Made by a program: the position numbers and the translations under genes | Shown here: one piece after another, positions 1-64,000 of the stretch | How positions within the stretch are numbered: the first letter of the stretch is position 1 | Layout of the letters: the number at the start of each line of letters is the position of its first letter | The notes under the pieces: generated by a model | What the model saw: the letters and a program-made list of their open reading frames with translations, nothing else | Database searches by the model: none | Told to the model about the DNA's origin: nothing | From: Spartinivicinus marinus | GTDB taxonomy: Bacteria > Pseudomonadota > Gammaproteobacteria > Pseudomonadales > Zooshikellaceae | NCBI RefSeq assembly: GCF_026309355.1 | Contig: NZ_JAPJZK010000001.1 | Coordinates: 5,786,501 to 5,850,500, forward strand | Reading direction: 5' to 3' | DNA: 64,000 nt

Positions 1-2
1 TG

Positions 3-3000
3 GGAGGTGACCGTTGTTCTCAAACCCTTGCCGATGAGTGGTCTATTGATCGCTACTTTTATAATGCTTATGGGCCAACGGAAACAACCATCTGTTCAAC
101 CATTGACTCTTACCATCCTGCAACTCGTCAGCTAACGATCGGGGAGTCACTACCTGGTATTAAGGCATATATTGTAGATCATGATCTCAACCCTACTCCC
201 ATTGGCGTAACAGGTGAGTTATATATTGGTGGTCAAGGGGTTGGTCGAGGTTATTTAAACCGTCCGGCATTAACTGACGACAAGTTTATCCCAGATCCTG
301 TTGATCCTTCAGCAGAAAAACGAGCCTACCGAACGGGTGATTTAGTGCGTCGTTTAGCTGATGGTCGAATTGAGTTTGTAGACCGTGTGGATTATCAAGT
401 AAAAATTCGCGGTTTCCGCATTGAACTCGGTGAAATTGAATCACGTTTAGCGACTCACCCTGAAGTCAATGAAGCACTCGTGGTTGTAAAAGAAGATGCT
501 CAGCTAACAAAACGACTGGTGGCTTACTTTACAACGCATCAAGTTCCTTTAGATAAAGCCGCTTTGTTAATAAGCTTACATAATCACTTAGCGGCACAGT
601 TACCAGAGTATATGTTGCCAGCAGCCTATTCTAGGCTTGAGCAGTTTCCAATGAATGTGAATGGCAAAGTTGATCGAAAAGCCCTGCCTGAACCAAGTTA
701 TCAACAACCATCTGAAAATTATACACCACCTAAGACCGAGCTTGAAACCACCCTAGTCAAGGTATGGCAAACGGTTTTAAATATTAAACAAATAGGCATA
801 TACGACAACTTCTTTACGATTGGTGGAGACTCTATTTTGGCTATCCAGGTAGCATCGATGGCACTTAAGGCAGGTATCAAGTTAACCACTCGCCAGATTT
901 TTGAGCATCAATGTATTGCTAACCTTGCCAACCAAGTAGGTTTCACCAAAAACATGGTAGAAAAAGCGCAACAGCAAGCCGTCATGGGAACCCAGCCCTT
1001 GCTGCCTATTCAACACTACTTTTTGGCGGGTGATCAAACAGACTTACACCATTTCAATCAAGCTGTGATGGTTAGGTTATCTGATAACACCAATAAACAA
1101 CAGTTGTTGGCTATACTATCAGCCCTATATGCGCGTCATGATGTATTTAGACTAAGCTTTAAACAGTCTGGCGCAAGTTGGGAAGCAAGCTATCATGATA
1201 TTTCCAGTGAAGATATTGCTCAATCAATTATAGAGAATGACTTAACGCATTTTACTCAAGAAAACTATGTCGCTGAACTGCAACAGCAGGCAAATCATAT
1301 TCAACGGATATTTGATATAACGCAGACGCCTTTGTGCCGTTGGGTATGGTTTAAAACGCCTAAGGGCACTCCGGATCAATTACTCTGGATAATGCATCAT
1401 TTAATTGTTGATGGTGTATCTTGGCGAATACTCTTAGCTGATTTCCAAACAGCATTAACCATGACTCATGCAAACCAAACAATTAACTTAGGAGCAAAAA
1501 CCACGAGTTACCAGGCATGGGGTCAACAGCTAGTGAACTATAGCCTCTCAGATGCATTAGCCGCTGAGCAAGCTTATTGGCAAGCAGCCTGTTCAACAGC
1601 AGTCACGTCTTTACCCGTTAAGGCGGTAAAAGATAATCGTTATTTGACCACTCGTGTCGTTGTAGAGGCGCTTGATGAAAGTACGACAATTGACTTACTT
1701 AAAAAAAGTCACTTTGCTTATAATACACAAATTAATGACTTATTGTTAACAGCCCTATTGTTAAGTATCACTGGATGGACAGCTGGTCAAAGCATACGCT
1801 TAGACCTTGAAGGACATGGCCGTGAATCACTATTTAATGATGTTGACCTTACTGAAACGGTTGGTTGGTTTACTTCTATCTATCCCGTTTGTTTAACAAA
1901 ATCACTGAGTAATCATTTAGGCGACCAAATAAAAGCTGTTAAAGAACAGCTCCGTGCTGTTCCTAATCGGGGGATTGGTTATGGCATCATCCGTTATTTG
2001 AGTTTGCAGCACCTATCAGCTACGCCAACCAATACTGACATTGTATTTAATTACTTAGGGCAATTTGATCAAGCAGCCAGTGAACAAGCGAACCACCAAT
2101 GGACATTTGACGGCGTGGGAGACTGTATTAGCCTTAACCGACAGAGAGCTTATCTGCTAGGGGTGACCTGTGAGGTGATTGATAATCGGTTAGCCGTGTC
2201 TTTTGACTATAACCAAGATCAGTTTGAACTGACGGCAATTGAACAATTAGCAACACAATATATTAAATACTTACAGCAAATAATTAATCACTGCCAACAA
2301 GCCACACGAAGTTATACGCCTAGTGACTTTCCTTTAGCAACTATCAGTCAACAATCGCTTGATAAACTTGTCAAGCATTATGGAGAGTTTGAGGACTTAT
2401 ATGACTGCACTAAAATGCAACAAGGTTTACTATTTGAAAGTGAAAAGCTACCTGGGCTTGGCGTTTATATGCCGCAGTTATGCATTCAATTATCAAACCT
2501 AACGCCTGCTTTTTTTAAGCAAAGCTGGGAATATGTAGTGGCAAGACAGGCTATTTTTCGTACCGCTTTTGTTCATCTTAATACAACAACGCCCTTACAG
2601 CTGATTCAAAAAAACGTTGATTTATCATGGCGAGAGTTAGACTGGTGCCATCTTTCTGGGCGGGAACAGCAAGCAGCATTAAAGGATTTATTGAAACAAG
2701 AGCGAATCACCGACTTGTCGTTTGAGCAGGCACCCTTAATGCGTTTTGTATTAATAAAGGAAGCCGATAATCAATACCGGTTTATTTGGACAAAACATCA
2801 CGCACTGATTGATGGCTGGTGCTTGCATTTAATTTTTAATCAATTATTTAATGTTTATCAACATTTTTCTAATGGGAAAGCCCTCGCCTTAAATAGTCCT
2901 CAAGTGACACCTTATCGTAATTATATTGCCTGGTTGCAACAACAAAGCCGAGAGCAAGCGAAGGGTTATTGGACACAGTACTTTTCAGGCTTTAATCAAC

Positions 3001-4085
3001 CCACACTGCTGGTTGCTAATAACAAAGATCTACCAGTTCAATTCAAAGAGCATGTGTTTACCTTATCTAAGACACTCACTTTAGCACTTAATCGCTTTGC
3101 CAGTGATTGCCAGGTTACGTTAAATACCCTTATTCAAGGTGTTATTGGAATTATATTGGGACAATACTTGAATAAAACAGATGTTGTCATTGGTAGTACA
3201 CGTTCAGGTAGACCGGCAGCAATCCCTCATGTGGAACAAATCATTGGTTTATTTATAAATAGCCTGCCTTTGCGCATTCAATTGCCCACTCAAGGCACTA
3301 ACACTCAAACGTGGTTACAAGCATTGCATACCTCTCAGCTTAACCATGATGAATACTGCTATGCCCCATTGTCTGATATCGCCAGTTGGAGTGAGGTAAA
3401 AACAAGCAGTGATTTGTTTGATACGCTGTTAGTCTTTGAAAACTACCCTTCTAGCAACAATGCTAGTCATAGCGAAACGCAACAGCAACAATTAGCAATG
3501 GGCCCTACTTCAGGAACAGATGATTTCCATTATCCGTTATCAGTAGTGGTTTTTCCCGAAGAAGCGTTAGAGTTCAGACTAAAATATGCTGCGCCACAGC
3601 TTTCACTAGAGGTAATGAAAACGATAGCTGAGAGTATCAAGCAACTGTTATCTGTTATTGTTGATAAAAAGACCACTCGCGTTAACGACTTACTTGTCGT
3701 AAATCAAGAGAGTATCAATCAACTTAAGACCTTATTGTTAAAGCCTGACTATCAATCCACCGTAGGCTCCGATCAACTTGCTCAGTCAAACATGGAAAGC
3801 TGTTTAACCCATATTGAGCAAATGTTAGCTAATCTATGGTGCGAGTTATTATCGTTAAATGAGGCAAATACTATTGGACCTAAGAGCAACTTCTTTGATT
3901 TAGGCGGAAGCTCATTATTCATATTACCATTGCTATCTTTGATTAAGCATACCTTTGAAGTACAGCTCAACATTTCAGAGATCTACCAATATGCTTGTTT
4001 GGATGAAATGTCTCATCTTATAGAACAAACGTGTTTAAATGCAAATCAACTAGCTGTGAAAAAACAAGAAGTTGAGCTTATTTAA
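3..4085 (+). CDS. Non-ribosomal peptide synthetase, C-terminal part (A-PCP-E-C-PCP), 5' truncated by window edge
   Basis: The reading frame is open from the left edge, so the true start lies outside. Visible domains in order are the end of an adenylation domain (YGPTETTI, GELYIGGQGVGRGY, YRTGDLVR, KIRGFRIELGEIE, NGKVDRKALP), a carrier domain (FFTIGGDSI, attachment Ser near base 831), an epimerization domain (HHLIVDGVSW near base 1395, then VGWFTSIYPV and FNYLGQFD), a condensation domain (HHALIDGW near base 2797, YRNYIAWL, VIGSTRSGRP) and a last carrier (FFDLGGSSLF). The protein assembles a peptide by thiotemplate chemistry in the cytoplasm. The E domain implies a D-residue before the last condensation. 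The last module has no adenylation domain and the gene ends without thioesterase, reductase or terminal condensation domain. An exporter follows. Product unknown. Confidence 0.95.
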   Translation, partial: GGDRCSQTLADEWSIDRYFYNAYGPTETTICSTIDSYHPATRQLTIGESLPGIKAYIVDHDLNPTPIGVTGELYIGGQGVGRGYLNRPALTDDKFIPDPVDPSAEKRAYRTGDLVRRLADGRIEFVDRVDYQVKIRGFRIELGEIESRLATHPEVNEALVVVKEDAQLTKRLVAYFTTHQVPLDKAALLISLHNHLAAQLPEYMLPAAYSRLEQFPMNVNGKVDRKALPEPSYQQPSENYTPPKTELETTLVKVWQTVLNIKQIGIYDNFFTIGGDSILAIQVASMALKAGIKLTTRQIFEHQCIANLANQVGFTKNMVEKAQQQAVMGTQPLLPIQHYFLAGDQTDLHHFNQAVMVRLSDNTNKQQLLAILSALYARHDVFRLSFKQSGASWEASYHDISSEDIAQSIIENDLTHFTQENYVAELQQQANHIQRIFDITQTPLCRWVWFKTPKGTPDQLLWIMHHLIVDGVSWRILLADFQTALTMTHANQTINLGAKTTSYQAWGQQLVNYSLSDALAAEQAYWQAACSTAVTSLPVKAVKDNRYLTTRVVVEALDESTTIDLLKKSHFAYNTQINDLLLTALLLSITGWTAGQSIRLDLEGHGRESLFNDVDLTETVGWFTSIYPVCLTKSLSNHLGDQIKAVKEQLRAVPNRGIGYGIIRYLSLQHLSATPTNTDIVFNYLGQFDQAASEQANHQWTFDGVGDCISLNRQRAYLLGVTCEVIDNRLAVSFDYNQDQFELTAIEQLATQYIKYLQQIINHCQQATRSYTPSDFPLATISQQSLDKLVKHYGEFEDLYDCTKMQQGLLFESEKLPGLGVYMPQLCIQLSNLTPAFFKQSWEYVVARQAIFRTAFVHLNTTTPLQLIQKNVDLSWRELDWCHLSGREQQAALKDLLKQERITDLSFEQAPLMRFVLIKEADNQYRFIWTKHHALIDGWCLHLIFNQLFNVYQHFSNGKALALNSPQVTPYRNYIAWLQQQSREQAKGYWTQYFSGFNQPTLLVANNKDLPVQFKEHVFTLSKTLTLALNRFASDCQVTLNTLIQGVIGIILGQYLNKTDVVIGSTRSGRPAAIPHVEQIIGLFINSLPLRIQLPTQGTNTQTWLQALHTSQLNHDEYCYAPLSDIASWSEVKTSSDLFDTLLVFENYPSSNNASHSETQQQQLAMGPTSGTDDFHYPLSVVVFPEEALEFRLKYAAPQLSLEVMKTIAESIKQLLSVIVDKKTTRVNDLLVVNQESINQLKTLLLKPDYQSTVGSDQLAQSNMESCLTHIEQMLANLWCELLSLNEANTIGPKSNFFDLGGSSLFILPLLSLIKHTFEVQLNISEIYQYACLDEMSHLIEQTCLNANQLAVKKQEVELI

Positions 4086-4202
4086 TGTTCTATTTTGTTT
4101 AATTGACAGTAATTGTAGGGTTTATCTAAGCCTTACAACTACAAAGATCACTTGCATATTTTTATTGCTAATGCATTGCTTTCGACTTAAAGGAAAATAA
4201 CG

Positions 4203-5603
4203 TTGTCGTCACAGGTAAATGAGCATTTTTCTTCAGCAGAAGAAAGTTATGAGCAAACAGAAAAATCAAATAGTAAATATTTTATTTGGTTACTCGTTGC
4301 AACCATACCATCAATCTTAGGCACTAATTTGACAGATTTTGCTTTAGGTCAGTGGGTATACCAAAAGTACCAGTCTGCAACCACTTATGGGTTAATTGGG
4401 TTTGTCACCCTAGCGCCACAACTCATACTATCACCTTTATTTGGAACAATAATCGATAAATACCCTCGGGTTAAGTTAATGATTATTGGTCACTTAGTGG
4501 CAGGGGTTTGCTCATTACTATTACTCATACTTTTCTTTTCTAATACACTATGGCTATGGGCCTTAATTATTTTAGTTGCAGTCGGTGCTATATTTAATGG
4601 CCTGGTTTATCAGGTTTTTAAAGTGCTTATTCCTGTTTTAGTACCCAAAGTGCACTTAGGTCGAGCACAAGGTGTAGTGCGTGGTTTGTTTGGTATTATT
4701 CAAGTTGTTGTACCTGCGGCGGCAGCTTTTTTATTAGGTAAATTTGATTTAGAGCTCATATTTATTATCGATATTATTACATTTATTCTTGCGATCGTTT
4801 TATCTGTCGTCTTAGCTAATTTTTTAGGTGATGCCGATGGAAGAGAAAAACCAAGTCAAAATAATGATGAGCAAAAAATTAATTCGTTTGCTACTTGGAA
4901 ACAGCATTTTTTGTATGGTGTAAACTATCTAAAACAAAACACTCGACTATTACAGTTAGTATCATTTTTCACTATCGCTAGTTTTTTTATAGGGGTTATT
5001 CAGGCTCTATTTACACCGCTAATTCTTAGTTTTACCGACTTAACCCATCTAGGCAATATACTTGCTATCGCAGGTATTGGAACCATTTCGGGCAGTTTAA
5101 TTATGGGAGTTTGGGGTGGTCTCAACAAACGTGTATTAATGATGTTTATTAACTTTTCAATGCTGGGCGTAGTACTAATGATGAGTATTGGTTTTTTTAG
5201 CGCCCCTCATTTATCCGTGACGTTAATTAGCATCATGGTGTTTATCTTAACCGCTTTAGTCGTTATTATCAGTAGTGATTATCAAGTCATTTGGCAAGTC
5301 ATGGTGCCAAAACATATCCAGGGACGTGTGTTGGGTATTCAAGAGCTCATAGTGAATTTAGCTTACCCGCTAGCACTACTGATAGCAGGACCGCTAGCTG
5401 ATTATGTATTTATCCCTTTGATGAGTGAGGATGGACTGCTTGCTGTAAACTTCGGTCAGTTTATTGGTGTTGGCCCAGAAGTCGGAATAGCACTCTTGTA
5501 TTCTATTTCAGGCGTCATGCTGCTTATTAATGTAGTTGGCTTTTCAGTATTTTCTAGGACGTTAACTCTGGACAAGGATGTAGCTGCCCAAATGAGCCGT
5601 TAA
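4203..5603 (+). CDS. MFS transporter, probable exporter of the NRPS product
   Basis: A 466-residue protein with about 12 hydrophobic segments. A charged N-terminal tail of about 27 residues precedes the first membrane helix. An MFS loop-2-like stretch (FGTIIDKYPRVKLMIIG) lies after helix 2, and the central loop is hydrophilic (about residues 212-232). The layout resembles the drug/macrolide-efflux branch of the major facilitator superfamily. The start is taken as TTG at 4203, preceded by AAGGAAA about 9 bases upstream; no ATG fits better. It lies 117 bases after the synthetase on the same strand, so it probably exports that peptide or gives self-protection. The substrate is inferred from position only. 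Confidence 0.85.
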   Translation: MSSQVNEHFSSAEESYEQTEKSNSKYFIWLLVATIPSILGTNLTDFALGQWVYQKYQSATTYGLIGFVTLAPQLILSPLFGTIIDKYPRVKLMIIGHLVAGVCSLLLLILFFSNTLWLWALIILVAVGAIFNGLVYQVFKVLIPVLVPKVHLGRAQGVVRGLFGIIQVVVPAAAAFLLGKFDLELIFIIDIITFILAIVLSVVLANFLGDADGREKPSQNNDEQKINSFATWKQHFLYGVNYLKQNTRLLQLVSFFTIASFFIGVIQALFTPLILSFTDLTHLGNILAIAGIGTISGSLIMGVWGGLNKRVLMMFINFSMLGVVLMMSIGFFSAPHLSVTLISIMVFILTALVVIISSDYQVIWQVMVPKHIQGRVLGIQELIVNLAYPLALLIAGPLADYVFIPLMSEDGLLAVNFGQFIGVGPEVGIALLYSISGVMLLINVVGFSVFSRTLTLDKDVAAQMSR

Positions 5604-5647
5604 AAGTCTGGTTCGCTAACTTGCTACTGAAGAGCATTAATGAAGCC

Positions 5648-5675
5648 CCAGAGTCACTGTTTTACCAGACTCTGG
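5648..5675. terminator. Hairpin between convergent genes, possible bidirectional terminator
   Basis: CCAGAGTC at 5648-5655 pairs perfectly with GACTCTGG at 5668-5675 across a 12-base loop. It lies between the convergent ends of the MFS gene and the Do-like protease gene. There is no T-tract directly after the stem, so rho-independent termination is only a suggestion. Confidence 0.4.
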
Positions 5676-5723
5676 AGGCACGTTTAGGATGGCAAATGGC
5701 TTCATGTTCCTCCGCCCTGTTTG

Positions 5724-7094
5724 TTACCGAATGACTAAGTACAGGGCTGCACCATTCCGGTTAATATATAATAAAACCGAAGACTGGCTTTTTTGCAGTG
5801 CCCGATGAAAAGATTCAAGACTAAAAATTCGTTGTTTATTAGCCCCAATAATAATATCCCCTGGCCTTAAACCACTATAGGCAGCTGCAGAGTTAGGTAT
5901 TAAGGATGCCACAAGAATACCTTCACCATCAGGGTTGTTTTTAAACTGAGCACCTGCAAGCAAGGGGTGCAGTTGGCCACTGCTGACAGTAAGCCCTTCT
6001 GGGCTGGCTACAGTAACGGCTACATTTTTTTGCTTACCTTCGCGTAAAATCATGAGTTTTACTTGATCGCCAATGGATTTAATACCTAGCTGGCTACGGA
6101 GTTGCCCCGTTGATGAGGTAGTTTCACCATCCACGGCTAAAATAACATCACCAGACTTGAGCCCTGCTGTTTCGGCTGGCGAGCCCTTTGTCACATGGGT
6201 AATTAATACGCCCAACTGACCATTGGCTAAGTTAAAGGCTTCCCGCAAGCCTGGAGTTATATCCTGTATACCAACGCCAATTTGGCCTCGTCTCACTTCG
6301 CCATGTTTGATAATTTGCATCATACTGGCTTTTGCCATGTTAATCGGGATAGCAAAACCAATACCTACATTACCACCCGCTGGGGCAATAATAGCGGTAT
6401 TTATCCCGACTAGTTCGCCTTTCAAATTAACCAGGGCACCACCAGAGTTGCCAGGATTAATGGAAGCATCGGTTTGAATAAAGTTTTCATAGCCCTCGAT
6501 TCCTAAGCCACTTCGACCTAATGCACTGACCACACCTGTCGTTACGGTTTGACCCAAACCAAATGGGTTGCCAATCGCAACAACAAAATCACCCACTTCC
6601 AGATTATTGGAGTCTGTCATGACTACTTCAGTTAAATTACGGGCGTCTATTTTTAGTACAGCGATATCCAAATCAGGATCTGAGCCAATGACTTTAGCTT
6701 GATAGCTGCGGCCATCAATTAAGGATACCTGTACTTCATCAGCATCTTTAACCACATGGTAATTGGTTAATACAACCCCTTTTTGGGCATTGACAATCAC
6801 CCCGGAGCCAGCGCTCTGCTGTTGTTTTTTGGGCTGTTGACGATACTGTTTCTGGTCAGGAATATCAAAAAAATGTCGGAAAAAGGGGTCATTTAATAGC
6901 GGGTTGTACCGATACTGCAGGGTAGAATAAGTTGCAATATTGACTACTGCTGGATTCACCTGTTTTAGCATCGGCGCTAGAGAGGGATAAGGCTTTCCTG
7001 AAGCGTCAACACTAGGAATGGCTCCCAAGGCTAATGGGCTGTAGTAGATAATCGTGAGTAAGATATTTACACTTAAAATAGCCAGCATTCTCAT
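5724..7094 (-). CDS. degQ: Do-like periplasmic serine endoprotease (DegQ/MucD type), two PDZ domains
   Basis: A periplasmic HtrA-family protease that degrades or refolds damaged envelope proteins. With an ATG at 7094 (GGAAAACAGCTT just upstream) the product is 456 residues and begins with an export signal (residues 1-25). An upstream in-frame TTG at 7139 would add 15 residues but has no clear ribosome site. The trypsin-like triad is His113 (TNYHVV), Asp143 (PDLDIAVL) and Ser217 (NPGNSGGAL). Two PDZ domains follow, about residues 250-350 and 365-456, as in DegP/DegQ and unlike single-PDZ DegS. The gene stands alone and is convergent with the MFS gene. The choice between degQ, degP and mucD cannot be made from sequence alone. 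Confidence 0.92.
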   Translation of the reverse strand: MRMLAILSVNILLTIIYYSPLALGAIPSVDASGKPYPSLAPMLKQVNPAVVNIATYSTLQYRYNPLLNDPFFRHFFDIPDQKQYRQQPKKQQQSAGSGVIVNAQKGVVLTNYHVVKDADEVQVSLIDGRSYQAKVIGSDPDLDIAVLKIDARNLTEVVMTDSNNLEVGDFVVAIGNPFGLGQTVTTGVVSALGRSGLGIEGYENFIQTDASINPGNSGGALVNLKGELVGINTAIIAPAGGNVGIGFAIPINMAKASMMQIIKHGEVRRGQIGVGIQDITPGLREAFNLANGQLGVLITHVTKGSPAETAGLKSGDVILAVDGETTSSTGQLRSQLGIKSIGDQVKLMILREGKQKNVAVTVASPEGLTVSSGQLHPLLAGAQFKNNPDGEGILVASLIPNSAAAYSGLRPGDIIIGANKQRIFSLESFHRALQKSQSSVLLYINRNGAALYLVIR

Positions 7095-7442
7095 AAGCTG
7101 TTTTCCAAATAGCGACAAAGAATCGATACAAAATAGCAATGAAACTCTCTATCAACATTCCATTGTGTTTATTTACATAGTGATTGAGAAAGTCGTTTTC
7201 AACAACTGATGGCGAACTTTTTTTAAGATCCTCCCTATCAAATAACTAACAAGTGCAGTAGACAATCATAAACACTGTCAAAATTGACTAACAAATGTGC
7301 TGATAAACAGAATTTATCTGTCTCATAACAAATTATTTTTGTCAAACAGCTGATTTTCTTGCAACTTCTCTTACAATAGAAACTGTTGAGGAGTGAATTA
7401 TAAAGCTACATCAACATACGCAATCACAAATAAGGTTCTTGT

Positions 7443-7459
7443 TACCCGCTTAGCGGGTA
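7443..7459 (+). promoter_or_regulatory. GC-rich hairpin in the leader of the DAHP synthase gene
   Basis: TACCCGC (7443-7449) and GCGGGTA (7453-7459) form a perfect 7-bp stem with a 3-base loop, 23 bases before the ATG and just ahead of the ribosome site (GTAGGA, 7471-7476). It stands out in an AT-rich leader. It could modulate translation or act in attenuation. There is no long T-tract, so termination is uncertain. Confidence 0.35.
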
Positions 7460-7482
7460 GTTTGTATTTAGTAGGAATTAAA

Positions 7483-8565
7483 ATGTCGGACATTATCATT
7501 GATAACCTGAATGTAGAGTCTCAAGATCTACTGGTTACCCCGGAAGAGCTCAAGCAGTCAATAGCACTGACTGAGCAAGCTGCTCATGTTGTCTCTAAAG
7601 GCCGTGAAACTATCCAAAACATTCTGGATGGGAAGGACCACCGACTGTTTATTGTTGTCGGCCCCTGCTCTATCCATGATGTAGAAGCGGCTAAGGACTA
7701 TGCTGCTCGCCTAAAAAAACTGGCAGAAGCTGTACAAGATACCCTTTATATTGTGATGCGTGTGTATTTTGAAAAACCAAGAACAACAACCGGTTGGAAA
7801 GGACTCATTAACGACCCTTATTTAAATGACTCGTTTAAAATTCAAGATGGCCTACGCATTGGTCGGCAACTGTTGTTAGATATTGCAGAAATAGGTTTAC
7901 CCACCGCAACAGAAGCATTAGACCCTATTTCACCACAGTACTTACAAGATTTGATTAGCTGGTCGGCCATCGGTGCGCGTACCACAGAGTCGCAGACCCA
8001 CCGGGAAATGGCGAGTGGGTTGTCGTCTGCCGTAGGCTTCAAAAATGGTACTGATGGCAGTTTAACAGTGGCTATTAATGCGCTGGAATCTGTTTCCAGC
8101 CCACACCGTTTTCTAGGAATTAATCGCCAGGGGCAGGTGGCTATTATTCACACTAAAGGTAACCCTTATGGGCATGTCGTGCTTCGGGGTGGAAATGGTC
8201 GACCTAACTATGACTCAGTCAATGTAGCACTGTGTGAGCAAGAGTTACTGAGCCATCAACTACCGGCCAATATTATGATCGATTGTAGTCATGCCAACTC
8301 TAATAAGGACCCAGCATTACAACCGTTGGTACTGGATAATGTGGCCAATCAGATTATTGAAGGTAATAAGTCCATTATTGGCTTGATGGTGGAGAGTAAT
8401 ATTGGTTGGGGAAATCAGAAAATTTCTGATGACATGCAATATGGTGTCTCAGTGACCGATGCCTGCATTGATTGGTCAACCACCGAAAATATTATTCTTG
8501 AAATGAGAAATAAGCTAAAAGGTGTGTTAGAAAAGCGCTGTCCTTCACCAACCAGTGCAGAGTAA
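7483..8565 (+). CDS. 3-deoxy-7-phosphoheptulonate (DAHP) synthase, class I (AroF/AroG/AroH type)
   Basis: Condenses phosphoenolpyruvate with erythrose 4-phosphate, the first step of the shikimate pathway to aromatic amino acids. The 360-residue product has the usual class I length and motifs: LFIVVGPCSIHD, RVYFEKPRTTTGWKG, GARTTESQTHREMASG, GFKNGTDG, LRGGNGRPNY and MIDCSHANSNKD (metal and PEP ligands). The start chosen is ATG at 7483, with GTAGGA a few bases upstream. The frame stays open to a GTG at 7393, but those extra 30 residues span the leader hairpin and do not resemble the family. Which aromatic amino acid inhibits it cannot be read from the sequence, so no aroF/G/H symbol is given. 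Confidence 0.95.
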   Translation: MSDIIIDNLNVESQDLLVTPEELKQSIALTEQAAHVVSKGRETIQNILDGKDHRLFIVVGPCSIHDVEAAKDYAARLKKLAEAVQDTLYIVMRVYFEKPRTTTGWKGLINDPYLNDSFKIQDGLRIGRQLLLDIAEIGLPTATEALDPISPQYLQDLISWSAIGARTTESQTHREMASGLSSAVGFKNGTDGSLTVAINALESVSSPHRFLGINRQGQVAIIHTKGNPYGHVVLRGGNGRPNYDSVNVALCEQELLSHQLPANIMIDCSHANSNKDPALQPLVLDNVANQIIEGNKSIIGLMVESNIGWGNQKISDDMQYGVSVTDACIDWSTTENIILEMRNKLKGVLEKRCPSPTSAE

Positions 8566-8584
8566 CAATATATAGCAAAGCCGC

Positions 8585-8616
8585 TAGCCCATCTATTTGA
8601 CTAAATAGCTGGGCTA
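8585..8616. terminator. Long stem-loop between convergent genes
   Basis: TAGCCCA (8585-8591) pairs with TGGGCTA (8610-8616), and the inner CTATTT pairs with AAATAG across a 4-base loop, giving an almost continuous 14-bp stem. It follows the DAHP synthase stop and faces the end of the small minus-strand gene, as expected of a shared terminator. No strong T-run follows on the plus strand. Confidence 0.5.
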
Positions 8617-8679
8617 TAGATAGCTGCGTGATTTGTCTAGTTCAGTTGATAAAAAGTGAGCCGGTCAAAGGAAATGAGT

Positions 8680-8991
8680 TTAAAAGTCAAATGCCAGTTG
8701 TTGTGGCTCTAATGCCTCTTCCTGGTCGATTTTTCGACTAGAGGCTGACTTACTGCGTGGCATGTTACTAATTCGGCGATCTAAAATGGCCTTACAAATA
8801 GGGCAAACCTTCCCGATCTGAGCACCAGTGAGCACATCCACATAACGTGAATGTTGTAATACTTCAGTGCACAGGGTGCGATCCATCGAGGCTTCTATAT
8901 CATAGTTAGCCTCCATGAGATGCTTCACGTTATTGTTTAAATCCTGCACTATAAAGTAATCGGATAAAATGGATTGTTTATAGCGTTTCAC
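8680..8991 (-). CDS. Small hypothetical protein with a CPIC motif
   Basis: About 103 residues if translation begins at the GTG at 8991 (VKRYKQSILSDYF), which has AGGA about 14 bases upstream. A GTG at 9033 would add 14 residues without a ribosome site, so the start is uncertain. The protein is polar with no membrane segment. One CPIC motif (KVCPICKAIL) and one further Cys (RTLCTEV) could bind metal or be redox active. The C-terminus is rich in Ser, Lys and Arg and ends in Phe. It lies between the DAHP synthase and greB genes, convergent with the first and divergent from the second. No function is recognised. Confidence 0.55.
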   Translation of the reverse strand: MKRYKQSILSDYFIVQDLNNNVKHLMEANYDIEASMDRTLCTEVLQHSRYVDVLTGAQIGKVCPICKAILDRRISNMPRSKSASSRKIDQEEALEPQQLAFDF

Positions 8992-9091
8992 AGTGGCTAC
9001 TTCGATCCTGCAAAAAAGGCCTGTAAGATACACTAATTAGGTTTCGTTGAATACATTTTTTTAACAAGTGTCAACGGTTTTAAACGAATAC

Positions 9092-9163
9092 AATACCCAA
9101 AGTGTAGGGTTTTTAGGGATGGCTATTGAGTGTCAAATTCCCATAAACTCACAAAGGGTATAA
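9092..9163. repeat. Short member of the TATACCC...GGGTATA interspersed repeat family
   Basis: Starts AATACCCAAAG and ends AAAGGGTATAA, with GTAGGGTTTTTAGG inside. These ends match the longer copy at 15821-15948. It lies just upstream of greB, between it and the divergent small gene, and may affect their promoters. A MITE-like nature is inferred. Confidence 0.5.
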
Positions 9164-9198
9164 ATACAACAGATAAGTTTGGCTACAGGATATACATT

Positions 9199-9705
9199 AT
9201 GAGTCGTTATCGCCCTCCTCAGCCGCCAAGCAATCATTATATTACACCTGCTGGCCATGCCCGGTTAAAGGAGGAGTTGGACTATTTGTGGCGAGTTAAA
9301 CGCCCTCAAGTCACTCAAGCTGTAAGTGAGGCTGCCGCCTTAGGTGACCGCTCTGAAAATGCGGAATACATCTATGGTAAAAAGCAACTGCGTGAAATTG
9401 ATCGCCGGGTACGCTATTTAAGAAAACGGCTCGATAAACTGGTGGTTGTTGATCAATTACCCAGCGATACCAGTAAAGTCTATTTTGGTGCCTGGGTACA
9501 ATTAGAAAATGAAGCAGGTGAAGCATTCACCTATCGAATAGTTGGTCCTGATGAGTTTGATTTAAAACAAGGGCTAATTAGTATGGATGCCCCTTTAGCT
9601 CGTGCGTTGTTGGGAAAACAATTGGATGATGAAGTGGTTGTAAACACACCCGAAGGTGAACAAACTTACTGGATAATTAATGTTCGGTATCAAGTGCCAG
9701 AATAA
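9199..9705 (+). CDS. greB: Transcription elongation factor GreB
   Basis: Rescues backtracked RNA polymerase by stimulating transcript cleavage. From ATG at 9199 (ACAGGA about 8 bases upstream) the product is 168 residues, the usual GreB length. The N-terminal coiled coil carries the GreB-type sequence [17 protein letters not shown] and the conserved acidic tip region [18 protein letters not shown]. The C-terminal FKBP-like domain includes [17 protein letters not shown] and SPLAR-like [10 protein letters not shown]. The frame extends upstream to a GTG at 9130, but that part lies inside an interspersed repeat and is not GreB-like. Confidence 0.95.
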
Positions 9706-9840
9706 ACTTTTAGCCAGTAAGAAACTTGTGTAGTGTTGTTTGGGTCTAATGAAACATTAAGTGTGATTTCACTCCGTATCCGCTAGCTTTTTGCGAAACT
9801 CTAGAGCAGAGATCCCCTGCGGGAAGTTGTCGCATATTAG

Positions 9841-9876
9841 CCCCCTCTCCCTCTGGGAGAGGGTTGGGGTGAGGGT
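9841..9876. repeat. REP-like palindrome CCCTCTCCC...GGGAGAGGG
   Basis: CCCTCTCCC and GGGAGAGGG form a tight hairpin of 8-9 bp, followed by TTGGGGTGAGGG, which can pair with other pyrimidine runs. It is a common bacterial extragenic palindrome style. It lies about 20 bases before the ATG of the 92-residue secreted protein, so it is probably in that gene's leader. Confidence 0.6.
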
Positions 9877-9895
9877 ATAATAAAAAGAGCGAAGC

Positions 9896-10174
9896 ATGAA
9901 AACTATTTTAACCAGTATTATCTTGATCAGTTTCATCGCAACCAGTTATGCAGGTGACCCCCCTGTACCAGCGGCAGCTGCCAAAACAAGTCCTGCAGGG
10001 TCTTCTCCAGTTGTGGTTCAAGATGACCGGATAGTCGAGATGTTAAAAAAATCCGGCAAAATATCACCCGATGCTAGCAAGGAAGATATACAACAAGCGA
10101 TACAGCAGTACTTAGAAAAAAGAGCTAAATTAAATCAAGCCAGAAAAAATAAACCGCCTAAAAAATCACCGTAG
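9896..10174 (+). CDS. Small exported protein resembling the N-terminal propeptide of M6 (InhA) proteases
   Basis: A 92-residue protein with a clear signal peptide (residues 1-19, cleavage after SYA). The mature part contains DRIVEMLKKSGKISPDAS and then EDIQQAIQQYLEKRAK. Both M6 proteases downstream carry the same pattern after their signal peptides: GITKLLKKTGRLNQDAS with AVLAYLKET, and KLISMLKKSGKIDQTAT with AVLKNYLQQR. So this gene encodes a stand-alone copy of the pro-region with no catalytic domain. The tail is Lys/Pro rich. It lies about 370 bases before the first protease on the same strand. A role as chaperone or inhibitor of these proteases in trans is inference; it could also be a remnant of a third protease gene. 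Confidence 0.75.
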   Translation: MKTILTSIILISFIATSYAGDPPVPAAAAKTSPAGSSPVVVQDDRIVEMLKKSGKISPDASKEDIQQAIQQYLEKRAKLNQARKNKPPKKSP

Positions 10175-10180
10175 TTTCCC

Positions 10181-10253
10181 TGTGGGGTCAAGTCTTACTT
10201 TACCACTTATTCTTTCGTATTTAGGAGTATCGTAATGCAGACCTGGCCCCAAA
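10181..10253. repeat. Inverted-repeat remnant TGGGGTCAAGTCT...AGACCTGGCCCCA
   Basis: The two ends are imperfect inverted copies of each other (13 bases) about 45 bases apart. This style of end sequence is common as an orphan extragenic element in gammaproteobacteria. The stretch 10254-10540 that follows holds no gene that I can support and forms the upstream region of the first M6 protease. Confidence 0.45.
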
Positions 10254-10540
10254 TGTTTACCCAGTACCAAAGCTAATAACCCAACCTTCACCGTTAAATA
10301 ACTGAACTTCAAAATTTACATTCAGACTATATAGTCGTATTTAACGATTCCTTTTTATTTACTTTTAGCGTCAGCTTATTTAAAACAACGTAATGACACT
10401 CTCAGCAAAGCGCTGCTTATGGTCATGAAATAACAAAACCGTTGTAAGCAACAGGGTGTTGTGTGCTGTTCCCTTCCCATAAAAAGCCCATTGAAGGGTA
10501 TAAATTCCTAATAATGAATAACAATAAATAAGGAGCTTGA

Positions 10541-12868
10541 ATGTTCAGACTGTCGTCTATTTCACTATTAGCGAGTAGTCTAATGGTGGGGGCTGCTTGT
10601 GCTGCTAGCCCTACACTGCCTCACTCCACTGCCGACTTAGCGATTGCTGACGAAGTGGGTATCACTAAACTATTAAAAAAAACCGGGCGTTTAAATCAGG
10701 ATGCAAGCCCCGCAGAAGCATCAAAAGCTGTACTAGCTTATTTAAAAGAAACAAAATCAAAAACCTTGCAAATGATACCTGGTGAATTGGATCGACAGGC
10801 ATTAACACGTCATAAGCAACGGTTAAAACAAGCTCAGCAATTTCAGTATCAACAAACCGGGCAATTGCCTACTTACCCAGGACAATTAAATAACCAACAA
10901 CAAACCCAACAATATCAAGGTAAAAAAACTCAAGATAAAGTGTTGGCATTATTAATTGAGTTTCCAGACTATAAACATAATGAAGTAGGTCCTGAGGATA
11001 CTGAGCGCTATTATCCTGATTATAATATTCCCCATTACACCCGACTGTTATTTTCTGATTCAGGTTATTCTGGACCAAACCAAGAAAAACTGATTTCCAT
11101 GCGTCAATATTATGAGCAGCAATCAGGCAACAGTTATAGTGTTGATGGCCAAGTCGTTGGTTGGTATATGGCCAAAAATCCCGCTAAATATTATGGTGAA
11201 GGCCGCCCTGATCCTAAAGTACCTGACTTGGTTAGAGAAGCGCTTGCCGCTGCTGCTCAAGACCCTAACATTGATTTAACCCAATTTGACCAAGAAGATC
11301 GCTATGACTATGACAATGATGGTGATTTACGTGAGCCCGATGGCATCATTGATCATTTGATGGTCTTTCACTCCAGTGTGGGGCAAGAAAGTGGCGGTGG
11401 TGATTTAGGGGAAAATGCTATTTGGTCACATCGTTCGAATTTACGTCAGGTTTATAAAATCCCTGGCTCTGAAATGTCTGCCTATGATTACACTATTCAA
11501 CCCATTGATGCCGCTGCTGGGGTATGTGCCCATGAATATGCCCATGACTTAGGTTTACCTGATGAATACGACACCCATCGTGATAGCAAAGGTGAGCCCA
11601 TTGCTTACTGGTCAATTATGTCCAGTGGTAGCCATGGCGGTAAAATCAGAGGTACAGAGCCTACTGGGTTTAGCCCTTGGGCACGACAGTATTTACAAGC
11701 GAATTTAGGAGGTAATTGGCTATCTGGTACTAGTGTTAACATGGATGAACTCAACCGTCGTGGTTTAACCTTTTTATTAGACCAGGCTAATGAGAAAGCG
11801 GAGTATCTTGATGTAGTAAGGGTAAATCTCCCTCCTGAAAAAGTCGTGGTTAATCAACCCTATCAAGGGGAAAAAGAATATTTCAGTGGTCGTGGGGATG
11901 AATTAAATCAGCTAATGAGTATTGAGCTGGATTTAACTACCGCTCAGGCCCCTGTGCTGGAGTTTAAAGCCTGGTATCAAATCGAGCAGGATTATGATTA
12001 TGCGAGGATCTTGGTTAATGGCACCCCTATTCCTGGTAATTTAACGACTCATGAAGATCCTCATGAGATTGGCCATGGCTGGGGCATTACTGGAAACTCT
12101 GATGGCTGGGTGGATGTTAGTTTTGATTTATCCAAATTCAGAGGCCATAAAATAACCTTAAGCTTTAACTATTTGACTGATGTAGGCACTTCTGAAGCTG
12201 GTTTTTATGTGGACGATATTACCATCATTGATAATGACCAGCTGCTACTGGAGGACAATGCTGAGGGTGACAGTGTCTTTACTATGCAGGGTTTTGCAGT
12301 AGACCCTGGTTACTTTATGGCTGATCAATACTATTTACTTGAATGGCGTAATCATGAAGGAGTTGACCAAGGCTTAAAGCATATTAATTTCAATCGTGAA
12401 TTAATGACTTACGACCCTGGGTTAGTGGTTTGGTTTGCTAATGATAAATACACAAATAACTGGGTAGGCGTACATCCAGGTGAAGGCTTTTTAGGTGTCG
12501 TGGATGCTGACCAATCTGTATTACGCTGGGAAAAAGAGTCTGATGCACAAGTGGCTTCTACTCGTTTTCAAATGAGAGATGCAGCCCTTAGTTTAACATG
12601 GCAGCAGTCACCACTGAATCTGACCTCAAGTGATGGTTATACATTACAAGATCATCAGCTTTATAATACGGCTACCTTCTTTGACTTATTTGATTATATG
12701 AATAAAGAAATACCTGATGCTGGTCGTATTTTACCAAAGTATGGACTATTGATTGAAGTCATTGATCAAGCAGAAGATATGAGTGCAGCGGCGATTAGAG
12801 TCAGTTATGGGTTAGACGATAATACAGCCCAACAAAATCAGCAAGAGATTCAGCAACAGTCATTATAA
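10541..12868 (+). CDS. Secreted M6 family metalloprotease, immune inhibitor A type (copy 1)
   Basis: A 775-residue secreted zinc protease. The signal peptide is residues 1-22. The propeptide follows (ITKLLKKTGRLNQDAS, AVLAYLKE). The catalytic domain holds the zinc motif HEYAHDLGLPDEYD with His331, Glu332 and His335, and an SIMSSGSHGG turn after it. An acidic DYDNDGDLREPDG stretch looks like a calcium loop. The later region (WYQIEQDYDYARILVN, YLTDVGTSEAGFYVDDI) resembles the immune-inhibitor-A C-terminal beta domains. Start ATG with AAGGAG eight bases upstream. Family members degrade host antimicrobial or matrix proteins; the role here is unknown. A close paralogue follows in tandem. A separate terminator suggests its own transcript. 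Confidence 0.93.
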   Translation: MFRLSSISLLASSLMVGAACAASPTLPHSTADLAIADEVGITKLLKKTGRLNQDASPAEASKAVLAYLKETKSKTLQMIPGELDRQALTRHKQRLKQAQQFQYQQTGQLPTYPGQLNNQQQTQQYQGKKTQDKVLALLIEFPDYKHNEVGPEDTERYYPDYNIPHYTRLLFSDSGYSGPNQEKLISMRQYYEQQSGNSYSVDGQVVGWYMAKNPAKYYGEGRPDPKVPDLVREALAAAAQDPNIDLTQFDQEDRYDYDNDGDLREPDGIIDHLMVFHSSVGQESGGGDLGENAIWSHRSNLRQVYKIPGSEMSAYDYTIQPIDAAAGVCAHEYAHDLGLPDEYDTHRDSKGEPIAYWSIMSSGSHGGKIRGTEPTGFSPWARQYLQANLGGNWLSGTSVNMDELNRRGLTFLLDQANEKAEYLDVVRVNLPPEKVVVNQPYQGEKEYFSGRGDELNQLMSIELDLTTAQAPVLEFKAWYQIEQDYDYARILVNGTPIPGNLTTHEDPHEIGHGWGITGNSDGWVDVSFDLSKFRGHKITLSFNYLTDVGTSEAGFYVDDITIIDNDQLLLEDNAEGDSVFTMQGFAVDPGYFMADQYYLLEWRNHEGVDQGLKHINFNRELMTYDPGLVVWFANDKYTNNWVGVHPGEGFLGVVDADQSVLRWEKESDAQVASTRFQMRDAALSLTWQQSPLNLTSSDGYTLQDHQLYNTATFFDLFDYMNKEIPDAGRILPKYGLLIEVIDQAEDMSAAAIRVSYGLDDNTAQQNQQEIQQQSL

Positions 12869-12899
12869 ATAGTAATCTGAGTACTTAAAAACCGTCGTA

Positions 12900-12934
12900 A
12901 AATAAAGCATCCTTTGAGGCTGCTTTATTTTTTT
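12900..12934 (+). terminator. Rho-independent terminator after M6 protease copy 1
   Basis: AAATAAAGCA (12900-12909) pairs with TGCTTTATTT (12921-12930) around an 11-base loop and runs into a T-tract. It lies 31 bases after the stop codon. Confidence 0.85.
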
Positions 12935-13373
12935 CTAAATTTCAATTATCTAAAATAAAAATACGACTAAATAGTCACAATAGCTTTCTTTTTAAACTAT
13001 TTTTAAAAAAAATAGTTTTTTTTGTAGAGAGCTTTACTACTTTAGGTTAATTGACGAAGGCTACTTTTAATCAAATCAAGTAACTCCTTACCGTAAGAGC
13101 AAATAATATAAATATATAGAAATAATTGATTACAATTGCCCGACAATAGTTAACTAATGTAAATTCGTGTTACTTTTTGCTTGAGTTTTATATCTTTATT
13201 TTGCTATAACCTAACAGGTCGGTTAAAGCGACTGTTTAAACTGTGGTATTACTAACCGCAAAGGGTATAACAGCATAAGAAAAATCCTGACTTGAGACTA
13301 CTCAAGCCCTAAATAATCTGCGGTATACCCGATCCCACCGATATACAATAAAAACACATTAGGAGGTTTTAAC
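12935..13373 (+). other. Intergenic region upstream of M6 protease copy 2
   Basis: About 440 bases without a gene. The first half is very AT-rich (runs of A and T near 13010). At 13291-13306 CTTGAG and CTCAAG form a small hairpin, and CCGCAAAGGGTAT near 13256 is loosely mirrored by TGCGGTATACCC near 13319. A strong ribosome site (AGGAGG) lies just before the GTG start at 13374. No promoter was assigned with confidence. Confidence 0.5.
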
Positions 13374-15719
13374 GTGTCTTATAAGCGAGTATTTGCTGCT
13401 TCGGCAGTAGGCACGCTATTGGCTAGCTCGTTGAGTTTTGCCGCGCCCTTTGACAATGGCCAACCATTTGATATGCCGCTAGCTAATGAGGAGAAGCTCA
13501 TTAGCATGTTAAAAAAATCGGGTAAAATCGATCAAACAGCCACTAACCAAGAAGCAAAAGCTGTTTTAAAAAACTATTTACAACAACGACAAGCGCAGCA
13601 TACTGCTCAATCTGGAGAGCTAGCACAACAGGCAGCACAATTACAAAAACAGCAAAAGCATCATCTGCAGGTATTTGACTTTAAGGATTTTCACCAACAC
13701 TTCCCAAGCAAAAACTTACATTCTATTCAATTGGAGCAATATAAAGGGGGCACTCGCACCGATAAAGTATTAGCGGTTTTGGTAGAATTTCCTGACTATA
13801 AACATAATGACGTAGGCCCTGAAGATACTGATATGTATTATGAGGACTATACCGGGGACCATTATCAGCGGTTATTGTTTTCTGGTACTGGTTATACAGG
13901 CCCTAATGGTAAAAACTTAATTTCCATGCGCCAATTTTATGAGCAGCAATCAGGCGGCAGTTATAGTGTTAAAGGTAACGTAGCTGGCTGGTATATGGCT
14001 AAAGAGTCTGCTCGCTATTATGGGGATAATGAAAACGAGCCACTCGTGCGAGAACTCGTGAGAGAAGCATTAGAAGCTGCAGCAAAAGACCCTAATATCG
14101 ATCTGAGTGAGTTCGATCAGGAAGACCGTTACGATTATGATAATGATGGTAATTTTCGTGAGCCTGATGGAGTCGTAGATCATTTAATGATTTTCCATTC
14201 CAGTGTAGGTGAAGAAGCAGGTGGTGGTGATTTAGGCGAAGATGCTATTTGGTCACATCGTTGGAATTTAGGTAAGATTTTTAAAATTCCAGGTACCTCC
14301 AGTGACGTGGATCGTTTTGAAGGCATGATGGCTGCCTATGATTACACCATTCAACCGATTGATGCCGCTGCTGGGGTATGTGCCCATGAATATGGTCATG
14401 ATTTAGGCTTGCCTGATGAATACGACACGCGCTATACCGGTAAAGGAGAGCCTGTTTCTTATTGGTCTGTCATGTCCAGTGGCAGTTGGGCGGGCTTAAT
14501 TCCCGGCACAGAGCCCACTGGTTTCAGTGCATGGGCAAAACAATTTTTACAAGCTAACATGCCCATGAGCAACTGGCTACATGGTAAAAAGGTTGATCTG
14601 GATGATATATCGGTTTGGGGAAATGCCTATTATTTAGATCAGGCCAACGATAAAGGCTCCAATAATGATGTGGTGCGAATTAACCTGCCGCAAAAAAAGG
14701 TGCTGGTGAACAAGCCTGCTGAAGGTCAGTATGAATACTTTGGTGGTAAGGCTGATGATCTGAATAACCTAATGACAGTTGAGTTGGATCTAACCAAAAC
14801 CAAAGCACCTGTTTTATTATTTAAAACCTGGTATCAAATTGAAGAAGATTACGACTATGGTCGGGTGTTGGTTAATGGTAAGCCAGTTCCTGGTAATCTA
14901 ACTACATTTGAAGACCCTAATGAAATTGGTCATGGCCATGGAATTACAGGGCACTCAGATGGTTGGGTAAATGCTAAATTTGACTTACGTGAATTTGCTG
15001 GCCAATCCATTAGTCTTAGCTTCAACTATTTAACTGATGCAGGTACCACTGAAGCGGGCTTTTATATTGACCAAATCGAAGTCAAAGATGGTGGTAGATT
15101 ATTATTCAGTGACAATGCTGAAGGTGATGTACCCTTTACCTTAGCTGGCTTTACTGTCGATCCTGGTTATCTTATGGCTGATCACTATTACTTATTAGAG
15201 TGGCGTAACCATGCAGGTGTCGATGTGGGTTTGAAGCATATTAACCGTAAAGATAACCTGATGGTATTTGATCCAGGCTTAGTCGTTTGGTATGTCGATG
15301 ATAGTTATACCGATAATTGGGTCGGTATACATCCAGGTGAAGGCTTCCTGGGCGTGGTTGACTCTGATCAAAGCCCTGTTCGTTGGGATGATAATGAGGT
15401 TGCTGAAACGCGTTATCAAGTCAGAGATGCTGCATTTAGCATGAACTGGTACCAGACCCCATTAAAAATTGAAATTGATGACCGGGTACTTACCGATAGC
15501 CAACTGTATAATGTCAGTACTTTCTTTGATTTATTTAACTATGTACACGACGATATTCCCGATGCAGGCCGGAAACTGCCAAAGCATGGGTTATTAATTG
15601 AAGTGAATGGACAAAGTGAAGATATGACTGTGGGTCGGGTATTGGTTTCCACTCCCTTTAGAGGTGCTGGGCGAGATCCTTTTCAGTGGTTAGGAAAAGG
15701 TTGGCTAGAGCAGTTCTAA
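13374..15719 (+). CDS. Secreted M6 family metalloprotease, immune inhibitor A type (copy 2)
   Basis: A 781-residue paralogue of the preceding protease. It starts at GTG with a perfect AGGAGG eight bases upstream. Signal peptide about residues 1-23. Propeptide with KLISMLKKSGKIDQTAT and AVLKNYLQQR. Zinc motif HEYGHDLGLPDEYD with His338, Glu339 and His342, and an acidic DYDNDGNFREPDG loop. The catalytic and C-terminal halves align with copy 1 almost throughout, for example WAKQFLQANMP, WYQIEEDYDYGRVLVN and GVDVGLKHINRKDN. The extreme C-terminus differs (FRGAGRDPFQWLGKGWLEQF, versus a Gln-rich tail in copy 1). Tandem duplication is likely; separate promoters are suggested by the spacing and terminators. 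Confidence 0.93.
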   Translation: MSYKRVFAASAVGTLLASSLSFAAPFDNGQPFDMPLANEEKLISMLKKSGKIDQTATNQEAKAVLKNYLQQRQAQHTAQSGELAQQAAQLQKQQKHHLQVFDFKDFHQHFPSKNLHSIQLEQYKGGTRTDKVLAVLVEFPDYKHNDVGPEDTDMYYEDYTGDHYQRLLFSGTGYTGPNGKNLISMRQFYEQQSGGSYSVKGNVAGWYMAKESARYYGDNENEPLVRELVREALEAAAKDPNIDLSEFDQEDRYDYDNDGNFREPDGVVDHLMIFHSSVGEEAGGGDLGEDAIWSHRWNLGKIFKIPGTSSDVDRFEGMMAAYDYTIQPIDAAAGVCAHEYGHDLGLPDEYDTRYTGKGEPVSYWSVMSSGSWAGLIPGTEPTGFSAWAKQFLQANMPMSNWLHGKKVDLDDISVWGNAYYLDQANDKGSNNDVVRINLPQKKVLVNKPAEGQYEYFGGKADDLNNLMTVELDLTKTKAPVLLFKTWYQIEEDYDYGRVLVNGKPVPGNLTTFEDPNEIGHGHGITGHSDGWVNAKFDLREFAGQSISLSFNYLTDAGTTEAGFYIDQIEVKDGGRLLFSDNAEGDVPFTLAGFTVDPGYLMADHYYLLEWRNHAGVDVGLKHINRKDNLMVFDPGLVVWYVDDSYTDNWVGIHPGEGFLGVVDSDQSPVRWDDNEVAETRYQVRDAAFSMNWYQTPLKIEIDDRVLTDSQLYNVSTFFDLFNYVHDDIPDAGRKLPKHGLLIEVNGQSEDMTVGRVLVSTPFRGAGRDPFQWLGKGWLEQF

Positions 15720-15744
15720 CCTAATATTCACCAAAAATGCAATT

Positions 15745-15772
15745 AAAAAAACCACCTACGGGTGGTTTTTTT
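15745..15772 (+). terminator. Rho-independent terminator after M6 protease copy 2
   Basis: ACCACC and GGTGGT form a perfect stem around TACG, flanked by an A-run before and a seven-base T-run after, 25 bases downstream of the stop. Confidence 0.9.
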
Positions 15773-15820
15773 AATTGAAAAAGGAAATTAAATTGTCATG
15801 TTTTATAAAAAAGACGCTTT

Positions 15821-15948
15821 TATACCCAAAGCGTAGGGTTTTTAGGGGCGGCCGTCGAGCAGCGAAGCCCCATGAGCCTATAAATAATAGGTGATTGGGG
15901 TGAGATGCGATGACAACAAAGCCTAAACATTATTCGCGAAGGGTATAT
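15821..15948. repeat. Full-length member of the TATACCC interspersed repeat (MITE-like, about 128 bp)
   Basis: The left end TATACCCAAAGCGTAGGGTT and the right end TTATTCGCGAAGGGTATAT are imperfect inverted copies, and each borders a TTTAGG/CCTAAA box. Inside are CGGCCGTCGAGC and GAAGCCCCATGAGCC, with GGTGATTGGGGTGAG able to fold back on the second. Related copies occur at 9092, 19010, 39139, 40997, 42843 and 50189. It encodes nothing. Confidence 0.7.
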
Positions 15949-16069
15949 ATTGAAAAACTGACCTGTTTTATTATGAGGTGATTGGTTGCATAGGGCGGCT
16001 TCGGTAACTACAGTTAAGCTAGAGTCAAACAGTCACAACCGCCAATGAACCGTCAATAAAATTAATACC

Positions 16070-17179
16070 ATGAGCAGTTTTACTTGTGATAGCTTTACCT
16101 CACTTGACCAAGAAGTTATTGATGACTTCTACACCTGCTTTCGTGAAACTATAGAAGAAATAGAAGCCTGCTGTGGTCGCTTAGACACTGATAATGACTC
16201 TTCCGATGTTCATGATTTATTCCGGTCTATGCACTCATTGAAAGGGAATTGCCGGATGGTGTTTTTGGATCCACTGGTTGATGCTACCCATAAACTAGAA
16301 GAAATTGTTTCTGATATTCGTGATGAGCTTTACCCCTATGAACCACTGTTTGGTGAGTTTATTCTTGTTATTGTTGGAAAAATAGACCTATTAATTCAGC
16401 AGTTACTCAATCAAGGAGAAGCAGACCAAGAGTTACTGGATAATGTGGAAGACTACATTGTTCAAGTGAAAGAGGCAGAAACCACTGAGCGTATAGACAT
16501 AGTTAATTCAATTTTGAATAAACTGGCTGGCGCTCAAGTTGAAGGACCAAGCGAAGAACCTGCTGAAACACCAGCTATAGCCGAAGCTCCTCCACCACAA
16601 CCAACTAAATTGAGTGATCTTGATTTTTTCTATAGTTTGGCAGTGAAATTGGATGCTTTAAATTTATTTAATCGGGATCGAGTCGCTGAAGTTGCTAAAT
16701 TGTGCGAGCAAATAAACCAGGAATTAAACAGCCCTGTTGATAGTAAACAATTAACTGCTGCAGTGTATTTACATGACTTGGGTATGGCCTTTGTGCCTAA
16801 ACAAATTCTTCATAAACAAGGCGTATATACTAAGGTGGAACAAGCACAATTTCTTGATCATGTGAGAATTGGTGCAGAAGTTCTAAGCCGAGTTCCTAAC
16901 TGGGAGCAAGCGGCTAATATGGTAGAGCAGCACCACTGCCACTTTGATGGTACGGGACACCCAGTAGGCTTATCAGGGGAAGATATTTGCCCTGGTGCTC
17001 GAATTATATTTGTTGTAGATACTTACGAAACAGTCATTAATGAGCATCGTGACGATAAAAGCTTCAGGCGTACTTTATTACGAGCCGTGACAGAAATAAA
17101 TAGTAACAGCGGCTCGTTATTTGATCCTAAAGTGGTCGAAGCATTTAATGTGGTCGTTAGACAGCGTTATGTCGCTTAA
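16070..17179 (+). CDS. HPt domain fused to an HD-GYP-like domain with a GHP variant motif
   Basis: A 369-residue signalling protein. Residues about 10-125 form a histidine phosphotransfer domain with the phospho-acceptor motif SMHSLKGN (His55). A Pro/Glu/Ala linker (about 160-183) leads to an HD-type phosphohydrolase domain: HDLGMAFVPKQIL (His235, Asp236), DHVRIGAEVL, EQHHCHFDGTGHPVGLSGEDI and GARIIFVVDTYE. The layout matches HD-GYP cyclic-di-GMP phosphodiesterases, but the hallmark Gly-Tyr-Pro is Gly-His-Pro (about 296-298). It probably takes a phosphate from a two-component relay and controls its output domain; activity on cyclic di-GMP is inferred, not shown. No cognate kinase is adjacent. 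The start ATG lacks a strong ribosome site. Confidence 0.8.
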   Translation: MSSFTCDSFTSLDQEVIDDFYTCFRETIEEIEACCGRLDTDNDSSDVHDLFRSMHSLKGNCRMVFLDPLVDATHKLEEIVSDIRDELYPYEPLFGEFILVIVGKIDLLIQQLLNQGEADQELLDNVEDYIVQVKEAETTERIDIVNSILNKLAGAQVEGPSEEPAETPAIAEAPPPQPTKLSDLDFFYSLAVKLDALNLFNRDRVAEVAKLCEQINQELNSPVDSKQLTAAVYLHDLGMAFVPKQILHKQGVYTKVEQAQFLDHVRIGAEVLSRVPNWEQAANMVEQHHCHFDGTGHPVGLSGEDICPGARIIFVVDTYETVINEHRDDKSFRRTLLRAVTEINSNSGSLFDPKVVEAFNVVVRQRYVA

Positions 17180-17228
17180 ATAAACCATTAACCAAGGATA
17201 CTGCTAGCGTAGCAATTGCTCTGTAGGA

Positions 17229-17540
17229 TTAGCGACTTAGCTCCGGTGTCAGTGCCTGTTGCTCTTGAGCCGTTAGTTGTTTGCCAAATAACCAAGCAAA
17301 GATAACAATTAAGAAATCTAGCGCTGCAGTGAATAGCATACCAATAATACTTTGAATGGAGTCGTATTTCTCTGCGTAAATGTAAAGTCCAATATTAGCA
17401 ATGCCAAATAGTAGCCAGGTGGTCTTGCTAACCCCTGCTCCACTACGGTTTTTCAACACCACCCAAAGCTGTAAAAAAGTCGCGACCGGGAAAACTATTG
17501 CGGGTAACCAGCCAGCTATTTCTAAGATAAATGATGGCAT
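17229..17540 (-). CDS. Small membrane protein, PQ-loop/SemiSWEET-like
   Basis: About 103 residues with three hydrophobic helices (PAIVFPVATFLQLWVVL, TTWLLFGIANIGLYIY, IGMLFTAALDFLIVIFAWLF), the size and layout of bacterial SemiSWEET or PQ-loop half-transporters. The segment VSKTTWLLFGIANIG fits the second-helix region of that fold. The start is the ATG at 17540, with AGAGG six bases upstream; a TTG-type extension to 17573 would begin inside a tandem repeat. It is convergent with the HPt-HD gene. Transport of small sugars is possible for the family but not shown here. Confidence 0.6.
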   Translation of the reverse strand: MPSFILEIAGWLPAIVFPVATFLQLWVVLKNRSGAGVSKTTWLLFGIANIGLYIYAEKYDSIQSIIGMLFTAALDFLIVIFAWLFGKQLTAQEQQALTPELSR

Positions 17541-17562
17541 TCTCAACCTCTGTAACTGACAA

Positions 17563-17608
17563 AATTGATACAACTAACAATTGATACAGCTAACAATTGA
17601 TACAACTA
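17563..17608. repeat. Three tandem copies of a 16-bp unit
   Basis: AATTGATACAACTAAC at 17563-17578, the same with one change at 17579-17594, and a 14-base partial copy at 17595-17608. Two copies of GGTATACAG follow within 25 bases. The array lies in the promoter region of the small membrane protein gene. Confidence 0.85.
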
Positions 17609-17867
17609 TAGGTATACAGTTCTTGGTATACAGCTATCTTGTTTTGGTGTTCTAGCCATATGCAAACAGTGACCATTATATAACAGATGCTCCGGAAGTT
17701 GTCCATATGGTCAAATTGTGTTTGTGAGATTTAGGTGATTAACCAATGAGGTTGTTAGTTACTACATATTGTTTTATTGACAAGGCTGATGCTATATTCT
17801 TCGGACAAACAAAACAGCCATTGTATTGACTAGGCTAAACAACAGTCTTCAATAAAAATAATAAACA

Positions 17868-18965
17868 ATGAAAAGATGTTTTCTATTTAACCGCTATTAT
17901 GGCTGGGGAATAATTGCTATTACACTGGCTACCATTTGGCAAACCACAGCTTTCCAGCAACCGTTCCTTGCTTCACAGAACGTGAGATCACCTGCTCAAA
18001 TTAATTCTTCTGTGACTAATACTCAAATTAAGTCAGTTTTAAAACATCAGTCTACCCCTACTTCGCTTACTGAGGCTAGTCTTCCCCGTTCTTTGCAACA
18101 TACTGCTGTTGATGGCTATTTCCCTGTGGATGAAAATGGTCATTTGATTACAGCTCAGGCAGTGAAAGAGCGGTTTGATTATTTTTTATCAGTGCTTGGC
18201 GAGGAAGGTATTGATCAAGTAATTGTCAGAATTAAAGCTGATATAAAGCAACAACTGACATCACCTGCCAAAGAGGAAGCTTTGTATTTACTGAGCCGCT
18301 ACCTGGATTATAAAACGGCTCTGGCAGATTATGAGCAGTTATTGACCAATAGTTTGGTAGACCAGCAGCCAATGTTGCAATTGTTTCAACAGCATCGAGT
18401 AATGCTCAACTCCCTTAGACAGCAATTTTTCTCGCCTGCAACAGTTGATGCATTTTTTGGTTTTGACCAGCAATATAATGATTGGGTTAATCAACGTCTA
18501 TCTATCAACAGTGATACTACGCTGTCAACACAGGAAAAAGCTGCCGCGCTGGAGCAACTGAATGCATCACTTGCAACTGATTTCCAGGCAATATTTACTC
18601 CAGATCTACAGGAAACTCAACTACAGTCAATAACTGACGAATTACAACAACAAGGGGCCACAGAAGAGGTTATTCATACGGCAAGAGTTGAAATAGTAGG
18701 TGAAGCTACCGCTGCTCGACTAGCTAACCTGGATCAAACAAAAATGCATTGGCAACAACGACTACAACAGTTTCGACAAGCTTACCAAGCAATTGCAACA
18801 CAACAACACTCTCAGGCAGAGTTTCAACTTGCTGTCAAAACACTATTAAATCAGCAGTTTTCAGCTCAAGAACAGCTGCGTATAAAAACCCTTGAGAAAT
18901 TACCTGATACGCTATTTACTACACCAACTAACTCAATAAGTAGTCTGTTAAACGATAAAAAGTAG
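17868..18965 (+). CDS. lifO: Lipase-specific foldase (lipase chaperone, LifO/LipB family)
   Basis: A membrane-anchored steric chaperone that folds secreted lipase in the periplasm. The 365-residue product has an N-terminal transmembrane anchor (about residues 12-29), a variable Ser/Thr/Gln-rich linker (about 30-85), the foldase signature RFDYFLSVLGEEG and then a long helical Gln-rich domain with pairs such as YLDYKTAL and LEQLNASLATDF. This is the usual Lif architecture. A lipase gene of the matching family lies about 600 bases downstream on the same strand. In most genomes the lipase precedes its foldase without a gap, so the reversed, separated order is unusual. Confidence 0.88.
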   Translation: MKRCFLFNRYYGWGIIAITLATIWQTTAFQQPFLASQNVRSPAQINSSVTNTQIKSVLKHQSTPTSLTEASLPRSLQHTAVDGYFPVDENGHLITAQAVKERFDYFLSVLGEEGIDQVIVRIKADIKQQLTSPAKEEALYLLSRYLDYKTALADYEQLLTNSLVDQQPMLQLFQQHRVMLNSLRQQFFSPATVDAFFGFDQQYNDWVNQRLSINSDTTLSTQEKAAALEQLNASLATDFQAIFTPDLQETQLQSITDELQQQGATEEVIHTARVEIVGEATAARLANLDQTKMHWQQRLQQFRQAYQAIATQQHSQAEFQLAVKTLLNQQFSAQEQLRIKTLEKLPDTLFTTPTNSISSLLNDKK

Positions 18966-19009
18966 TAAGCGTTTGGCATAAAACAGCTCCGCTCCAAGCC
19001 ATTAAAATA

Positions 19010-19083
19010 TTCACAGCGAAGGACTATGTAGTGAGGCCCCTAGTAATGAAAACAAATCTTAAAAATTATTCGCGAAGAGTATA
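19010..19083. repeat. Degraded copy of the TATACCC/TATACTC interspersed repeat
   Basis: Contains CACAGCGAAGGACTATGTAG, GAGGCCCC, ACAAATCTTAAAAATTATTC and the family right end CGCGAAGAGTATA. The surrounding gap 18966-19562 holds no further gene that I can support. It is AT-rich and probably contains the lipase promoter, though no clear -35/-10 pair was assigned. Confidence 0.5.
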
Positions 19084-19562
19084 AAACGCTGGTTGTACTT
19101 CTTCACTAAATGGTGAAATATTCGGTATATCCAAAAGTATTAAAAATTTAGCTAGTCAATTAACTTATGATGGACTAGTATCAAATTGCTATTTTAACAC
19201 TAACAATTGTGTCGCCACTAAAAATAAAAATCTTTGGTGATGCGTATAAAATATATAATAATAACTATGAACAATAATCACAGCTGCTTTTCTCACCTAT
19301 TATGCTCGATTTCTTGTTTATTTCGACGCGCTATTTATCATTGTCAAACTGAATAGACTATTAACTGTTGTTAGTTGAACAATTAATAGGTATTAACAAG
19401 CCTATCTTTGTGGGAGGGGGTAAGTGCTACACCTGCAAAGCTATCGGTTTATTTTGTGTACTAAAATCCCTGTGCCAGTTATTTTTGCAGCCTGTTTTGC
19501 AGTGAAGTTATTGGTATTTTGGGCTTAAAGATACTAAGAAAAAATAATAATAAGGAATGATA

Positions 19563-20513
19563 ATGAAAAAAATAATTCCACTATTGAGTTGCGCTGCTAT
19601 TTTATCACTTGCCCCAATAGGCAATGTAATGGCAAAAAAAAATACGGGTTATACTGAAACACGCTATCCCATTGTATTAGTACACGGTATGCTCGGTTTT
19701 GATAAAACCTTGGGTATCGATTATTGGTATGGGGTTGCAGCAGCTCTGCGTAAAGATGGCGCTAGAGTGCATGTCGCTAAACTAACGGCCTTAGATAGTA
19801 ATGAGGCAAGAGGAGAGCAATTAATTGAACAGTTAGAATATTGGCAAGCATTATACAACGAAAAAGGATTTAATTTAATTGCCCATTCACAAGGTGGTCC
19901 TACTAGTCGCTATGCTATGTATCATCTCAATTATGATCGGAAACAGCCATTAATTAAATCATTAACGACCATAGGCTCTCCTCATAAAGGCAGCCCCGTC
20001 GCAGATGTTATGCTCAGTAAACCAGTTGGCGATACGGCACACAAGGTTTTTACTAGTGTCATGAATGGCTTGGCAGGCCTTATTGAAAAATTTTCCAGCA
20101 ATCCGCAACAACATATACAAAATTTCACCCGTAGTTTAAGTGCCTCCAGTACACCTACAATGCGTCAATTTAATCAATATTATCCAGCGGGTGTGCCAAA
20201 TTCAAGCTGTGGTGAAGGTCAATATACTGCTGATGGTGTGCGGTTTTATTCTTGGTCAGGTACCCAGGTTACGACTAATGTCTTAGATCCAACTGATTGG
20301 GGACTTTCATTATTAGCAAAAGCATTTAAGGAAAAAAATGATGGTTTAGTTAGTCGTTGCAGCTCCCATTTTGGACAAGTTATTCGCGATAATTATCAAA
20401 TGAACCATGTTGACCAGATAAATCACTTATTTGGTTTACATCATTTGCTGGAAACTGACCCTATTACCCTATTCCGTCAACATGCTAACCGCTTAAAACA
20501 TAAGGGTTTATAA
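19563..20513 (+). CDS. lip: Secreted triacylglycerol lipase, Pseudomonas-type (family I.1/I.2), foldase dependent
   Basis: Hydrolyses triacylglycerols outside the cell. The 316-residue product has a signal peptide (about residues 1-24, cleavage near VMA), the oxyanion motif PIVLVHGMLGF, the nucleophile elbow AHSQGG, an acidic site KNDGLVS and a His in NHVDQINHLFG, matching the Ser-Asp-His arrangement of Pseudomonas LipA. Two Cys (SSCGEG and SRCSS) could form the conserved disulfide. The second ATG (19563) is chosen because AAGGA lies six bases before it; the ATG at 19557 is too close to that site. It probably uses the upstream foldase and then type II secretion, whose genes are not in this window. 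Confidence 0.93.
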   Translation: MKKIIPLLSCAAILSLAPIGNVMAKKNTGYTETRYPIVLVHGMLGFDKTLGIDYWYGVAAALRKDGARVHVAKLTALDSNEARGEQLIEQLEYWQALYNEKGFNLIAHSQGGPTSRYAMYHLNYDRKQPLIKSLTTIGSPHKGSPVADVMLSKPVGDTAHKVFTSVMNGLAGLIEKFSSNPQQHIQNFTRSLSASSTPTMRQFNQYYPAGVPNSSCGEGQYTADGVRFYSWSGTQVTTNVLDPTDWGLSLLAKAFKEKNDGLVSRCSSHFGQVIRDNYQMNHVDQINHLFGLHHLLETDPITLFRQHANRLKHKGL

Positions 20514-20733
20514 TAATTTAACCTGAATATTTTTCCAGGTCTAGTGTTCCCTGCCGTTTAGCCTGCCTGTTCAGGTACTTTGACATAGCAGGCTTAATGG
20601 TTTTTCTGTTGGTAAGCAAGTGCAGCTTAAAACAGATGTTTGAGATATTCTCTAAAAAAGTTTTGTTTACTATTTGTCATTTGGTGTTCATTTAGATTAC
20701 GATAAGCGCATATCAATAATAAGAATATGTAAT

Positions 20734-21087
20734 ATGCAGTCTATAACACCAGAACTACAATCCTTTCCTATGAATATACAAACAATGAAGCTGAAAGTAT
20801 GCCAAGCAGCCACGCTACTCAAAGCCATCAGTAATGAAAATCGGTTGCTAATTCTGTACCACTTAGTAACAGATGGCGAGATGTCTGTAGGAGCGTTAAA
20901 TGATGTCCTAGATTTAAGCCAGTCTGCCCTTTCCCAACATCTGGCGGTATTACGCAAAGATGGTCTGGTTAAAACCCGCAAGCAGGCACAAACTGTTTAC
21001 TATTCTCTCACCTGTGATAATACCCGGCAGGTGCTAAGTTTGCTTCACCAATTATATGGAGATGATCAACAGCAGCCCGCTCATTAA
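20734..21087 (+). CDS. ArsR/SmtB-family winged-helix regulator
   Basis: About 117 residues from the ATG at 20734; ATGs at 20674 and 20770 are alternatives and none has a strong ribosome site. The core AATLLKAISNENRLLILYHLV, VGALNDVLDLSQSALSQHLAVL and RKDGLVKTRKQAQTVYYSL is the ArsR fold with recognition helix SQSALSQHLAVLRK. It resembles the BigR/SqrR/YgaV subgroup, which senses persulfide or redox through cysteines. Two Cys are present (KVCQAA and LTCDNT). No metal-binding ELCVC motif is seen. The target genes are not evident; it is convergent with nfuA. Confidence 0.85.
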   Translation: MQSITPELQSFPMNIQTMKLKVCQAATLLKAISNENRLLILYHLVTDGEMSVGALNDVLDLSQSALSQHLAVLRKDGLVKTRKQAQTVYYSLTCDNTRQVLSLLHQLYGDDQQQPAH

Positions 21088-21127
21088 TAACGACGCTTTT
21101 TATAGAAAACAAGTACTCTCAATAATT

Positions 21128-21184
21128 ATTCATGGCCTTTTTGTAAGGAGGCTGCCTCAGAAAGTCAGGCAATAGGCCATGAAT
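21128..21184. terminator. Bidirectional stem-loop between the ArsR-type gene and nfuA
   Basis: ATTCATGGCCT (21128-21138) and AGGCCATGAAT (21174-21184) form a perfect 11-bp outer stem. The loop holds a second hairpin, GCCT...AGGC. It sits midway between two convergent genes and has T or A runs on each side of the first arm, consistent with a shared terminator. Confidence 0.6.
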
Positions 21185-21230
21185 AGTTAACTTAATAAAA
21201 TTCAAAGCACTTAATTATTTTCAAACCATG

Positions 21231-21815
21231 CTAGCGATAATATGCATTATCTCTGAAACTATGGTCAGTCACATCTCTAACCCCTTTTAACTCAGGGATT
21301 TTTTCCATCAGCGTACGCTCGATTCCATCTTTTAATGTAACATCAGCCATTCCACAGCCTTGGCAACCGCCACCAAACTGCAAAATTGCAATATTATCTT
21401 CAGCAATTTCAACTAACGACACCTGTCCTCCATGAGATGCTAAACCTGGGTTAATTTCTGCTTGCAGGTAATAGTTGATCTTGGCATCTAACGGGCTATC
21501 TTCCCCAATCTGCGGTACTTTCGCGTTGGGGGCTTTGATGGTCAGTTGACCACCCATCTGATCTTTGGCGTAATCGACTAAGGCATCTTCCAAAAAGCTT
21601 TCACTGGCCGCTTCGATATAAGCGGTAAAGCCATTTAAAGGCATTTCTATATCGGTATCCTGTGACTCACCTGGCTTGCAATAGGCAATACAGGTTTCCG
21701 CATAAGGAGTACCTGGCTGGGTAATAAAAATACGAATCCCAATTCCATCCACACTTTGATTAGCCAAAAGCTCAGCTAAATACGTTTGTGCTTCATCAGT
21801 TACCGTTAAACTCAT
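21231..21815 (-). CDS. nfuA: Fe-S biogenesis protein NfuA
   Basis: A 194-residue iron-sulfur carrier that delivers [4Fe-4S] clusters to target enzymes. The N-terminal half is a degenerate A-type scaffold domain (about residues 1-95, [20 protein letters not shown]). The C-terminal Nfu domain has [13 protein letters not shown] and the cluster ligands CQGC at Cys151 and Cys154, followed by [11 protein letters not shown]. Length and motifs match E. coli NfuA throughout. It is divergent from metH and convergent with the ArsR-type gene. Confidence 0.96.
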
Positions 21816-22095
21816 GGTAGGCTATCACCTTGTTATGAGGTTCTGCTGAGTGAACCTAGGTTGCATATTAACTGCTTTGATTGTACGCCAAGTCTCACTT
21901 GATATAAATCCCTACCAAATTAATCAAGTATTGGCCGCACTACTATCATTTGCCAACGTGATTATCATTTGCCAAATAGCAGCTCTTCTTCAAACCAGGT
22001 CTATTATTTTAAGCTGTTATCAATCAACAACTTATTTCTGCTATGATTGCCCAGCAACTTACTTTGTTACTGACTAATCGCTTCAGGAAACCTGC

Positions 22096-25000
22096 ATGGC
22101 TTCGGAAAATCCACGTATTGCACAACTAAAACAAGCCCTGAATGATCGAATTTTGATTCTTGATGGTGCGATGGGCACTATGATTCAGTCTCACCAACTG
22201 GAAGAAGCTGACTATCGTGGAGATCAGTTTGCAGACTTAACTCAGGAGGTAAAAGGTAATAACGACCTGTTATCTATCACTCAGCCTGAGATTATCAAAT
22301 CTATTCATCTGGCATACCTGGAAGCAGGTGCAGATATCGTTGAAACCAACACCTTTAATGCCACCCAGGTTTCCCAAGCAGATTATCAGCTGGAACATTT
22401 AGTCCAGGAAATTAATGAAAGCTCCGCTAGGCTGGCGCGCCAGGCGGCCGATGAAATGACAGCCAAAACACCTGACAGGCCTCGCTTTGTTGCTGGTGTT
22501 TTAGGCCCTACCAGTCGTACTGCAACTCTATCTCCTGACGTCAACAACCCCGGCTTTCGCAATGTCACCTTTGATCAATTAGTCGAAAATTATTGTGAAG
22601 CCACTGAAGCGTTGATCAGGGGTGGGGCTGATATCATATTGATTGAAACCGTATTTGATACCCTCAACTGTAAAGCAGCTATTTTTGCCGTACAACAAAC
22701 CTTTGATCAGCTAGGCCTTGAGTTGCCTATTATGATTTCGGGCACGATTACCGATGCTTCTGGCAGAACATTATCTGGCCAAACCACGGAGGCATTCTGG
22801 AACTCCATCGCCCATGCCAATCCAATCAGCGTCGGCTTAAACTGTGCGCTTGGGGCTAAAGAGTTACGCCCCTATGTCGAAGAGCTAGCCAATAAAGCGA
22901 ATACCTATGTCAGTGCTCATCCCAATGCTGGATTGCCCAATGAGTTTGGCGAGTATGATGAAACGCCTGAAGATATGAGTCAGATAGTCGAGGAGTTTGC
23001 TCAAAGTGGCTTCTTGAATATTATTGGTGGCTGTTGTGGTACCACTCCTGCCCATATCAAAGCCATTGCTGAAACGATGGCTAAGTACCCACCCCGCCCT
23101 ATTCCCGACCTACCAGTGGCCTGCCGATTAAGTGGTTTGGAGCCATTAACCATTAGCTCTGAATCACTCTTTGTGAATGTGGGAGAGCGAACTAATATTA
23201 CCGGTTCTGCCCGATTTGCCCGGTTAATTCGTGAAGAAGACTATGAAACAGCATTAGAGGTTGCCCGCCAACAGGTAGAAAATGGTGCCCAAATCATCGA
23301 TGTCAACATGGATGAAGGCATGCTGGACTCTAAGCAAGCGATGATTACCTTCATGAATTTGATTGCTTCTGAGCCAGATATCAGCCGGGTGCCCATCATG
23401 GTGGATTCCTCTAAGTGGGACGTCATTGAGGCCGGTTTAAAATGTATACAGGGCAAGCCGGTAGTTAACTCTATCAGTTTAAAAGAAGGTGAAGCTGACT
23501 TTGTTGAAAAGGCCACCCTCTGCCGACGTTATGGGGCTGCCGTGGTTGTCATGGCCTTTGATGAAACCGGCCAGGCAGATACGGCTGAGCGAAAAAAAGA
23601 AATCTGTAAACGCTCATACGATGTACTGGTGGATAAAGTGGGGTTCCCTCCCCAGGATATTATTTTTGACCCGAATATTTTTGCCATCGCGACTGGCATT
23701 GAAGAACACAACAACTACGCTGTCGATTTTTTTGAAGCAATTCAATACATCAAACAACATTTGCCCCATGCCATGATTTCTGGTGGGGTCAGTAATGTTT
23801 CTTTCTCCTTCCGGGGTAATAACCCGGTGCGAGAAGCTATTCACGCAGTCTTTCTTTACCATGCTATCAAAGCTGGTTTAACCATGGGGATTGTGAATGC
23901 CGGTCAGCTGGCCATTTATGAAGATATTCCTGCCGAGTTAAAAGCAAAAGTAGAAGATGTGGTGCTCAATAAGCACCCTGATGCCACTGAAGCATTATTA
24001 ACTGTTGCTGAGCAATTCAAAGGTGATGGGGCTGCTAAGCAAGAAGAAAACTTGGCCTGGCGCAGTTGGCCAGTAGCTAAACGGTTAGAACATGCCTTAG
24101 TAAAAGGCATTAACCAGTTTATTGTGGAAGATACTGAAGAAGCTCGCCAAGCAGCCAGTCGCCCGATTGAAGTTATCGAAGGCCCATTAATGGATGGTAT
24201 GGGGGTGGTTGGAGACCTGTTTGGTGAAGGGAAAATGTTTCTACCTCAAGTGGTGAAAAGTGCCCGCGTAATGAAGCAGGCCGTTGCCCATCTAGTGCCG
24301 TTTATTGAAGCGGAAAAAGGTGGTGAAGCCCAGTCAAAGGGTAAAGTGTTGATGGCCACGGTTAAAGGTGATGTCCATGATATCGGTAAAAATATTGTGG
24401 GTGTGGTACTGCAATGTAATAACTATGATGTCATCGACTTAGGGGTGATGGTTCCCTGCGAAAAAATCCTGCAAACCGCAAAACAAGAACAGGTGGATAT
24501 GATTGGGCTGAGTGGTTTGATTACGCCGTCTTTAGATGAAATGGTTCATGTAGCCAAGGAAATGCAGCGCCAAGGATTTACTATTCCCTTGCTGATTGGT
24601 GGTGCTACCACTTCAAAAGCTCATACCGCAGTCAAAATTGAACCCCAGTATAAAGGCGCGACGGTATATGTGCCTGATGCTTCTCGCTGTGTCAATGTGG
24701 CTACCCATCTGTTAAGCAATGAGCTAAACCCGGTGTTTGTTGAAGGGCGACGCACTGAATATGCTGCCATCAGAGAGCGTAATGCTAACCGCAAACCGAA
24801 AGCTGGCCCTGTTCCCTATGCTCAATTACCTGAGCGCAAATTAAAACTAGACTGGCAAAATTATACGCCCCCTACCCCTAGATTTACGGGTACTCAACTA
24901 TTTGATGATTATCCACTGGAAAAGCTGGTGGACTTTATTGATTGGACCCCATTTTTTATTGGTTGGGATCTCGCTGGCAAATACCCAAAAATCCTCAGTG

Positions 25001-25794
25001 ACAAAGTAGTTGGAGAAGCGGCCACCAATTTATTTAATGATGCGCAGAAAATGCTCAAGCAGATCATTGAGCAAAAACTGATTAAAGCCAGAGCCATTAT
25101 TGGCTTTTGGCCAGCTAATCAGGTTGATCATGATGATGTTGCACTCTACACAGATACCAATAAACAAGACCAGCTGGCCACCCTCCACCACTTACGCCAG
25201 CAGGTAGACAAAGTCGCTGGCAAACCCAATATGTGTTTGGCTGATTATGTTGCCCCAGCTGACAGCGGTGTCACTGACTATGTAGGTGGTTTTGTGGTTA
25301 CGGCAGGGATTGGTGCAGAAGAGCTAGCCAAGTCCTATGAAGAAAAGCATGATGACTACAACAGTATCATGGTAAAAATTCTCGCTGATCGCTTGGCAGA
25401 GGCCTTTGCTGAGCATATGCACCAACGGGTGCGGGAAGAATTTTGGGGCTATAGCTCAGCTGAAAGCTACTCTAATGAAGAACTAATTAAGGAGCGTTAC
25501 AAAGGGATTCGTCCTGCTCCGGGTTACCCTGCCTGCCCAGATCACACAGAAAAAGCTACGCTATTCAAACTATTAGATGCAGAAGCTAATATTGATGTGA
25601 AGTTAACGGAGCATTATGCGATGTTCCCAGCCGCTGCCGTCAGTGGCTGGTATTTTTCTCACCCCGATTCAAAGTATTTTGCAGTAGGCAAAATCGACCA
25701 AGACCAAGTAGCTAGTTACGCCAAGCGTAAAGGGTTGACAATCACCGAAGTGGAACGCTGGCTAGCCCCCAATCTAGGCTATGACCCTAAATAA
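22096..25794 (+). CDS. metH: Cobalamin-dependent methionine synthase
   Basis: Transfers a methyl group from 5-methyltetrahydrofolate to homocysteine through B12. The 1232-residue protein has all four modules: homocysteine-binding barrel (about 1-325, with GLNCALGA and [11 protein letters not shown] zinc Cys), pterin-binding barrel (from [12 protein letters not shown]), cobalamin-binding domain ([10 protein letters not shown] with the cobalt-ligand His near residue 761, [24 protein letters not shown]) and the AdoMet reactivation domain ([15 protein letters not shown]). Start ATG with AGGAAAC upstream. Thirteen bases separate it from the MATE gene, so both are probably one transcript. No cobalamin riboswitch was recognised in the 280-base leader. 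Confidence 0.97.
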
Positions 25795-25807
25795 GGGGTT
25801 TTAGCCT

Positions 25808-27130
25808 ATGACCCAAACTCGGTTAAAGGCCTTGCTTACGCTGGGTCTGCCCATTATGGGCGCAATGATGTCGCAAAGCTTGCTCAACCTAGTGGATGCG
25901 GCAATGGTGGGTTCGCTAGGGGAAGTAGCGCTAGCGGGTGTTGGCTTTGGTAGCTACGTTAATTTCATTTGTGTTGCTTGCTTGATTGGCCTGTCGTCGG
26001 GTGTGCAAACGTTGGTGGCACGCCGGGTTGGAGAAGGGACAGTAAGAAGTACCCCAGGCCCAGTCATCGCTGGCTTATGGCTGTCACTGCTTGGCGCCCT
26101 TCCCGTTAGCTTACTGCTGTTTTTACTGGGCCCACTGTTTATTCATTGGTTGAATGCTGATACCACCGTAGCGGAAGCGGCTACGCCCTATTTTCAAGCC
26201 AGGGTATTGGGGATGTTTGGGGTTGCCCTGAATTTTTGTTTTCGTGGTTTTTGGAATGGTATCAGCCAATCCATGGTGTATTTGCGGGCCTTATTGATCA
26301 TGCATGTACTGAATGTTGTCATCAGCTATTGTTTGATTTTTGGGGTGGCGGGCTTACCTGCTATGGGAGCAATGGGTGCTGGATTAGGAACAACACTATC
26401 TCTTTATATTGGAAGTGCCATGTATGCTTGGCTATGCTGGCGAGATAGGCAAGGCTATCGCTGGCACTTGCGCTGGCCAGGTTCTGCCTCGCTTCGCCAA
26501 ATAATGAGCTTATCTTGGCCCCACTCACTACAACAGGTGTTGTTTGCCTTTGGTGTAACTGTCTTATTTTGGATTATCAGCTTAGTGGGCACCCATCAGC
26601 TGGCTGTGGCCCATGTGCTTATTAGTCTGGCACTATTTTTAATTTTACCGGGAGTGGGCTTGGGAATGGCTGCCACTTCATTGGTTAGTCAAGCAATAGG
26701 CCGTAAAGAGCAAGAAGATGCCTATCAATGGGGCTGGGATGTAGTTAAAGTGTCAGCTGGCATTTTAGTTTTATTAGGTGCCCCTTTTATTATTTGGCCT
26801 GAGTTTATTCTGGGCATTTTTCTTAAGGCCCCAGAAGTTATTGCAATGGGAGTAATGCCATTGCAAATCACTGGAATGATGATGGTAATTGATGCTGCTG
26901 CCCTGGTTTTATCTCAAGCACTCATCGGGGCCGGCGCCAATAAAACCGTCATGGCCGTCAACCTCTCCAGTCAGTGGCTGCTGTTTTTGCCAATGGCTGC
27001 CATTATCGGACCTGTTCTCGGCTATGGTTTAGTGGGGATTTGGTGTTTACAGGCGTTTCAACGATTGATTAACTCATCAATTTATGGCTGGATCTGGTAT
27101 CAGCGAAAGTGGCAAAAAATCAGGCTTTAG
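25808..27130 (+). CDS. MATE family multidrug/Na+ antiporter
   Basis: A 440-residue inner-membrane exporter with 12 hydrophobic segments arranged as two halves. The N-terminus GLPIMGAMMSQSLLNLVDAAMVGSLG is typical of the DinF/NorM-type MATE family, and FRGFWNGISQSMVYLRALL is the family's second-helix-bundle signature. It directly follows metH and its 3' end overlaps the next gene, so it sits in an operon with them. Substrate unknown. Confidence 0.9.
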   Translation: MTQTRLKALLTLGLPIMGAMMSQSLLNLVDAAMVGSLGEVALAGVGFGSYVNFICVACLIGLSSGVQTLVARRVGEGTVRSTPGPVIAGLWLSLLGALPVSLLLFLLGPLFIHWLNADTTVAEAATPYFQARVLGMFGVALNFCFRGFWNGISQSMVYLRALLIMHVLNVVISYCLIFGVAGLPAMGAMGAGLGTTLSLYIGSAMYAWLCWRDRQGYRWHLRWPGSASLRQIMSLSWPHSLQQVLFAFGVTVLFWIISLVGTHQLAVAHVLISLALFLILPGVGLGMAATSLVSQAIGRKEQEDAYQWGWDVVKVSAGILVLLGAPFIIWPEFILGIFLKAPEVIAMGVMPLQITGMMMVIDAAALVLSQALIGAGANKTVMAVNLSSQWLLFLPMAAIIGPVLGYGLVGIWCLQAFQRLINSSIYGWIWYQRKWQKIRL

Positions 27131-28220
27131 CCAGCAGCGCTGGCTATTAACTGTAATCGCAGGTCTATCGTTACCTTTATGTTTATTGCTAGCTGGGTGT
27201 AGTGAGATTCGCTATTACCATCAAGCCTGGCAAGGCCAGTGGCAACTCATTAAGCATCGTGAGCCAGTAACTGAACTGGTTGATAATGAACAAACACCCC
27301 TCGCCCTCAAACGACAGTTGCAGTTAGCGCAGCAATTAACCTTATTTGCTCAAAATAACCTGAAGCTCCCGGTTAATGGTAATTTTCAAACTTTTACTGA
27401 CACTAAGCGTCCTTTTGTGGTGTGGAACGTATTTGCTGCCCCACAATTTTCTACGACACCTTATCAATGGTGTTATCCCTGGTTAGGTTGTCTGAGTTAT
27501 CGCGGCTATTTTGCAGAACAAGCGGCCCAACAAGAAGCCAATCAGCTTGATGCTGAAGGGTATGATACCTATGTGGCAGGGATTAAAGCTTATTCTACAT
27601 TAGGCTGGTTTGATGATCCTTTACTCAACACCTTCATTTATTATCCAGAGTTGGAGCTGGCTAATCTGATTTTTCATGAACTTACCCATCGCTGGTTGTA
27701 TGTTAAGGACGATGTGGATTTTAACGAAAGCTTGGCCACTGCAGTGGCCATTATCGGTGTTGAAAAGTGGTTTATGGATCGTCAGCCTCAGGCTGTAGAT
27801 CGCTTAAGGCAACGTTATCAGTTTGATCTTGAATTCAGCCGTTGGTTGCTGAAATACCGAGATCAACTTGAACAACTATATCAACAGCCATTATCTTCTT
27901 CAGCAATGGCTCAGCAAAAACAGCAACTGTTGGCTAAGTTAACAGCAGACTACCAGCAAAAAAGGCAGCAACAATGGCATAACCAACCTTATTATGACCA
28001 TTGGATAAGCAGTCAGTTAAATAATGCCAAACTGGCAACAGTTGCTACTTATTATCGCTGGGTGCCAGCTTTACTATCATTGTATGAACAGCACCAACGT
28101 GATCTTGGGGCATTTATGTCAGCCTGTCAGCAATTAGCCCAACAACCCTACCAGCAACGGCAAAATACACTACTTGCTTTAATAGCTGCTACTTCGTCAT
28201 CAAACAACCCAATCGAATAA
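27084..28220 (+). CDS. Predicted zinc aminopeptidase lipoprotein (DUF2265-type)
   Basis: A 378-residue protein with an N-terminal hydrophobic stretch ending in a lipobox (LLLAGC), so a lipoprotein. The zinc motif is HELTHRWLY, followed by ESLATAVAIIGVEKW, a pattern known from the predicted aminopeptidase family. GCLSYRGYF and DPLLNTFIYY are further family landmarks. The C-terminal third is Gln rich and helical. The ATG at 27084 lies inside the last 47 bases of the MATE gene in another frame; no later start precedes the signal, so translational coupling is likely. Peptidase activity is inferred from the motif. Confidence 0.8.
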   Translation: MAGSGISESGKKSGFSQQRWLLTVIAGLSLPLCLLLAGCSEIRYYHQAWQGQWQLIKHREPVTELVDNEQTPLALKRQLQLAQQLTLFAQNNLKLPVNGNFQTFTDTKRPFVVWNVFAAPQFSTTPYQWCYPWLGCLSYRGYFAEQAAQQEANQLDAEGYDTYVAGIKAYSTLGWFDDPLLNTFIYYPELELANLIFHELTHRWLYVKDDVDFNESLATAVAIIGVEKWFMDRQPQAVDRLRQRYQFDLEFSRWLLKYRDQLEQLYQQPLSSSAMAQQKQQLLAKLTADYQQKRQQQWHNQPYYDHWISSQLNNAKLATVATYYRWVPALLSLYEQHQRDLGAFMSACQQLAQQPYQQRQNTLLALIAATSSSNNPIE

Positions 28221-28374
28221 TTACACTTTTATTATGCTAAATATTTCTAAGGGATTACTGGTCATTTAAAAGCTCTACTTTTATGATGATAAAACAATAA
28301 CCATTAATTTCATTAATAAATCAATAAAATTTATCACATAATCACCTATTTTAGAGCGATAGAGGATAATTATA

Positions 28375-29136
28375 ATGCCATCACCTCTGAAGTACGTTCT
28401 CTACCTAAGCTGTATTCTGTTTTCCTGCTTCAGCTTCGCAATTGATCGTAATGCCATCACAATAGCTACTGGTGAATGGAAGCCCTATGTAACCGACACT
28501 GTAGAAGGTAAAGGCTATGTGACTGAAATTATTACAGAAACGTTATCTAAAATTGGCATTAAGCCAATCTATAAATTTATGCCCTGGCGTCGTTGCGAAG
28601 CGTTGTTACGCTACAGTAAAGTTAAGGCAATTTTTCCCTATGGTCATACTAAAAAGCGGGACCGATACTATACTTACTCTGCCCCTGTTGCAGAGTCTAA
28701 AAATGTTTTCTTTTACCTTAAGAAAAAGCACAATCAGCCCCCTCACCAGTGGCAAAAATTATCTGACTTGAGTCAATACACATTTATCATTCCCAATGGC
28801 TATGCTGATGAAAAAACACTGCGTAATGCAGGCCTAAATGTGAAACTGGCAAAAGATGAGAAAGAAGCTGTTCGTGAAATAAAAAAAGGTAATTTCGATT
28901 TTCTCCCCTTAGCCGAACTGGTAACTTGGGAACTGATTAAAAACGAATTTCCCAACGATGTTGGTCAATTTGCCTCTTTGAAGAAACCATTATCCTCTCG
29001 TAAACTGCATTTGTTAATCAATAAAAATGATCATCGTGGTAAAGAAATGTTGGATGATTTTAATCGTGCCTTGTCTGAATTTAAACAAACCCCTCGCTAC
29101 ACAGAGATATTACAGAAGTATAATATTCCTCTTTAA
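28375..29136 (+). CDS. Periplasmic solute-binding protein, family 3 (amino-acid-like ABC substrate-binding fold)
   Basis: A 253-residue exported protein with a signal peptide (about residues 1-22, FSFA cleavage). The mature start ITIATGEWKPYVT and then GYVTEIITETLSKIG and YKFMPWRRCEALLRYSKV are typical of short family-3 binding proteins. Two-lobe features continue to LHLLINKNDHRGKEMLDDFNRAL at the C-terminus. No permease or ATPase gene is adjacent; many such stand-alone proteins exist in marine gammaproteobacteria with unknown ligands. Ligand not predicted. Confidence 0.85.
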   Translation: MPSPLKYVLYLSCILFSCFSFAIDRNAITIATGEWKPYVTDTVEGKGYVTEIITETLSKIGIKPIYKFMPWRRCEALLRYSKVKAIFPYGHTKKRDRYYTYSAPVAESKNVFFYLKKKHNQPPHQWQKLSDLSQYTFIIPNGYADEKTLRNAGLNVKLAKDEKEAVREIKKGNFDFLPLAELVTWELIKNEFPNDVGQFASLKKPLSSRKLHLLINKNDHRGKEMLDDFNRALSEFKQTPRYTEILQKYNIPL

Positions 29137-29171
29137 CTTGACTCCGAGAATGATTTTTAGCTGATTATTTT

Positions 29172-31670
29172 TTAGCTACTCCGGTGTTGTCGAATATTAG
29201 CAACAACTGACTCTAAGGCACGATCAAATGTTGGTTGGTTATCCAGTACTTTGGCATAGCCATTTTGAATATCCACCAATAAATCTGCTCTAGACCGCTC
29301 AAATAACTTAAACCCGTGATTATTCGTAAAGATATATTTTTCAAGACTGGCTGAATGGAAAGCAACCTTACAACGGGTAAACTCGCCTTTAATCATATAA
29401 TTCATCCGAGTGCCAGTACGCACTTTATTAACCAGGCTAATAGCTTCTGCTGTTGACAGGCGATCAGGGGCTTCATCAGTAATCGACGATGGTTTGTCAA
29501 CCGCTGGCTTTTGATCACTGACTGACTGTGTTGGGGGAAATGAAAATTCAAGAGGGTCATCAGAACTTGTTTCTGTTGTTGCTTTCTCTGCTTCATCCGC
29601 TTCGGACTCTTCAGAGGCAACAATTGGTTCCACTTTACTATCAAGCGCTGATTGGGTAGCGAGGCTCTCTTCTATAGTCTCTAAAGTTTCATTTTTTGCT
29701 TGTACCGCATTCGTAGTTTGATTGAACTGCTGGTAATCATGTCCAACAGCTTGTTGCATTTTCTCAGCTAATTTTGCTTGTTCTTGTTGCTGCTTACGTT
29801 TTTCCTGAGCAGCTTGTTCTTCAGCTAACCGGGTAAAAATTTCTTTGGCTTGAACATTACTTTCAGATGCATCAGGTTCTTTTGTTGCTTTCTTAGCAGG
29901 ACTAACAAACTGCCCATCAGCCTTTTTAATAAATGATAAGTGAATATCTTTAAGTTGCTCCATAAAGTGGCTTTGAATCAACTCATCAATTTGGCAGTCA
30001 GTAAAGACTTTTTCAATGCCCTTAACGATTGTTGGCAATTCACGCATTAGCTCACTTTTTTGCAAACTGCTTTTGCCTACGCCGGTCGACCATAATATTT
30101 TATTGAAAACATCAACCACTTCTGTTCTTTCATCACTCAACGGTAAGTATTTCATAAATGAAATATACAACACTTTTGACCATACTTTTTCTAGCAGTAA
30201 ATGAAAAAACATTGGCTTTTTCATTTTACTGATAGGCAAGGCAACAAACTCTTTAACAGCGGCTTCTGCTTCTCTGACTCGCTCCTCTTGATCCGCTTCA
30301 ATGCGGGCTTGCTCAGTAAGGGATAGCTCTTGCACATTTGCTGAGTCGACCAATTGCATCAGGAAGTTAGAGGTTTTACTTGTTAATGATGCCACCTGTT
30401 CCTTATTGGTAGTAAAGTTATGAGTGAGTTCATTAACGCAGTCATTGATAATATGGAATGCTTCGGAATCAGTAGAGGTTACCCGATAACTGATTTCGGT
30501 TAAATTATTCAAAAGCTCTTTTGCTGGATGCGCTTGGTCAATAAATAAGTCTGCATCAGATAAAGCTAAACGCATATAGGGAATTTGCAGTTGCATCAAT
30601 AACGTCGACACAATGGGCGGAATGCCTTGATCATTTTGAATAAAATCAAACATTAATGCTGCCAGATTAATAATATTCTCTCCCGAGTGGCTCATCACAC
30701 TGTATTGGGTGTCCGATGAGTTGCGCTGTAGATTTTCCGCCAAGGTTTGATGGATATCTGGCATGTCAGCGCTGTCTTTGAGTTTTGTCGTGTTTTGAAT
30801 AACCTCCAACATGTTATCTACGTCTTTATTCGAGATAGTGATAATAGATTTATCCTCACCTATGCCATCTGGTACATTGGATAAGCTGGGTTTTTCAAAA
30901 CTATCACTCCCCAGCAATGAGGTAATATCCGTTGATTGAAGTAGCTCTAGTATATTCAAGTCAAAGTCTTCTGGTACCTCTATCAGCCGACTTCCTGTTG
31001 ATACGCCCTGTTCTCCTGATAGAACTTCTTCACGATCTCTTGCTGGGGCTTCCTCAAGAATAAATCCACTATTTTCTAGCTGTTTTCTAATACCAATATA
31101 TAAATGTTTAAAGTTAGGTAATAACTTATCACGAAACTGTTTTCGTAAGATTTGATCCAATGTGCTACTTAACTTGGCTTTCGTCAGGCTTTCTTGCAAG
31201 CACTCGCCAACGCATTGAGGAAAAAAAGGAATTTTGGCTTGGGTAATATCTGCATCTGGCATCGCTTGAGAAAAGCCACTAGCAATGGGTATCATGACAA
31301 AATTAAATGCACTTAAGCTGTTTGCAATCAGCCTTTGCACAACTAGCTTCTCTTCAAGATCATCATCACTGACTAAACTGAAGCTATTCCCTTTTAGCTG
31401 CTGTTTGTATGCTTGCTTTGGCTGGATTAGCTCTTTTTCAAATACTTGCCACTGGGCTGAAAAGGCACTGACCATCGTTGGCCGTTTTTTACAGAGTTCA
31501 TCTGCCAGTTGTAAGTAGTCTTCAGAGTCTTGCCCCAACTTATCAAGTTGCTCCTGCACAACATCTAGTACGGTATTATATTGGCGAAAAATCTCTTTTT
31601 TGGCTGCACCAAGCAGTTTTGTAATCAATGCAGGTGCTGTACTGCCCTCAGGCCCAGGGGGATGCTTCAT
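29172..31670 (-). CDS. DUF1631 family protein
   Basis: An 832-residue cytoplasmic protein matching the long DUF1631 family (often misnamed thymidine phosphorylase). The N-terminus LLGAAKKEIFRQYNTVLDVVQEQLDKL and the middle PIVSTLLMQLQIPYMRLALSDADLF fit. A charged coiled coil (about 615-665, EEQAAQEKRKQQQEQAKLAE) and an acidic Ser/Glu linker (about 675-740) precede a small C-terminal domain (TGTRMNYMIKGEFTRCKVAF) that resembles PilZ-like beta barrels. Members may link cyclic di-GMP to surface behaviour, but the function here is unknown. Confidence 0.8.
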   Translation of the reverse strand: MKHPPGPEGSTAPALITKLLGAAKKEIFRQYNTVLDVVQEQLDKLGQDSEDYLQLADELCKKRPTMVSAFSAQWQVFEKELIQPKQAYKQQLKGNSFSLVSDDDLEEKLVVQRLIANSLSAFNFVMIPIASGFSQAMPDADITQAKIPFFPQCVGECLQESLTKAKLSSTLDQILRKQFRDKLLPNFKHLYIGIRKQLENSGFILEEAPARDREEVLSGEQGVSTGSRLIEVPEDFDLNILELLQSTDITSLLGSDSFEKPSLSNVPDGIGEDKSIITISNKDVDNMLEVIQNTTKLKDSADMPDIHQTLAENLQRNSSDTQYSVMSHSGENIINLAALMFDFIQNDQGIPPIVSTLLMQLQIPYMRLALSDADLFIDQAHPAKELLNNLTEISYRVTSTDSEAFHIINDCVNELTHNFTTNKEQVASLTSKTSNFLMQLVDSANVQELSLTEQARIEADQEERVREAEAAVKEFVALPISKMKKPMFFHLLLEKVWSKVLYISFMKYLPLSDERTEVVDVFNKILWSTGVGKSSLQKSELMRELPTIVKGIEKVFTDCQIDELIQSHFMEQLKDIHLSFIKKADGQFVSPAKKATKEPDASESNVQAKEIFTRLAEEQAAQEKRKQQQEQAKLAEKMQQAVGHDYQQFNQTTNAVQAKNETLETIEESLATQSALDSKVEPIVASEESEADEAEKATTETSSDDPLEFSFPPTQSVSDQKPAVDKPSSITDEAPDRLSTAEAISLVNKVRTGTRMNYMIKGEFTRCKVAFHSASLEKYIFTNNHGFKLFERSRADLLVDIQNGYAKVLDNQPTFDRALESVVANIRQHRSS

Positions 31671-31756
31671 GGGTGATTTACTAAACCAACAAAATTAATC
31701 TAACTAATACCTTATTATAGACCGTTGACCGCCAGGGCTGACATCTACTGCTTATT

Positions 31757-32563
31757 TTATTGGGGTGGAGATTGTAATTGAAGCTTAATCAGTCCCTTAA
31801 AATAACGGGCGATTGGAATGTCCATTAGCCTTTCTAACGCTTTTGCTTTTGCCTCATAGAGTTTCAGGTCAAGTGTTAGTTTGCTTTTACCACAGAGGAT
31901 AATTCTATTTTCAGTGGAATCTACCAAGCATAAATAAACTTCAGGGAATTTCGCACAAAGCTCATAAAAGAAGGGTTCGTTAAAGTTAGGAGCTTGGTGA
32001 TAATTAATCACTAGCCAGCCATCATCACTTAGGAGTGCAAAGCTATCTTCTACAAAGGCTTTTCTCTTTTGATAACTATGCATGCCCCAAGCTTGGTAAA
32101 TATCAGAAAAAATAATATGGGTGCTGCCTTTTATTGCTTTGGGTAGGTATTTTTGAGCATCAGACTGGATAATGGTTAATCTATCATCAGTTGGTAGTTG
32201 AAAGTATTTAAAGGCTACATCAATTACCATTTGCCTTAGCTCGATGATATGTAATTCAACAGAGGGTAGAAAATGATGAAGACAGCTGGCCAGACTCCCC
32301 CCACCTAATCCCAGCAATGTCACATGTTTAGGTGTTACAAAGACCAGGCCCATCAACATGGCTTGAAGGTACTCATACACTAACGAATATGGTCTGGTTA
32401 TTAATATGCAGCTTTGCTCGTAGATAGAATCAAAGGTGAGTATACGGCTACCAGCGTACTCTAATACAACCACCCGCCCATGGCTGTCTTCATTTCGATA
32501 CAGCTCAATAGCGCCCGTCGTTGCGGATAGCTCAGTAATGAGCTGCTTTATTTTTTTTAACAT
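31757..32563 (-). CDS. Spermidine-synthase-like methyltransferase-fold protein
   Basis: A 268-residue protein with the Rossmann nucleotide-binding loop TLLGLGGGSLAS, the acidic strand VELHIIEL, and IIFSDIYQAWGM, as in the spermidine synthase superfamily. The N-terminal beta domain resembles SpeE, but the catalytic Asp pair and putrescine-site residues were not clearly seen. No AdoMet decarboxylase gene is adjacent. It lies between the DUF1631 gene and the ion transporter gene on the same strand, 46 bases from the latter. Aminopropyltransferase activity is uncertain. Confidence 0.75.
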   Translation of the reverse strand: MLKKIKQLITELSATTGAIELYRNEDSHGRVVVLEYAGSRILTFDSIYEQSCILITRPYSLVYEYLQAMLMGLVFVTPKHVTLLGLGGGSLASCLHHFLPSVELHIIELRQMVIDVAFKYFQLPTDDRLTIIQSDAQKYLPKAIKGSTHIIFSDIYQAWGMHSYQKRKAFVEDSFALLSDDGWLVINYHQAPNFNEPFFYELCAKFPEVYLCLVDSTENRIILCGKSKLTLDLKLYEAKAKALERLMDIPIARYFKGLIKLQLQSPPQ

Positions 32564-32609
32564 GACTACTAGCGCCTATTGCACTGATTATTTGTTGGAC
32601 TTTACATAT

Positions 32610-33941
32610 TCAGGTTAAGTCAATATACAAAAAGTCATAACCTACTACTAAAAATAGACTGCACAATAACAGAGTGATAATCATGGCTGGAGTGCCTTTA
32701 CGAACCCATAGTCCTGGCGTGATGGCTAGCTGAGGGTTTCCTGTATCCCGAGCCAAGCGTTCTGAAATGGTGACAATATAGACATTGGCTGTTGAGCCTA
32801 TATGAGAGCCATTCCCTCCCATGCCTACCCCCATGGCTAAAGTCCACCACATCACACTGACATTTACCCCTTCTGTTTGCAGCCCTGCTAGTACTGGAAT
32901 CATTGCTGCGGTAAAAGGAATATTATCAATCAAGGCTGACAAAATAGCAGCCACCCACAATAATACTAAGGCAGCTATTAATGGGGACTCAATTATTAAT
33001 GGCTTAAAGGTTTGTCCAACCACTTCCAGTAAGCCGCTTTTTTCAACGCCACCAATCATTATAAAAAGGGATATAAAAAAGATCAGTAACGGGGTTTCTA
33101 AATAATTGGTTACTTGCTCCAGCTCAATATGTTTAGCTAAAAACAAGAGCAACGTTAAGCAAGCAGCAGCTACCAACCACGGCTCCCAGCCGATGGTATG
33201 ATGAAGAATAAATAACACCACCATCACTCCCATGACAAAAATACATTTTTGCCAAAGAGATTTATTTTTGTATTTCACTTCATGATCGAACTGATGCTTA
33301 ACGTTTGCAGACAGCTCATTAGCAAATAAATAGCGAAGCGCAATTAAAATGCCTACCCATGCTAATAGTACAGGAGGCCCCATATGAATAATAAACGTGT
33401 TAAAGCTAATCCCAGCAGCGGAGCCAATCATTAAATTAGGAGGATCACCAACTAATGTAGCCACACCACCAGTATCGGATAACAAGGCAGCGGCTAATAG
33501 GTAAGGAATGGGAGAAACGCCCATTGTACGAGAGATGAGAATAATCAGTGGGCCAAAAATAATAACGGTGGTTACATTATCCAATAGCAGAGAAATTACA
33601 GTAACGGCCGTACCCAGCATGATTACCAGTCGATACTGGGAACCTTTGCTTTGTTGTGCCAAGTAGTGTGCTAAATACTCAAAGCCACCAGTACTGATCA
33701 TGATAGCTACAATAATCATCATGATGGCTAATAAAAACACTACATTCCAATCAATAGCATGAACGGCTAATTGCGGCGAATAAAAGCCGTAAAACTGTCC
33801 GGCAATAATAATGCTACCGGCTCCAGCCATAGCAAACTTGGCTCGCTCAATACCATGAAAGTTTTCAGTAAAAATTCCAAAAAAGGTAAGTATTAAAATA
33901 AACCCTGAAACCAGCATGGGTTCAGTCAAGTGATTAATCAT
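32610..33941 (-). CDS. ArsB/NhaD-type ion transporter (SLC13-like permease)
   Basis: A 443-residue membrane protein with about 11-12 helices. The motif LDNVTTVIIFGPLIILI, the loop GGVATLVGDPPNLMIG and, in the second half, ALIDNIPFTAAMIPVL and GNGSHIGSTANVY are the paired signature of the ion-transporter superfamily that holds ArsB, NhaD and P-protein. Na+/H+ antiport or anion export is plausible; the sequence does not decide. It is the first gene of the three-gene minus-strand cluster. Confidence 0.85.
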   Translation of the reverse strand: MINHLTEPMLVSGFILILTFFGIFTENFHGIERAKFAMAGAGSIIIAGQFYGFYSPQLAVHAIDWNVVFLLAIMMIIVAIMISTGGFEYLAHYLAQQSKGSQYRLVIMLGTAVTVISLLLDNVTTVIIFGPLIILISRTMGVSPIPYLLAAALLSDTGGVATLVGDPPNLMIGSAAGISFNTFIIHMGPPVLLAWVGILIALRYLFANELSANVKHQFDHEVKYKNKSLWQKCIFVMGVMVVLFILHHTIGWEPWLVAAACLTLLLFLAKHIELEQVTNYLETPLLIFFISLFIMIGGVEKSGLLEVVGQTFKPLIIESPLIAALVLLWVAAILSALIDNIPFTAAMIPVLAGLQTEGVNVSVMWWTLAMGVGMGGNGSHIGSTANVYIVTISERLARDTGNPQLAITPGLWVRKGTPAMIITLLLCSLFLVVGYDFLYIDLT

Positions 33942-34069
33942 AAGAGCTTTCCATCGCTTAAGTAACTTCCATTGTTTTTATTATTTTACCATTGACTCTA
34001 GAGTTCTCTCCAGGGTTTACACTGAATATATCAGTTAATTTATGAGTCAATAAGTCTGTAGGTATTGAA

Positions 34070-34984
34070 ATGAGTCATCATTGTCATCATGACCATGCTA
34101 GCGGGTCAGGTTTTCGGGTATTACTGGTTGCGTTTTTAATCACCACCAGCTTTATGGTCGTTGAAATCATTGGTGGTGTCATTTCTGGCTCATTGGCCTT
34201 GATTGCTGATGCAGGCCATATGCTAACAGATAGTTTTGCTTTAGCCCTGGCATTAGCTGCAATTCACTTGGCGAAACGAACGCCTGATAATAAACGAAGC
34301 TTTGGTTATCAGCGTTTTACAACGTTAGCCGCTTTTATTAATGCAGCCAGCCTGTTATTGATTGTGGGCTGGATATTCATTGAAGCTGTGCAACGGTTTA
34401 TTGAACCTGAACCTGTAATGGGCCCCACTATGCTAGTTATCGCTATTGTGGGGTTTGCTGTCAACCTTTTTGCCTTTTGGCTATTACACCGTGGACAGCA
34501 AGATAATATCAATATTCGCGCCGCCACTCTGCATGTTCTTGGCGATTTATTGGGTTCAGCAGCGGCCATTGTTGCTGCCATTATTATCATTCTCACTGAC
34601 TGGACTCCCATTGACCCAATCTTATCTGTTGTAGTCTCCTTGCTTGTATTGCGTGGCGCGTGGTCATTATTAAAAGAAACCAGTCATGAACTGCTAGAGG
34701 GAGTACCTAATAGTGTGGATACAGAGCAGATAGCCCAGCAAATGCCAAACGCGCTCACTGGGGTCATTAATGTCCACCACATACATGCCTGGCAACTGGG
34801 TAGCCAGCAAATAGTCGTTACCTTGCATGTGCATGCTGATGGCAGTCAGTCTCATGACAAGTTACTTACCTCTATCCATAGCTGGCTTTACCAACAGTTT
34901 GGTATTCAACATGCCACCGTTCAGCTGGAATATGACCCGTGCGAGCAGTTTGATTGTGAGCCACAACCAAGCCACTCGCATTAA
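34070..34984 (+). CDS. zitB: Cation diffusion facilitator, zinc exporter (ZitB/CzcD type)
   Basis: A 304-residue inner-membrane Zn2+/H+ antiporter with six helices. The N-terminus is His rich (MSHHCHHDHASG). Helix 2 carries SLALIADAGHMLTDSFALAL with the Asp/His zinc-site residues, and the R-F-GYQRFTTLAA loop follows. Helix 5 carries HVLGDLLGSAAA, and the C-terminal cytoplasmic domain has VHHIHAWQLGSQ and a Cys/His tail. Divergent from the ArsB/NhaD gene; its stop lies 8 bases from the convergent KfrA-like stop. Confidence 0.92.
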   Translation: MSHHCHHDHASGSGFRVLLVAFLITTSFMVVEIIGGVISGSLALIADAGHMLTDSFALALALAAIHLAKRTPDNKRSFGYQRFTTLAAFINAASLLLIVGWIFIEAVQRFIEPEPVMGPTMLVIAIVGFAVNLFAFWLLHRGQQDNINIRAATLHVLGDLLGSAAAIVAAIIIILTDWTPIDPILSVVVSLLVLRGAWSLLKETSHELLEGVPNSVDTEQIAQQMPNALTGVINVHHIHAWQLGSQQIVVTLHVHADGSQSHDKLLTSIHSWLYQQFGIQHATVQLEYDPCEQFDCEPQPSHSH

Positions 34985-34992
34985 GTTAAAGG

Positions 34993-35997
34993 CTAATCTG
35001 CATGTCCTTTGGCCAGCTGCTTGAGCATATTCTCTTCAAGCCGCTGTTCCAGATGTTCGCAACGCTCTTCTAAAAAATGAAGTTGACCTTTAACCTGGGC
35101 ATAAGCAATTTCTGCTTGTTGTGCTTTTGCCCTCTCATTAGCCACTTGCTGGCTGAGCTTTTCTTGTTGATTAAACAGGTGATCTTCACGGTGCTGAGAG
35201 TTTTCTAAGGTTTCTTTCGCCACCACCATTTCTGCCTGGGCTCTGACCAGTTGATTGCCCATCTCTTGTAATTGTTTGGCTAACTCCCCCACTTCATTAC
35301 GCAGCTTGGCCTGTTCTTCACCAGATTTTTTCTCTAACTGCTTGTAAGCCGTGCGCTGATCATCCAGTTGCTGATAAAGCTTATTTTCGTTTCCTTCATA
35401 AATCTGACTAATCCGGTCAACTTCACCTTTAAGGCGCGCTTCTTGGGCTTTTAAGTCAGCATCATGTTTGACTGTCAACTGGGCCATCTCTTCCCGAAGC
35501 TCATTACGCTTGCCCTGCTCTTGCTCTAGTTGTTGTTTAAGCTCCAATCGCTCAGTGCGCAACTGGCTTAACTCAGTCCGCTTGTTATCAATATGGCGCT
35601 CGCGCTCCGCGACTGTTTCCCGTAAGTCAGAGAGTTGCCCCGTTAGCTGTTCCACTTGCTTCAGCAGTGTGTTCTTTTCCTCAGCTATCGTTTGTAGCTG
35701 GTTTTTTAAAGACTCGATTTCATCCTGGTAGCCATCCGCCTTCTTTTCAGCCGCCTGTTGATATTTGTGCTTTAACTGCTGACACCAGTTATTAAGGCCT
35801 GCCAATAGCTCGTGATCTAAGTGCTCAAGACCTGAAAGGCGTCCATCCAGCACTCGCCACTCCTGAATCCACGGGCCAATTTTTGAGAATGAACCCCCAG
35901 TGATGGCTTGTACATCCGCTTGCCTCACTTGCCCTTGTTCAGCTTGTAGCTGCCGACAGGCGGCGAAAACCGCTTCTTTTGTTACAACACTGGCCAC
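34993..35997 (-). CDS. KfrA-like DNA-binding protein with long coiled coil
   Basis: A 334-residue protein. Residues about 1-75 form a KfrA-type N-terminal DNA-binding domain (VTKEAVFAACRQLQAEQGQVRQ, then GGSFSKIGPWIQEW). From about 85 to the C-terminus it is an almost continuous heptad-rich coiled coil (for example LRTERLELKQQLEQEQGKRNELREEM). KfrA proteins are autoregulators and alpha-helical partition accessories on plasmids, but homologues are also common on chromosomes. The two palindromes upstream (36259 and 36376) are candidate operators. It stands alone on its strand. Confidence 0.8.
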   Translation of the reverse strand: MASVVTKEAVFAACRQLQAEQGQVRQADVQAITGGSFSKIGPWIQEWRVLDGRLSGLEHLDHELLAGLNNWCQQLKHKYQQAAEKKADGYQDEIESLKNQLQTIAEEKNTLLKQVEQLTGQLSDLRETVAERERHIDNKRTELSQLRTERLELKQQLEQEQGKRNELREEMAQLTVKHDADLKAQEARLKGEVDRISQIYEGNENKLYQQLDDQRTAYKQLEKKSGEEQAKLRNEVGELAKQLQEMGNQLVRAQAEMVVAKETLENSQHREDHLFNQQEKLSQQVANERAKAQQAEIAYAQVKGQLHFLEERCEHLEQRLEENMLKQLAKGHAD

Positions 35998-36258
35998 TTA
36001 TTTTTACCTTTTATTTCTTTAGTCAGTTTAGCCTGAATATTTCAATACGTTGTGCCTAAGGTCTATTGAGCCCTTACCTGGAGCAGACCTTAGCGCACTA
36101 CTTAGACTTCACCCTATAGATTTCAGCAGCCCTATTTATTCGGGCAGCTCTTCTACTAACTCATTCATCACTCAGCTGCCACATTTTGCCTCCATTAGCC
36201 AGCCCTTATTCAAGGGCTCTGTTAGCGCGCATAGATAAGCTTTAAAACAGTGATAACC

Positions 36259-36282
36259 GATAGATTTTGTGAATTATCTATC
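36259..36282. promoter_or_regulatory. Palindrome GATAGAT-N10-ATCTATC, candidate operator
   Basis: Perfect 7-bp inverted arms separated by ten bases, about 260 bases upstream of the KfrA-like start, in an AT-rich tract. Operator function is inferred from the symmetry and the position. Confidence 0.35.
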
Positions 36283-36375
36283 ATTTTGTTGGTTTTGTAC
36301 AGAATACGATAATATCAATTACCATAATACGTATTACCTATTTTGATATCATATTACCAAGTAAAACCAATAACA

Positions 36376-36397
36376 TCCGATAACCGTCGTTATCGGA
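36376..36397. promoter_or_regulatory. Palindrome TCCGATAAC-CGTC-GTTATCGGA
   Basis: Perfect 9-bp arms around a four-base centre. GATAACCGATAG near 36252 shares the core GATAACCG. The pair could be binding sites for the KfrA-like protein or the remains of a mobile palindrome. Confidence 0.4.
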
Positions 36398-36775
36398 GGT
36401 ATTTAAATACAAGAAGTGACTATTTAAGGAATAGGAACAACGGGAGGGATCAATTCGGGCATATTCACCCTAAACTGGCGAAAAGAACCAATAAGAAGGG
36501 CTGATTGGAATTTGAGCAATTCACTAAAAGCGAGACAAATCAGAGGGCTAAACTATTTCCAATACCTAGACACCAATGATCAATACGACAATATAATATT
36601 GTTCCAGGCGTCTTGTCTTACACCCTTTGGGCCATCCTACAGATGCTTACCAACTTTGCTGGGAAAAATTTGAACAGCTCAAGCTAGGCCCTAAAAGGGA
36701 TAAACCAATTAAGGCTGGTAAAAAGACCCCACCTTTCGGTGGTTATATAAGAGAACAATTTATTTTAAATTACAG

Positions 36776-37784
36776 AGTCTAACGCAATGCTCGACTTTTC
36801 AGCCTATTAATTTAGATAACTGTAGTGGAGCATTGCCTTGGTTCCTATTAAATAATACACATAAGCTGTGCGATAACAGCTTGCGGGTCATTCGATTAGT
36901 CAAACTCCACAGGGTTCTGCCTTTGGTCCGCTGAATATTAAACCTTTCTACTAGCTGACCAATGGTTGTCTCAACTCGTCGTCGTAACCGATTAAGCTGG
37001 CTCCTCCAGGACTTGGGTAAAGGATCAATCATGTTATCTCTAACCGGGGTTTCTAGCTGAAGCGATTTTAACTCTAACAATTCAGCTTTAAATTCAGCCC
37101 CCAAATAACCTTTATCCCCTAACAACATGCCTGACGGCATACCTTCTGTTAACTCCCATACAGCTTCCCTTTCGCCATCACTTGCTGGGGTTAATGTAAA
37201 TCCTGCTATGGCTCCATGAAAGTCAATAATGAGGTGCCCTTCAAAGCCATAATAGGTTTCCCCCTTGGATGCACAATAGCCATACTCAGCCTCTTCTTTA
37301 AAGCGGCGGCAATTTCTTGCACGTTTAAAGTGGCTAACAGGCAAAGGAAAACCATCGACAACATGTATAGGATCATTAATAGTACCCAGCTCAGCTGTTA
37401 CTTGCTTTTGTAATTGTTGTTTTATCGCCCATAAATTAGCAGCTTGTTTAGCAAACTGGCTTCTTGAGCCTATGCCTGGAAAATACGCTTTCCAATGCTC
37501 TTTGAAGTATTTCCAGATAGCGGTATCAGCATCAAGGCCTTGAAATTCACCAATTAACTCCATGGTAATGACTTCTGCATCCGACAGTGAGGGCTTAATT
37601 CCTCGCTGACGTAATCGCCGTTGTTTTAATAAATCAGTTAAAACATCATCGACCCAACAATAAGTAGTTATGATAAACTCTTCCAGTGACATTCCCTTTC
37701 CTTGATATCCCTGTTTTCGCAAACTTAGGATGGGGTTAGGGTTTGTCATTTCAAGTTATTAAAAGTCGAGCATCGCGTGAGTCT
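36776..37784 (-). mobile_element. IS982-family insertion sequence, about 1.0 kb
   Basis: The ends 36776-36799 and 37761-37784 are inverted copies of 24 bases with three mismatches (core CGATGCTCGACTTTT on one side). One transposase gene fills the interior. The right end stops one base before the stop codon of the collar-type tail fibre gene. No convincing target duplication was seen. Confidence 0.88.
36799..37749 (-). CDS. IS982-family transposase, apparently intact
   Basis: A 316-residue DDE transposase. The N-terminal part (LSDAEVITMELIGEFQGL) is the IS982 hallmark. Catalytic acidic residues lie in IHVVDGFPLPV, LLGDKGYLG and RRRVETTIGQL. The stop codon lies against the inner edge of one terminal repeat and the start is near the other, so the gene fills the element. 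No frameshift is seen. Confidence 0.93.
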   Translation of the reverse strand: MTNPNPILSLRKQGYQGKGMSLEEFIITTYCWVDDVLTDLLKQRRLRQRGIKPSLSDAEVITMELIGEFQGLDADTAIWKYFKEHWKAYFPGIGSRSQFAKQAANLWAIKQQLQKQVTAELGTINDPIHVVDGFPLPVSHFKRARNCRRFKEEAEYGYCASKGETYYGFEGHLIIDFHGAIAGFTLTPASDGEREAVWELTEGMPSGMLLGDKGYLGAEFKAELLELKSLQLETPVRDNMIDPLPKSWRSQLNRLRRRVETTIGQLVERFNIQRTKGRTLWSLTNRMTRKLLSHSLCVLFNRNQGNAPLQLSKLIG

Positions 37785-37785
37785 A

Positions 37786-39126
37786 TTAGTAAATAACGAT
37801 ATACTCTTCGCAATATACTGTAGGTTGATATAGGTCAACTGCTGTTTGACTTTCTGGGTTCAGATTACATGTCTGACTACTAACACTTCCCAAACTTCCT
37901 GTAAAGCTGGCATTATGATCATGTTTTGTATTATCAGTACCTGGATGTCGCCCACTTTGCATCGCGTAATAGTAACCACTGCCACCCTTGTCATCACCTT
38001 CTTCAATGTATTTACCACTAGTATCCCTCATTGTCCAGACATGTGCATTTTCAGTTGTAGCATAATTATATTTAACTGAAATACTTCCACTTGGGGTAAA
38101 TGTACCGGTTGTAACGCTTCGATCAACTTTTGGCAAATTACTTGCGGAGAGAGATACATTGTCATTTCCGCGTTTATCATTATTTTTATAATTATCAACA
38201 GTATTTGCTATTACTCTTCCTCTTGTATCAGGTGCTTTTTTACCTTTTAGTTTAGGGTGTGCCCTCTCATGATCAATTATTGAGCCATCACATGGCCAAT
38301 AATAGTCAGGTTTGGGTAAGCCATATTTTGCCCCATACCAAAATACTAAATCACCCACTTCTTGTTTTGTTATTAGTCCTGAATTTTCTAATACGTTATA
38401 AGGAATTGTGCCATCAGCGAGATTTGAAGCATTTAAATTTGTAACCTGAGAACCATCTCCAACAATTTTACCTCTAACCTCAACATCTCCATTAATATCC
38501 ACATGAGGCTCGGCTTTTGTTGTTTTTCCATTTACAGCTATAGCGCCATCCTCATTAATATGAAACCAGGTCGCTTTCTTATCCTCATTAACAACCTGCA
38601 GTGATCCATTTAAATACAGTTTTGAGCCTTGACTTTCTTCTGCTCCAATCGCTACATCACCATTATTTTTAATGACAAAGGGGGTTGCATCATTATCACC
38701 TACGGCATTAATCCCTGCATCATCTATACGAAAAGCATCACCACTACTGCTTTCCATGACCACATGCAGTCTGGCTTTTGGATAGGTGGTTGCTAATCCT
38801 ATATGGCCATTGTCTTGCTTAATAAAAAAACGTGTTTGGGCCTGACCATCTTCTATATTTAATCCAGCAATTTGCTTCCCTTGACTGGAATCTGGGTATT
38901 GGTTGATACGCCAGTTATGTGAACCTTGCTGGTCGTAAAAATCAAAAATATTTTGTTGCTCACCACTTGCATTAATTTTTAGTGGTTGCGAAGCATCTGG
39001 TTGTTTTTCTATTTTATCATCTTGCACATTCAACAATGAGTCAAACACATCAATAAAATCTAACTCAGTTGGACGAGCACCCGTTTTGAATAGTTTCTTC
39101 AGTTCTAATCGAGTTCGCTTTGCCAT
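37786..39126 (-). CDS. Tail fibre protein with C-terminal phage collar domain
   Basis: 446 residues from ATG 39126 (AAGGA six bases upstream; the frame extends to 39177 but that part overlaps the previous gene and a repeat). The N-terminus RTRLELKKLFKTGARPTELDFIDVFDSLL is a short docking motif. Next come beta-rich segments typical of bacteriocin or phage fibres (NGHIGLATTYPKARLHV, VAIGAEESQGSKLYLNGSL, VEVRGKIVGDGSQVTNL). The C-terminal tail-collar domain has GDLVFWYGAKYGLP, WPCDGS, APDTRGRVI and a His-rich stretch. Probably the distal receptor-binding fibre of a tail-like particle. It is the last gene of the operon; an IS982 copy sits directly after its stop. Confidence 0.82.
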   Translation of the reverse strand: MAKRTRLELKKLFKTGARPTELDFIDVFDSLLNVQDDKIEKQPDASQPLKINASGEQQNIFDFYDQQGSHNWRINQYPDSSQGKQIAGLNIEDGQAQTRFFIKQDNGHIGLATTYPKARLHVVMESSSGDAFRIDDAGINAVGDNDATPFVIKNNGDVAIGAEESQGSKLYLNGSLQVVNEDKKATWFHINEDGAIAVNGKTTKAEPHVDINGDVEVRGKIVGDGSQVTNLNASNLADGTIPYNVLENSGLITKQEVGDLVFWYGAKYGLPKPDYYWPCDGSIIDHERAHPKLKGKKAPDTRGRVIANTVDNYKNNDKRGNDNVSLSASNLPKVDRSVTTGTFTPSGSISVKYNYATTENAHVWTMRDTSGKYIEEGDDKGGSGYYYAMQSGRHPGTDNTKHDHNASFTGSLGSVSSQTCNLNPESQTAVDLYQPTVYCEEYIVIY

Positions 39127-39138
39127 GATTAATCCTTT

Positions 39139-39176
39139 TATACCTTCTCTAATGATTTTTATATTAAAAATACCCA
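39139..39176. repeat. Minimal copy of the interspersed repeat at a fibre-gene junction
   Basis: TATACCTTCTCTAATGATTT and then ATTAAAAATACCCATA, that is, only the two ends of the family with no centre. It spans the end of the 579-residue fibre gene and the leader of the collar-type fibre gene. Confidence 0.4.
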
Positions 39177-40903
39177 TACACTTGTATGGCTAATGTATGC
39201 TTCGATTCATCATTATTTGGCGCACGTCCATTACCTTGTATAGGTACGACTAGACTCACATCAAACTGATTGTTTTCTTTTAGTGGAATAATTTGTGTTC
39301 CATGAAACATCCTATTTTTATTATTTTTAGTTCCATAATGACTAATCATCACATCATAAGGGAGCTTATTATTCATTAATTCGCTATCTGAACGTTCATC
39401 TAAAGTAGCAGTTGGACGCCCTAACCCATGAACAACCCAACCTTGAGCTTTTTCTGAGAAGGTTGTAATTGAAACCATTATAGCGGTTGCTGGTTCAGTG
39501 ATTTGATTGACCTTAATGTTTTTTATTACTTTATTACCTGAATTAGTCTGCAATCTAATTAGCTCTGGTTCTGCTAAAAGCTTAAGGCTATTAGATGGTA
39601 TTCCAACAAACTCACCGGCTGATAATTTCCCAGTGATTTTAACATCTTGATCAACATTAATATTTTTTCCAACAAAAAGACTGCTTACATTAAAATCTTG
39701 TTGTAGATCACCTTTTTTTGCTGCCTTAGTATCTGCATAAGCTTTTATCGCCTGCTCTGTGGGAATAGTACTGTTACTATTCCCAGATAATGAAGAATCC
39801 TCCGAAATCTTATTAATAGCTGGGCCACTATTCAAACTGAATGTATTACCAACTTGTAGAACGTCGCCTACGTGTAAATATCCATCTACTTTCTCATCAC
39901 CATTAACCATTAAGCCTTTTGAAGTGATTCTATTAGCTTGTAAGTTTTGATTAATATTGGCACTGCCAGCAGTTAGATTATTTTGTATATTGGCATCAGT
40001 TTTACAATAAAGTTCGTCACCTATGGTTAATTTTCCCACCATAAAGTCTTGGGTGATATCACCAGATTTATTGGCTTTGGTATTAGCGATAGTATCAACA
40101 TAAGTTTTTATAGCTTTTTCTGTTGGTAAATGAGTATCACTATTAGTAGATAAGCCTCCATCTAGAGAAATCTTACTGATAACTGGCCCACTACCCAAAG
40201 TGACTGTTTCACCAATTGAAAGCCCCTTCGCCACTGATAGATTGGCCTCAATACTTTCATTACCCTTGACGACTAAATCTTCAGTAACAGTTAACCTCTG
40301 TGCTTGTAGATGGCTATCAACTGTCACATTTGTAGTCACTAGGTTACCTTTGATACTTACATCTTTTTCACAGGCCAACCGATCATTAGCTGTTAGTTCC
40401 TGCTCCACCGTCAAGGTTTTATTGACTAAAACAGACTTAGCAAAGTTTGCATCACCTTCTATAGCAATATCACCAGATGCTGACATATTGCCTGCAGCAT
40501 TTAGATGGTTAGCAGCAAAGTCTTGACTGGCATCACCTGCCTTATTAGCTTTGGTGTTAGCTAGGGTATCAACATAAGTTTTAACTGCTTGCTGAGTAGG
40601 TACTCTCTCCGTAGAAGCATCTACATCTAACGATTCATCACTAAAAGCGGTTATTTTATGACCATTTACTAGGACTAAACCACCTTGGATTGTGGTATCA
40701 CCAATGACTTTCAAAATTTTGCATAATAATTGATTGGCTTGAAAATCTTCTTCACCACCATTTTTTTTAGCTCGACTAGTAATCGCCACCATTAAATGGT
40801 GACTAATATATTCAATATCTTTATTAGTTAGCTGATAATTTTTTAATCGTGCTGCTAAGGCTTCCGGCACATCGTAATCAATATCGTAAGGGTTGTCAGA
40901 CAT
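39164..40903 (-). CDS. Tail-fibre-like protein with three internal repeats
   Basis: 579 residues from ATG 40903 (AAGG eleven bases upstream). The N-terminus DNPYDIDYDVPEALAARLKNYQL resembles short baseplate-docking segments. The middle carries three related blocks, each starting with a TEKAIKTYVDT/TEQAIKAYADT-like helix and continuing with TKANKAGDASQDFAANHL, TKANKSGDITQDFMVGKL and TKAAKKGDLQQDFNVSSL, then beta segments of the VEGNVSVNGD style. This is typical of a trimeric beta-prism fibre shaft. The C-terminal 150 residues are a different domain. No similarity to a known receptor binder was recognised. It lies between the LamG gene and the collar fibre gene. Confidence 0.75.
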   Translation of the reverse strand: MSDNPYDIDYDVPEALAARLKNYQLTNKDIEYISHHLMVAITSRAKKNGGEEDFQANQLLCKILKVIGDTTIQGGLVLVNGHKITAFSDESLDVDASTERVPTQQAVKTYVDTLANTKANKAGDASQDFAANHLNAAGNMSASGDIAIEGDANFAKSVLVNKTLTVEQELTANDRLACEKDVSIKGNLVTTNVTVDSHLQAQRLTVTEDLVVKGNESIEANLSVAKGLSIGETVTLGSGPVISKISLDGGLSTNSDTHLPTEKAIKTYVDTIANTKANKSGDITQDFMVGKLTIGDELYCKTDANIQNNLTAGSANINQNLQANRITSKGLMVNGDEKVDGYLHVGDVLQVGNTFSLNSGPAINKISEDSSLSGNSNSTIPTEQAIKAYADTKAAKKGDLQQDFNVSSLFVGKNINVDQDVKITGKLSAGEFVGIPSNSLKLLAEPELIRLQTNSGNKVIKNIKVNQITEPATAIMVSITTFSEKAQGWVVHGLGRPTATLDERSDSELMNNKLPYDVMISHYGTKNNKNRMFHGTQIIPLKENNQFDVSLVVPIQGNGRAPNNDESKHTLAIQVYGYF

Positions 40904-40996
40904 AGTGAAAATTACCTTATTTATCAAAAGCGAAGGGCAAGTTTACTACTGTAAAACTTGCGGTAACGCCTTTAATTTCTAAAAATGTGTTACTGG

Positions 40997-41119
40997 ATAT
41001 TTTAGGCGAGGCCGTCAAATGAGGAACCTCATGAGCCTATAAGTAATAGGTGATTAGGAATGAAGATCTCGATGCCCTATAGGTACAACAAACCTAAAAT
41101 ATTATTAGCGAAGAGTATA
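40997..41119. repeat. Interspersed repeat copy overlapping the end of the LamG gene
   Basis: Contains TTTTAGGCGAGGCCGTCAAATG, CATGAGCCTATAAGTAATAG, AACCTAAAATATTATTAGCG and the family end GCGAAGAGTATA. Its right end encodes the last five residues and the stop codon of the LamG protein, so insertion appears to have reshaped that C-terminus. Confidence 0.6.
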
Positions 41120-42802
41120 CTGTGGGTTTAACTCGATTGAGATATCACTCAACACCCCATCACACATATTTTTTAAATCTTCTTTATTCGGTAAAATCAC
41201 CTTTTGATCTGTATCACCGACTACTGGTACGGCTTTAATATTCATGGTGACTTTACCTAGATAATATTCTCTATTTTGCTTCGCGGCTTTTCTCGCTTCA
41301 GCTACTTGTTCAGAAATATTATTAATAAGTGCTTCAACAGAGATTTCTGTGGGTTGCGTTTGTTTCAATCGAGCAATTTCTGCTTCTAATTGTTTGATTT
41401 TTTCTTTTAAATCATAACAATCATCATTCAACTGTTTATCTCTCAACTCATAAAGCTGTTTAATTAGAGAAGATTTTATCCATAAATCTGCTGCTATCCA
41501 TAGATCAGCACCAATTAACGATAATGCAGGTCTGTTACTATTAGAATCTTTTGCCTGGTTACCCTGTCCATCATTCAGAGGCCAATAGGCTATTAAACCA
41601 ACTTCTTTGCCTGTTAAACGGTAAAAACGATCATTGATGATTCCTTGTTGGTTTCTTACCGTATCCCAAAGCCGAATATCAGCAAACAGCCCATTAAAGG
41701 CTGATGGTGTTTGATCGGGTGATTGCGGGTTAACAATATTAGTGGCTTGCCCTATGGTAAGCATACCCTTTTGTGGCAACAATTTACCTCTAGCGACTGT
41801 GTTTTTAATCGCAACTAAACCATCTACATAAATCAATAGTAAACCAGTTAAAGCATCCCAACTTACTGTAAGGTGATGCCAAACACCATCATCGACTTTA
41901 ACCGTTTGTGTAGATCCATCGGAATGAAATATTGATTCTCCTAAGATTGTCACTGTTAAACGATGTGCATTTCCCATTGTAACTGTAGGCTGACTCTCTT
42001 CTGCTCCACGGTACTCAAACAAAACACAACTGTCGCTACTGTTAGTTGTCTTAACCCATGTTTCAAAAGTAAAACGGGTATCAGGAAAATTTGTTATTTC
42101 GGGCAACAGCCCATAGTGCTTTGGCCGGTCAAACTGAACACAGGGCTCAGTAGCCAAATGAATTGGAAATGCTTCCGTGAGTGAGTTGATATTAAATGCT
42201 GCTATTTCTCGGGTATTATTTACTTTTTCTACAAGGTACTCATGACCTTGGTGTAAAGGTAAATAGGCTAATAAACCCGACTCATAGCCCGTCAATGGAT
42301 GTACACGATTGGAGCGAATATGACTTTCGGACCTAGCTTCATTCCAAACTCTCACCTCAGCTATTTGCCCAATAAAATCTTCGCCAATCACTAACGGTTC
42401 GCTCACATTAGGGGTTTTGCCTGGTTCCCCTAGAGCACTGGTGGTTTCAATTAGTAGGCCATCAACATACAGGTTAGCCATTGACTGTTGTGTTGCTTCA
42501 TCATAACTCACCTGTAGTACATAATGATGCCATTGTTGGCTATCAACAGTTAATGTCTCGCTGATAACACCATTTTCACCATAATAGCCCTGTAACTTAG
42601 CAATATTATTCTCAAGAATAATTTGTAAGCCGTATTGTATTTTTTGTTGATTAGCTTTATGTAATAGCCATAATTTATCACTTTCCTGTTCTGGAGCTAA
42701 TTTTGCCCATAACTCTAAAGTAAAAAATCCTTGCTGGGTTAAGGTTAATTCAGCAGGCAGCTTTAAAAAGCTATCCGCTAAAAAATTAATAACTTTTGAC
42801 AT
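41105..42802 (-). CDS. Two-domain LamG/concanavalin-like protein of the tail-like operon
   Basis: 565 residues from ATG 42802 (AGGTG just upstream). Two laminin-G-3-like lectin-fold domains are visible: about 8-185 (FTLELWAKLAP, QWHHYVLQVSYD, GEDFIGQIAEVRVWNEARS) and about 215-420 (FTFETWVKTTNSS, GVWHHLTVSWDALTG, FADIRLWDTVRNQ). Each ends with a YLPLHQG or YWPLNDG strand. A heptad coiled coil follows (about 445-480, LKEKIKQLEAEIARLKQ), then a short C-terminal domain. LamG domains bind glycans or surface proteins, so a particle-borne adhesin is plausible. The last residues come from an inserted repeat. Confidence 0.8.
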   Translation of the reverse strand: MSKVINFLADSFLKLPAELTLTQQGFFTLELWAKLAPEQESDKLWLLHKANQQKIQYGLQIILENNIAKLQGYYGENGVISETLTVDSQQWHHYVLQVSYDEATQQSMANLYVDGLLIETTSALGEPGKTPNVSEPLVIGEDFIGQIAEVRVWNEARSESHIRSNRVHPLTGYESGLLAYLPLHQGHEYLVEKVNNTREIAAFNINSLTEAFPIHLATEPCVQFDRPKHYGLLPEITNFPDTRFTFETWVKTTNSSDSCVLFEYRGAEESQPTVTMGNAHRLTVTILGESIFHSDGSTQTVKVDDGVWHHLTVSWDALTGLLLIYVDGLVAIKNTVARGKLLPQKGMLTIGQATNIVNPQSPDQTPSAFNGLFADIRLWDTVRNQQGIINDRFYRLTGKEVGLIAYWPLNDGQGNQAKDSNSNRPALSLIGADLWIAADLWIKSSLIKQLYELRDKQLNDDCYDLKEKIKQLEAEIARLKQTQPTEISVEALINNISEQVAEARKAAKQNREYYLGKVTMNIKAVPVVGDTDQKVILPNKEDLKNMCDGVLSDISIELNPQYTLR

Positions 42803-42842
42803 AGCGACACCTATCACTACTCATTTTCGGAGATAATATAAT

Positions 42843-43020
42843 ATATACTCATAGTGAAGGGTTCTTTAGGCGAGGCCGTCAAGAGATGAAGCCCCAAGAG
42901 CTTAGACAAAACTAAGTGACTGGGGTGACAGTTAATAGCTCCTGCATTAACTGCATTTCCACCATCCATGGTGGTCAAGAACGAAGACAACAAAGCCTAA
43001 AAATCATTCACGAAGAGTAA
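42843..43020. repeat. Long interspersed repeat copy between the LamG and helical-repeat genes
   Basis: Has the family ends TATACTCATAGTGAAGGG and CATTCACGAAGAGTAA, the GGCGAGGCCGTCAAGAG core and GAAGCCCC with a distal GGGGTGAC. An extra insert holds the palindrome CCACCATCCATGGTGG near 42960. It is the longest copy (about 178 bp) and lies directly after the stop of the 888-residue gene. Confidence 0.65.
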
Positions 43021-45687
43021 TTATTGGTTTTTATTTACTTGATAAATTAGAGCTTGTAACTGATCACGATGTACAGTCGACAGCGATTGGGCAATAGCTG
43101 CTTTATATTGAGGTAAATAGTTGGGTTCAACTTGTTGAATATTAGCACGGTATAGGTCATCTGCAGTCAACGCTGTTAAATTACCCTGTTGGCGATAGTG
43201 ACGAATCATTACCAGTGAGTTCACAGCTTGCAGCCAACGTTGTAAACTCAAGTTATCCTTAAGATCGTCTGGCTCAATACCCACAATGGTAGGATCACTT
43301 ATTCCATAAACATAATCAGTACTATTCGCCGCTACAACGGTTAGATTTTCAATACCGTTTAATTGACTGACCAGTAACGAAGGCTCAATATCACTTGTAT
43401 CCATGCCAATATAGGTCAATACCTGTGCTAAGTTAATTTCATCAATAGTGCTTTGCACAAGTGCCAAATCAACCTCAGTCAGTGTATTAAGTTTTGCAAG
43501 ATACACTGCTTTGTTTTCGATAATTAATCGCTCAATACCAACCGCTTTTAACTGTTCTAGAGTAACTGTTTTTTCAATGACTGCATTGGTTATTGTAATC
43601 AATCCCTGAATAGCTTGATAAGTATTATTATTAAATAAACTACGCAATTGATTAAAGCCCGCTGTCAATTGACTCCATAAGGCAGACTTTTCAAAGGTAA
43701 AGCGATATTGCTCTAGACGATCAGTGTTGAGTGCTTCAACACCGGTTTCATGCAGTAATAACATGGTCAACTCCGTTAACCGACCAGCACGCCACATGGT
43801 TGCCAGGTTATTCAATGCATTGACTTGATTAACTAAGGTTTGAAGCAAGGTCAATTGTCCCTGTGGTTTCGCTAATAATGCCTGCCAATAATTTTGAATT
43901 GCTGTATCTTGATAGTCCGTCAATGTTTCTAAATAACCACTTAATTTGGCTCCATCAATAATCAGTGCATTCGTTCGGTCTACTAAGTTTTGTAAATCAG
44001 TTAAGCGAGCAGGAAAGCCAGCCTGAAAAGCGAAAATAACTTCATGATAAATTGCTAATGGCAGGTCATTTAACTTTTCTAATCTTTGCAAGCATAGTTG
44101 GGCAGGTAAGTGTAATTGTTCCTCAGATAAGGCCAATAGCAACACTTGTAAGCGCTCCCTATCACCTTCTGAACGGGCTTGCCTTAATTCAGCCAATCGA
44201 TTTTCTCTACTGATTAATAAGCCAAACCGTTCAACGGTGTTATCACTCATTATCTCGTTAAATAAAACTGATGCTTGATTTAGAGCCTGTTGATAAAACG
44301 GTAAATAAGTCGATATCAACAACTCATCAGCGATACCTGCCTGCTGAAGCTGCGCTATTGTTACTTCCGATTGGGTGGTAATTAGCTCACCATTTAATGC
44401 ATCTACCAAGTGTTGTAACTCAATAGGAGGGGTTAAGGGCATTTGTCCAATACCTGAAAAATATTCTGCAATCTTATCCCCAGCCAATAAAACCCGATAA
44501 TTCTTCAACTTTTCAATTAATAGTTTAGATTTTGGTTGATATGCTCCAGTGCCAGCGCTCGATTCATTCAGGATATTGTTGTAAAAGGGGATAAAGTCAT
44601 TAATAAGCCGCTCTAACTGAGTACTGACCAGTTGAGGCACAGATAAACTTTCTTGCCCACTGTTTTGTGAATAAAAGCTGGCTTCACGCAACATACTTAA
44701 ATTAATACGATCAATTCTGTTTTGCAATTTTTGCAGAGCAGTAGGCTCATCATCAGCCCAACGACGATCTTGGCTAATACTGATGCGGTAAGTTAGTAAA
44801 TTAACTTCAACAACCCGTAAAATACCACTGTTTGTTAACTGGCTTGCAGTAAGTTTGGTGGCATTTTTACCAATAAATTCAGCCTCAAATTGCTGTATAA
44901 TAGTAAAATTACGCTTTAGCACTAGTGCTTGCAGCTTATTAACAAACAGCTCACCGTCATTGATATTATCCAACTCGCTACTCGTTTCGACTAAGTGCTG
45001 GTAAGCAGCTAGATTTTGCTCAGAACAATGTTTAACCCCTGCCGTGGTTAACATGGCTAAACGTAATCCGTTCGCTACCCCTAGCTGATGAAAACGAATT
45101 AACTGTCGTCTGGCATTGGTTTTATCGATTAATTGTTGAATGCCTTCAAGGGTGTCCACATTAGCCGGTGTTACCCCTGCTATAGTTTGCTGATAATATT
45201 CCAACCAATTAGCCTGTAAATTTTTGATTGATAGTCCTTGTAACATCGCTATCGTTAATTCACTGGCATTGTTGTTTGCAGCAAAATCCCGAATCATATC
45301 ATGCCATTGCTTAACCTCATTTTGAGTACGTTGCTTATATTGATTAACTTCTTCACCTGATAAAGTTGTTTTCTGATAATTTGCCGTAATACGACTGGTC
45401 GCACCTGGGCTACAACCATATTGCTGGCAAATATCAGGGTTAAGGGGAGCCGCCAATAGCTGAATATCTGTCTTATCAGGGTTTGACATTCCTGTATCTG
45501 CTAGCTCTTGTATAGATAAAGCAACTGCCAGGTCTATTTCAGCTTGTTCTAACGAAAATTTATGTTGAGTATTATTTTCTGTCGGTAATTGTTTTTGATA
45601 CGCTTCAGCAATACCATCAATAGCACTTTTTAACACCTGACCTAACGGCGCTTCAGTCAAGCGATTAGTATTATCTAACATAGCCAT
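43021..45687 (-). CDS. 888-residue helical-repeat protein of the tail-like operon
   Basis: Starts at ATG 45687 with AAGGA seven bases upstream. The whole protein is built of diverged helical repeats of roughly 55-65 residues with the pattern LT-x(3)-L-x(2)-GI...NL-x-x-Y...LQ-x-LID-x-VN. Examples: LEGIQQLIDKTNARRQ, DLQNLVDRTNALI, LLQTLVNQVNALNNL, LVQSTIDEINLAQV and LQALIYQVNKNQ. Similar repeats occur in large surface proteins of marine gammaproteobacteria. No signal peptide or catalytic motif is seen. Its place between baseplate and fibre genes suggests a structural or tether role; this is inference. Confidence 0.65.
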   Translation of the reverse strand: MAMLDNTNRLTEAPLGQVLKSAIDGIAEAYQKQLPTENNTQHKFSLEQAEIDLAVALSIQELADTGMSNPDKTDIQLLAAPLNPDICQQYGCSPGATSRITANYQKTTLSGEEVNQYKQRTQNEVKQWHDMIRDFAANNNASELTIAMLQGLSIKNLQANWLEYYQQTIAGVTPANVDTLEGIQQLIDKTNARRQLIRFHQLGVANGLRLAMLTTAGVKHCSEQNLAAYQHLVETSSELDNINDGELFVNKLQALVLKRNFTIIQQFEAEFIGKNATKLTASQLTNSGILRVVEVNLLTYRISISQDRRWADDEPTALQKLQNRIDRINLSMLREASFYSQNSGQESLSVPQLVSTQLERLINDFIPFYNNILNESSAGTGAYQPKSKLLIEKLKNYRVLLAGDKIAEYFSGIGQMPLTPPIELQHLVDALNGELITTQSEVTIAQLQQAGIADELLISTYLPFYQQALNQASVLFNEIMSDNTVERFGLLISRENRLAELRQARSEGDRERLQVLLLALSEEQLHLPAQLCLQRLEKLNDLPLAIYHEVIFAFQAGFPARLTDLQNLVDRTNALIIDGAKLSGYLETLTDYQDTAIQNYWQALLAKPQGQLTLLQTLVNQVNALNNLATMWRAGRLTELTMLLLHETGVEALNTDRLEQYRFTFEKSALWSQLTAGFNQLRSLFNNNTYQAIQGLITITNAVIEKTVTLEQLKAVGIERLIIENKAVYLAKLNTLTEVDLALVQSTIDEINLAQVLTYIGMDTSDIEPSLLVSQLNGIENLTVVAANSTDYVYGISDPTIVGIEPDDLKDNLSLQRWLQAVNSLVMIRHYRQQGNLTALTADDLYRANIQQVEPNYLPQYKAAIAQSLSTVHRDQLQALIYQVNKNQ

Positions 45688-45729
45688 TTAGAATTCCTTT
45701 TTTAATTTCACACTATCTAAAATGTGCCT

Positions 45730-48700
45730 TTAAATGTAAGTAACCATCTCAAACAGCTTAGCTTTCCTTCGTTCCACTTCAGTTACTGATATAGCTGTGT
45801 TTGTAAGGCCATCTAGCCATTGTTGGTATGCTGCATTAAAAAGAGTTAATCCTGCTTGATCCAACCACAAACATTGCGCAGCTAAATGAGCAGGAGTTTC
45901 CTGTCGTATTAGTTGTTGAACAAATTGACGGAATTCACTGGTTTGAAAACGACCTTTTTCTGCAGGAAATACCCAAACTACGCGCATCGAAAAAGGATCA
46001 GCTGTATCAGGTTGATAAGAACGAATAGCATAAAGTGATTTATCAATGTTAAATTGACTGGTTTGGGCATTCATTACTGTATAAAAAGCGTACTCACCAT
46101 CCATAAACTGGGTTTTCCCACCCAAATCATAGATAACAATAGCTTCACCTACGGTTAATTGATGATTTCTAGCTTGGCAAGTTATCCCACCCGAGCCATT
46201 TTTCCTTATTTTAGCTAGGTGTTTTATTTCGGCCCATTTTGCCGCTGGGGATGTTAGCCTTAAGCCGCTGTATTCACGATCAATAATAAAACCTTTGGCT
46301 GTTAAACCAATGACTTCATAATCACCGGTGATAGCTGTATTATCAAAAAGGTGTACTCTATCGCCTTTAAATAAACTGTGTTTGTCAGCTAAACAGAGGG
46401 TATACTGAAAGTTATCATTTGAATCTATTTTAGTCCCTTCAAAACCACTTACATTGCCATATCGTCCCCAGCGTCCTGTAATAAGCTCTACCCCAAAGCT
46501 ATCCGAGTATTGACTATTCCCCTCTGTTTTTAACTCAATTTCAGTCACATGATAAACCCCTTGATTATCGGTGTCCTGTTGAACATCGGAAATAATATTA
46601 CTCGCACGATCACTAATTGCTACCCACTCCCCTTTAGTTAAACCATGGCCAGGGGAAGCAAAAAAATGCACACCAGCTCGGGGAAAATAACTGCTCTTAT
46701 TTATCAAATCATTCACATCACGCCAATGCATTCTAAAATCTACGGGGCGATCCAACTGAAAATAACTCAATAGCTCCTGCTGCTGATCTAAAGCACTTAA
46801 CACATAATCGGGTAATTTATCTTTGCTTACAGGGGTAACGGTATAAAGCCCAAGCGGTGCACCCTGCTGACTTACTTTAATAACATCGCCTGGGGTCACT
46901 AACTCACCACTGGGGTTCACCGCGGTTTTAATACGATCTGACAGGCATACTGTAAAACCCTCCCCTTGCCAAAATCCTTTTATTTCAAATGGAGTATTTG
47001 GGCTAGACACCTCATTATCTCTAAATATTTCCCAGCTGGCGGCTAAATTGAGCTGATTATTTAATTGCAAGGTTTTATTATCAAACTTATCCCCGGCAAA
47101 AGCTCTAAAACCTACACTTTCGCTGGCCATGAATATTTCAATTTGATTCATTTCCCTGCTAGGCCGCTGAGGTACGAATAATATAGTTAAATTATTTATA
47201 GTATTATTGGCTGTTACTTCCTGCTTAGGATAAAACCCTTTTAATGGAAGTACCCTTCGCCACCACAGGGTCGGTTGCTGGTTATTTTCAGTTGTCTTAA
47301 TTGCTGATAGTTTTGGTATATAAAAAGATTGTTTATCTTCAGGTATCGGTGTAATAGGAAAATACCCATACGACAAATAAGGTGGTTTATCCTGCGTTAA
47401 TAACTCCACCCAATCATTGGGTGCTAATTCATGTTGAGCCTTTTCTATCAAGGTAATCTTAGTTTTATTATAGCCAATTTGGGTTAACTGCTGAATAGGT
47501 TGCCAGCGCACAGTGAACTCACGCTGAATATCTATATATGCCGTATTACCTGACGCCTCACTCCCAATCACTTGGTTCACGCCTAAAAATTGCCCGCCAA
47601 TAAACAGCTCGATACGATCGTTAGCATTTAGCCCATGCCCTTGAACAAAACAGCGTAACGCTTGCTGATCTTGCTGTGGCCCAGCATTCTCTACTTGTTC
47701 CAGCTTGGTAATAGGTAGTTTTGCAGAATGCTGCCAATGGCCTTGACTAATGTTAACTATATTGTCATCGGCTGTTATTGGTAAACCAGTTAATAGGGGA
47801 ATATCAAAATTATGCTCATCCACTACTTTAACAACGACCACTTTATTCTGCTGAATAACATCACCAGGTGTATCATTAACCAATAAGGTTAACGATACAT
47901 CAATCGCATCCTGCTCACTCAGCCCATGCTGTTTGCTAAAACAACGTAGCCCCCAAACGGTATCACTCAGCTTGACTTTATTAATTGGGTTAATAATTGC
48001 ACCTTCAGTAATACGACGCCATTCACCCCTTAGTGATGCAAACTTAGGCTGAAACGGACGAGCCAACGTAAAATTATCTTCATCAATCTTATTGACTCGC
48101 CAACGGCCAAACGCTTCATTAGCAATCATTAGCTGTATTAATTGATTATTTTTCAAACCGTGGGCAGGTGAAAAGCAAGCTGTAGTGCCCAGCGCCGTTT
48201 GGCTAAACTGCTCAATCACTTGACGTGACACAGGCTGCCATCGTGCCCCTAATGACAGGTCATTTATAATAAAACTATCATCATTAACTTTTTTTATAGG
48301 GTACTTGCCTTGTAACCCCATGGCATTGACTAATTCAACTGAAGCATGGTTATTAAGCTGGTGTTTTTTTGAAACACACAACAAGTCCTGACCTTGTGCT
48401 TCAATGGACTGAATGGGAAAGCCAGCGGGTCGCAGCAATATAGGCTCAACAACAGTAAGCGTCTCACCGTTTTGCTCATCTAATGCCAATAATGCACTTA
48501 ATCGTTTAACAGCCCCTAGCCCATTATTGGTTGAACTATTGGGTTGTTGTAAATTAATGGCCTGACACCGCTTACTTACCAAGTGCGCGCAGGCAGTTAG
48601 ATAATTTTGTTGTTTTTCCCAATAGATTTCTTCAGTCAATTGCAAAGAAGTGGCATCGGGAAATTGCTCCCCTAACCTGGCCAATAAATGGCTTAATAGC

Positions 48701-50175
48701 CGGCCCTTTTTGCCGTTATATTCACCCTGTTGACTTGCGATAATTTTTGCTTCAAGTTTTGCTGTATCAACCGAAAATTCACGCCCTGGTATAGTGACTA
48801 ATTTTACTGGATTTGCTGTATTCGGCTCAACCGCAAGCTGATTCGCTGCATTAGCTGTTTGCTCACCATAAATAGCCAGCACTTGCTCAAATAACCATAA
48901 ATAAGCTTGTAATTGACTACGTTGTGCCAATTGGGTTGGATTAGAATGATCCAGTAATGGCTCTTTGCCCAATTTAAAAATACTGGGTAAATCATGTTGA
49001 ATTGAACGGTAATCCTGCCAAACCAGGCTATCCCCATAGGGAATCGGTAAATCGCTATAAACCGCTTTTTCTGGCTGGTGTTTAGCAACAACTGTTGCAT
49101 AATAATCCAGCACTTTTTGTTTATCTAGTTTGAGTAAATTGCCTCGCTTATAAAAAGTTAGCTCTTGCCGGTCAATTAATTCTGCTATGGGAATTAAATG
49201 GGTAGAGCGCCCTGAAGAAAGTAGAATACTCCAGGGTTCCCAGTCTTTTTCTGATGGATAATCATGTAACGTCACCATCAATTGACGAATTGTATTGACC
49301 CCACCTTGCTCCATCATTATTTTTATTAAATCTGATGTACGTACATCCTGCCGTCTTTCGGTAAGCAACAGTTGCTCAGCAAGCATAAAACCTTTATGTA
49401 GAATAGGACCCTGATGGGTTTGATCAGGTGCAAGCTGTTGAGCCTGTAACGTCGGTAATGATTGATGGTGGGGGGATGGCAATAAATACTGTTGTATTTG
49501 CCAATAACATTCAGCCAATACCTGTTCAGGCACAGCCGTTTCTGCCAAGTCAACCGCTGCCCGCAACCTCAGCGTTTCTACCGGTAAACTAATAATCTCA
49601 ACAAAGGCTTCAGCTAAATTACGATTAGCATTTAATACTGCTATCGCCTGTTTTTTTAAGGCAGCCACATCAACAGTGGTATCTTTTGGCTCTAAAATAA
49701 CACGATATAAACCATGTAAATTAATGGGCTTAGCACCCCGTTGCGACACCCAACTACGGCGCTGTAAATGAGGCAACCAAAACATGATGGGCTGCGTTTG
49801 ACCAATTGGCTCTAACCAAGCATTATTGACACCCTCAAGATCAAGCAACACCCGTCGTAAATCCAAACGAGAGATAGGCGATGAGGTTAAAATTTCATTA
49901 GCAGTAAAAAATTGTTTTTTGGGTTTGGTTTGTAAACTATCGAGTTTTTGGTTAACCGCCAATAAATCCTCAATAGGAAAAGACAATGTTAACCCTAACT
50001 CAGTAATAGCAAAACATAGCTGTTCTAACAGCATAATACCGGGATCACTCGTATTATGATCCGTCCAGGTATCGGGCGCTAACTTAGCAAGGGTTTTAAT
50101 ACCTTCATTATGTAACCATTGCAAATTACTGCTCGGCGGCAATGGTTCATCCTTAATTATTAGGGGTTCCTTCAT
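45730..50175 (-). CDS. Baseplate-like protein with repeated FCCH-like beta modules (1481 residues)
   Basis: The N-terminus (WLHNEGIKTLAKLAPDTWTD, then DPGIMLLEQLCFAITELG) matches a large protein found in eCIS and related tail-like clusters, whose opening motif reads WTDxNxxDPGxxxLExLCxAxTEL. From about residue 600 to 1390 at least eight modules of 80-110 residues repeat the start x-HGL-xx-GD-x-V-x-L and end with a G-x-Y-x-V...F-x-I strand, for example ACFSPAHGLKNNQLIQL, LRCFSKQHGLSEQDAIDV, LRCFVQGHGLNANDRIEL, FFASPGHGLTKGEWVAI and YTLCLADKHSLFKGDRVHL. These recall the FCCH-like domains of phage tail proteins. The C-terminus is helical. Likely a baseplate or fibre-hub component. Confidence 0.72.
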   Translation of the reverse strand: MKEPLIIKDEPLPPSSNLQWLHNEGIKTLAKLAPDTWTDHNTSDPGIMLLEQLCFAITELGLTLSFPIEDLLAVNQKLDSLQTKPKKQFFTANEILTSSPISRLDLRRVLLDLEGVNNAWLEPIGQTQPIMFWLPHLQRRSWVSQRGAKPINLHGLYRVILEPKDTTVDVAALKKQAIAVLNANRNLAEAFVEIISLPVETLRLRAAVDLAETAVPEQVLAECYWQIQQYLLPSPHHQSLPTLQAQQLAPDQTHQGPILHKGFMLAEQLLLTERRQDVRTSDLIKIMMEQGGVNTIRQLMVTLHDYPSEKDWEPWSILLSSGRSTHLIPIAELIDRQELTFYKRGNLLKLDKQKVLDYYATVVAKHQPEKAVYSDLPIPYGDSLVWQDYRSIQHDLPSIFKLGKEPLLDHSNPTQLAQRSQLQAYLWLFEQVLAIYGEQTANAANQLAVEPNTANPVKLVTIPGREFSVDTAKLEAKIIASQQGEYNGKKGRLLSHLLARLGEQFPDATSLQLTEEIYWEKQQNYLTACAHLVSKRCQAINLQQPNSSTNNGLGAVKRLSALLALDEQNGETLTVVEPILLRPAGFPIQSIEAQGQDLLCVSKKHQLNNHASVELVNAMGLQGKYPIKKVNDDSFIINDLSLGARWQPVSRQVIEQFSQTALGTTACFSPAHGLKNNQLIQLMIANEAFGRWRVNKIDEDNFTLARPFQPKFASLRGEWRRITEGAIINPINKVKLSDTVWGLRCFSKQHGLSEQDAIDVSLTLLVNDTPGDVIQQNKVVVVKVVDEHNFDIPLLTGLPITADDNIVNISQGHWQHSAKLPITKLEQVENAGPQQDQQALRCFVQGHGLNANDRIELFIGGQFLGVNQVIGSEASGNTAYIDIQREFTVRWQPIQQLTQIGYNKTKITLIEKAQHELAPNDWVELLTQDKPPYLSYGYFPITPIPEDKQSFYIPKLSAIKTTENNQQPTLWWRRVLPLKGFYPKQEVTANNTINNLTILFVPQRPSREMNQIEIFMASESVGFRAFAGDKFDNKTLQLNNQLNLAASWEIFRDNEVSSPNTPFEIKGFWQGEGFTVCLSDRIKTAVNPSGELVTPGDVIKVSQQGAPLGLYTVTPVSKDKLPDYVLSALDQQQELLSYFQLDRPVDFRMHWRDVNDLINKSSYFPRAGVHFFASPGHGLTKGEWVAISDRASNIISDVQQDTDNQGVYHVTEIELKTEGNSQYSDSFGVELITGRWGRYGNVSGFEGTKIDSNDNFQYTLCLADKHSLFKGDRVHLFDNTAITGDYEVIGLTAKGFIIDREYSGLRLTSPAAKWAEIKHLAKIRKNGSGGITCQARNHQLTVGEAIVIYDLGGKTQFMDGEYAFYTVMNAQTSQFNIDKSLYAIRSYQPDTADPFSMRVVWVFPAEKGRFQTSEFRQFVQQLIRQETPAHLAAQCLWLDQAGLTLFNAAYQQWLDGLTNTAISVTEVERRKAKLFEMVTYI

Positions 50176-50188
50176 TATTAAATACTCT

Positions 50189-50310
50189 ATACTCTTCTCG
50201 AATAACTTTTATGCTTTGTTGTTTTCATTCCTCACCCCAATCACTTATTTCAATAAGCTCATGGGGATTCGTCATTCGACGGCCGCGCCTAAAAGCCATT
50301 CGCTTTGAGT
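50189..50310. repeat. Interspersed repeat copy upstream of the 1481-residue gene (inverse orientation)
   Basis: Reads TATACTCTTCTCGAATAAC at one end and CATTCGCTTTGAGT at the other, with CACCCCAATCACTTAT, GCTCATGGGG and CGACGGCCGCGCC inside. These are the reverse complement of the core of the copy at 15821. It lies 13 bases before the start codon region. Confidence 0.65.
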
Positions 50311-50427
50311 TTCCAGTCTGTGAATTATTATATAAACAATAGAGAAGCTAAAAGTGATTTTTAAATTAAAAACAGCAGATAAAATCTTATATAAAGTTTA
50401 GTGGAGTTCCAGACTTGTAGTAAGAAG

Positions 50428-50522
50428 TAGTGGGGTATTCTGTAACTGTGACATGGATGTCACTTTAGCTCTTGATGGGGCATGGATGGCCCTTCAAGAG
50501 CGGTGGAAGACATACCCTACTA
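50428..50522. other. 95-base structured element: outer stem with two inner hairpins
   Basis: TAGTGGGGTAT (50428-50438) pairs with ATACCCTACTA (50512-50522), one mismatch in 11. Inside, GTGACAT/ATGTCAC (50448-50463) forms a perfect 7-bp hairpin, and GCTCTTGA/TCAAGAGC (50468-50501) forms an 8-bp stem with an inner GGGC/GCCC. The whole can fold as a three-way junction. It lies between the 1607- and 1481-residue genes, so it would be in the operon's message. Not recognised as a known RNA or att site. Confidence 0.55.
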
Positions 50523-50569
50523 TTTCATACATTTCGCATAAATAATTTCAAAGCTTGGGAAAATAGTAG

Positions 50570-53500
50570 TTAATATTCAGGTGCAATAACTTGGAAGTCT
50601 AACCCAACAATCATATGCCCAATACCCTGAAAATCTTCTGCTTGAAAAACAGCCGTCGTGATCGTATCAATAATATGATTAGGTGCTGATGAAATAACAC
50701 CATCTGGCACCCGCACGCGAACAATACCATCCGGTATATAGCCATAATTTAATTCATGATCACTCGCCCCCGGGTTTTGCAAATACACATCAACCACAGC
50801 CACATAGTCTACATATTCTAATCCCTCTAAATAATAAATTAATGCCGACCGATAAATGATGCCCCCCACTGTTGGCCGTTCTGCTAATTGATAACCCCAA
50901 GGGGATAAAAATTGTTGAATGGCACGATTTAATTGGCGCCGGTAATAACCTGCACTGCTCATGTCGTAAAATCGTACGGCTAAGCGGAATAACACTTGTT
51001 CAAACGTTGGGTTAACCACTTGTAACCGCGCAAAAGGTGAGGTTAACGGTTGTAAATACTGTTGAATGCTATTTAAAGTCACTTGACTCACTTGGGGTTC
51101 TAACGGCACATCAGGGGCAAGGTGGGTCACATCCGGCAACACCATTACCCGCACTTCCCCTTGATTATTTTCATCCAATTGGTTATTCGCCCGTTGCTCA
51201 TCATAACCAAGACACTTGGCGTATATAATATCGGGAAATTGCTGCAGCACCAGTTGCTCATAATCCCTCAACATCGCGGCCCGTTGCCGATGCCCTAGCC
51301 GCTCACTGACTCGGGTGGCAAAGGCTTCATCCACTTCGGGGGAGCGTCCCCCAAAAGATGGATAAGGCTGTTTTATTTCAGCAATACTCCCCAATGGCGA
51401 TACTAAATTGGTAATCGAGTCAGCTCCTAAAACCGGGTTAATACTCTCGGGTTTATCTACAGCAACCAACAAAGCCCCTTGAGCATAAATAGCCTCAAGC
51501 CAGCTGGCCGCATCGGCTCGATCAGTAACACTGATTTTTAACCAATATAAACCTTCATCCATTAATGGCCCTTCTGCACTGGCTGCTAACGGCAACCGCA
51601 GCCGAATCAGCCCCGGCTGGGTTAACCCTTGGGTGGCATCCCCCAAAAACTCCTCTGCTGATAATGCTTGCCACCCTTGCAAGGTTCGACAGGCTATTCG
51701 CAAAGTGGGCGCGCCCAAACCAAACCGGCCTGTGCCATTCACCGTTTGCAACCATAAATTCAGCGTTTGCCCAGGTTTAGTGCCGCTAAGGCCCAAATAT
51801 AAACTGCCTTCATCCACTAGTTTGGGTAATAAATAACTGCCTAATAGGCGAGCTTCTTGATTTAAAGTATGCACAATATCCAAACTACCAAAGGGGTATA
51901 AATGCACTAACTGATGGACATCGTTGGCATAATGATCAGCATACGGGTCAATCACGGCAGAGGCCGTATAGCCTACTGAAAACCGACTCAACTTAGGCGT
52001 ATAAGGAGGGTATACCACCGTGGTAGTACCTTGCTGGCTATTCTTAGCCGCCACCATACTGGTGAGTGAAGGATAATAATGATGAAAAAAGTCAGGTCCC
52101 TGTAATTGCAACCGAAAATAGCGACGAAAATCTAACGGGTCCACTAACTCACTGGATTCCCCATCTAATAAGTGATAATAACCAGTGCGATTAAACCCTT
52201 GCAAATACGCCACCTGTTTTACACCTTGGCGATCTGCTTTAAACAAAGGCTTGGGGCTATCTATTGCTAACCAACTATTATTGCTGTATTGGCTTAACTG
52301 CACCGTAAAACTGTCTTCATCTACTTTAGTGGGCAGGCCTAATAAACCCGCTTCTGTATAAGTCTGGTAATGCTGCTCAAAGCTTGCTGGCAGCCCTGCC
52401 CAATGGAAAGTAAGCGATAAGCTATCCAGTTTTTTCTGCGACAACTCATTACAACCAAAATAACAATTGGCCCCTACCACTGGCGTAAAACCAAATGGCT
52501 CAAAAGGGCTGGCTGGGTCCATTAATGCGATATCAGTTTTTACCCGTAAATGCTGAATATCCGCCACGGTTACTTTTAAGCTGGCTTTATGCAGTCGAAC
52601 CTGGCGGAAGAACTCATAAGGGATATCCACCTGTGGCCCAGCCATATTCGATGCCACCTCATTTTTTAGACGAACTTCAAGCACGGGTAACCCTTTTGCC
52701 AGCCCCGCCATTTTAAAGTCAGGGCCAGGTGCCATCACCGCCTGGGCTGACTTAGGTAACACCAAGGTGAACCGTAGCCCAGGGTAAGCCGCTTTTTTTT
52801 CTACCTCCAAAGGTACTGGCTCACCAAAAGCTAAGGGGGCTGGCAGACGATGGGTTAAGGTTTTGGTGCGGGCCGTTGCAAACCGTTGCTCGGCGATATT
52901 TGAATTACTGTTGCCTGAATTATTGCCTGCACCATTATTAGAAGGGTCGTGCTCATCATTCGGCACTAGCCGATTAATTAGCAGCACCAAGCCATCGTTA
53001 AACTGCAATAGACGGTCTTCATCAGCCGCTGTAAATGCCTCGGTTTTACTGTCATCTGGAGCAAATTCAGCGCCGGAGATTGAGTAATTCCCTGCCAATG
53101 ACTGGCTCTGCTGCCAAGTTAGCCCTGGGTATTGTTGAAACCAAAATCTTTCTTCTAATAAAGGCGCATCACCTATAGTCACAACCTGCGCTTTACCATT
53201 AACCACCGATTCAATCACCAGCAATTGGCCACCATCCCAAACAATAAACTCCCCTACATCACTGTCTTCAAAACGCTGGTCGGCCCCTTGGCTAAACACC
53301 ACTTCTTGTTTGGCCACATCCAATGTAGCCCGAGTTAAATCGTTACTGGCTACATCCACCAGCCGTAGTGAAGCGGGTGGTTGGGCATTGTTATCAATCC
53401 GCAGCCGCCCGCTATACCACTGGTTATCTAGCCGCCCCTGAAAACTTAATTTCACGGCCTGCTGGCGTTGGGTTACCCCTTTTGCTGCAGTGGATTGGGT

Positions 53501-55393
53501 TGAGGCTACATCCGCTGTGGCCATCACTTGCCAAATACCCCAATAGTGCTGGTGGCCAGTGTCCAATATCAATACATCGTATTTTTTAACTCTGGCACCT
53601 AGCAAAGTAACTAGCAGCCATAGGCGATCACTGCCATAGCGTTTGATCAGTTCATCCCCTAGTTGGTCTACCTCAACCCGGGCATTAGCATTACCCCCCC
53701 TAGCGACTAACCCTTGCCACTCATCTGACCCACTTAAGCGAATATCAAAAGGCAACTGATTGCGCTGGTTTAGCTGCTGTAAATCCTCTAATGGGAAGCC
53801 CTTACTTTTACAGGCTAAGGTCAGCTCGATGGTTCGCACCCCAGACTCTAACTGCAGCAAAGGTGAGCTAATAGCAACCCCAGGGGCATAAAAAGCGCTG
53901 GGATCAGTAATCGCAGTCAGGCTAGGGTGATCTTGACTCAACCCAACACTGGCAAATGCCGATAATTGCCCGCCGCCTTCTGGGGTTTCAATGCGTTGTG
54001 GGTGCAAACAGCGGGTATCCGTAAACCCGGCCGGTGTATAGGCTTGTTGGCTACTGGTTTGTGCCGCTTGCTCTAACTTGGCATACACCGACTGCCATTG
54101 ATCTGGGGTAGCAGTACCAAAGTCATCCGCCTGTTTCACTACCATAATGGCAATAAAATCATCCACGCCCATGCCCAGGGCTTGTTCCACATAACGGCTG
54201 GCCAACAGATACTGATCGTGAGTTGCCGGTAATTGCAGTAAATCTAAATACAACGAATCGAAACTATCGCGATTACCAGGCAATGCAGGCAGTGGATCAC
54301 CTGGGTTAGGCTGACCTAAAGCCCGACGAAACATGGCCATTAGCCCGCCCGATTCCCGCTCCCGATGGTAGCCCACCATGGTTTGTTGCTGTTGTTTGTT
54401 TAGCCAAACCTGCTCTAGCAGCGCACAACCAGCAGCCCACTCTTCCTCACTGGGTAAATCCTGCTGGGCCCGTTGCCGGCGGAGTAATTCCATGCAGGCA
54501 AAAAAATCAGCTACCTGGCTAAAATACAACTGATCGTGAATATAATGGGTTGCTTCACTGGAAATAGGCTTACCATCACGGGTAGGGGCATACTGCTCAT
54601 GTAATTCCAGTAAAAAATCCACCGACACACTTTCATCCCAAAACTTCCCTGTCGGGTATGGGGGGAACTCATCCCCTTGGTAATACTGCCCTAAAACCCA
54701 GTGTAATACTTTAACAAATCCCTGCTGATAATGGCGGCGCATTTCATTTAACGTAAAATACTTGTCGTATCGCCGCAGGGTGCGCACGGCCATTAATTTG
54801 CCTTGGTTAACATTGGTATTATCGATTAATTGATAATGCAGCGGCGAACCATCGGTTTTTTGCCCGGCCAAAAATAAAGTGCCTTTCGTTAAGGCCTGTT
54901 CTTGATAACCGTCATTTAACCCCAATGCCACATGCACTTTATCAGCCACCCCTGGTTGCTTGCTCAACTGCAACACCTGTCGATAATAAAAATCAAAATG
55001 CCGTTGAGTAATGGCGGCTAAATCTTGTTTTGGCTGTTTTAATAAATGTAAAAACGTTAATAATAAAACTAACGCAGGGTTTTGAAAACTTGCCATCGCT
55101 TCCTGTGTATTATGATCAACATCAGCGCCACTTAAGAATGCTTCAGGGTCATTAAAATAATTTAATAACTTTTCGGCAGGCAGGCTAAATAATTTTTCCC
55201 AATGACCTGTTTGGTTATTTTGTTGATTTATAAATGGCAATTGGCTGGCAAATGCATTTAAAAAACCCAACCAATCCTTCATAGACCGCTCTTCAATAGC
55301 GACCGTCGTTGGGTTTAACGCTGTTTTTATACGATCAGTTTGGCGCAAGCCACTGCGTTCAATGGCTACCTTAAAAGGGGATTGATTGGGCAT
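50570..55393 (-). CDS. Baseplate J-like protein of a contractile-injection/phage-tail-like system (1607 residues)
   Basis: The first and largest gene of the operon. The N-terminus (LNPTTVAIEERSMKDWLGF, QLPFINQQNNQTGHWEKLF) matches the opening of eCIS baseplate proteins of the Afp11/gpJ type. The C-terminal 300 residues (VSERLGHRQRAAMLRDYEQL, FPDIIYAKCLGYDE, PFARLQVVNPTFEQVLFRLA, LSPWGYQLAERPTVGG) match the baseplate J/gp47 C-terminal domain. The middle is long and beta rich with no known motif. It would form the wedge that links tail tube, sheath and fibres. Upstream the operon ends at a broken RAYT transposase gene; no sheath or tube genes are seen. The ATG at 55393 has only a weak ribosome site. 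Confidence 0.8.
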   Translation of the reverse strand: MPNQSPFKVAIERSGLRQTDRIKTALNPTTVAIEERSMKDWLGFLNAFASQLPFINQQNNQTGHWEKLFSLPAEKLLNYFNDPEAFLSGADVDHNTQEAMASFQNPALVLLLTFLHLLKQPKQDLAAITQRHFDFYYRQVLQLSKQPGVADKVHVALGLNDGYQEQALTKGTLFLAGQKTDGSPLHYQLIDNTNVNQGKLMAVRTLRRYDKYFTLNEMRRHYQQGFVKVLHWVLGQYYQGDEFPPYPTGKFWDESVSVDFLLELHEQYAPTRDGKPISSEATHYIHDQLYFSQVADFFACMELLRRQRAQQDLPSEEEWAAGCALLEQVWLNKQQQQTMVGYHRERESGGLMAMFRRALGQPNPGDPLPALPGNRDSFDSLYLDLLQLPATHDQYLLASRYVEQALGMGVDDFIAIMVVKQADDFGTATPDQWQSVYAKLEQAAQTSSQQAYTPAGFTDTRCLHPQRIETPEGGGQLSAFASVGLSQDHPSLTAITDPSAFYAPGVAISSPLLQLESGVRTIELTLACKSKGFPLEDLQQLNQRNQLPFDIRLSGSDEWQGLVARGGNANARVEVDQLGDELIKRYGSDRLWLLVTLLGARVKKYDVLILDTGHQHYWGIWQVMATADVASTQSTAAKGVTQRQQAVKLSFQGRLDNQWYSGRLRIDNNAQPPASLRLVDVASNDLTRATLDVAKQEVVFSQGADQRFEDSDVGEFIVWDGGQLLVIESVVNGKAQVVTIGDAPLLEERFWFQQYPGLTWQQSQSLAGNYSISGAEFAPDDSKTEAFTAADEDRLLQFNDGLVLLINRLVPNDEHDPSNNGAGNNSGNSNSNIAEQRFATARTKTLTHRLPAPLAFGEPVPLEVEKKAAYPGLRFTLVLPKSAQAVMAPGPDFKMAGLAKGLPVLEVRLKNEVASNMAGPQVDIPYEFFRQVRLHKASLKVTVADIQHLRVKTDIALMDPASPFEPFGFTPVVGANCYFGCNELSQKKLDSLSLTFHWAGLPASFEQHYQTYTEAGLLGLPTKVDEDSFTVQLSQYSNNSWLAIDSPKPLFKADRQGVKQVAYLQGFNRTGYYHLLDGESSELVDPLDFRRYFRLQLQGPDFFHHYYPSLTSMVAAKNSQQGTTTVVYPPYTPKLSRFSVGYTASAVIDPYADHYANDVHQLVHLYPFGSLDIVHTLNQEARLLGSYLLPKLVDEGSLYLGLSGTKPGQTLNLWLQTVNGTGRFGLGAPTLRIACRTLQGWQALSAEEFLGDATQGLTQPGLIRLRLPLAASAEGPLMDEGLYWLKISVTDRADAASWLEAIYAQGALLVAVDKPESINPVLGADSITNLVSPLGSIAEIKQPYPSFGGRSPEVDEAFATRVSERLGHRQRAAMLRDYEQLVLQQFPDIIYAKCLGYDEQRANNQLDENNQGEVRVMVLPDVTHLAPDVPLEPQVSQVTLNSIQQYLQPLTSPFARLQVVNPTFEQVLFRLAVRFYDMSSAGYYRRQLNRAIQQFLSPWGYQLAERPTVGGIIYRSALIYYLEGLEYVDYVAVVDVYLQNPGASDHELNYGYIPDGIVRVRVPDGVISSAPNHIIDTITTAVFQAEDFQGIGHMIVGLDFQVIAPEY

Positions 55394-55636
55394 AGGGAGG
55401 CCTACGAGTTTCCGTCTCTGTTTTTTTGGTTAAATCAAGGGAGTTGTGACAAGCGAATAATGAATTGGTAAAGAGTCAGACTAAATGTAGTTTATAATTT
55501 AAGGTTTGGATTATTTTGTTACGCTATGAAAAGGCAATCTATTTGGCTAAGGTTATGGTTTATTAGTGCCTATTAGTCAGCAAGCACTATGCCTAATTAG
55601 GCACGAACACTGGTAATTAACGGTTTGTGCATAGGA
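55394..55636. other. Leader of the tail-like operon
   Basis: About 240 bases without a gene, AT-rich, containing the probable promoter of the minus-strand operon. ATTATAAACT near 55485 (minus strand) is a possible -10 region, but no -35 was assigned with confidence. Confidence 0.4.
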
Positions 55637-56183
55637 TTATAGAACGGGTTGTGTGTAAAACCGCTTACTGGTGCCAATACCCCGTCCCCAGGTGTTCCCT
55701 TGTTGTTGACACCAGTGGCGTATTCGATCAATAGCGCCCGCACAACGAGCAAAGCGGCGACCAAAGTGTTGAACAGTGGGGAGCCATTCATCAGGGTTAA
55801 TACTAAGTCGCTCTAAAATAGGCAATAGATGATTGGGAATATGGCCACCTTTATCCTGTCGTATGGCGCGGCCAGTGTAGTCAACCAGGGTAAAGTAATC
55901 TACCTCATTAAAAGGTATCCCCCGCGCGGTTGAGCAACAGTCAGGCTTTTCATTCCCCGTAAATGGTAACAAACTTGGAATTTTATATTCAGACTCTGCT
56001 ATAGTTGTTTTACTTGTTGATTGCTGCCCTTTTTTTGTTGTTGATGGAGTAGCACTCTGTTTCAAATTATTTTTATTCGAATTATTTTGTTTTGTTGCAT
56101 TCACCTCAGCACGTTGTTCAAGGCGGGTTTGTATGGATGTATAGTCAGACTGTTCAGGGGTTATTTACAGGGAAGTAATGTAT

Positions 56184-56211
56184 ACTAGTTTTTCAGGACG
56201 CAAAAACTAGT
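56184..56211. repeat. Perfect hairpin ACTAGTTTTT...AAAAACTAGT inside the RAYT pseudogene
   Basis: Ten-base arms around an eight-base loop. It interrupts the transposase reading frame between NPIRAK and PEQSDY and brings stop codons, so it was inserted after the gene arrived. Confidence 0.75.
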
Positions 56212-56332
56212 GAGTTGCTAATTTAGCACGGATGGGATTTAAATCCACATAGGCCATACAGGTTAAAATAGCCGCCTCATCTAATAATGCCTGACTTTTA
56301 AAGCGCCCCTCCCACTAATTCATCGGGAATAA

Positions 56333-56372
56333 ATTAGAACAGCTTTAGCTGGCCCCATAGGGGTAAACACCA
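56333..56372. repeat. Copy of the GAACAGCTTTAGCTGGCCC short repeat
   Basis: AATTAGAACAGCTTTAGCTG and then GCCCCATAGGGGTAAACACC. The core recurs at 60252-60290 inside a reverse transcriptase relic and, diverged, at 36661-36708. It is part of the insert that breaks the RAYT gene. Confidence 0.65.
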
Positions 56373-56893
56373 ATGATGGTGTTTATAAAAGCGACCTTTA
56401 CAAATGTCATCTTTATTGGCTAAGCGGGCGATATGTTCGTTTAAGCAACGCACTTGTGCCCTAGGGGTATAAACCAGCTAATATTCATTAATCGCTCACG
56501 CCATTCAGCTACAATCTCCTTAACAACTTTTAGTTCCGCCTCGTGCAAAGGTTTTGTCTTGGTGGATAACCAGCGACTAACTAACAAATTACCTTTAAAT
56601 AAACTACACCAACGCTTCGCCACCGTTTTATCCGACCACTGCAGTGCACTATCAGCATCGACTCGCACCACCACATGAAAATGATTGCTCATCACTGCAT
56701 AAGCACAAACATCAATTGCGAATACCTCCGATAATACTGCTATCCGGTCAACTATCCATGACTTCCTATGCTCATAACTGAGGCCCGTCACCCGATCCTC
56801 CCCACACAAGAACGCACGCCGGACACACCGCATAACACAGTGGTAGTAAGGGGTGTCAGCTAGGCTGACTTTTTCTTGTCGGGCTTTGGTCAT

Positions 56894-57232
56894 GGATTGT
56901 TGCGGTCTTTGTTAATAGATGGTGGGTCGTTTACCCCCTTCCGGCTTTTATGTCAAATTTTGGGTGTGCTACATAATGGTGCTGCGCTCTTTGTATCCTT
57001 TTTATCTTGAGGAGTAGTTACTTCTTGTTAGTTATGTTTTTCACGTTCTGGTCATCTACCCTGATATCCAGTTGGCTTTTAAGCTATGCTTTACAAATTT
57101 ATTACACCGCTCTCTGCAGGCGCGAGTGCTTATTGAGGTCAATCCCCGGTAGTCGTGCCTATCCTTTAGGAGTTTTATTGCATGTCGGGATTTATTCAAT
57201 GTATGTCGTTCTTTTATCCATAATGGAGTACT
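56894..57232. other. Intergenic region between RAYT pseudogene and the amidoligase-like gene
   Basis: About 340 bases. A hydrophobic plus-strand frame at 57007-57255 (TTG start, no ribosome site) overlaps the end of the next gene and is not supported. Nothing else was recognised. Confidence 0.5.
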
Positions 57233-58324
57233 TCATTCGAGGTATGCTTTTATAAATGTGAACTGATCTAGTAAGTGGTTCCTATCTTCCTGTGCCCTCA
57301 TGGATCGGAACTCGAAGTACTTAGCCGTGTTGCTTCGTTGCTTCAATTTGGCCTTTCCATCGTGTTGGTCTGTGTACTCATATGGGAGTATATGTTCGAA
57401 GTTTATTTCTTGGTAATGGAGAATATATTCTAACGCCCAGTGTTCTTCAGGTTTCTTGCTTATTTTCGCGTAATCGATACTGCTTGGGTTCTGTGTCATG
57501 GCCTTAGCGAGGTTCATTATTTTGCTCTTCAGTTCGTCTTTGTCCTGTAGTGTTTGTTCCTGTGATATTACTGTTTGTAGATTTGTCAAGTTGATTGCCT
57601 GGCTCAATAATTTCAGGAAGGCGTTTACGTTGTTCTTGTCGTCATTTGTTTTCGTATCTTGTAGCAGGTTGGCGTTTTCCTGTGATTCGAGAGGGCTTGC
57701 ATTGTGTATCACATCGGGCGTTATAGTGTAGTCGTTATTTGGGTCCTTTGCGTACGTGTTGGCCATCAAGATTTGGGCTAATAGTGTACGTGCTTCGCTT
57801 ATGGATTGTTCCGGGTTGAGCACTCCTATGTTTATCTGGCCCCCACCATGTTTTGCGTCTCCGTATAAGTCGAGCCCATCTGTTATTTGAAATATTTCTC
57901 TGATTTTGTCTTGTTCTGCGAGTCTTCCAGAATGGAATGGGTCTGTTACTACTTCTAGCACGTCGCCATCAGTGGTTAGTTCATAGGCGAATTCATCGTC
58001 GAGCCATTCGTATCGCGTGCGAATATTCTGTGGAGCGTTTTCATCGTTATAGATGTCCTTCGCGATGTTCGCTATCCCTTTTCTGTTTTTATTCGGTTGT
58101 GGTAGTGTTCCGGTTTCTTGGGTAAACGCTGTGCATATCATGTCCCAATAATATATGTTTTTGCTTAGCGTGTTAGTCACTTCTGGGTTGTTCTTAGTTA
58201 TATCGTTCTTGACGTCTTGATCTAGCTTGTCATAATTTTGTCGCCAGTTTGTTTTTGTCTCGTCATAAAATGTTAGTTCCAATCCTACCGTTCGCTGTTC
58301 AAGTTTTTTATTAGAATCTTGCAT
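57233..58324 (-). CDS. Amidoligase-like protein of unknown role
   Basis: A 363-residue protein with a good start (ATG 58324, AAGGAAAG upstream). It begins QRTVGLELTFYDE, continues EFAYELTTDGDVLEVVTDPF and KHGGGQINIGV, and ends FEHILPYEYTD and KYFEFRSMRAQEDRN. This order (GLEL, E-T-TDG...EVV, a glycine-rich HGGGQINI strand, then an EFR segment) resembles the amidoligase/carboxylate-amine ligase superfamily, which forms amide bonds on peptides or small molecules. The match is by motif only. Its codon choice differs from that of its neighbours (more G and T at third positions). It lies directly downstream of a reverse transcriptase relic as if it were cargo of the array. Confidence 0.55.
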   Translation of the reverse strand: MQDSNKKLEQRTVGLELTFYDETKTNWRQNYDKLDQDVKNDITKNNPEVTNTLSKNIYYWDMICTAFTQETGTLPQPNKNRKGIANIAKDIYNDENAPQNIRTRYEWLDDEFAYELTTDGDVLEVVTDPFHSGRLAEQDKIREIFQITDGLDLYGDAKHGGGQINIGVLNPEQSISEARTLLAQILMANTYAKDPNNDYTITPDVIHNASPLESQENANLLQDTKTNDDKNNVNAFLKLLSQAINLTNLQTVISQEQTLQDKDELKSKIMNLAKAMTQNPSSIDYAKISKKPEEHWALEYILHYQEINFEHILPYEYTDQHDGKAKLKQRSNTAKYFEFRSMRAQEDRNHLLDQFTFIKAYLE

Positions 58325-58363
58325 AGCTTTCCTTATCTAGGTAAAAGACAGGACACCCAAAAA

Positions 58364-59404
58364 TTATCCAGCAGCCTCCAACGCCACCAAACAACCCTCA
58401 AACGCCCCATCCAACTTCACTCCGCTTCTCACCCACTGCCACCACCGTTTGATATACATTTTCACCGCTTCAACAGAAGCTGCTTGCTCATAAAGCCGAA
58501 GTTGTTTATCTCGATGGTTTGTCAAGGTTTTTTCGGCTAACAACACCCCAAGCCCTGCGGATGGACCCAAGCGATAGCCTAACCAGTTGAACCCTTTAGT
58601 AATTCGACCAATCAATGTTTTATCTGGTGCTTTTTCCATTTTTAACACACTCAGCACCTGATTCATAAGTTTTACGCCGGTTCTTAATTGACGTTTTGTT
58701 TTCGTAAGTAACACCCAATCATCCGCTTTTTATTTAAAAAAGCCGCAGGCGCTCTACTCATAAACTAAATTATATTGTTTGGCATGGTTGGTTAATTGAT
58801 TATCTAATTCCGTTAAAAATAAAGCACCTAACAAGGGTGATAATGACGAGCCTTTAGTAATCCCTTTTTCAACGAAAAATAATTCAGCATTAACATCATC
58901 TAAATGATTTAAAAATTGCGTGATTAAATCTAAAACAACTTCATCATTCATTACCCTGCGTAATTGCTCTATTAATATTGCATGATCAATACTGGCATAA
59001 TAAGACTTCACATCAGACTTCATGACATGGGTATAACGACTGCAATGTAAAGCAACTTTCATTACCGCTGCTTTGGCACCACCATGTCCCTTTAAGTGAA
59101 AGCAGCAGGGGCTAATAGACGGCTTTAACCTCTTTGTAAGGACCAATGTCATTGCTTTTTGTACTAACGCATCTTGAGCATTCCAAACCCCAATACTGTG
59201 TCCGTCTATTTTGCAGGCTTTACATGGTGAAAAACGATAGTCGCCGGCGATTAACTGTTTTTGAATAATGGGCTTGATCGCTTGCCAATGAAAACGACAG
59301 TGCCATACGGAATTATTGTAATGACTATTCTTTCGGCTTTTACACAACCATTCAAAGGCTTCATCAATAATCTCATCACTGGCTAGTTGATGAATCAACG
59401 ACAA
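58364..59404 (-). pseudogene. Reverse transcriptase, copy A, broken at the catalytic site
   Basis: Same protein as the intact copy at 62640-63656 over nearly its full length (N-terminal half 59404-58754, C-terminal half 58714-58364). At 58720-58755 the ten bases that encode the residues before the Asp pair are replaced by about 34 bases holding a TAG stop and the palindrome GCTTTTTATTTAAAAAAGC, so the YVRFMDDW motif is destroyed. The same lesion is in copy B. Confidence 0.88.
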
Positions 59405-59436
59405 TGGTATTTATCTCCCAACGTTATACCCACCTA

Positions 59437-60009
59437 TCATTCAATTAAACTAACAACAAAATACAACTCCCGCTGCACATCAAAAACATCTCCCGCAGCC
59501 CCATCAGCAAACCCACTAAACCCAACCTTGCCTAACACCCGCTGCGAATGGCTATTATGCCCCCATACTGAAGTATAAAGACATTTTAACCCCATTTTTC
59601 GTGCTTGTGTTAAAGCCAACCTAGCCGCTCGGGTACCAAAGCCCCGGCATTGGTAGTCGGTGCCTATCCAAAAATAAAAATAACCAGCACTATCTGTATC
59701 TGTTTCCGAAAGTGTCAAGCCAGGCAAGCCTGAGAAGCTATCTGTTAGCGGTTCAATGCTCACCACACCCACTAGGCCAAAATTATCGTGTAATACCGCC
59801 ATTATATGCCGCTGTGATTGCTGATCTTGAATAAAGGCTTGGGCTTGTTTCACATTGCTAATTTCTGGCAGCCGCGTTAATTGGGCTATGGTGGGATCAC
59901 GGTATTGTAAAGCTAACTCAGCAGCATGGTGTAAACCTAATGGCTCTAGCATTAATTCATTATCCCTGGCTTGGTCAGCATCATACCAACTAAAAAACAG
60001 GACACCCAA
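59437..60009 (-). CDS. GNAT acetyltransferase, N-terminally truncated, fused to RT 3' end
   Basis: A 190-residue frame starting at a TTG that lies within the end of RT relic B. Its first residues (MGVLFF) come from the RT boundary; from SWYDADQARDNELMLEPLG it equals the disrupted TPR-GNAT gene. The GNAT fold is complete: LQYRDPTIAQLTRLPEISNV, AVLHDNFGLVGVVSIEP, YFYFWIGTDYQCRGFGTRAARLAL (acetyl-CoA loop) and VWGHNSHSQRVLGKVGF. Ribosomal or small-molecule N-acetylation is possible. Substrate unknown. It ends 32 bases before RT copy A. Confidence 0.75.
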   Translation of the reverse strand: MGVLFFSWYDADQARDNELMLEPLGLHHAAELALQYRDPTIAQLTRLPEISNVKQAQAFIQDQQSQRHIMAVLHDNFGLVGVVSIEPLTDSFSGLPGLTLSETDTDSAGYFYFWIGTDYQCRGFGTRAARLALTQARKMGLKCLYTSVWGHNSHSQRVLGKVGFSGFADGAAGDVFDVQRELYFVVSLIE

Positions 60010-60012
60010 AAA

Positions 60013-60660
60013 TTATCCAGCAGCCTCCAACGCCACCAAACAACCCTCAAACGCCCCATCCAACTTCACTCCGCTTCTCACCCACTGCCACCACCGTTTG
60101 ATATACATTTTCACCGCTTCAACAGAAGCTGTTTGCTCATAAAGCCGAAGTTGTTTATCTCGATGGTTTGTCAAGGTTTTTTCGGCTAACAACACCCCAA
60201 GCCCTGCGGATGGACCCAAGCGATAGCCTAACCAGTCACAAAATTGTCAGGAACAATTTTGAACAGCTTTAGCTGGCCCGAAGGGTAAAAGGCAGGATGC
60301 CTGGAATAAACCCTTTAGTAATTCGACCAATAAATGTTTTATCTGGTGCTTTTTCCATTTTTAACACACTCAGCACCTGATTCATGAGTTTTACGCCGGT
60401 TCTTAATTGACGTTTTGTTTTCGTAAGTAACACCCAATCATCCGCTTTTTATTTAAAAAAGCCGCAGGCGCTCTACTCATAAACTAAATTATATTGTTTG
60501 GCATGGTTGGTTAATTGATTATCTAATTCCGTTAAAAATAAAGCACCTAACAATGGTGATAATGACGAGCCTTTAGTAATCCCTTTTTCAACGAAAAATA
60601 ATTCACCATTAACATCATCTAAATGATTTAAAAATTGTGTGATTTTATCAAAATCAATTT
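60013..60660 (-). pseudogene. Reverse transcriptase, copy B, relic
   Basis: C-terminal region 60013-60230, a 72-base insert, then 60309-60440, the same catalytic-site lesion as copy A, and 60470-60660. The N-terminal half is missing; the deletion runs straight into the end of a GNAT copy. One or two other substitutions separate it from copy A. Confidence 0.85.
60237..60308. repeat. 72-bp palindromic insert in RT relic B
   Basis: Begins CACAAAATTGTCAGGAACAA: CAAAATTGT (60239-60247) pairs with ACAATTTTG (60253-60261). Then follow GAACAGCTTTAGCTGGCCC and the small hairpin GGCAGGATGCC. The RT sequence on each side joins cleanly when the insert is removed, apart from two bases. A non-autonomous mobile palindrome is likely. 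Confidence 0.75.
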
Positions 60661-61018
60661 CATTATTTTCTCATGTAAACAACAAAATACCACTCCCGCT
60701 GCACATCAAAAACATCTCCCGCAGCCCCATCAGCAAACCCACTAAACCCAACCTTGCCTAACACCCGCTGCGAATGGCTATTATGCCCCCATACTGAAGT
60801 ATAAAGACGTTTTAACCCCATTTTTCGTGCTTGTGTTAAAGCCAACCTAGCCGCTCGGGTACCAAAGCCCCGGCATTGGTAGTCGGTGCCTATCCAAAAA
60901 TAAAAATAACCAGCACTATCTGTATCTGTTTCCGAAAGTGTCAAGCCAGGCAAGCCTGAGAAGCTATCTGTTAGCGGTTCAATGCTCACCACACCCACTA
61001 GGCCAAAATTATCGTGTA

Positions 61019-62164
61019 ATACCAATCATGGTAAATAATCTGTAAAATACCTGGTCACAGTATTTCACTTAATTTGACTAGGAATTTAATAATGGCAAGG
61101 ATTGCTTCTATTCCAGATGAGTTGTATGACTACGACTTTGATGCCTTACTAAACAGAGAGCCCCACCCAAGAACACGGCTTCGCTTATTAGCGATGGCTC
61201 ATTTACAAGCAGGTTGGTCCCAAACAGAAATAGCGCGAGCATTAAGAAAGTCAAACAATACCATTCAGGACTGGCTCAACCGTTTTAGACGAGATGGCCT
61301 TGAAGGACTTTATGAACAACCCGGTAGAGGAAAAAAACCGTTTCTTTGTCCTTCACAATATAATGAATTTAAAGCGGCCGTTATTACCTTACAAAACAAT
61401 CGTCAAGGCGGTAGAGTTCAGGGTAAAGATATACAACAGTTGCTGCTAGAGCAATTTAATATAGACTACAGCTTAAGTAGTATTTATGAGGTATTGCATA
61501 AAGCAGGACTTTCTTGGATTACATCAAGATCTAAACACCCTAATCATAGTCCAGATAAACAGCAAGCGTTTAAAAAAACTTTGAGAAAGAGGCCCTAAAA
61601 GTACTTCCTTCATCCGTTTCTCCAGATAAAGTTGATATTTGGTTTCAAGATGAAGCGAGAGTGGGTCAGCAAAATACCAGTACGCGTATTTGGGCAGAGA
61701 AAGGTACGCGCCCACGAGTAGTGAAGCAACAACAGTTTGAGTCAGCTTATCTCTTTGGCGCTGTTTGTCCTGCCAAAGATATAGGGGTGGCTCTTGTATT
61801 ACCTGTTGCTAACACAGAAGCAATGAGGTTGCACTTAACAGAAATTTCAAAAGCCATTTCCAAGGGAAGACACGGACTGGTTATCGTTGATCAAGCTGCA
61901 TGGCATACGACTCATTGCCTAGAAATACCTGCGAATATTACGCTATTAAAGTTACCACCTGCTTCCCCAGAACTTAACCCAGTAGAGCGGATATGGGAAA
62001 AACTTAGAGAAGATTCACTGGCAAACCGTTGTTTTAAAAATTTCAATGATATTGTTGAGTCTTGTTGTGAGGCATGGAATGTATTTGTGAATAAGAAAAA
62101 TAACATTAAAAGCTTGTGCTCCAGGTGCTGGGCTGTTTTAACAAGCTAATAAACAGGATTGGTA
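61019..62164 (+). mobile_element. IS630-family insertion sequence, about 1.15 kb
   Basis: Ends ATACCAATC and GATTGGTA are inverted copies, and the element is bordered by a TA duplication (61017-61018 and 62165-62166), as IS630/Tc1-mariner elements produce. The uninterrupted GNAT sequence GTGTAATACCGCC elsewhere in the window shows the empty site. Confidence 0.88.
61092..62149 (+). CDS. IS630 transposase with a -1 frameshift at an A7 run
   Basis: The first frame (from ATG 61092, AGGAATT upstream) gives the helix-turn-helix region: RLRLLAMAHLQAGWSQTEIA, ALRKSNNTIQDWLNRF and GRGKKPFLCPSQ. It ends soon after TTTAAAAAAAC at 61569-61579. The -1 frame continues without a break as NFEKEALKVLPSSVSPDK, then VDIWFQDEARVGQQ (first Asp), LVIVDQAAWH (second Asp) and LNPVERIWEKLRED (Glu), the DDE triad. 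The run of seven A could serve programmed frameshifting or be a disabling one-base change; the sequence does not decide. Confidence 0.85.
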
Positions 62165-62639
62165 TAATACCGCCATTATATGCCGCTGTGATTGCTGATC
62201 TTGAATAAAGGCTTGGGCTTGTTTCACATTGCTAATTTCTGGCAGCCGCGTTAATTGGGCTATGGTAGGATCACGGTATTGTAAAGCTAACTCAGCAGCA
62301 TGGTGTAAACCTAATGGTTCTAGCATTAATTCATTATCCCTAGCTTGGTCAGCATCATACCAACTGCATTGCTGACAATAGGCTTGCCATTCTACAATAT
62401 CACTGGCTAATTGAAGTGCTTGTGTGTCATTAGGCGATAACTGTAGTACTTGTTGAATGCATTGTTTAGCTAAGGGCTGAACACCACTACTGTAGCCACA
62501 AAGGGCTAAGTTATGCCATAGGGCAGTTTGATTAAGCGTGGACAGATTATTTGTAGTGCACTTAGGATTAGATTGATCCGCCCATGCCAATACCCATTGT
62601 AAGCAATGTAAATAAGGTAAAAAACAGGACACCCAAAAA

Positions 62640-63656
62640 TTATCCAGCAGCCTCCAACGCCACCAAACAACCCTCTAAGGCCCCATCCAACTTCACTCCG
62701 CTTCTCACCCACTGCCACCACCGTTTGATATACATTTTCACCGCTTCAACAGAAGCTGCTTGCTCATAAAGCCGAAGTTGTTTATCTCGATGGTTTGTCA
62801 AGGTTTTTTCGGCTAACAACACCCCAAGCCCTGCTGATGGACCCAAGCGATAGCCTAACCAGTTGAACCCTTTAGTAATTCGACCAATAAATGTTTTATC
62901 TGGTGCTTTTTCCATTTTTAACACACTCAGCACCTGATTCATGAGTTTTACGCCGGTTCTTAATTGACGTTTTGTTTTCGTAAGTAACACCCAATCATCC
63001 ATGAACCTTACATAAACCAAATTATGTTTTTTTGCATGGCTGGTTAATTGATTATCTAATTCCGTTAAAAATAAAGCACCTAACAAGGGTGATAATGACG
63101 AGCCTTTAGTAATCCCTTTTTCAACGAAAAATAATTCAGCATTAACATCATCTAAATGATTTAAAAATTGCGTGATTAAATCTAAAACAACTTCATCATT
63201 CATTACCCTGCGTAATTGCTCTATTAATATTGCATGATCAATACTGGCATAATAAGACTTCACATCAGACTTCATGACATGGGTATAACGACTGCAATGT
63301 AAAGCAACTTTCATTACCGCTGCTTTGGCACCACCATGTCCCTTTAAGTGAAAGCAGCAGGGGCTAATAGACGGCTTTAACCTCTTTGTAAGGACCAATG
63401 TCATTGCTTTTTGTACTAACGCATCTTGAGCATTCCAAACCCCAATACTGTGTCCGTCTATTTTGCAGGCTTTACATGGTGAAAAACGATAGTCGCCGGC
63501 GATTAACTGTTTTTGAATAATGGGCTTGATCGCTTGCCAATGAAAACGACAGTGCCATACGGAATTATTGTAATGACTATTCTTTCGGCTTTTACACAAC
63601 CATTCAAAGGCTTCATCAATAATCTCATCACTGGCTAGTTGATGAATCAACGACAA
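62640..63656 (-). CDS. Reverse transcriptase, copy C, intact, group-II-like palm without maturase domains
   Basis: A 338-residue RNA-directed DNA polymerase. RT motifs in order: VMKSDVKSYYASIDH (first catalytic Asp, residue 131), GITKGSSLSPLLGALFLTEL (181-200), VYVRFMDDWVLL with the Asp pair 220-221, and PDKTFIGRITKGFNWLGYRLG. The SPLL after motif 4 is like group II introns and unlike the SQ of diversity-generating retroelements. There is no maturase X, DNA-binding or endonuclease domain and no intron domain V was seen nearby. The start is TTG at 63656 with GGGAG about 13 bases upstream. It lies 32 bases after a GNAT gene, so the two are probably co-transcribed. Role unknown. Confidence 0.88.
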   Translation of the reverse strand: MSLIHQLASDEIIDEAFEWLCKSRKNSHYNNSVWHCRFHWQAIKPIIQKQLIAGDYRFSPCKACKIDGHSIGVWNAQDALVQKAMTLVLTKRLKPSISPCCFHLKGHGGAKAAVMKVALHCSRYTHVMKSDVKSYYASIDHAILIEQLRRVMNDEVVLDLITQFLNHLDDVNAELFFVEKGITKGSSLSPLLGALFLTELDNQLTSHAKKHNLVYVRFMDDWVLLTKTKRQLRTGVKLMNQVLSVLKMEKAPDKTFIGRITKGFNWLGYRLGPSAGLGVLLAEKTLTNHRDKQLRLYEQAASVEAVKMYIKRWWQWVRSGVKLDGALEGCLVALEAAG

Positions 63657-63688
63657 TGGTATTTATCTCCCAACGTTATACCCACCTA

Positions 63689-64000
63689 TCATTCAATTAA
63701 ACTAACAACAAAATACAACTCCCGCTGCACATCAAAAACATCTCCCGCAGCCCCATCAGCAAACCCACTAAACCCAACCTTGCCTAACACCCGCTGCGAA
63801 TGGCTATTATGCCCCCATACTGAAGTATAAAGACATTTTAACCCCATTTTTCGTGCTTGTGTTAAAGCCAACCTAGCCGCTCGGGTACCAAAGCCCCGGC
63901 ATTGGTAGTCGGTGCCTATCCAAAAATAAAAATAACCAGCACTATCTGTATCTGTTTCCGAAAGTGTCAAGCCAGGCAAGCCTGAGAAGCTATCTGTTAG
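63689..64000 (-). CDS. GNAT acetyltransferase, copy C, partial (window edge)
   Basis: The C-terminal half of the GNAT domain (YFYFWIGTDYQCRGFGTRAA, VWGHNSHSQRVLGKVGF, VVSLIE end). The nucleotide sequence equals 59437-59748 of copy A. The frame remains open at the right edge, so the gene's start lies outside the window. Confidence 0.85.
   Translation of the reverse strand, partial: LTDSFSGLPGLTLSETDTDSAGYFYFWIGTDYQCRGFGTRAARLALTQARKMGLKCLYTSVWGHNSHSQRVLGKVGFSGFADGAAGDVFDVQRELYFVVSLIE

Follow-up and report, generated by a model that had tools for sequence, protein, structure and literature searches.

The window analysed here, a 64,000-nt stretch of the Spartinivicinus marinus genome, ends in an array (58340..64000) in which three copies of a reverse transcriptase (RT) gene alternate with three segments encoding a GNAT acetyltransferase domain; we refer to these as copies A, B and C, from right to left, and all features lie on the minus strand unless stated otherwise. 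The initial annotation had described such a one-strand array, with only its rightmost RT intact and with 32 bases between GNAT and RT at both complete junctions, and all of this proved correct. RT A (62640..63656) is an intact gene of 338 aa with the active-site motif YVRFMDDW, RT C (58364..59404) has two in-frame stops and RT B keeps its 3′ part only, while the gap from GNAT stop to RT start measures 32 nt in copy A (63657-63688) and in copy C (59405-59436), the corresponding stretch being deleted from copy B. The GNAT had also been taken for a free-standing gene, which it is not: as the sequence past position 64000 reveals, in copy A the GNAT makes up the C-terminal domain (aa 672-817) of a Methyltransf_28-like/GNAT ORF that is 843 aa long and extends to window-equivalent position 66220, the part at 63689..64000 being its C-terminal GNAT portion and its start lying beyond the window (L009:6689-9220).

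Neither B nor C is complete, and both have decayed. At junction A/B (62612..62618), the RT 3′ end plus 25 nt is joined, with zero microhomology, to a point (X1) inside the 843-aa gene. The first part of copy B (62162..62614) runs from X1 into the GNAT domain, where it is interrupted by an element of about 1.14 kb on the plus strand that we take to be IS630-like (61024..62161; ORFs 61074-61598 and 61661-62149), and the remainder of the GNAT follows (60678..61023). RT B (60010..60677) has its 5′ half deleted, retaining RT model positions 159-328 only, and carries a net 24-nt insert at the YxDD site (pattern match 60444-60473) as well as a REP-like insert (~60237-60308), which had only one match in the genome when up to 3 mismatches were allowed. 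Junction B/C (59988..59994) joins the RT 3′ end to X2, the start of the GNAT domain, with a 2-bp microhomology (TA), and copy C thus has the GNAT domain only (59437..59992) ahead of its RT. The active-site insert recurs in RT C (pattern match 58725-58754) and is not a mobile repeat elsewhere, being found only in copies B and C. The 3′ edge common to the three copies, Y (58339..58363), is where the native downstream gene follows; behind the array lies an orphan gene of 363 aa (57233..58324), without a Pfam or PHROGs match and confined to its own genome among the 293 genomes searched in the order. Repeats at one locus can mislead an assembly, but because the copies differ by substitutions, by the net 24-nt insert common to B and C and by separate private insertions, and all lie within a single 6.44-Mb contig, collapse of the array appears unlikely and an assembly artefact scarcely conceivable.

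The array belongs to an operon that encodes an extracellular contractile injection system (eCIS). CIS_TMP (1.5e-47), gp25, Phage_base_V, PAAR and baseplate J genes occur together, the baseplate J-like gene at 50570..55393, and the tape measure, baseplate, spike, PAAR and AAA components are all represented, the AAA genes being read from the sequence. For the eCIS ATPase and baseplate genes, two genomes of the same genus (G001 and G002) gave matches that are diverged, and a full orthologue of the 843-aa gene is absent from both, so that neither could serve as an empty site for comparison.

Class of the reverse transcriptase

The window RT is, on profile and tree placement, a UG4-class enzyme. 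RT_UG4 was the best profile for RT A (353 bits, E 2.9e-106), with the next RT model at 141.5 bits, and 22/22 tested relatives passed the RT_UG4 model at 1e-45. Placed in a phylogeny, RT A fell inside a UG4 clade of 56 rows (window included) separated from 15 outgroup RTs with 99 SH-aLRT, the tree being made by a quick method and bearing a long-branch warning for one outgroup row. No further fused domain was found in the window RT, and a scan of its genome returned zero extra UG4 copies and just four weak matches to other RTs.

The class has had its name, but no function, since at least 2014, when it was described as restricted to Proteobacteria (PMC4244168); a UG4-like RT was later noted in Bacillus thuringiensis. 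We found relatives on contigs labelled Cyanobacteriota, Planctomycetota, Thermodesulfobacteriota, Verrucomicrobiota and Bacteroidota, several of which are MAGs, the Bacteroidota relative being assigned by the tree only and not by the RT_UG4 model. From 80 viral-contig loci the best two (L147, L148) were used, most of the others resembling other RT classes (22-33% identity). A survey of complete genomes places UG4 in a fimbrial neighbourhood in 66% of cases (PMC8934634), and several of the relatives found here are also fimbrial. This setting is frequent in the class rather than defining for it; the window RT, which shares sequence class and clade with these enzymes, instead follows a methyltransferase-like/GNAT gene within an eCIS operon and is part of a three-copy array. 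The locus thereby ties UG4 RTs to contractile injection systems.

The description of the RT as group-II-like captured a distant similarity (TIGR04416, 120 bits) and missed the class, which is UG4 and not that of group II intron enzymes. A group II intron is rejected, as the RT scores 120.4 bits against a curated cut-off of 300 for this maturase model and intron RNA gave no Rfam match at the gathering threshold in 55000-64000. The assertion that the layout is neither that of a group II intron nor that of a DGR was borne out, and no retron part was found: retron RT models scored far under their cut-offs and there was no Rfam match nearby, Rfam including few retron RNAs. DGRs resemble UG4 loci in pairing an RT with genes that encode exposed proteins and vary at the end next to it. 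Nevertheless, the neighbours of UG4 RTs vary by whole non-homologous segments, the window RT has the motif GSSLSP rather than the SQ-type motif that is a hallmark of DGR RTs, and the adenine excess typical of DGRs was not seen in 15 repeat pairs from 14 relative loci, whose mismatches, judged by eye, were mixed; on the latter ground the DGR reading was set aside. Repeats above 40 nt in the window comprise the array itself and one REP-like pair. In Rhs/CdiA orphan-module arrays a full gene is followed by displaced partial 3′ copies, as it is here; what sets the window apart is that its copies are near identical, that an RT belongs to the unit and that a GNAT, not a toxin, forms the end domain.

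Origin of the copies

Starting at the junction, copies A and C are identical over 1204 nt, a tract that includes the GNAT domain and the 5′ part of RT C. Over the last ~430 nt, besides the net 24-nt insert itself, they differ by 19 aligned substitutions, of which 8 adjoin the insert; RT C is old and B-like here. Because identity to A gives way to an older, diverged RT end, the alignment shows that copy C received recent sequence from A into an old copy. Copy B probably also received recent sequence from A, with 0/248 differences followed by 5/205. The Y points lie within 3-5 nt of one another and the X points 248 nt apart, and B and C are joined at nearly one site, 20-25 nt past an RT stop; the copied tract begins at the junction just past the RT before it, and further on gives way, through homology, to older sequence. 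The idea of repeated capture of cargo next to the RT does not describe this locus, where one local unit was partially copied and the cargo is not different from copy to copy.

We propose that one or two local duplications came first and that the intact master A then served as the source for copying of a repair or conversion type, the RT 3′ edge acting as the joining point in array formation. Gene conversion among the DNA copies is enough to account for the mosaic, no cDNA being required, and a cDNA as the copied intermediate seems doubtful to us. Copy C cannot have arisen by plain reverse transcription of A starting at the 3′ end, since its own 3′ part is old and diverged. Tandem partial RT copies occur at 8/72 loci, as compared with 9/243 for other ORFs of 250-450 aa (p 0.03; 7/71 and p 0.06 with the window left out). 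The window, L071, L100, L103 and the Escherichia remnants had suggested 5′-truncated retrocopies as a signature of the class; in the full tally, truncated UG4 fragments kept the 3′ end in 23 cases and the 5′ end in 14, a bias that is not significant (p 0.19), and this retrotransposon-like signature was abandoned.

The border at the RT 3′ end and the role of the RT

For 76 pairs of UG4 RTs the DNA match extends to the RT end, and in all 76 of them similarity is lost within 135 nt past RT codon 313, giving way to a variable gene or gene end; on the 5′ side, the match runs more than 150 nt further in 12/76 pairs. Among Escherichia loci the RT match reaches the border in 46/55 pairs and ends at -18 to +33 nt. 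Nothing colinear was detected over the following 900 nt, and similarity also breaks near the RT start, the RT being an island in these loci. The border holds regardless of the orientation of the neighbour. Away from the GNAT-RT pairs, UG4 RTs have fimbrial, inverse-autotransporter, PEP-CTERM or T6SS genes as neighbours. By a crude home-made predictor, signal peptides are in modest excess among downstream neighbours (33/76 vs 131/507 far genes, p 0.002), upstream neighbours (24/78) not differing from downstream ones (p 0.13). This gives a checkable general rule: the 3′ end of a UG4 RT separates sequence that is conserved from a gene, or the end of a gene, that varies and often belongs to an exported structure. 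The literature that we searched contained no statement of a border of this kind, nor of UG4 beside eCIS, T6SS, PEP-CTERM or autotransporter genes.

From the sequence comparisons, we consider it most likely that a UG4 gene at a variable slot was amplified by local copying. The gene is resident in the eCIS operon, directly behind the methyltransferase-like/GNAT gene and ahead of a variable downstream gene, and, because UG4 RTs mark that border in many phyla, the most likely role of the RT would be participation in the turnover of whichever gene, or end of a gene, abuts its 3′ edge. As a whole, this scheme of a resident gene, local duplication with copying from a master and a role in 3′-edge turnover is our best explanation, and we judge the chances of its being right to be about even; the role in gene turnover, taken by itself, is put forward tentatively and at well below even chances. 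It seems unlikely that UG4 RTs are the very engine of gene turnover, in which RNA copies of nearby or incoming genes would undergo reverse transcription and, in any orientation, be attached to the RT gene at its 3′ edge, swapping exposed domains, tip adhesins or injected cargo, with the GNAT-RT array representing self-copies made in this way. Should the RT cause the variation, this would be a novel means of renewing surface and injection proteins; otherwise the RT still serves as a useful marker of variable slots.

That the RT is a passenger is a serious contender, if somewhat short of an even chance. A semi-mobile or inherited UG4 RT would then merely survive in variable slots beside genes for exported structures, leaving its neighbours unaffected, and the array would reflect ordinary tandem duplication and gene conversion. 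Seven related fimbrial operons without an RT, examined as a control, carry unrelated adhesins at the same spot in 20/21 pairs; variation therefore does not need the RT, and we do not regard the RT as a proven cause of adhesin variation. The decay of two of the three copies, the Escherichia island with breaks on both sides and the 49/126 UG4 elements that fall short of full length (locus edges account for 3 of these) point the same way. Against this, 77/126 elements are near full length, the border coincides with the RT 3′ end for neighbours in either orientation, and the pattern recurs in many phyla.

An anti-phage role, in which UG4 would act like DRT reverse transcriptases and make cDNA on infection, is improbable. 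PADLOC does list UG4 among DRT candidates; this filing is a label rather than a test, the neighbours are often adhesin, secretion or injection genes, and the window RT lacks a detectable extra domain.

GNAT-RT pairs in other genomes

GNAT-RT adjacency does recur outside the window, in two Marinomonas loci and an Alteromonadaceae MAG (L068, L069, with 409 nt between the genes, and L071) and as a remnant in the window's own genus (L061), but was seen only among close relatives of the window RT. The four intact GNAT-adjacent RTs, window included, all fall within one 7-row subclade, and GNATs account for 3/72 of the RT-adjacent genes scanned with Pfam, a hand-picked set, most of it taken from the 130 candidate neighbours at 95 loci. 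Of the functional unit envisaged in the initial annotation, the recurring adjacency stands; its narrow distribution and the presence of the 843-aa GNAT gene, as an orthologue, in a genome without UG4 (G019) speak against the unit itself. We accordingly regard a two-gene system, for example one in which acetylation controls the RT, as a rather remote prospect, all the more as an adjacent GNAT was not noted for L067, L072 and L074 of the same subclade. In a further locus, L070, a GNAT gene lies ~2.2 kb downstream, which would favour such a pairing.

Reverse transcriptase class and operon context

In a profile search, the intact reverse transcriptase (RT) of the array scored 353 bits with RT_UG4, the profile of the 'unknown group 4' (UG4) class, versus 141.5 for the next RT model, and was among the UG4 candidates tested, all 22 of which passed RT_UG4 at 1e-45. 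The initial annotation had proposed placing the RT in a phylogeny and reading the bases beyond position 64000. The former put it inside the UG4 clade: in a tree of 71 rows, built by a quick method and with one long outgroup branch flagged, 56 UG4 rows were split from 15 other RTs with a support of 99, and the window RT fell in a 7-row subclade, also supported at 99. The latter, combined with Pfam matches, revealed genes encoding PAAR, CIS_TMP, gp25 and Phage_base_V proteins, together with AAA proteins read from sequence and a baseplate J gene at 50570-55393, a gene content that shows an extracellular contractile injection system (eCIS). This operon is a new context for a UG4 RT. In the literature, UG4 is a class whose function is unknown and whose neighbours are fimbrial (PMC8934634), and it has been called confined to Proteobacteria (PMC4244168); other literature searches yielded nothing on what UG4 does.

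Behind the array lies an orphan gene of 363 aa (57233-58324), which gave no Pfam or PHROGs match and none in a search of 292 other genomes of the order. In another genome of the genus (G001), the eCIS ATPase and baseplate gene both matched on three contigs (C2, C9 and C49), so that several eCIS loci are probable there.

Array units and probable local copying

Coordinates and repeat comparison bore out the initial description of three alternating GNAT-RT pairs with a single intact RT and 32-nt gaps; the GNAT, described as a gene, proved instead to be a domain (aa 672-817) of an 843-aa gene, which also gives a weak Methyltransf_28 match at aa 131-382. All units lie on the minus strand. Unit A comprises the 843-aa gene, 32 nt and the intact RT (62640-63656). 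Unit B begins within the 843-aa gene at a point denoted X1 (62614) and is split by an IS630-like element; its RT lacks the 5' half and carries a REP-like insert. Unit C begins at the start of the GNAT domain (X2; 59992), and its RT has two stops.

A and C do not differ across 1204 nt, a tract beginning exactly at the C junction; over their last approximately 430 nt they are set apart by 19 aligned substitutions and by a net insert of 24 nt at the active-site codons, which B and C share. A and B are identical for the first 248 nt and differ 5 times in the next 205 (p 0.018), the first difference falling at X2. By these patterns, sequence that C recently received from A begins immediately after the 3' edge of the preceding RT and gives way to older sequence, and the same is probably true of B. 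Both junctions use nearly one point, Y, just behind the RT stop (3-5 nt apart), with no microhomology at one and 2 bp at the other. Junctions and a mosaic of this kind would be expected of strand invasion or template switching that starts from an end at Y, for which the donor could be either the DNA of A or a cDNA made from it. The UG4 RT of the window was most likely amplified by local copying.

A REP-like sequence at 56313-56355 has a related piece (60237-60279) that interrupts RT copy B. Beside the former lies a short RAYT-like ORF (56441-56893), which matches an IS200-like transposase weakly and under the Pfam cut-off.

The 3' border of UG4 reverse transcriptases

Our strongest general result is a sharp border at the RT 3' end, common to loci across phyla. 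The comparison took in 65 near-full UG4 RTs at 63 loci and counted every pair with a DNA match of 500 nt or more that reached to within 120 nt of codon 313, a reference point near the RT 3' end, with run-on length unlimited. One of 77 pairs (L109/L062) was dropped as apparently one contig fetched twice; the same cause leaves two more pairs counted in duplicate. The match ended at -118 to +135 nt from codon 313 in every one of the 76 remaining pairs (at +112 for the window's own A and C), and on the 5' side 12 of the 76 ran more than 150 nt further, the longest for about 4 kb, which is as far as the compared stretch went.

The Escherichia group has 11 loci, of which five are remnants or pseudogenes. 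Among the pairs listed for it, the RT match reached the border in 46 of 55, every end lying at -18 to +33 nt, and colinear similarity was absent over 900 nt past it. Upstream usher and chaperone genes are 77-88% alike in many pairs, and the RT is an island in this group, since the match in many pairs also breaks near its start. The next gene encodes, by eye, an adhesin-like secreted protein, and across 18 loci these proteins hardly resemble one another (best E 0.003). Budvicia, Luminiphilus and Salmonella have a convergent neighbour whose 3' part is variable, similarity returning deeper in the gene.

Seven same-type fimbrial operons without an RT carried unrelated adhesins at that place in 20 of 21 pairs, with chaperones 66-87% alike; the RT therefore marks a variable slot, and fimbrial-tip variability does not need it. 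That the UG4 RT is a passenger is a serious possibility, if short of an even chance. RT-driven turnover as the cause of the border is rather unlikely. Tandem partial RT copies occur at 8 of 72 loci; for other ORFs of comparable length the count is 9 of 243, and leaving out the window gives p 0.06. The end bias of truncated UG4 fragments was not significant (3' end kept in 23, 5' end in 14, neither in 9).

Neighbouring genes at other UG4 loci

GNAT-RT adjacency, sought elsewhere as initially suggested, is real, yet as far as scanned it is local to close relatives of the window RT. Orthologues of the 843-aa gene precede the RT directly in Marinomonas balearica (831 aa; 27%, E 2e-65), where genes for tail sheath and tube follow after about 6 kb, and at 409 nt in an Alteromonadaceae MAG (980 aa; 30%, E 5e-102), where a patatin gene follows. 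In M. aquiplantarum a GNAT gene closes a T6SS operon and the RT is next, a locus of the window's genus (L061) keeps a GNAT and an RT remnant, and in Pseudoalteromonas a GNAT gene lies about 2.2 kb behind the RT. Pfam matches of 72 hand-picked RT-adjacent genes gave 3 GNATs, 9 PEP-CTERM, 6 Fimbrial, 6 TPR, 3 usher and 3 Big_1. G019, a genome 94% complete without an RT_UG4 match, has the orthologue (28.9% by blastp, 33% in another comparison); its operon includes a TssA-like gene and was read as T6SS by eye. A defence role of the UG4 RT and a functional GNAT-RT unit are both improbable, the latter slightly more so.

Other UG4 loci offered separate observations. In Legionella yabuuchiae (L100:10833-11483 and 11762-12409), a duplication covers the RT 3' end and the beginning of a small, convergent gene for a secreted product, its two copies nearly identical save one strongly diverged stretch between two conserved blocks. 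Luminiphilus syltensis has two near-identical loci 1.3 Mb apart (L103, L104), whose convergent neighbours share a start and differ at the end; past the neighbour in L103 there is a remnant of an RT 3' end. Budvicia aquatica (L116, L120, L145) has four copies, two on one contig; the convergent neighbours of three of them agree at the N-terminus, but their 3' parts of ~800 bp are unrelated. The UG4 frames of L107 (RT ORF end 12118; 719 aa) and L110 (12070; 703 aa) continue into C-terminal extensions of roughly 380-390 aa that differ between them. In Desulfobacter latus (L142:6484-7776) the RT is split by an IscB-like ORF. A 155-bp piece of the gene before the RT of L088, asparagine-synthase-like by eye, recurs behind the RT at 95% (9046-9200 and 11480-11634), and at L072:4275-4937 the RT follows two tandem small genes whose products resemble R-body (RebB) proteins.
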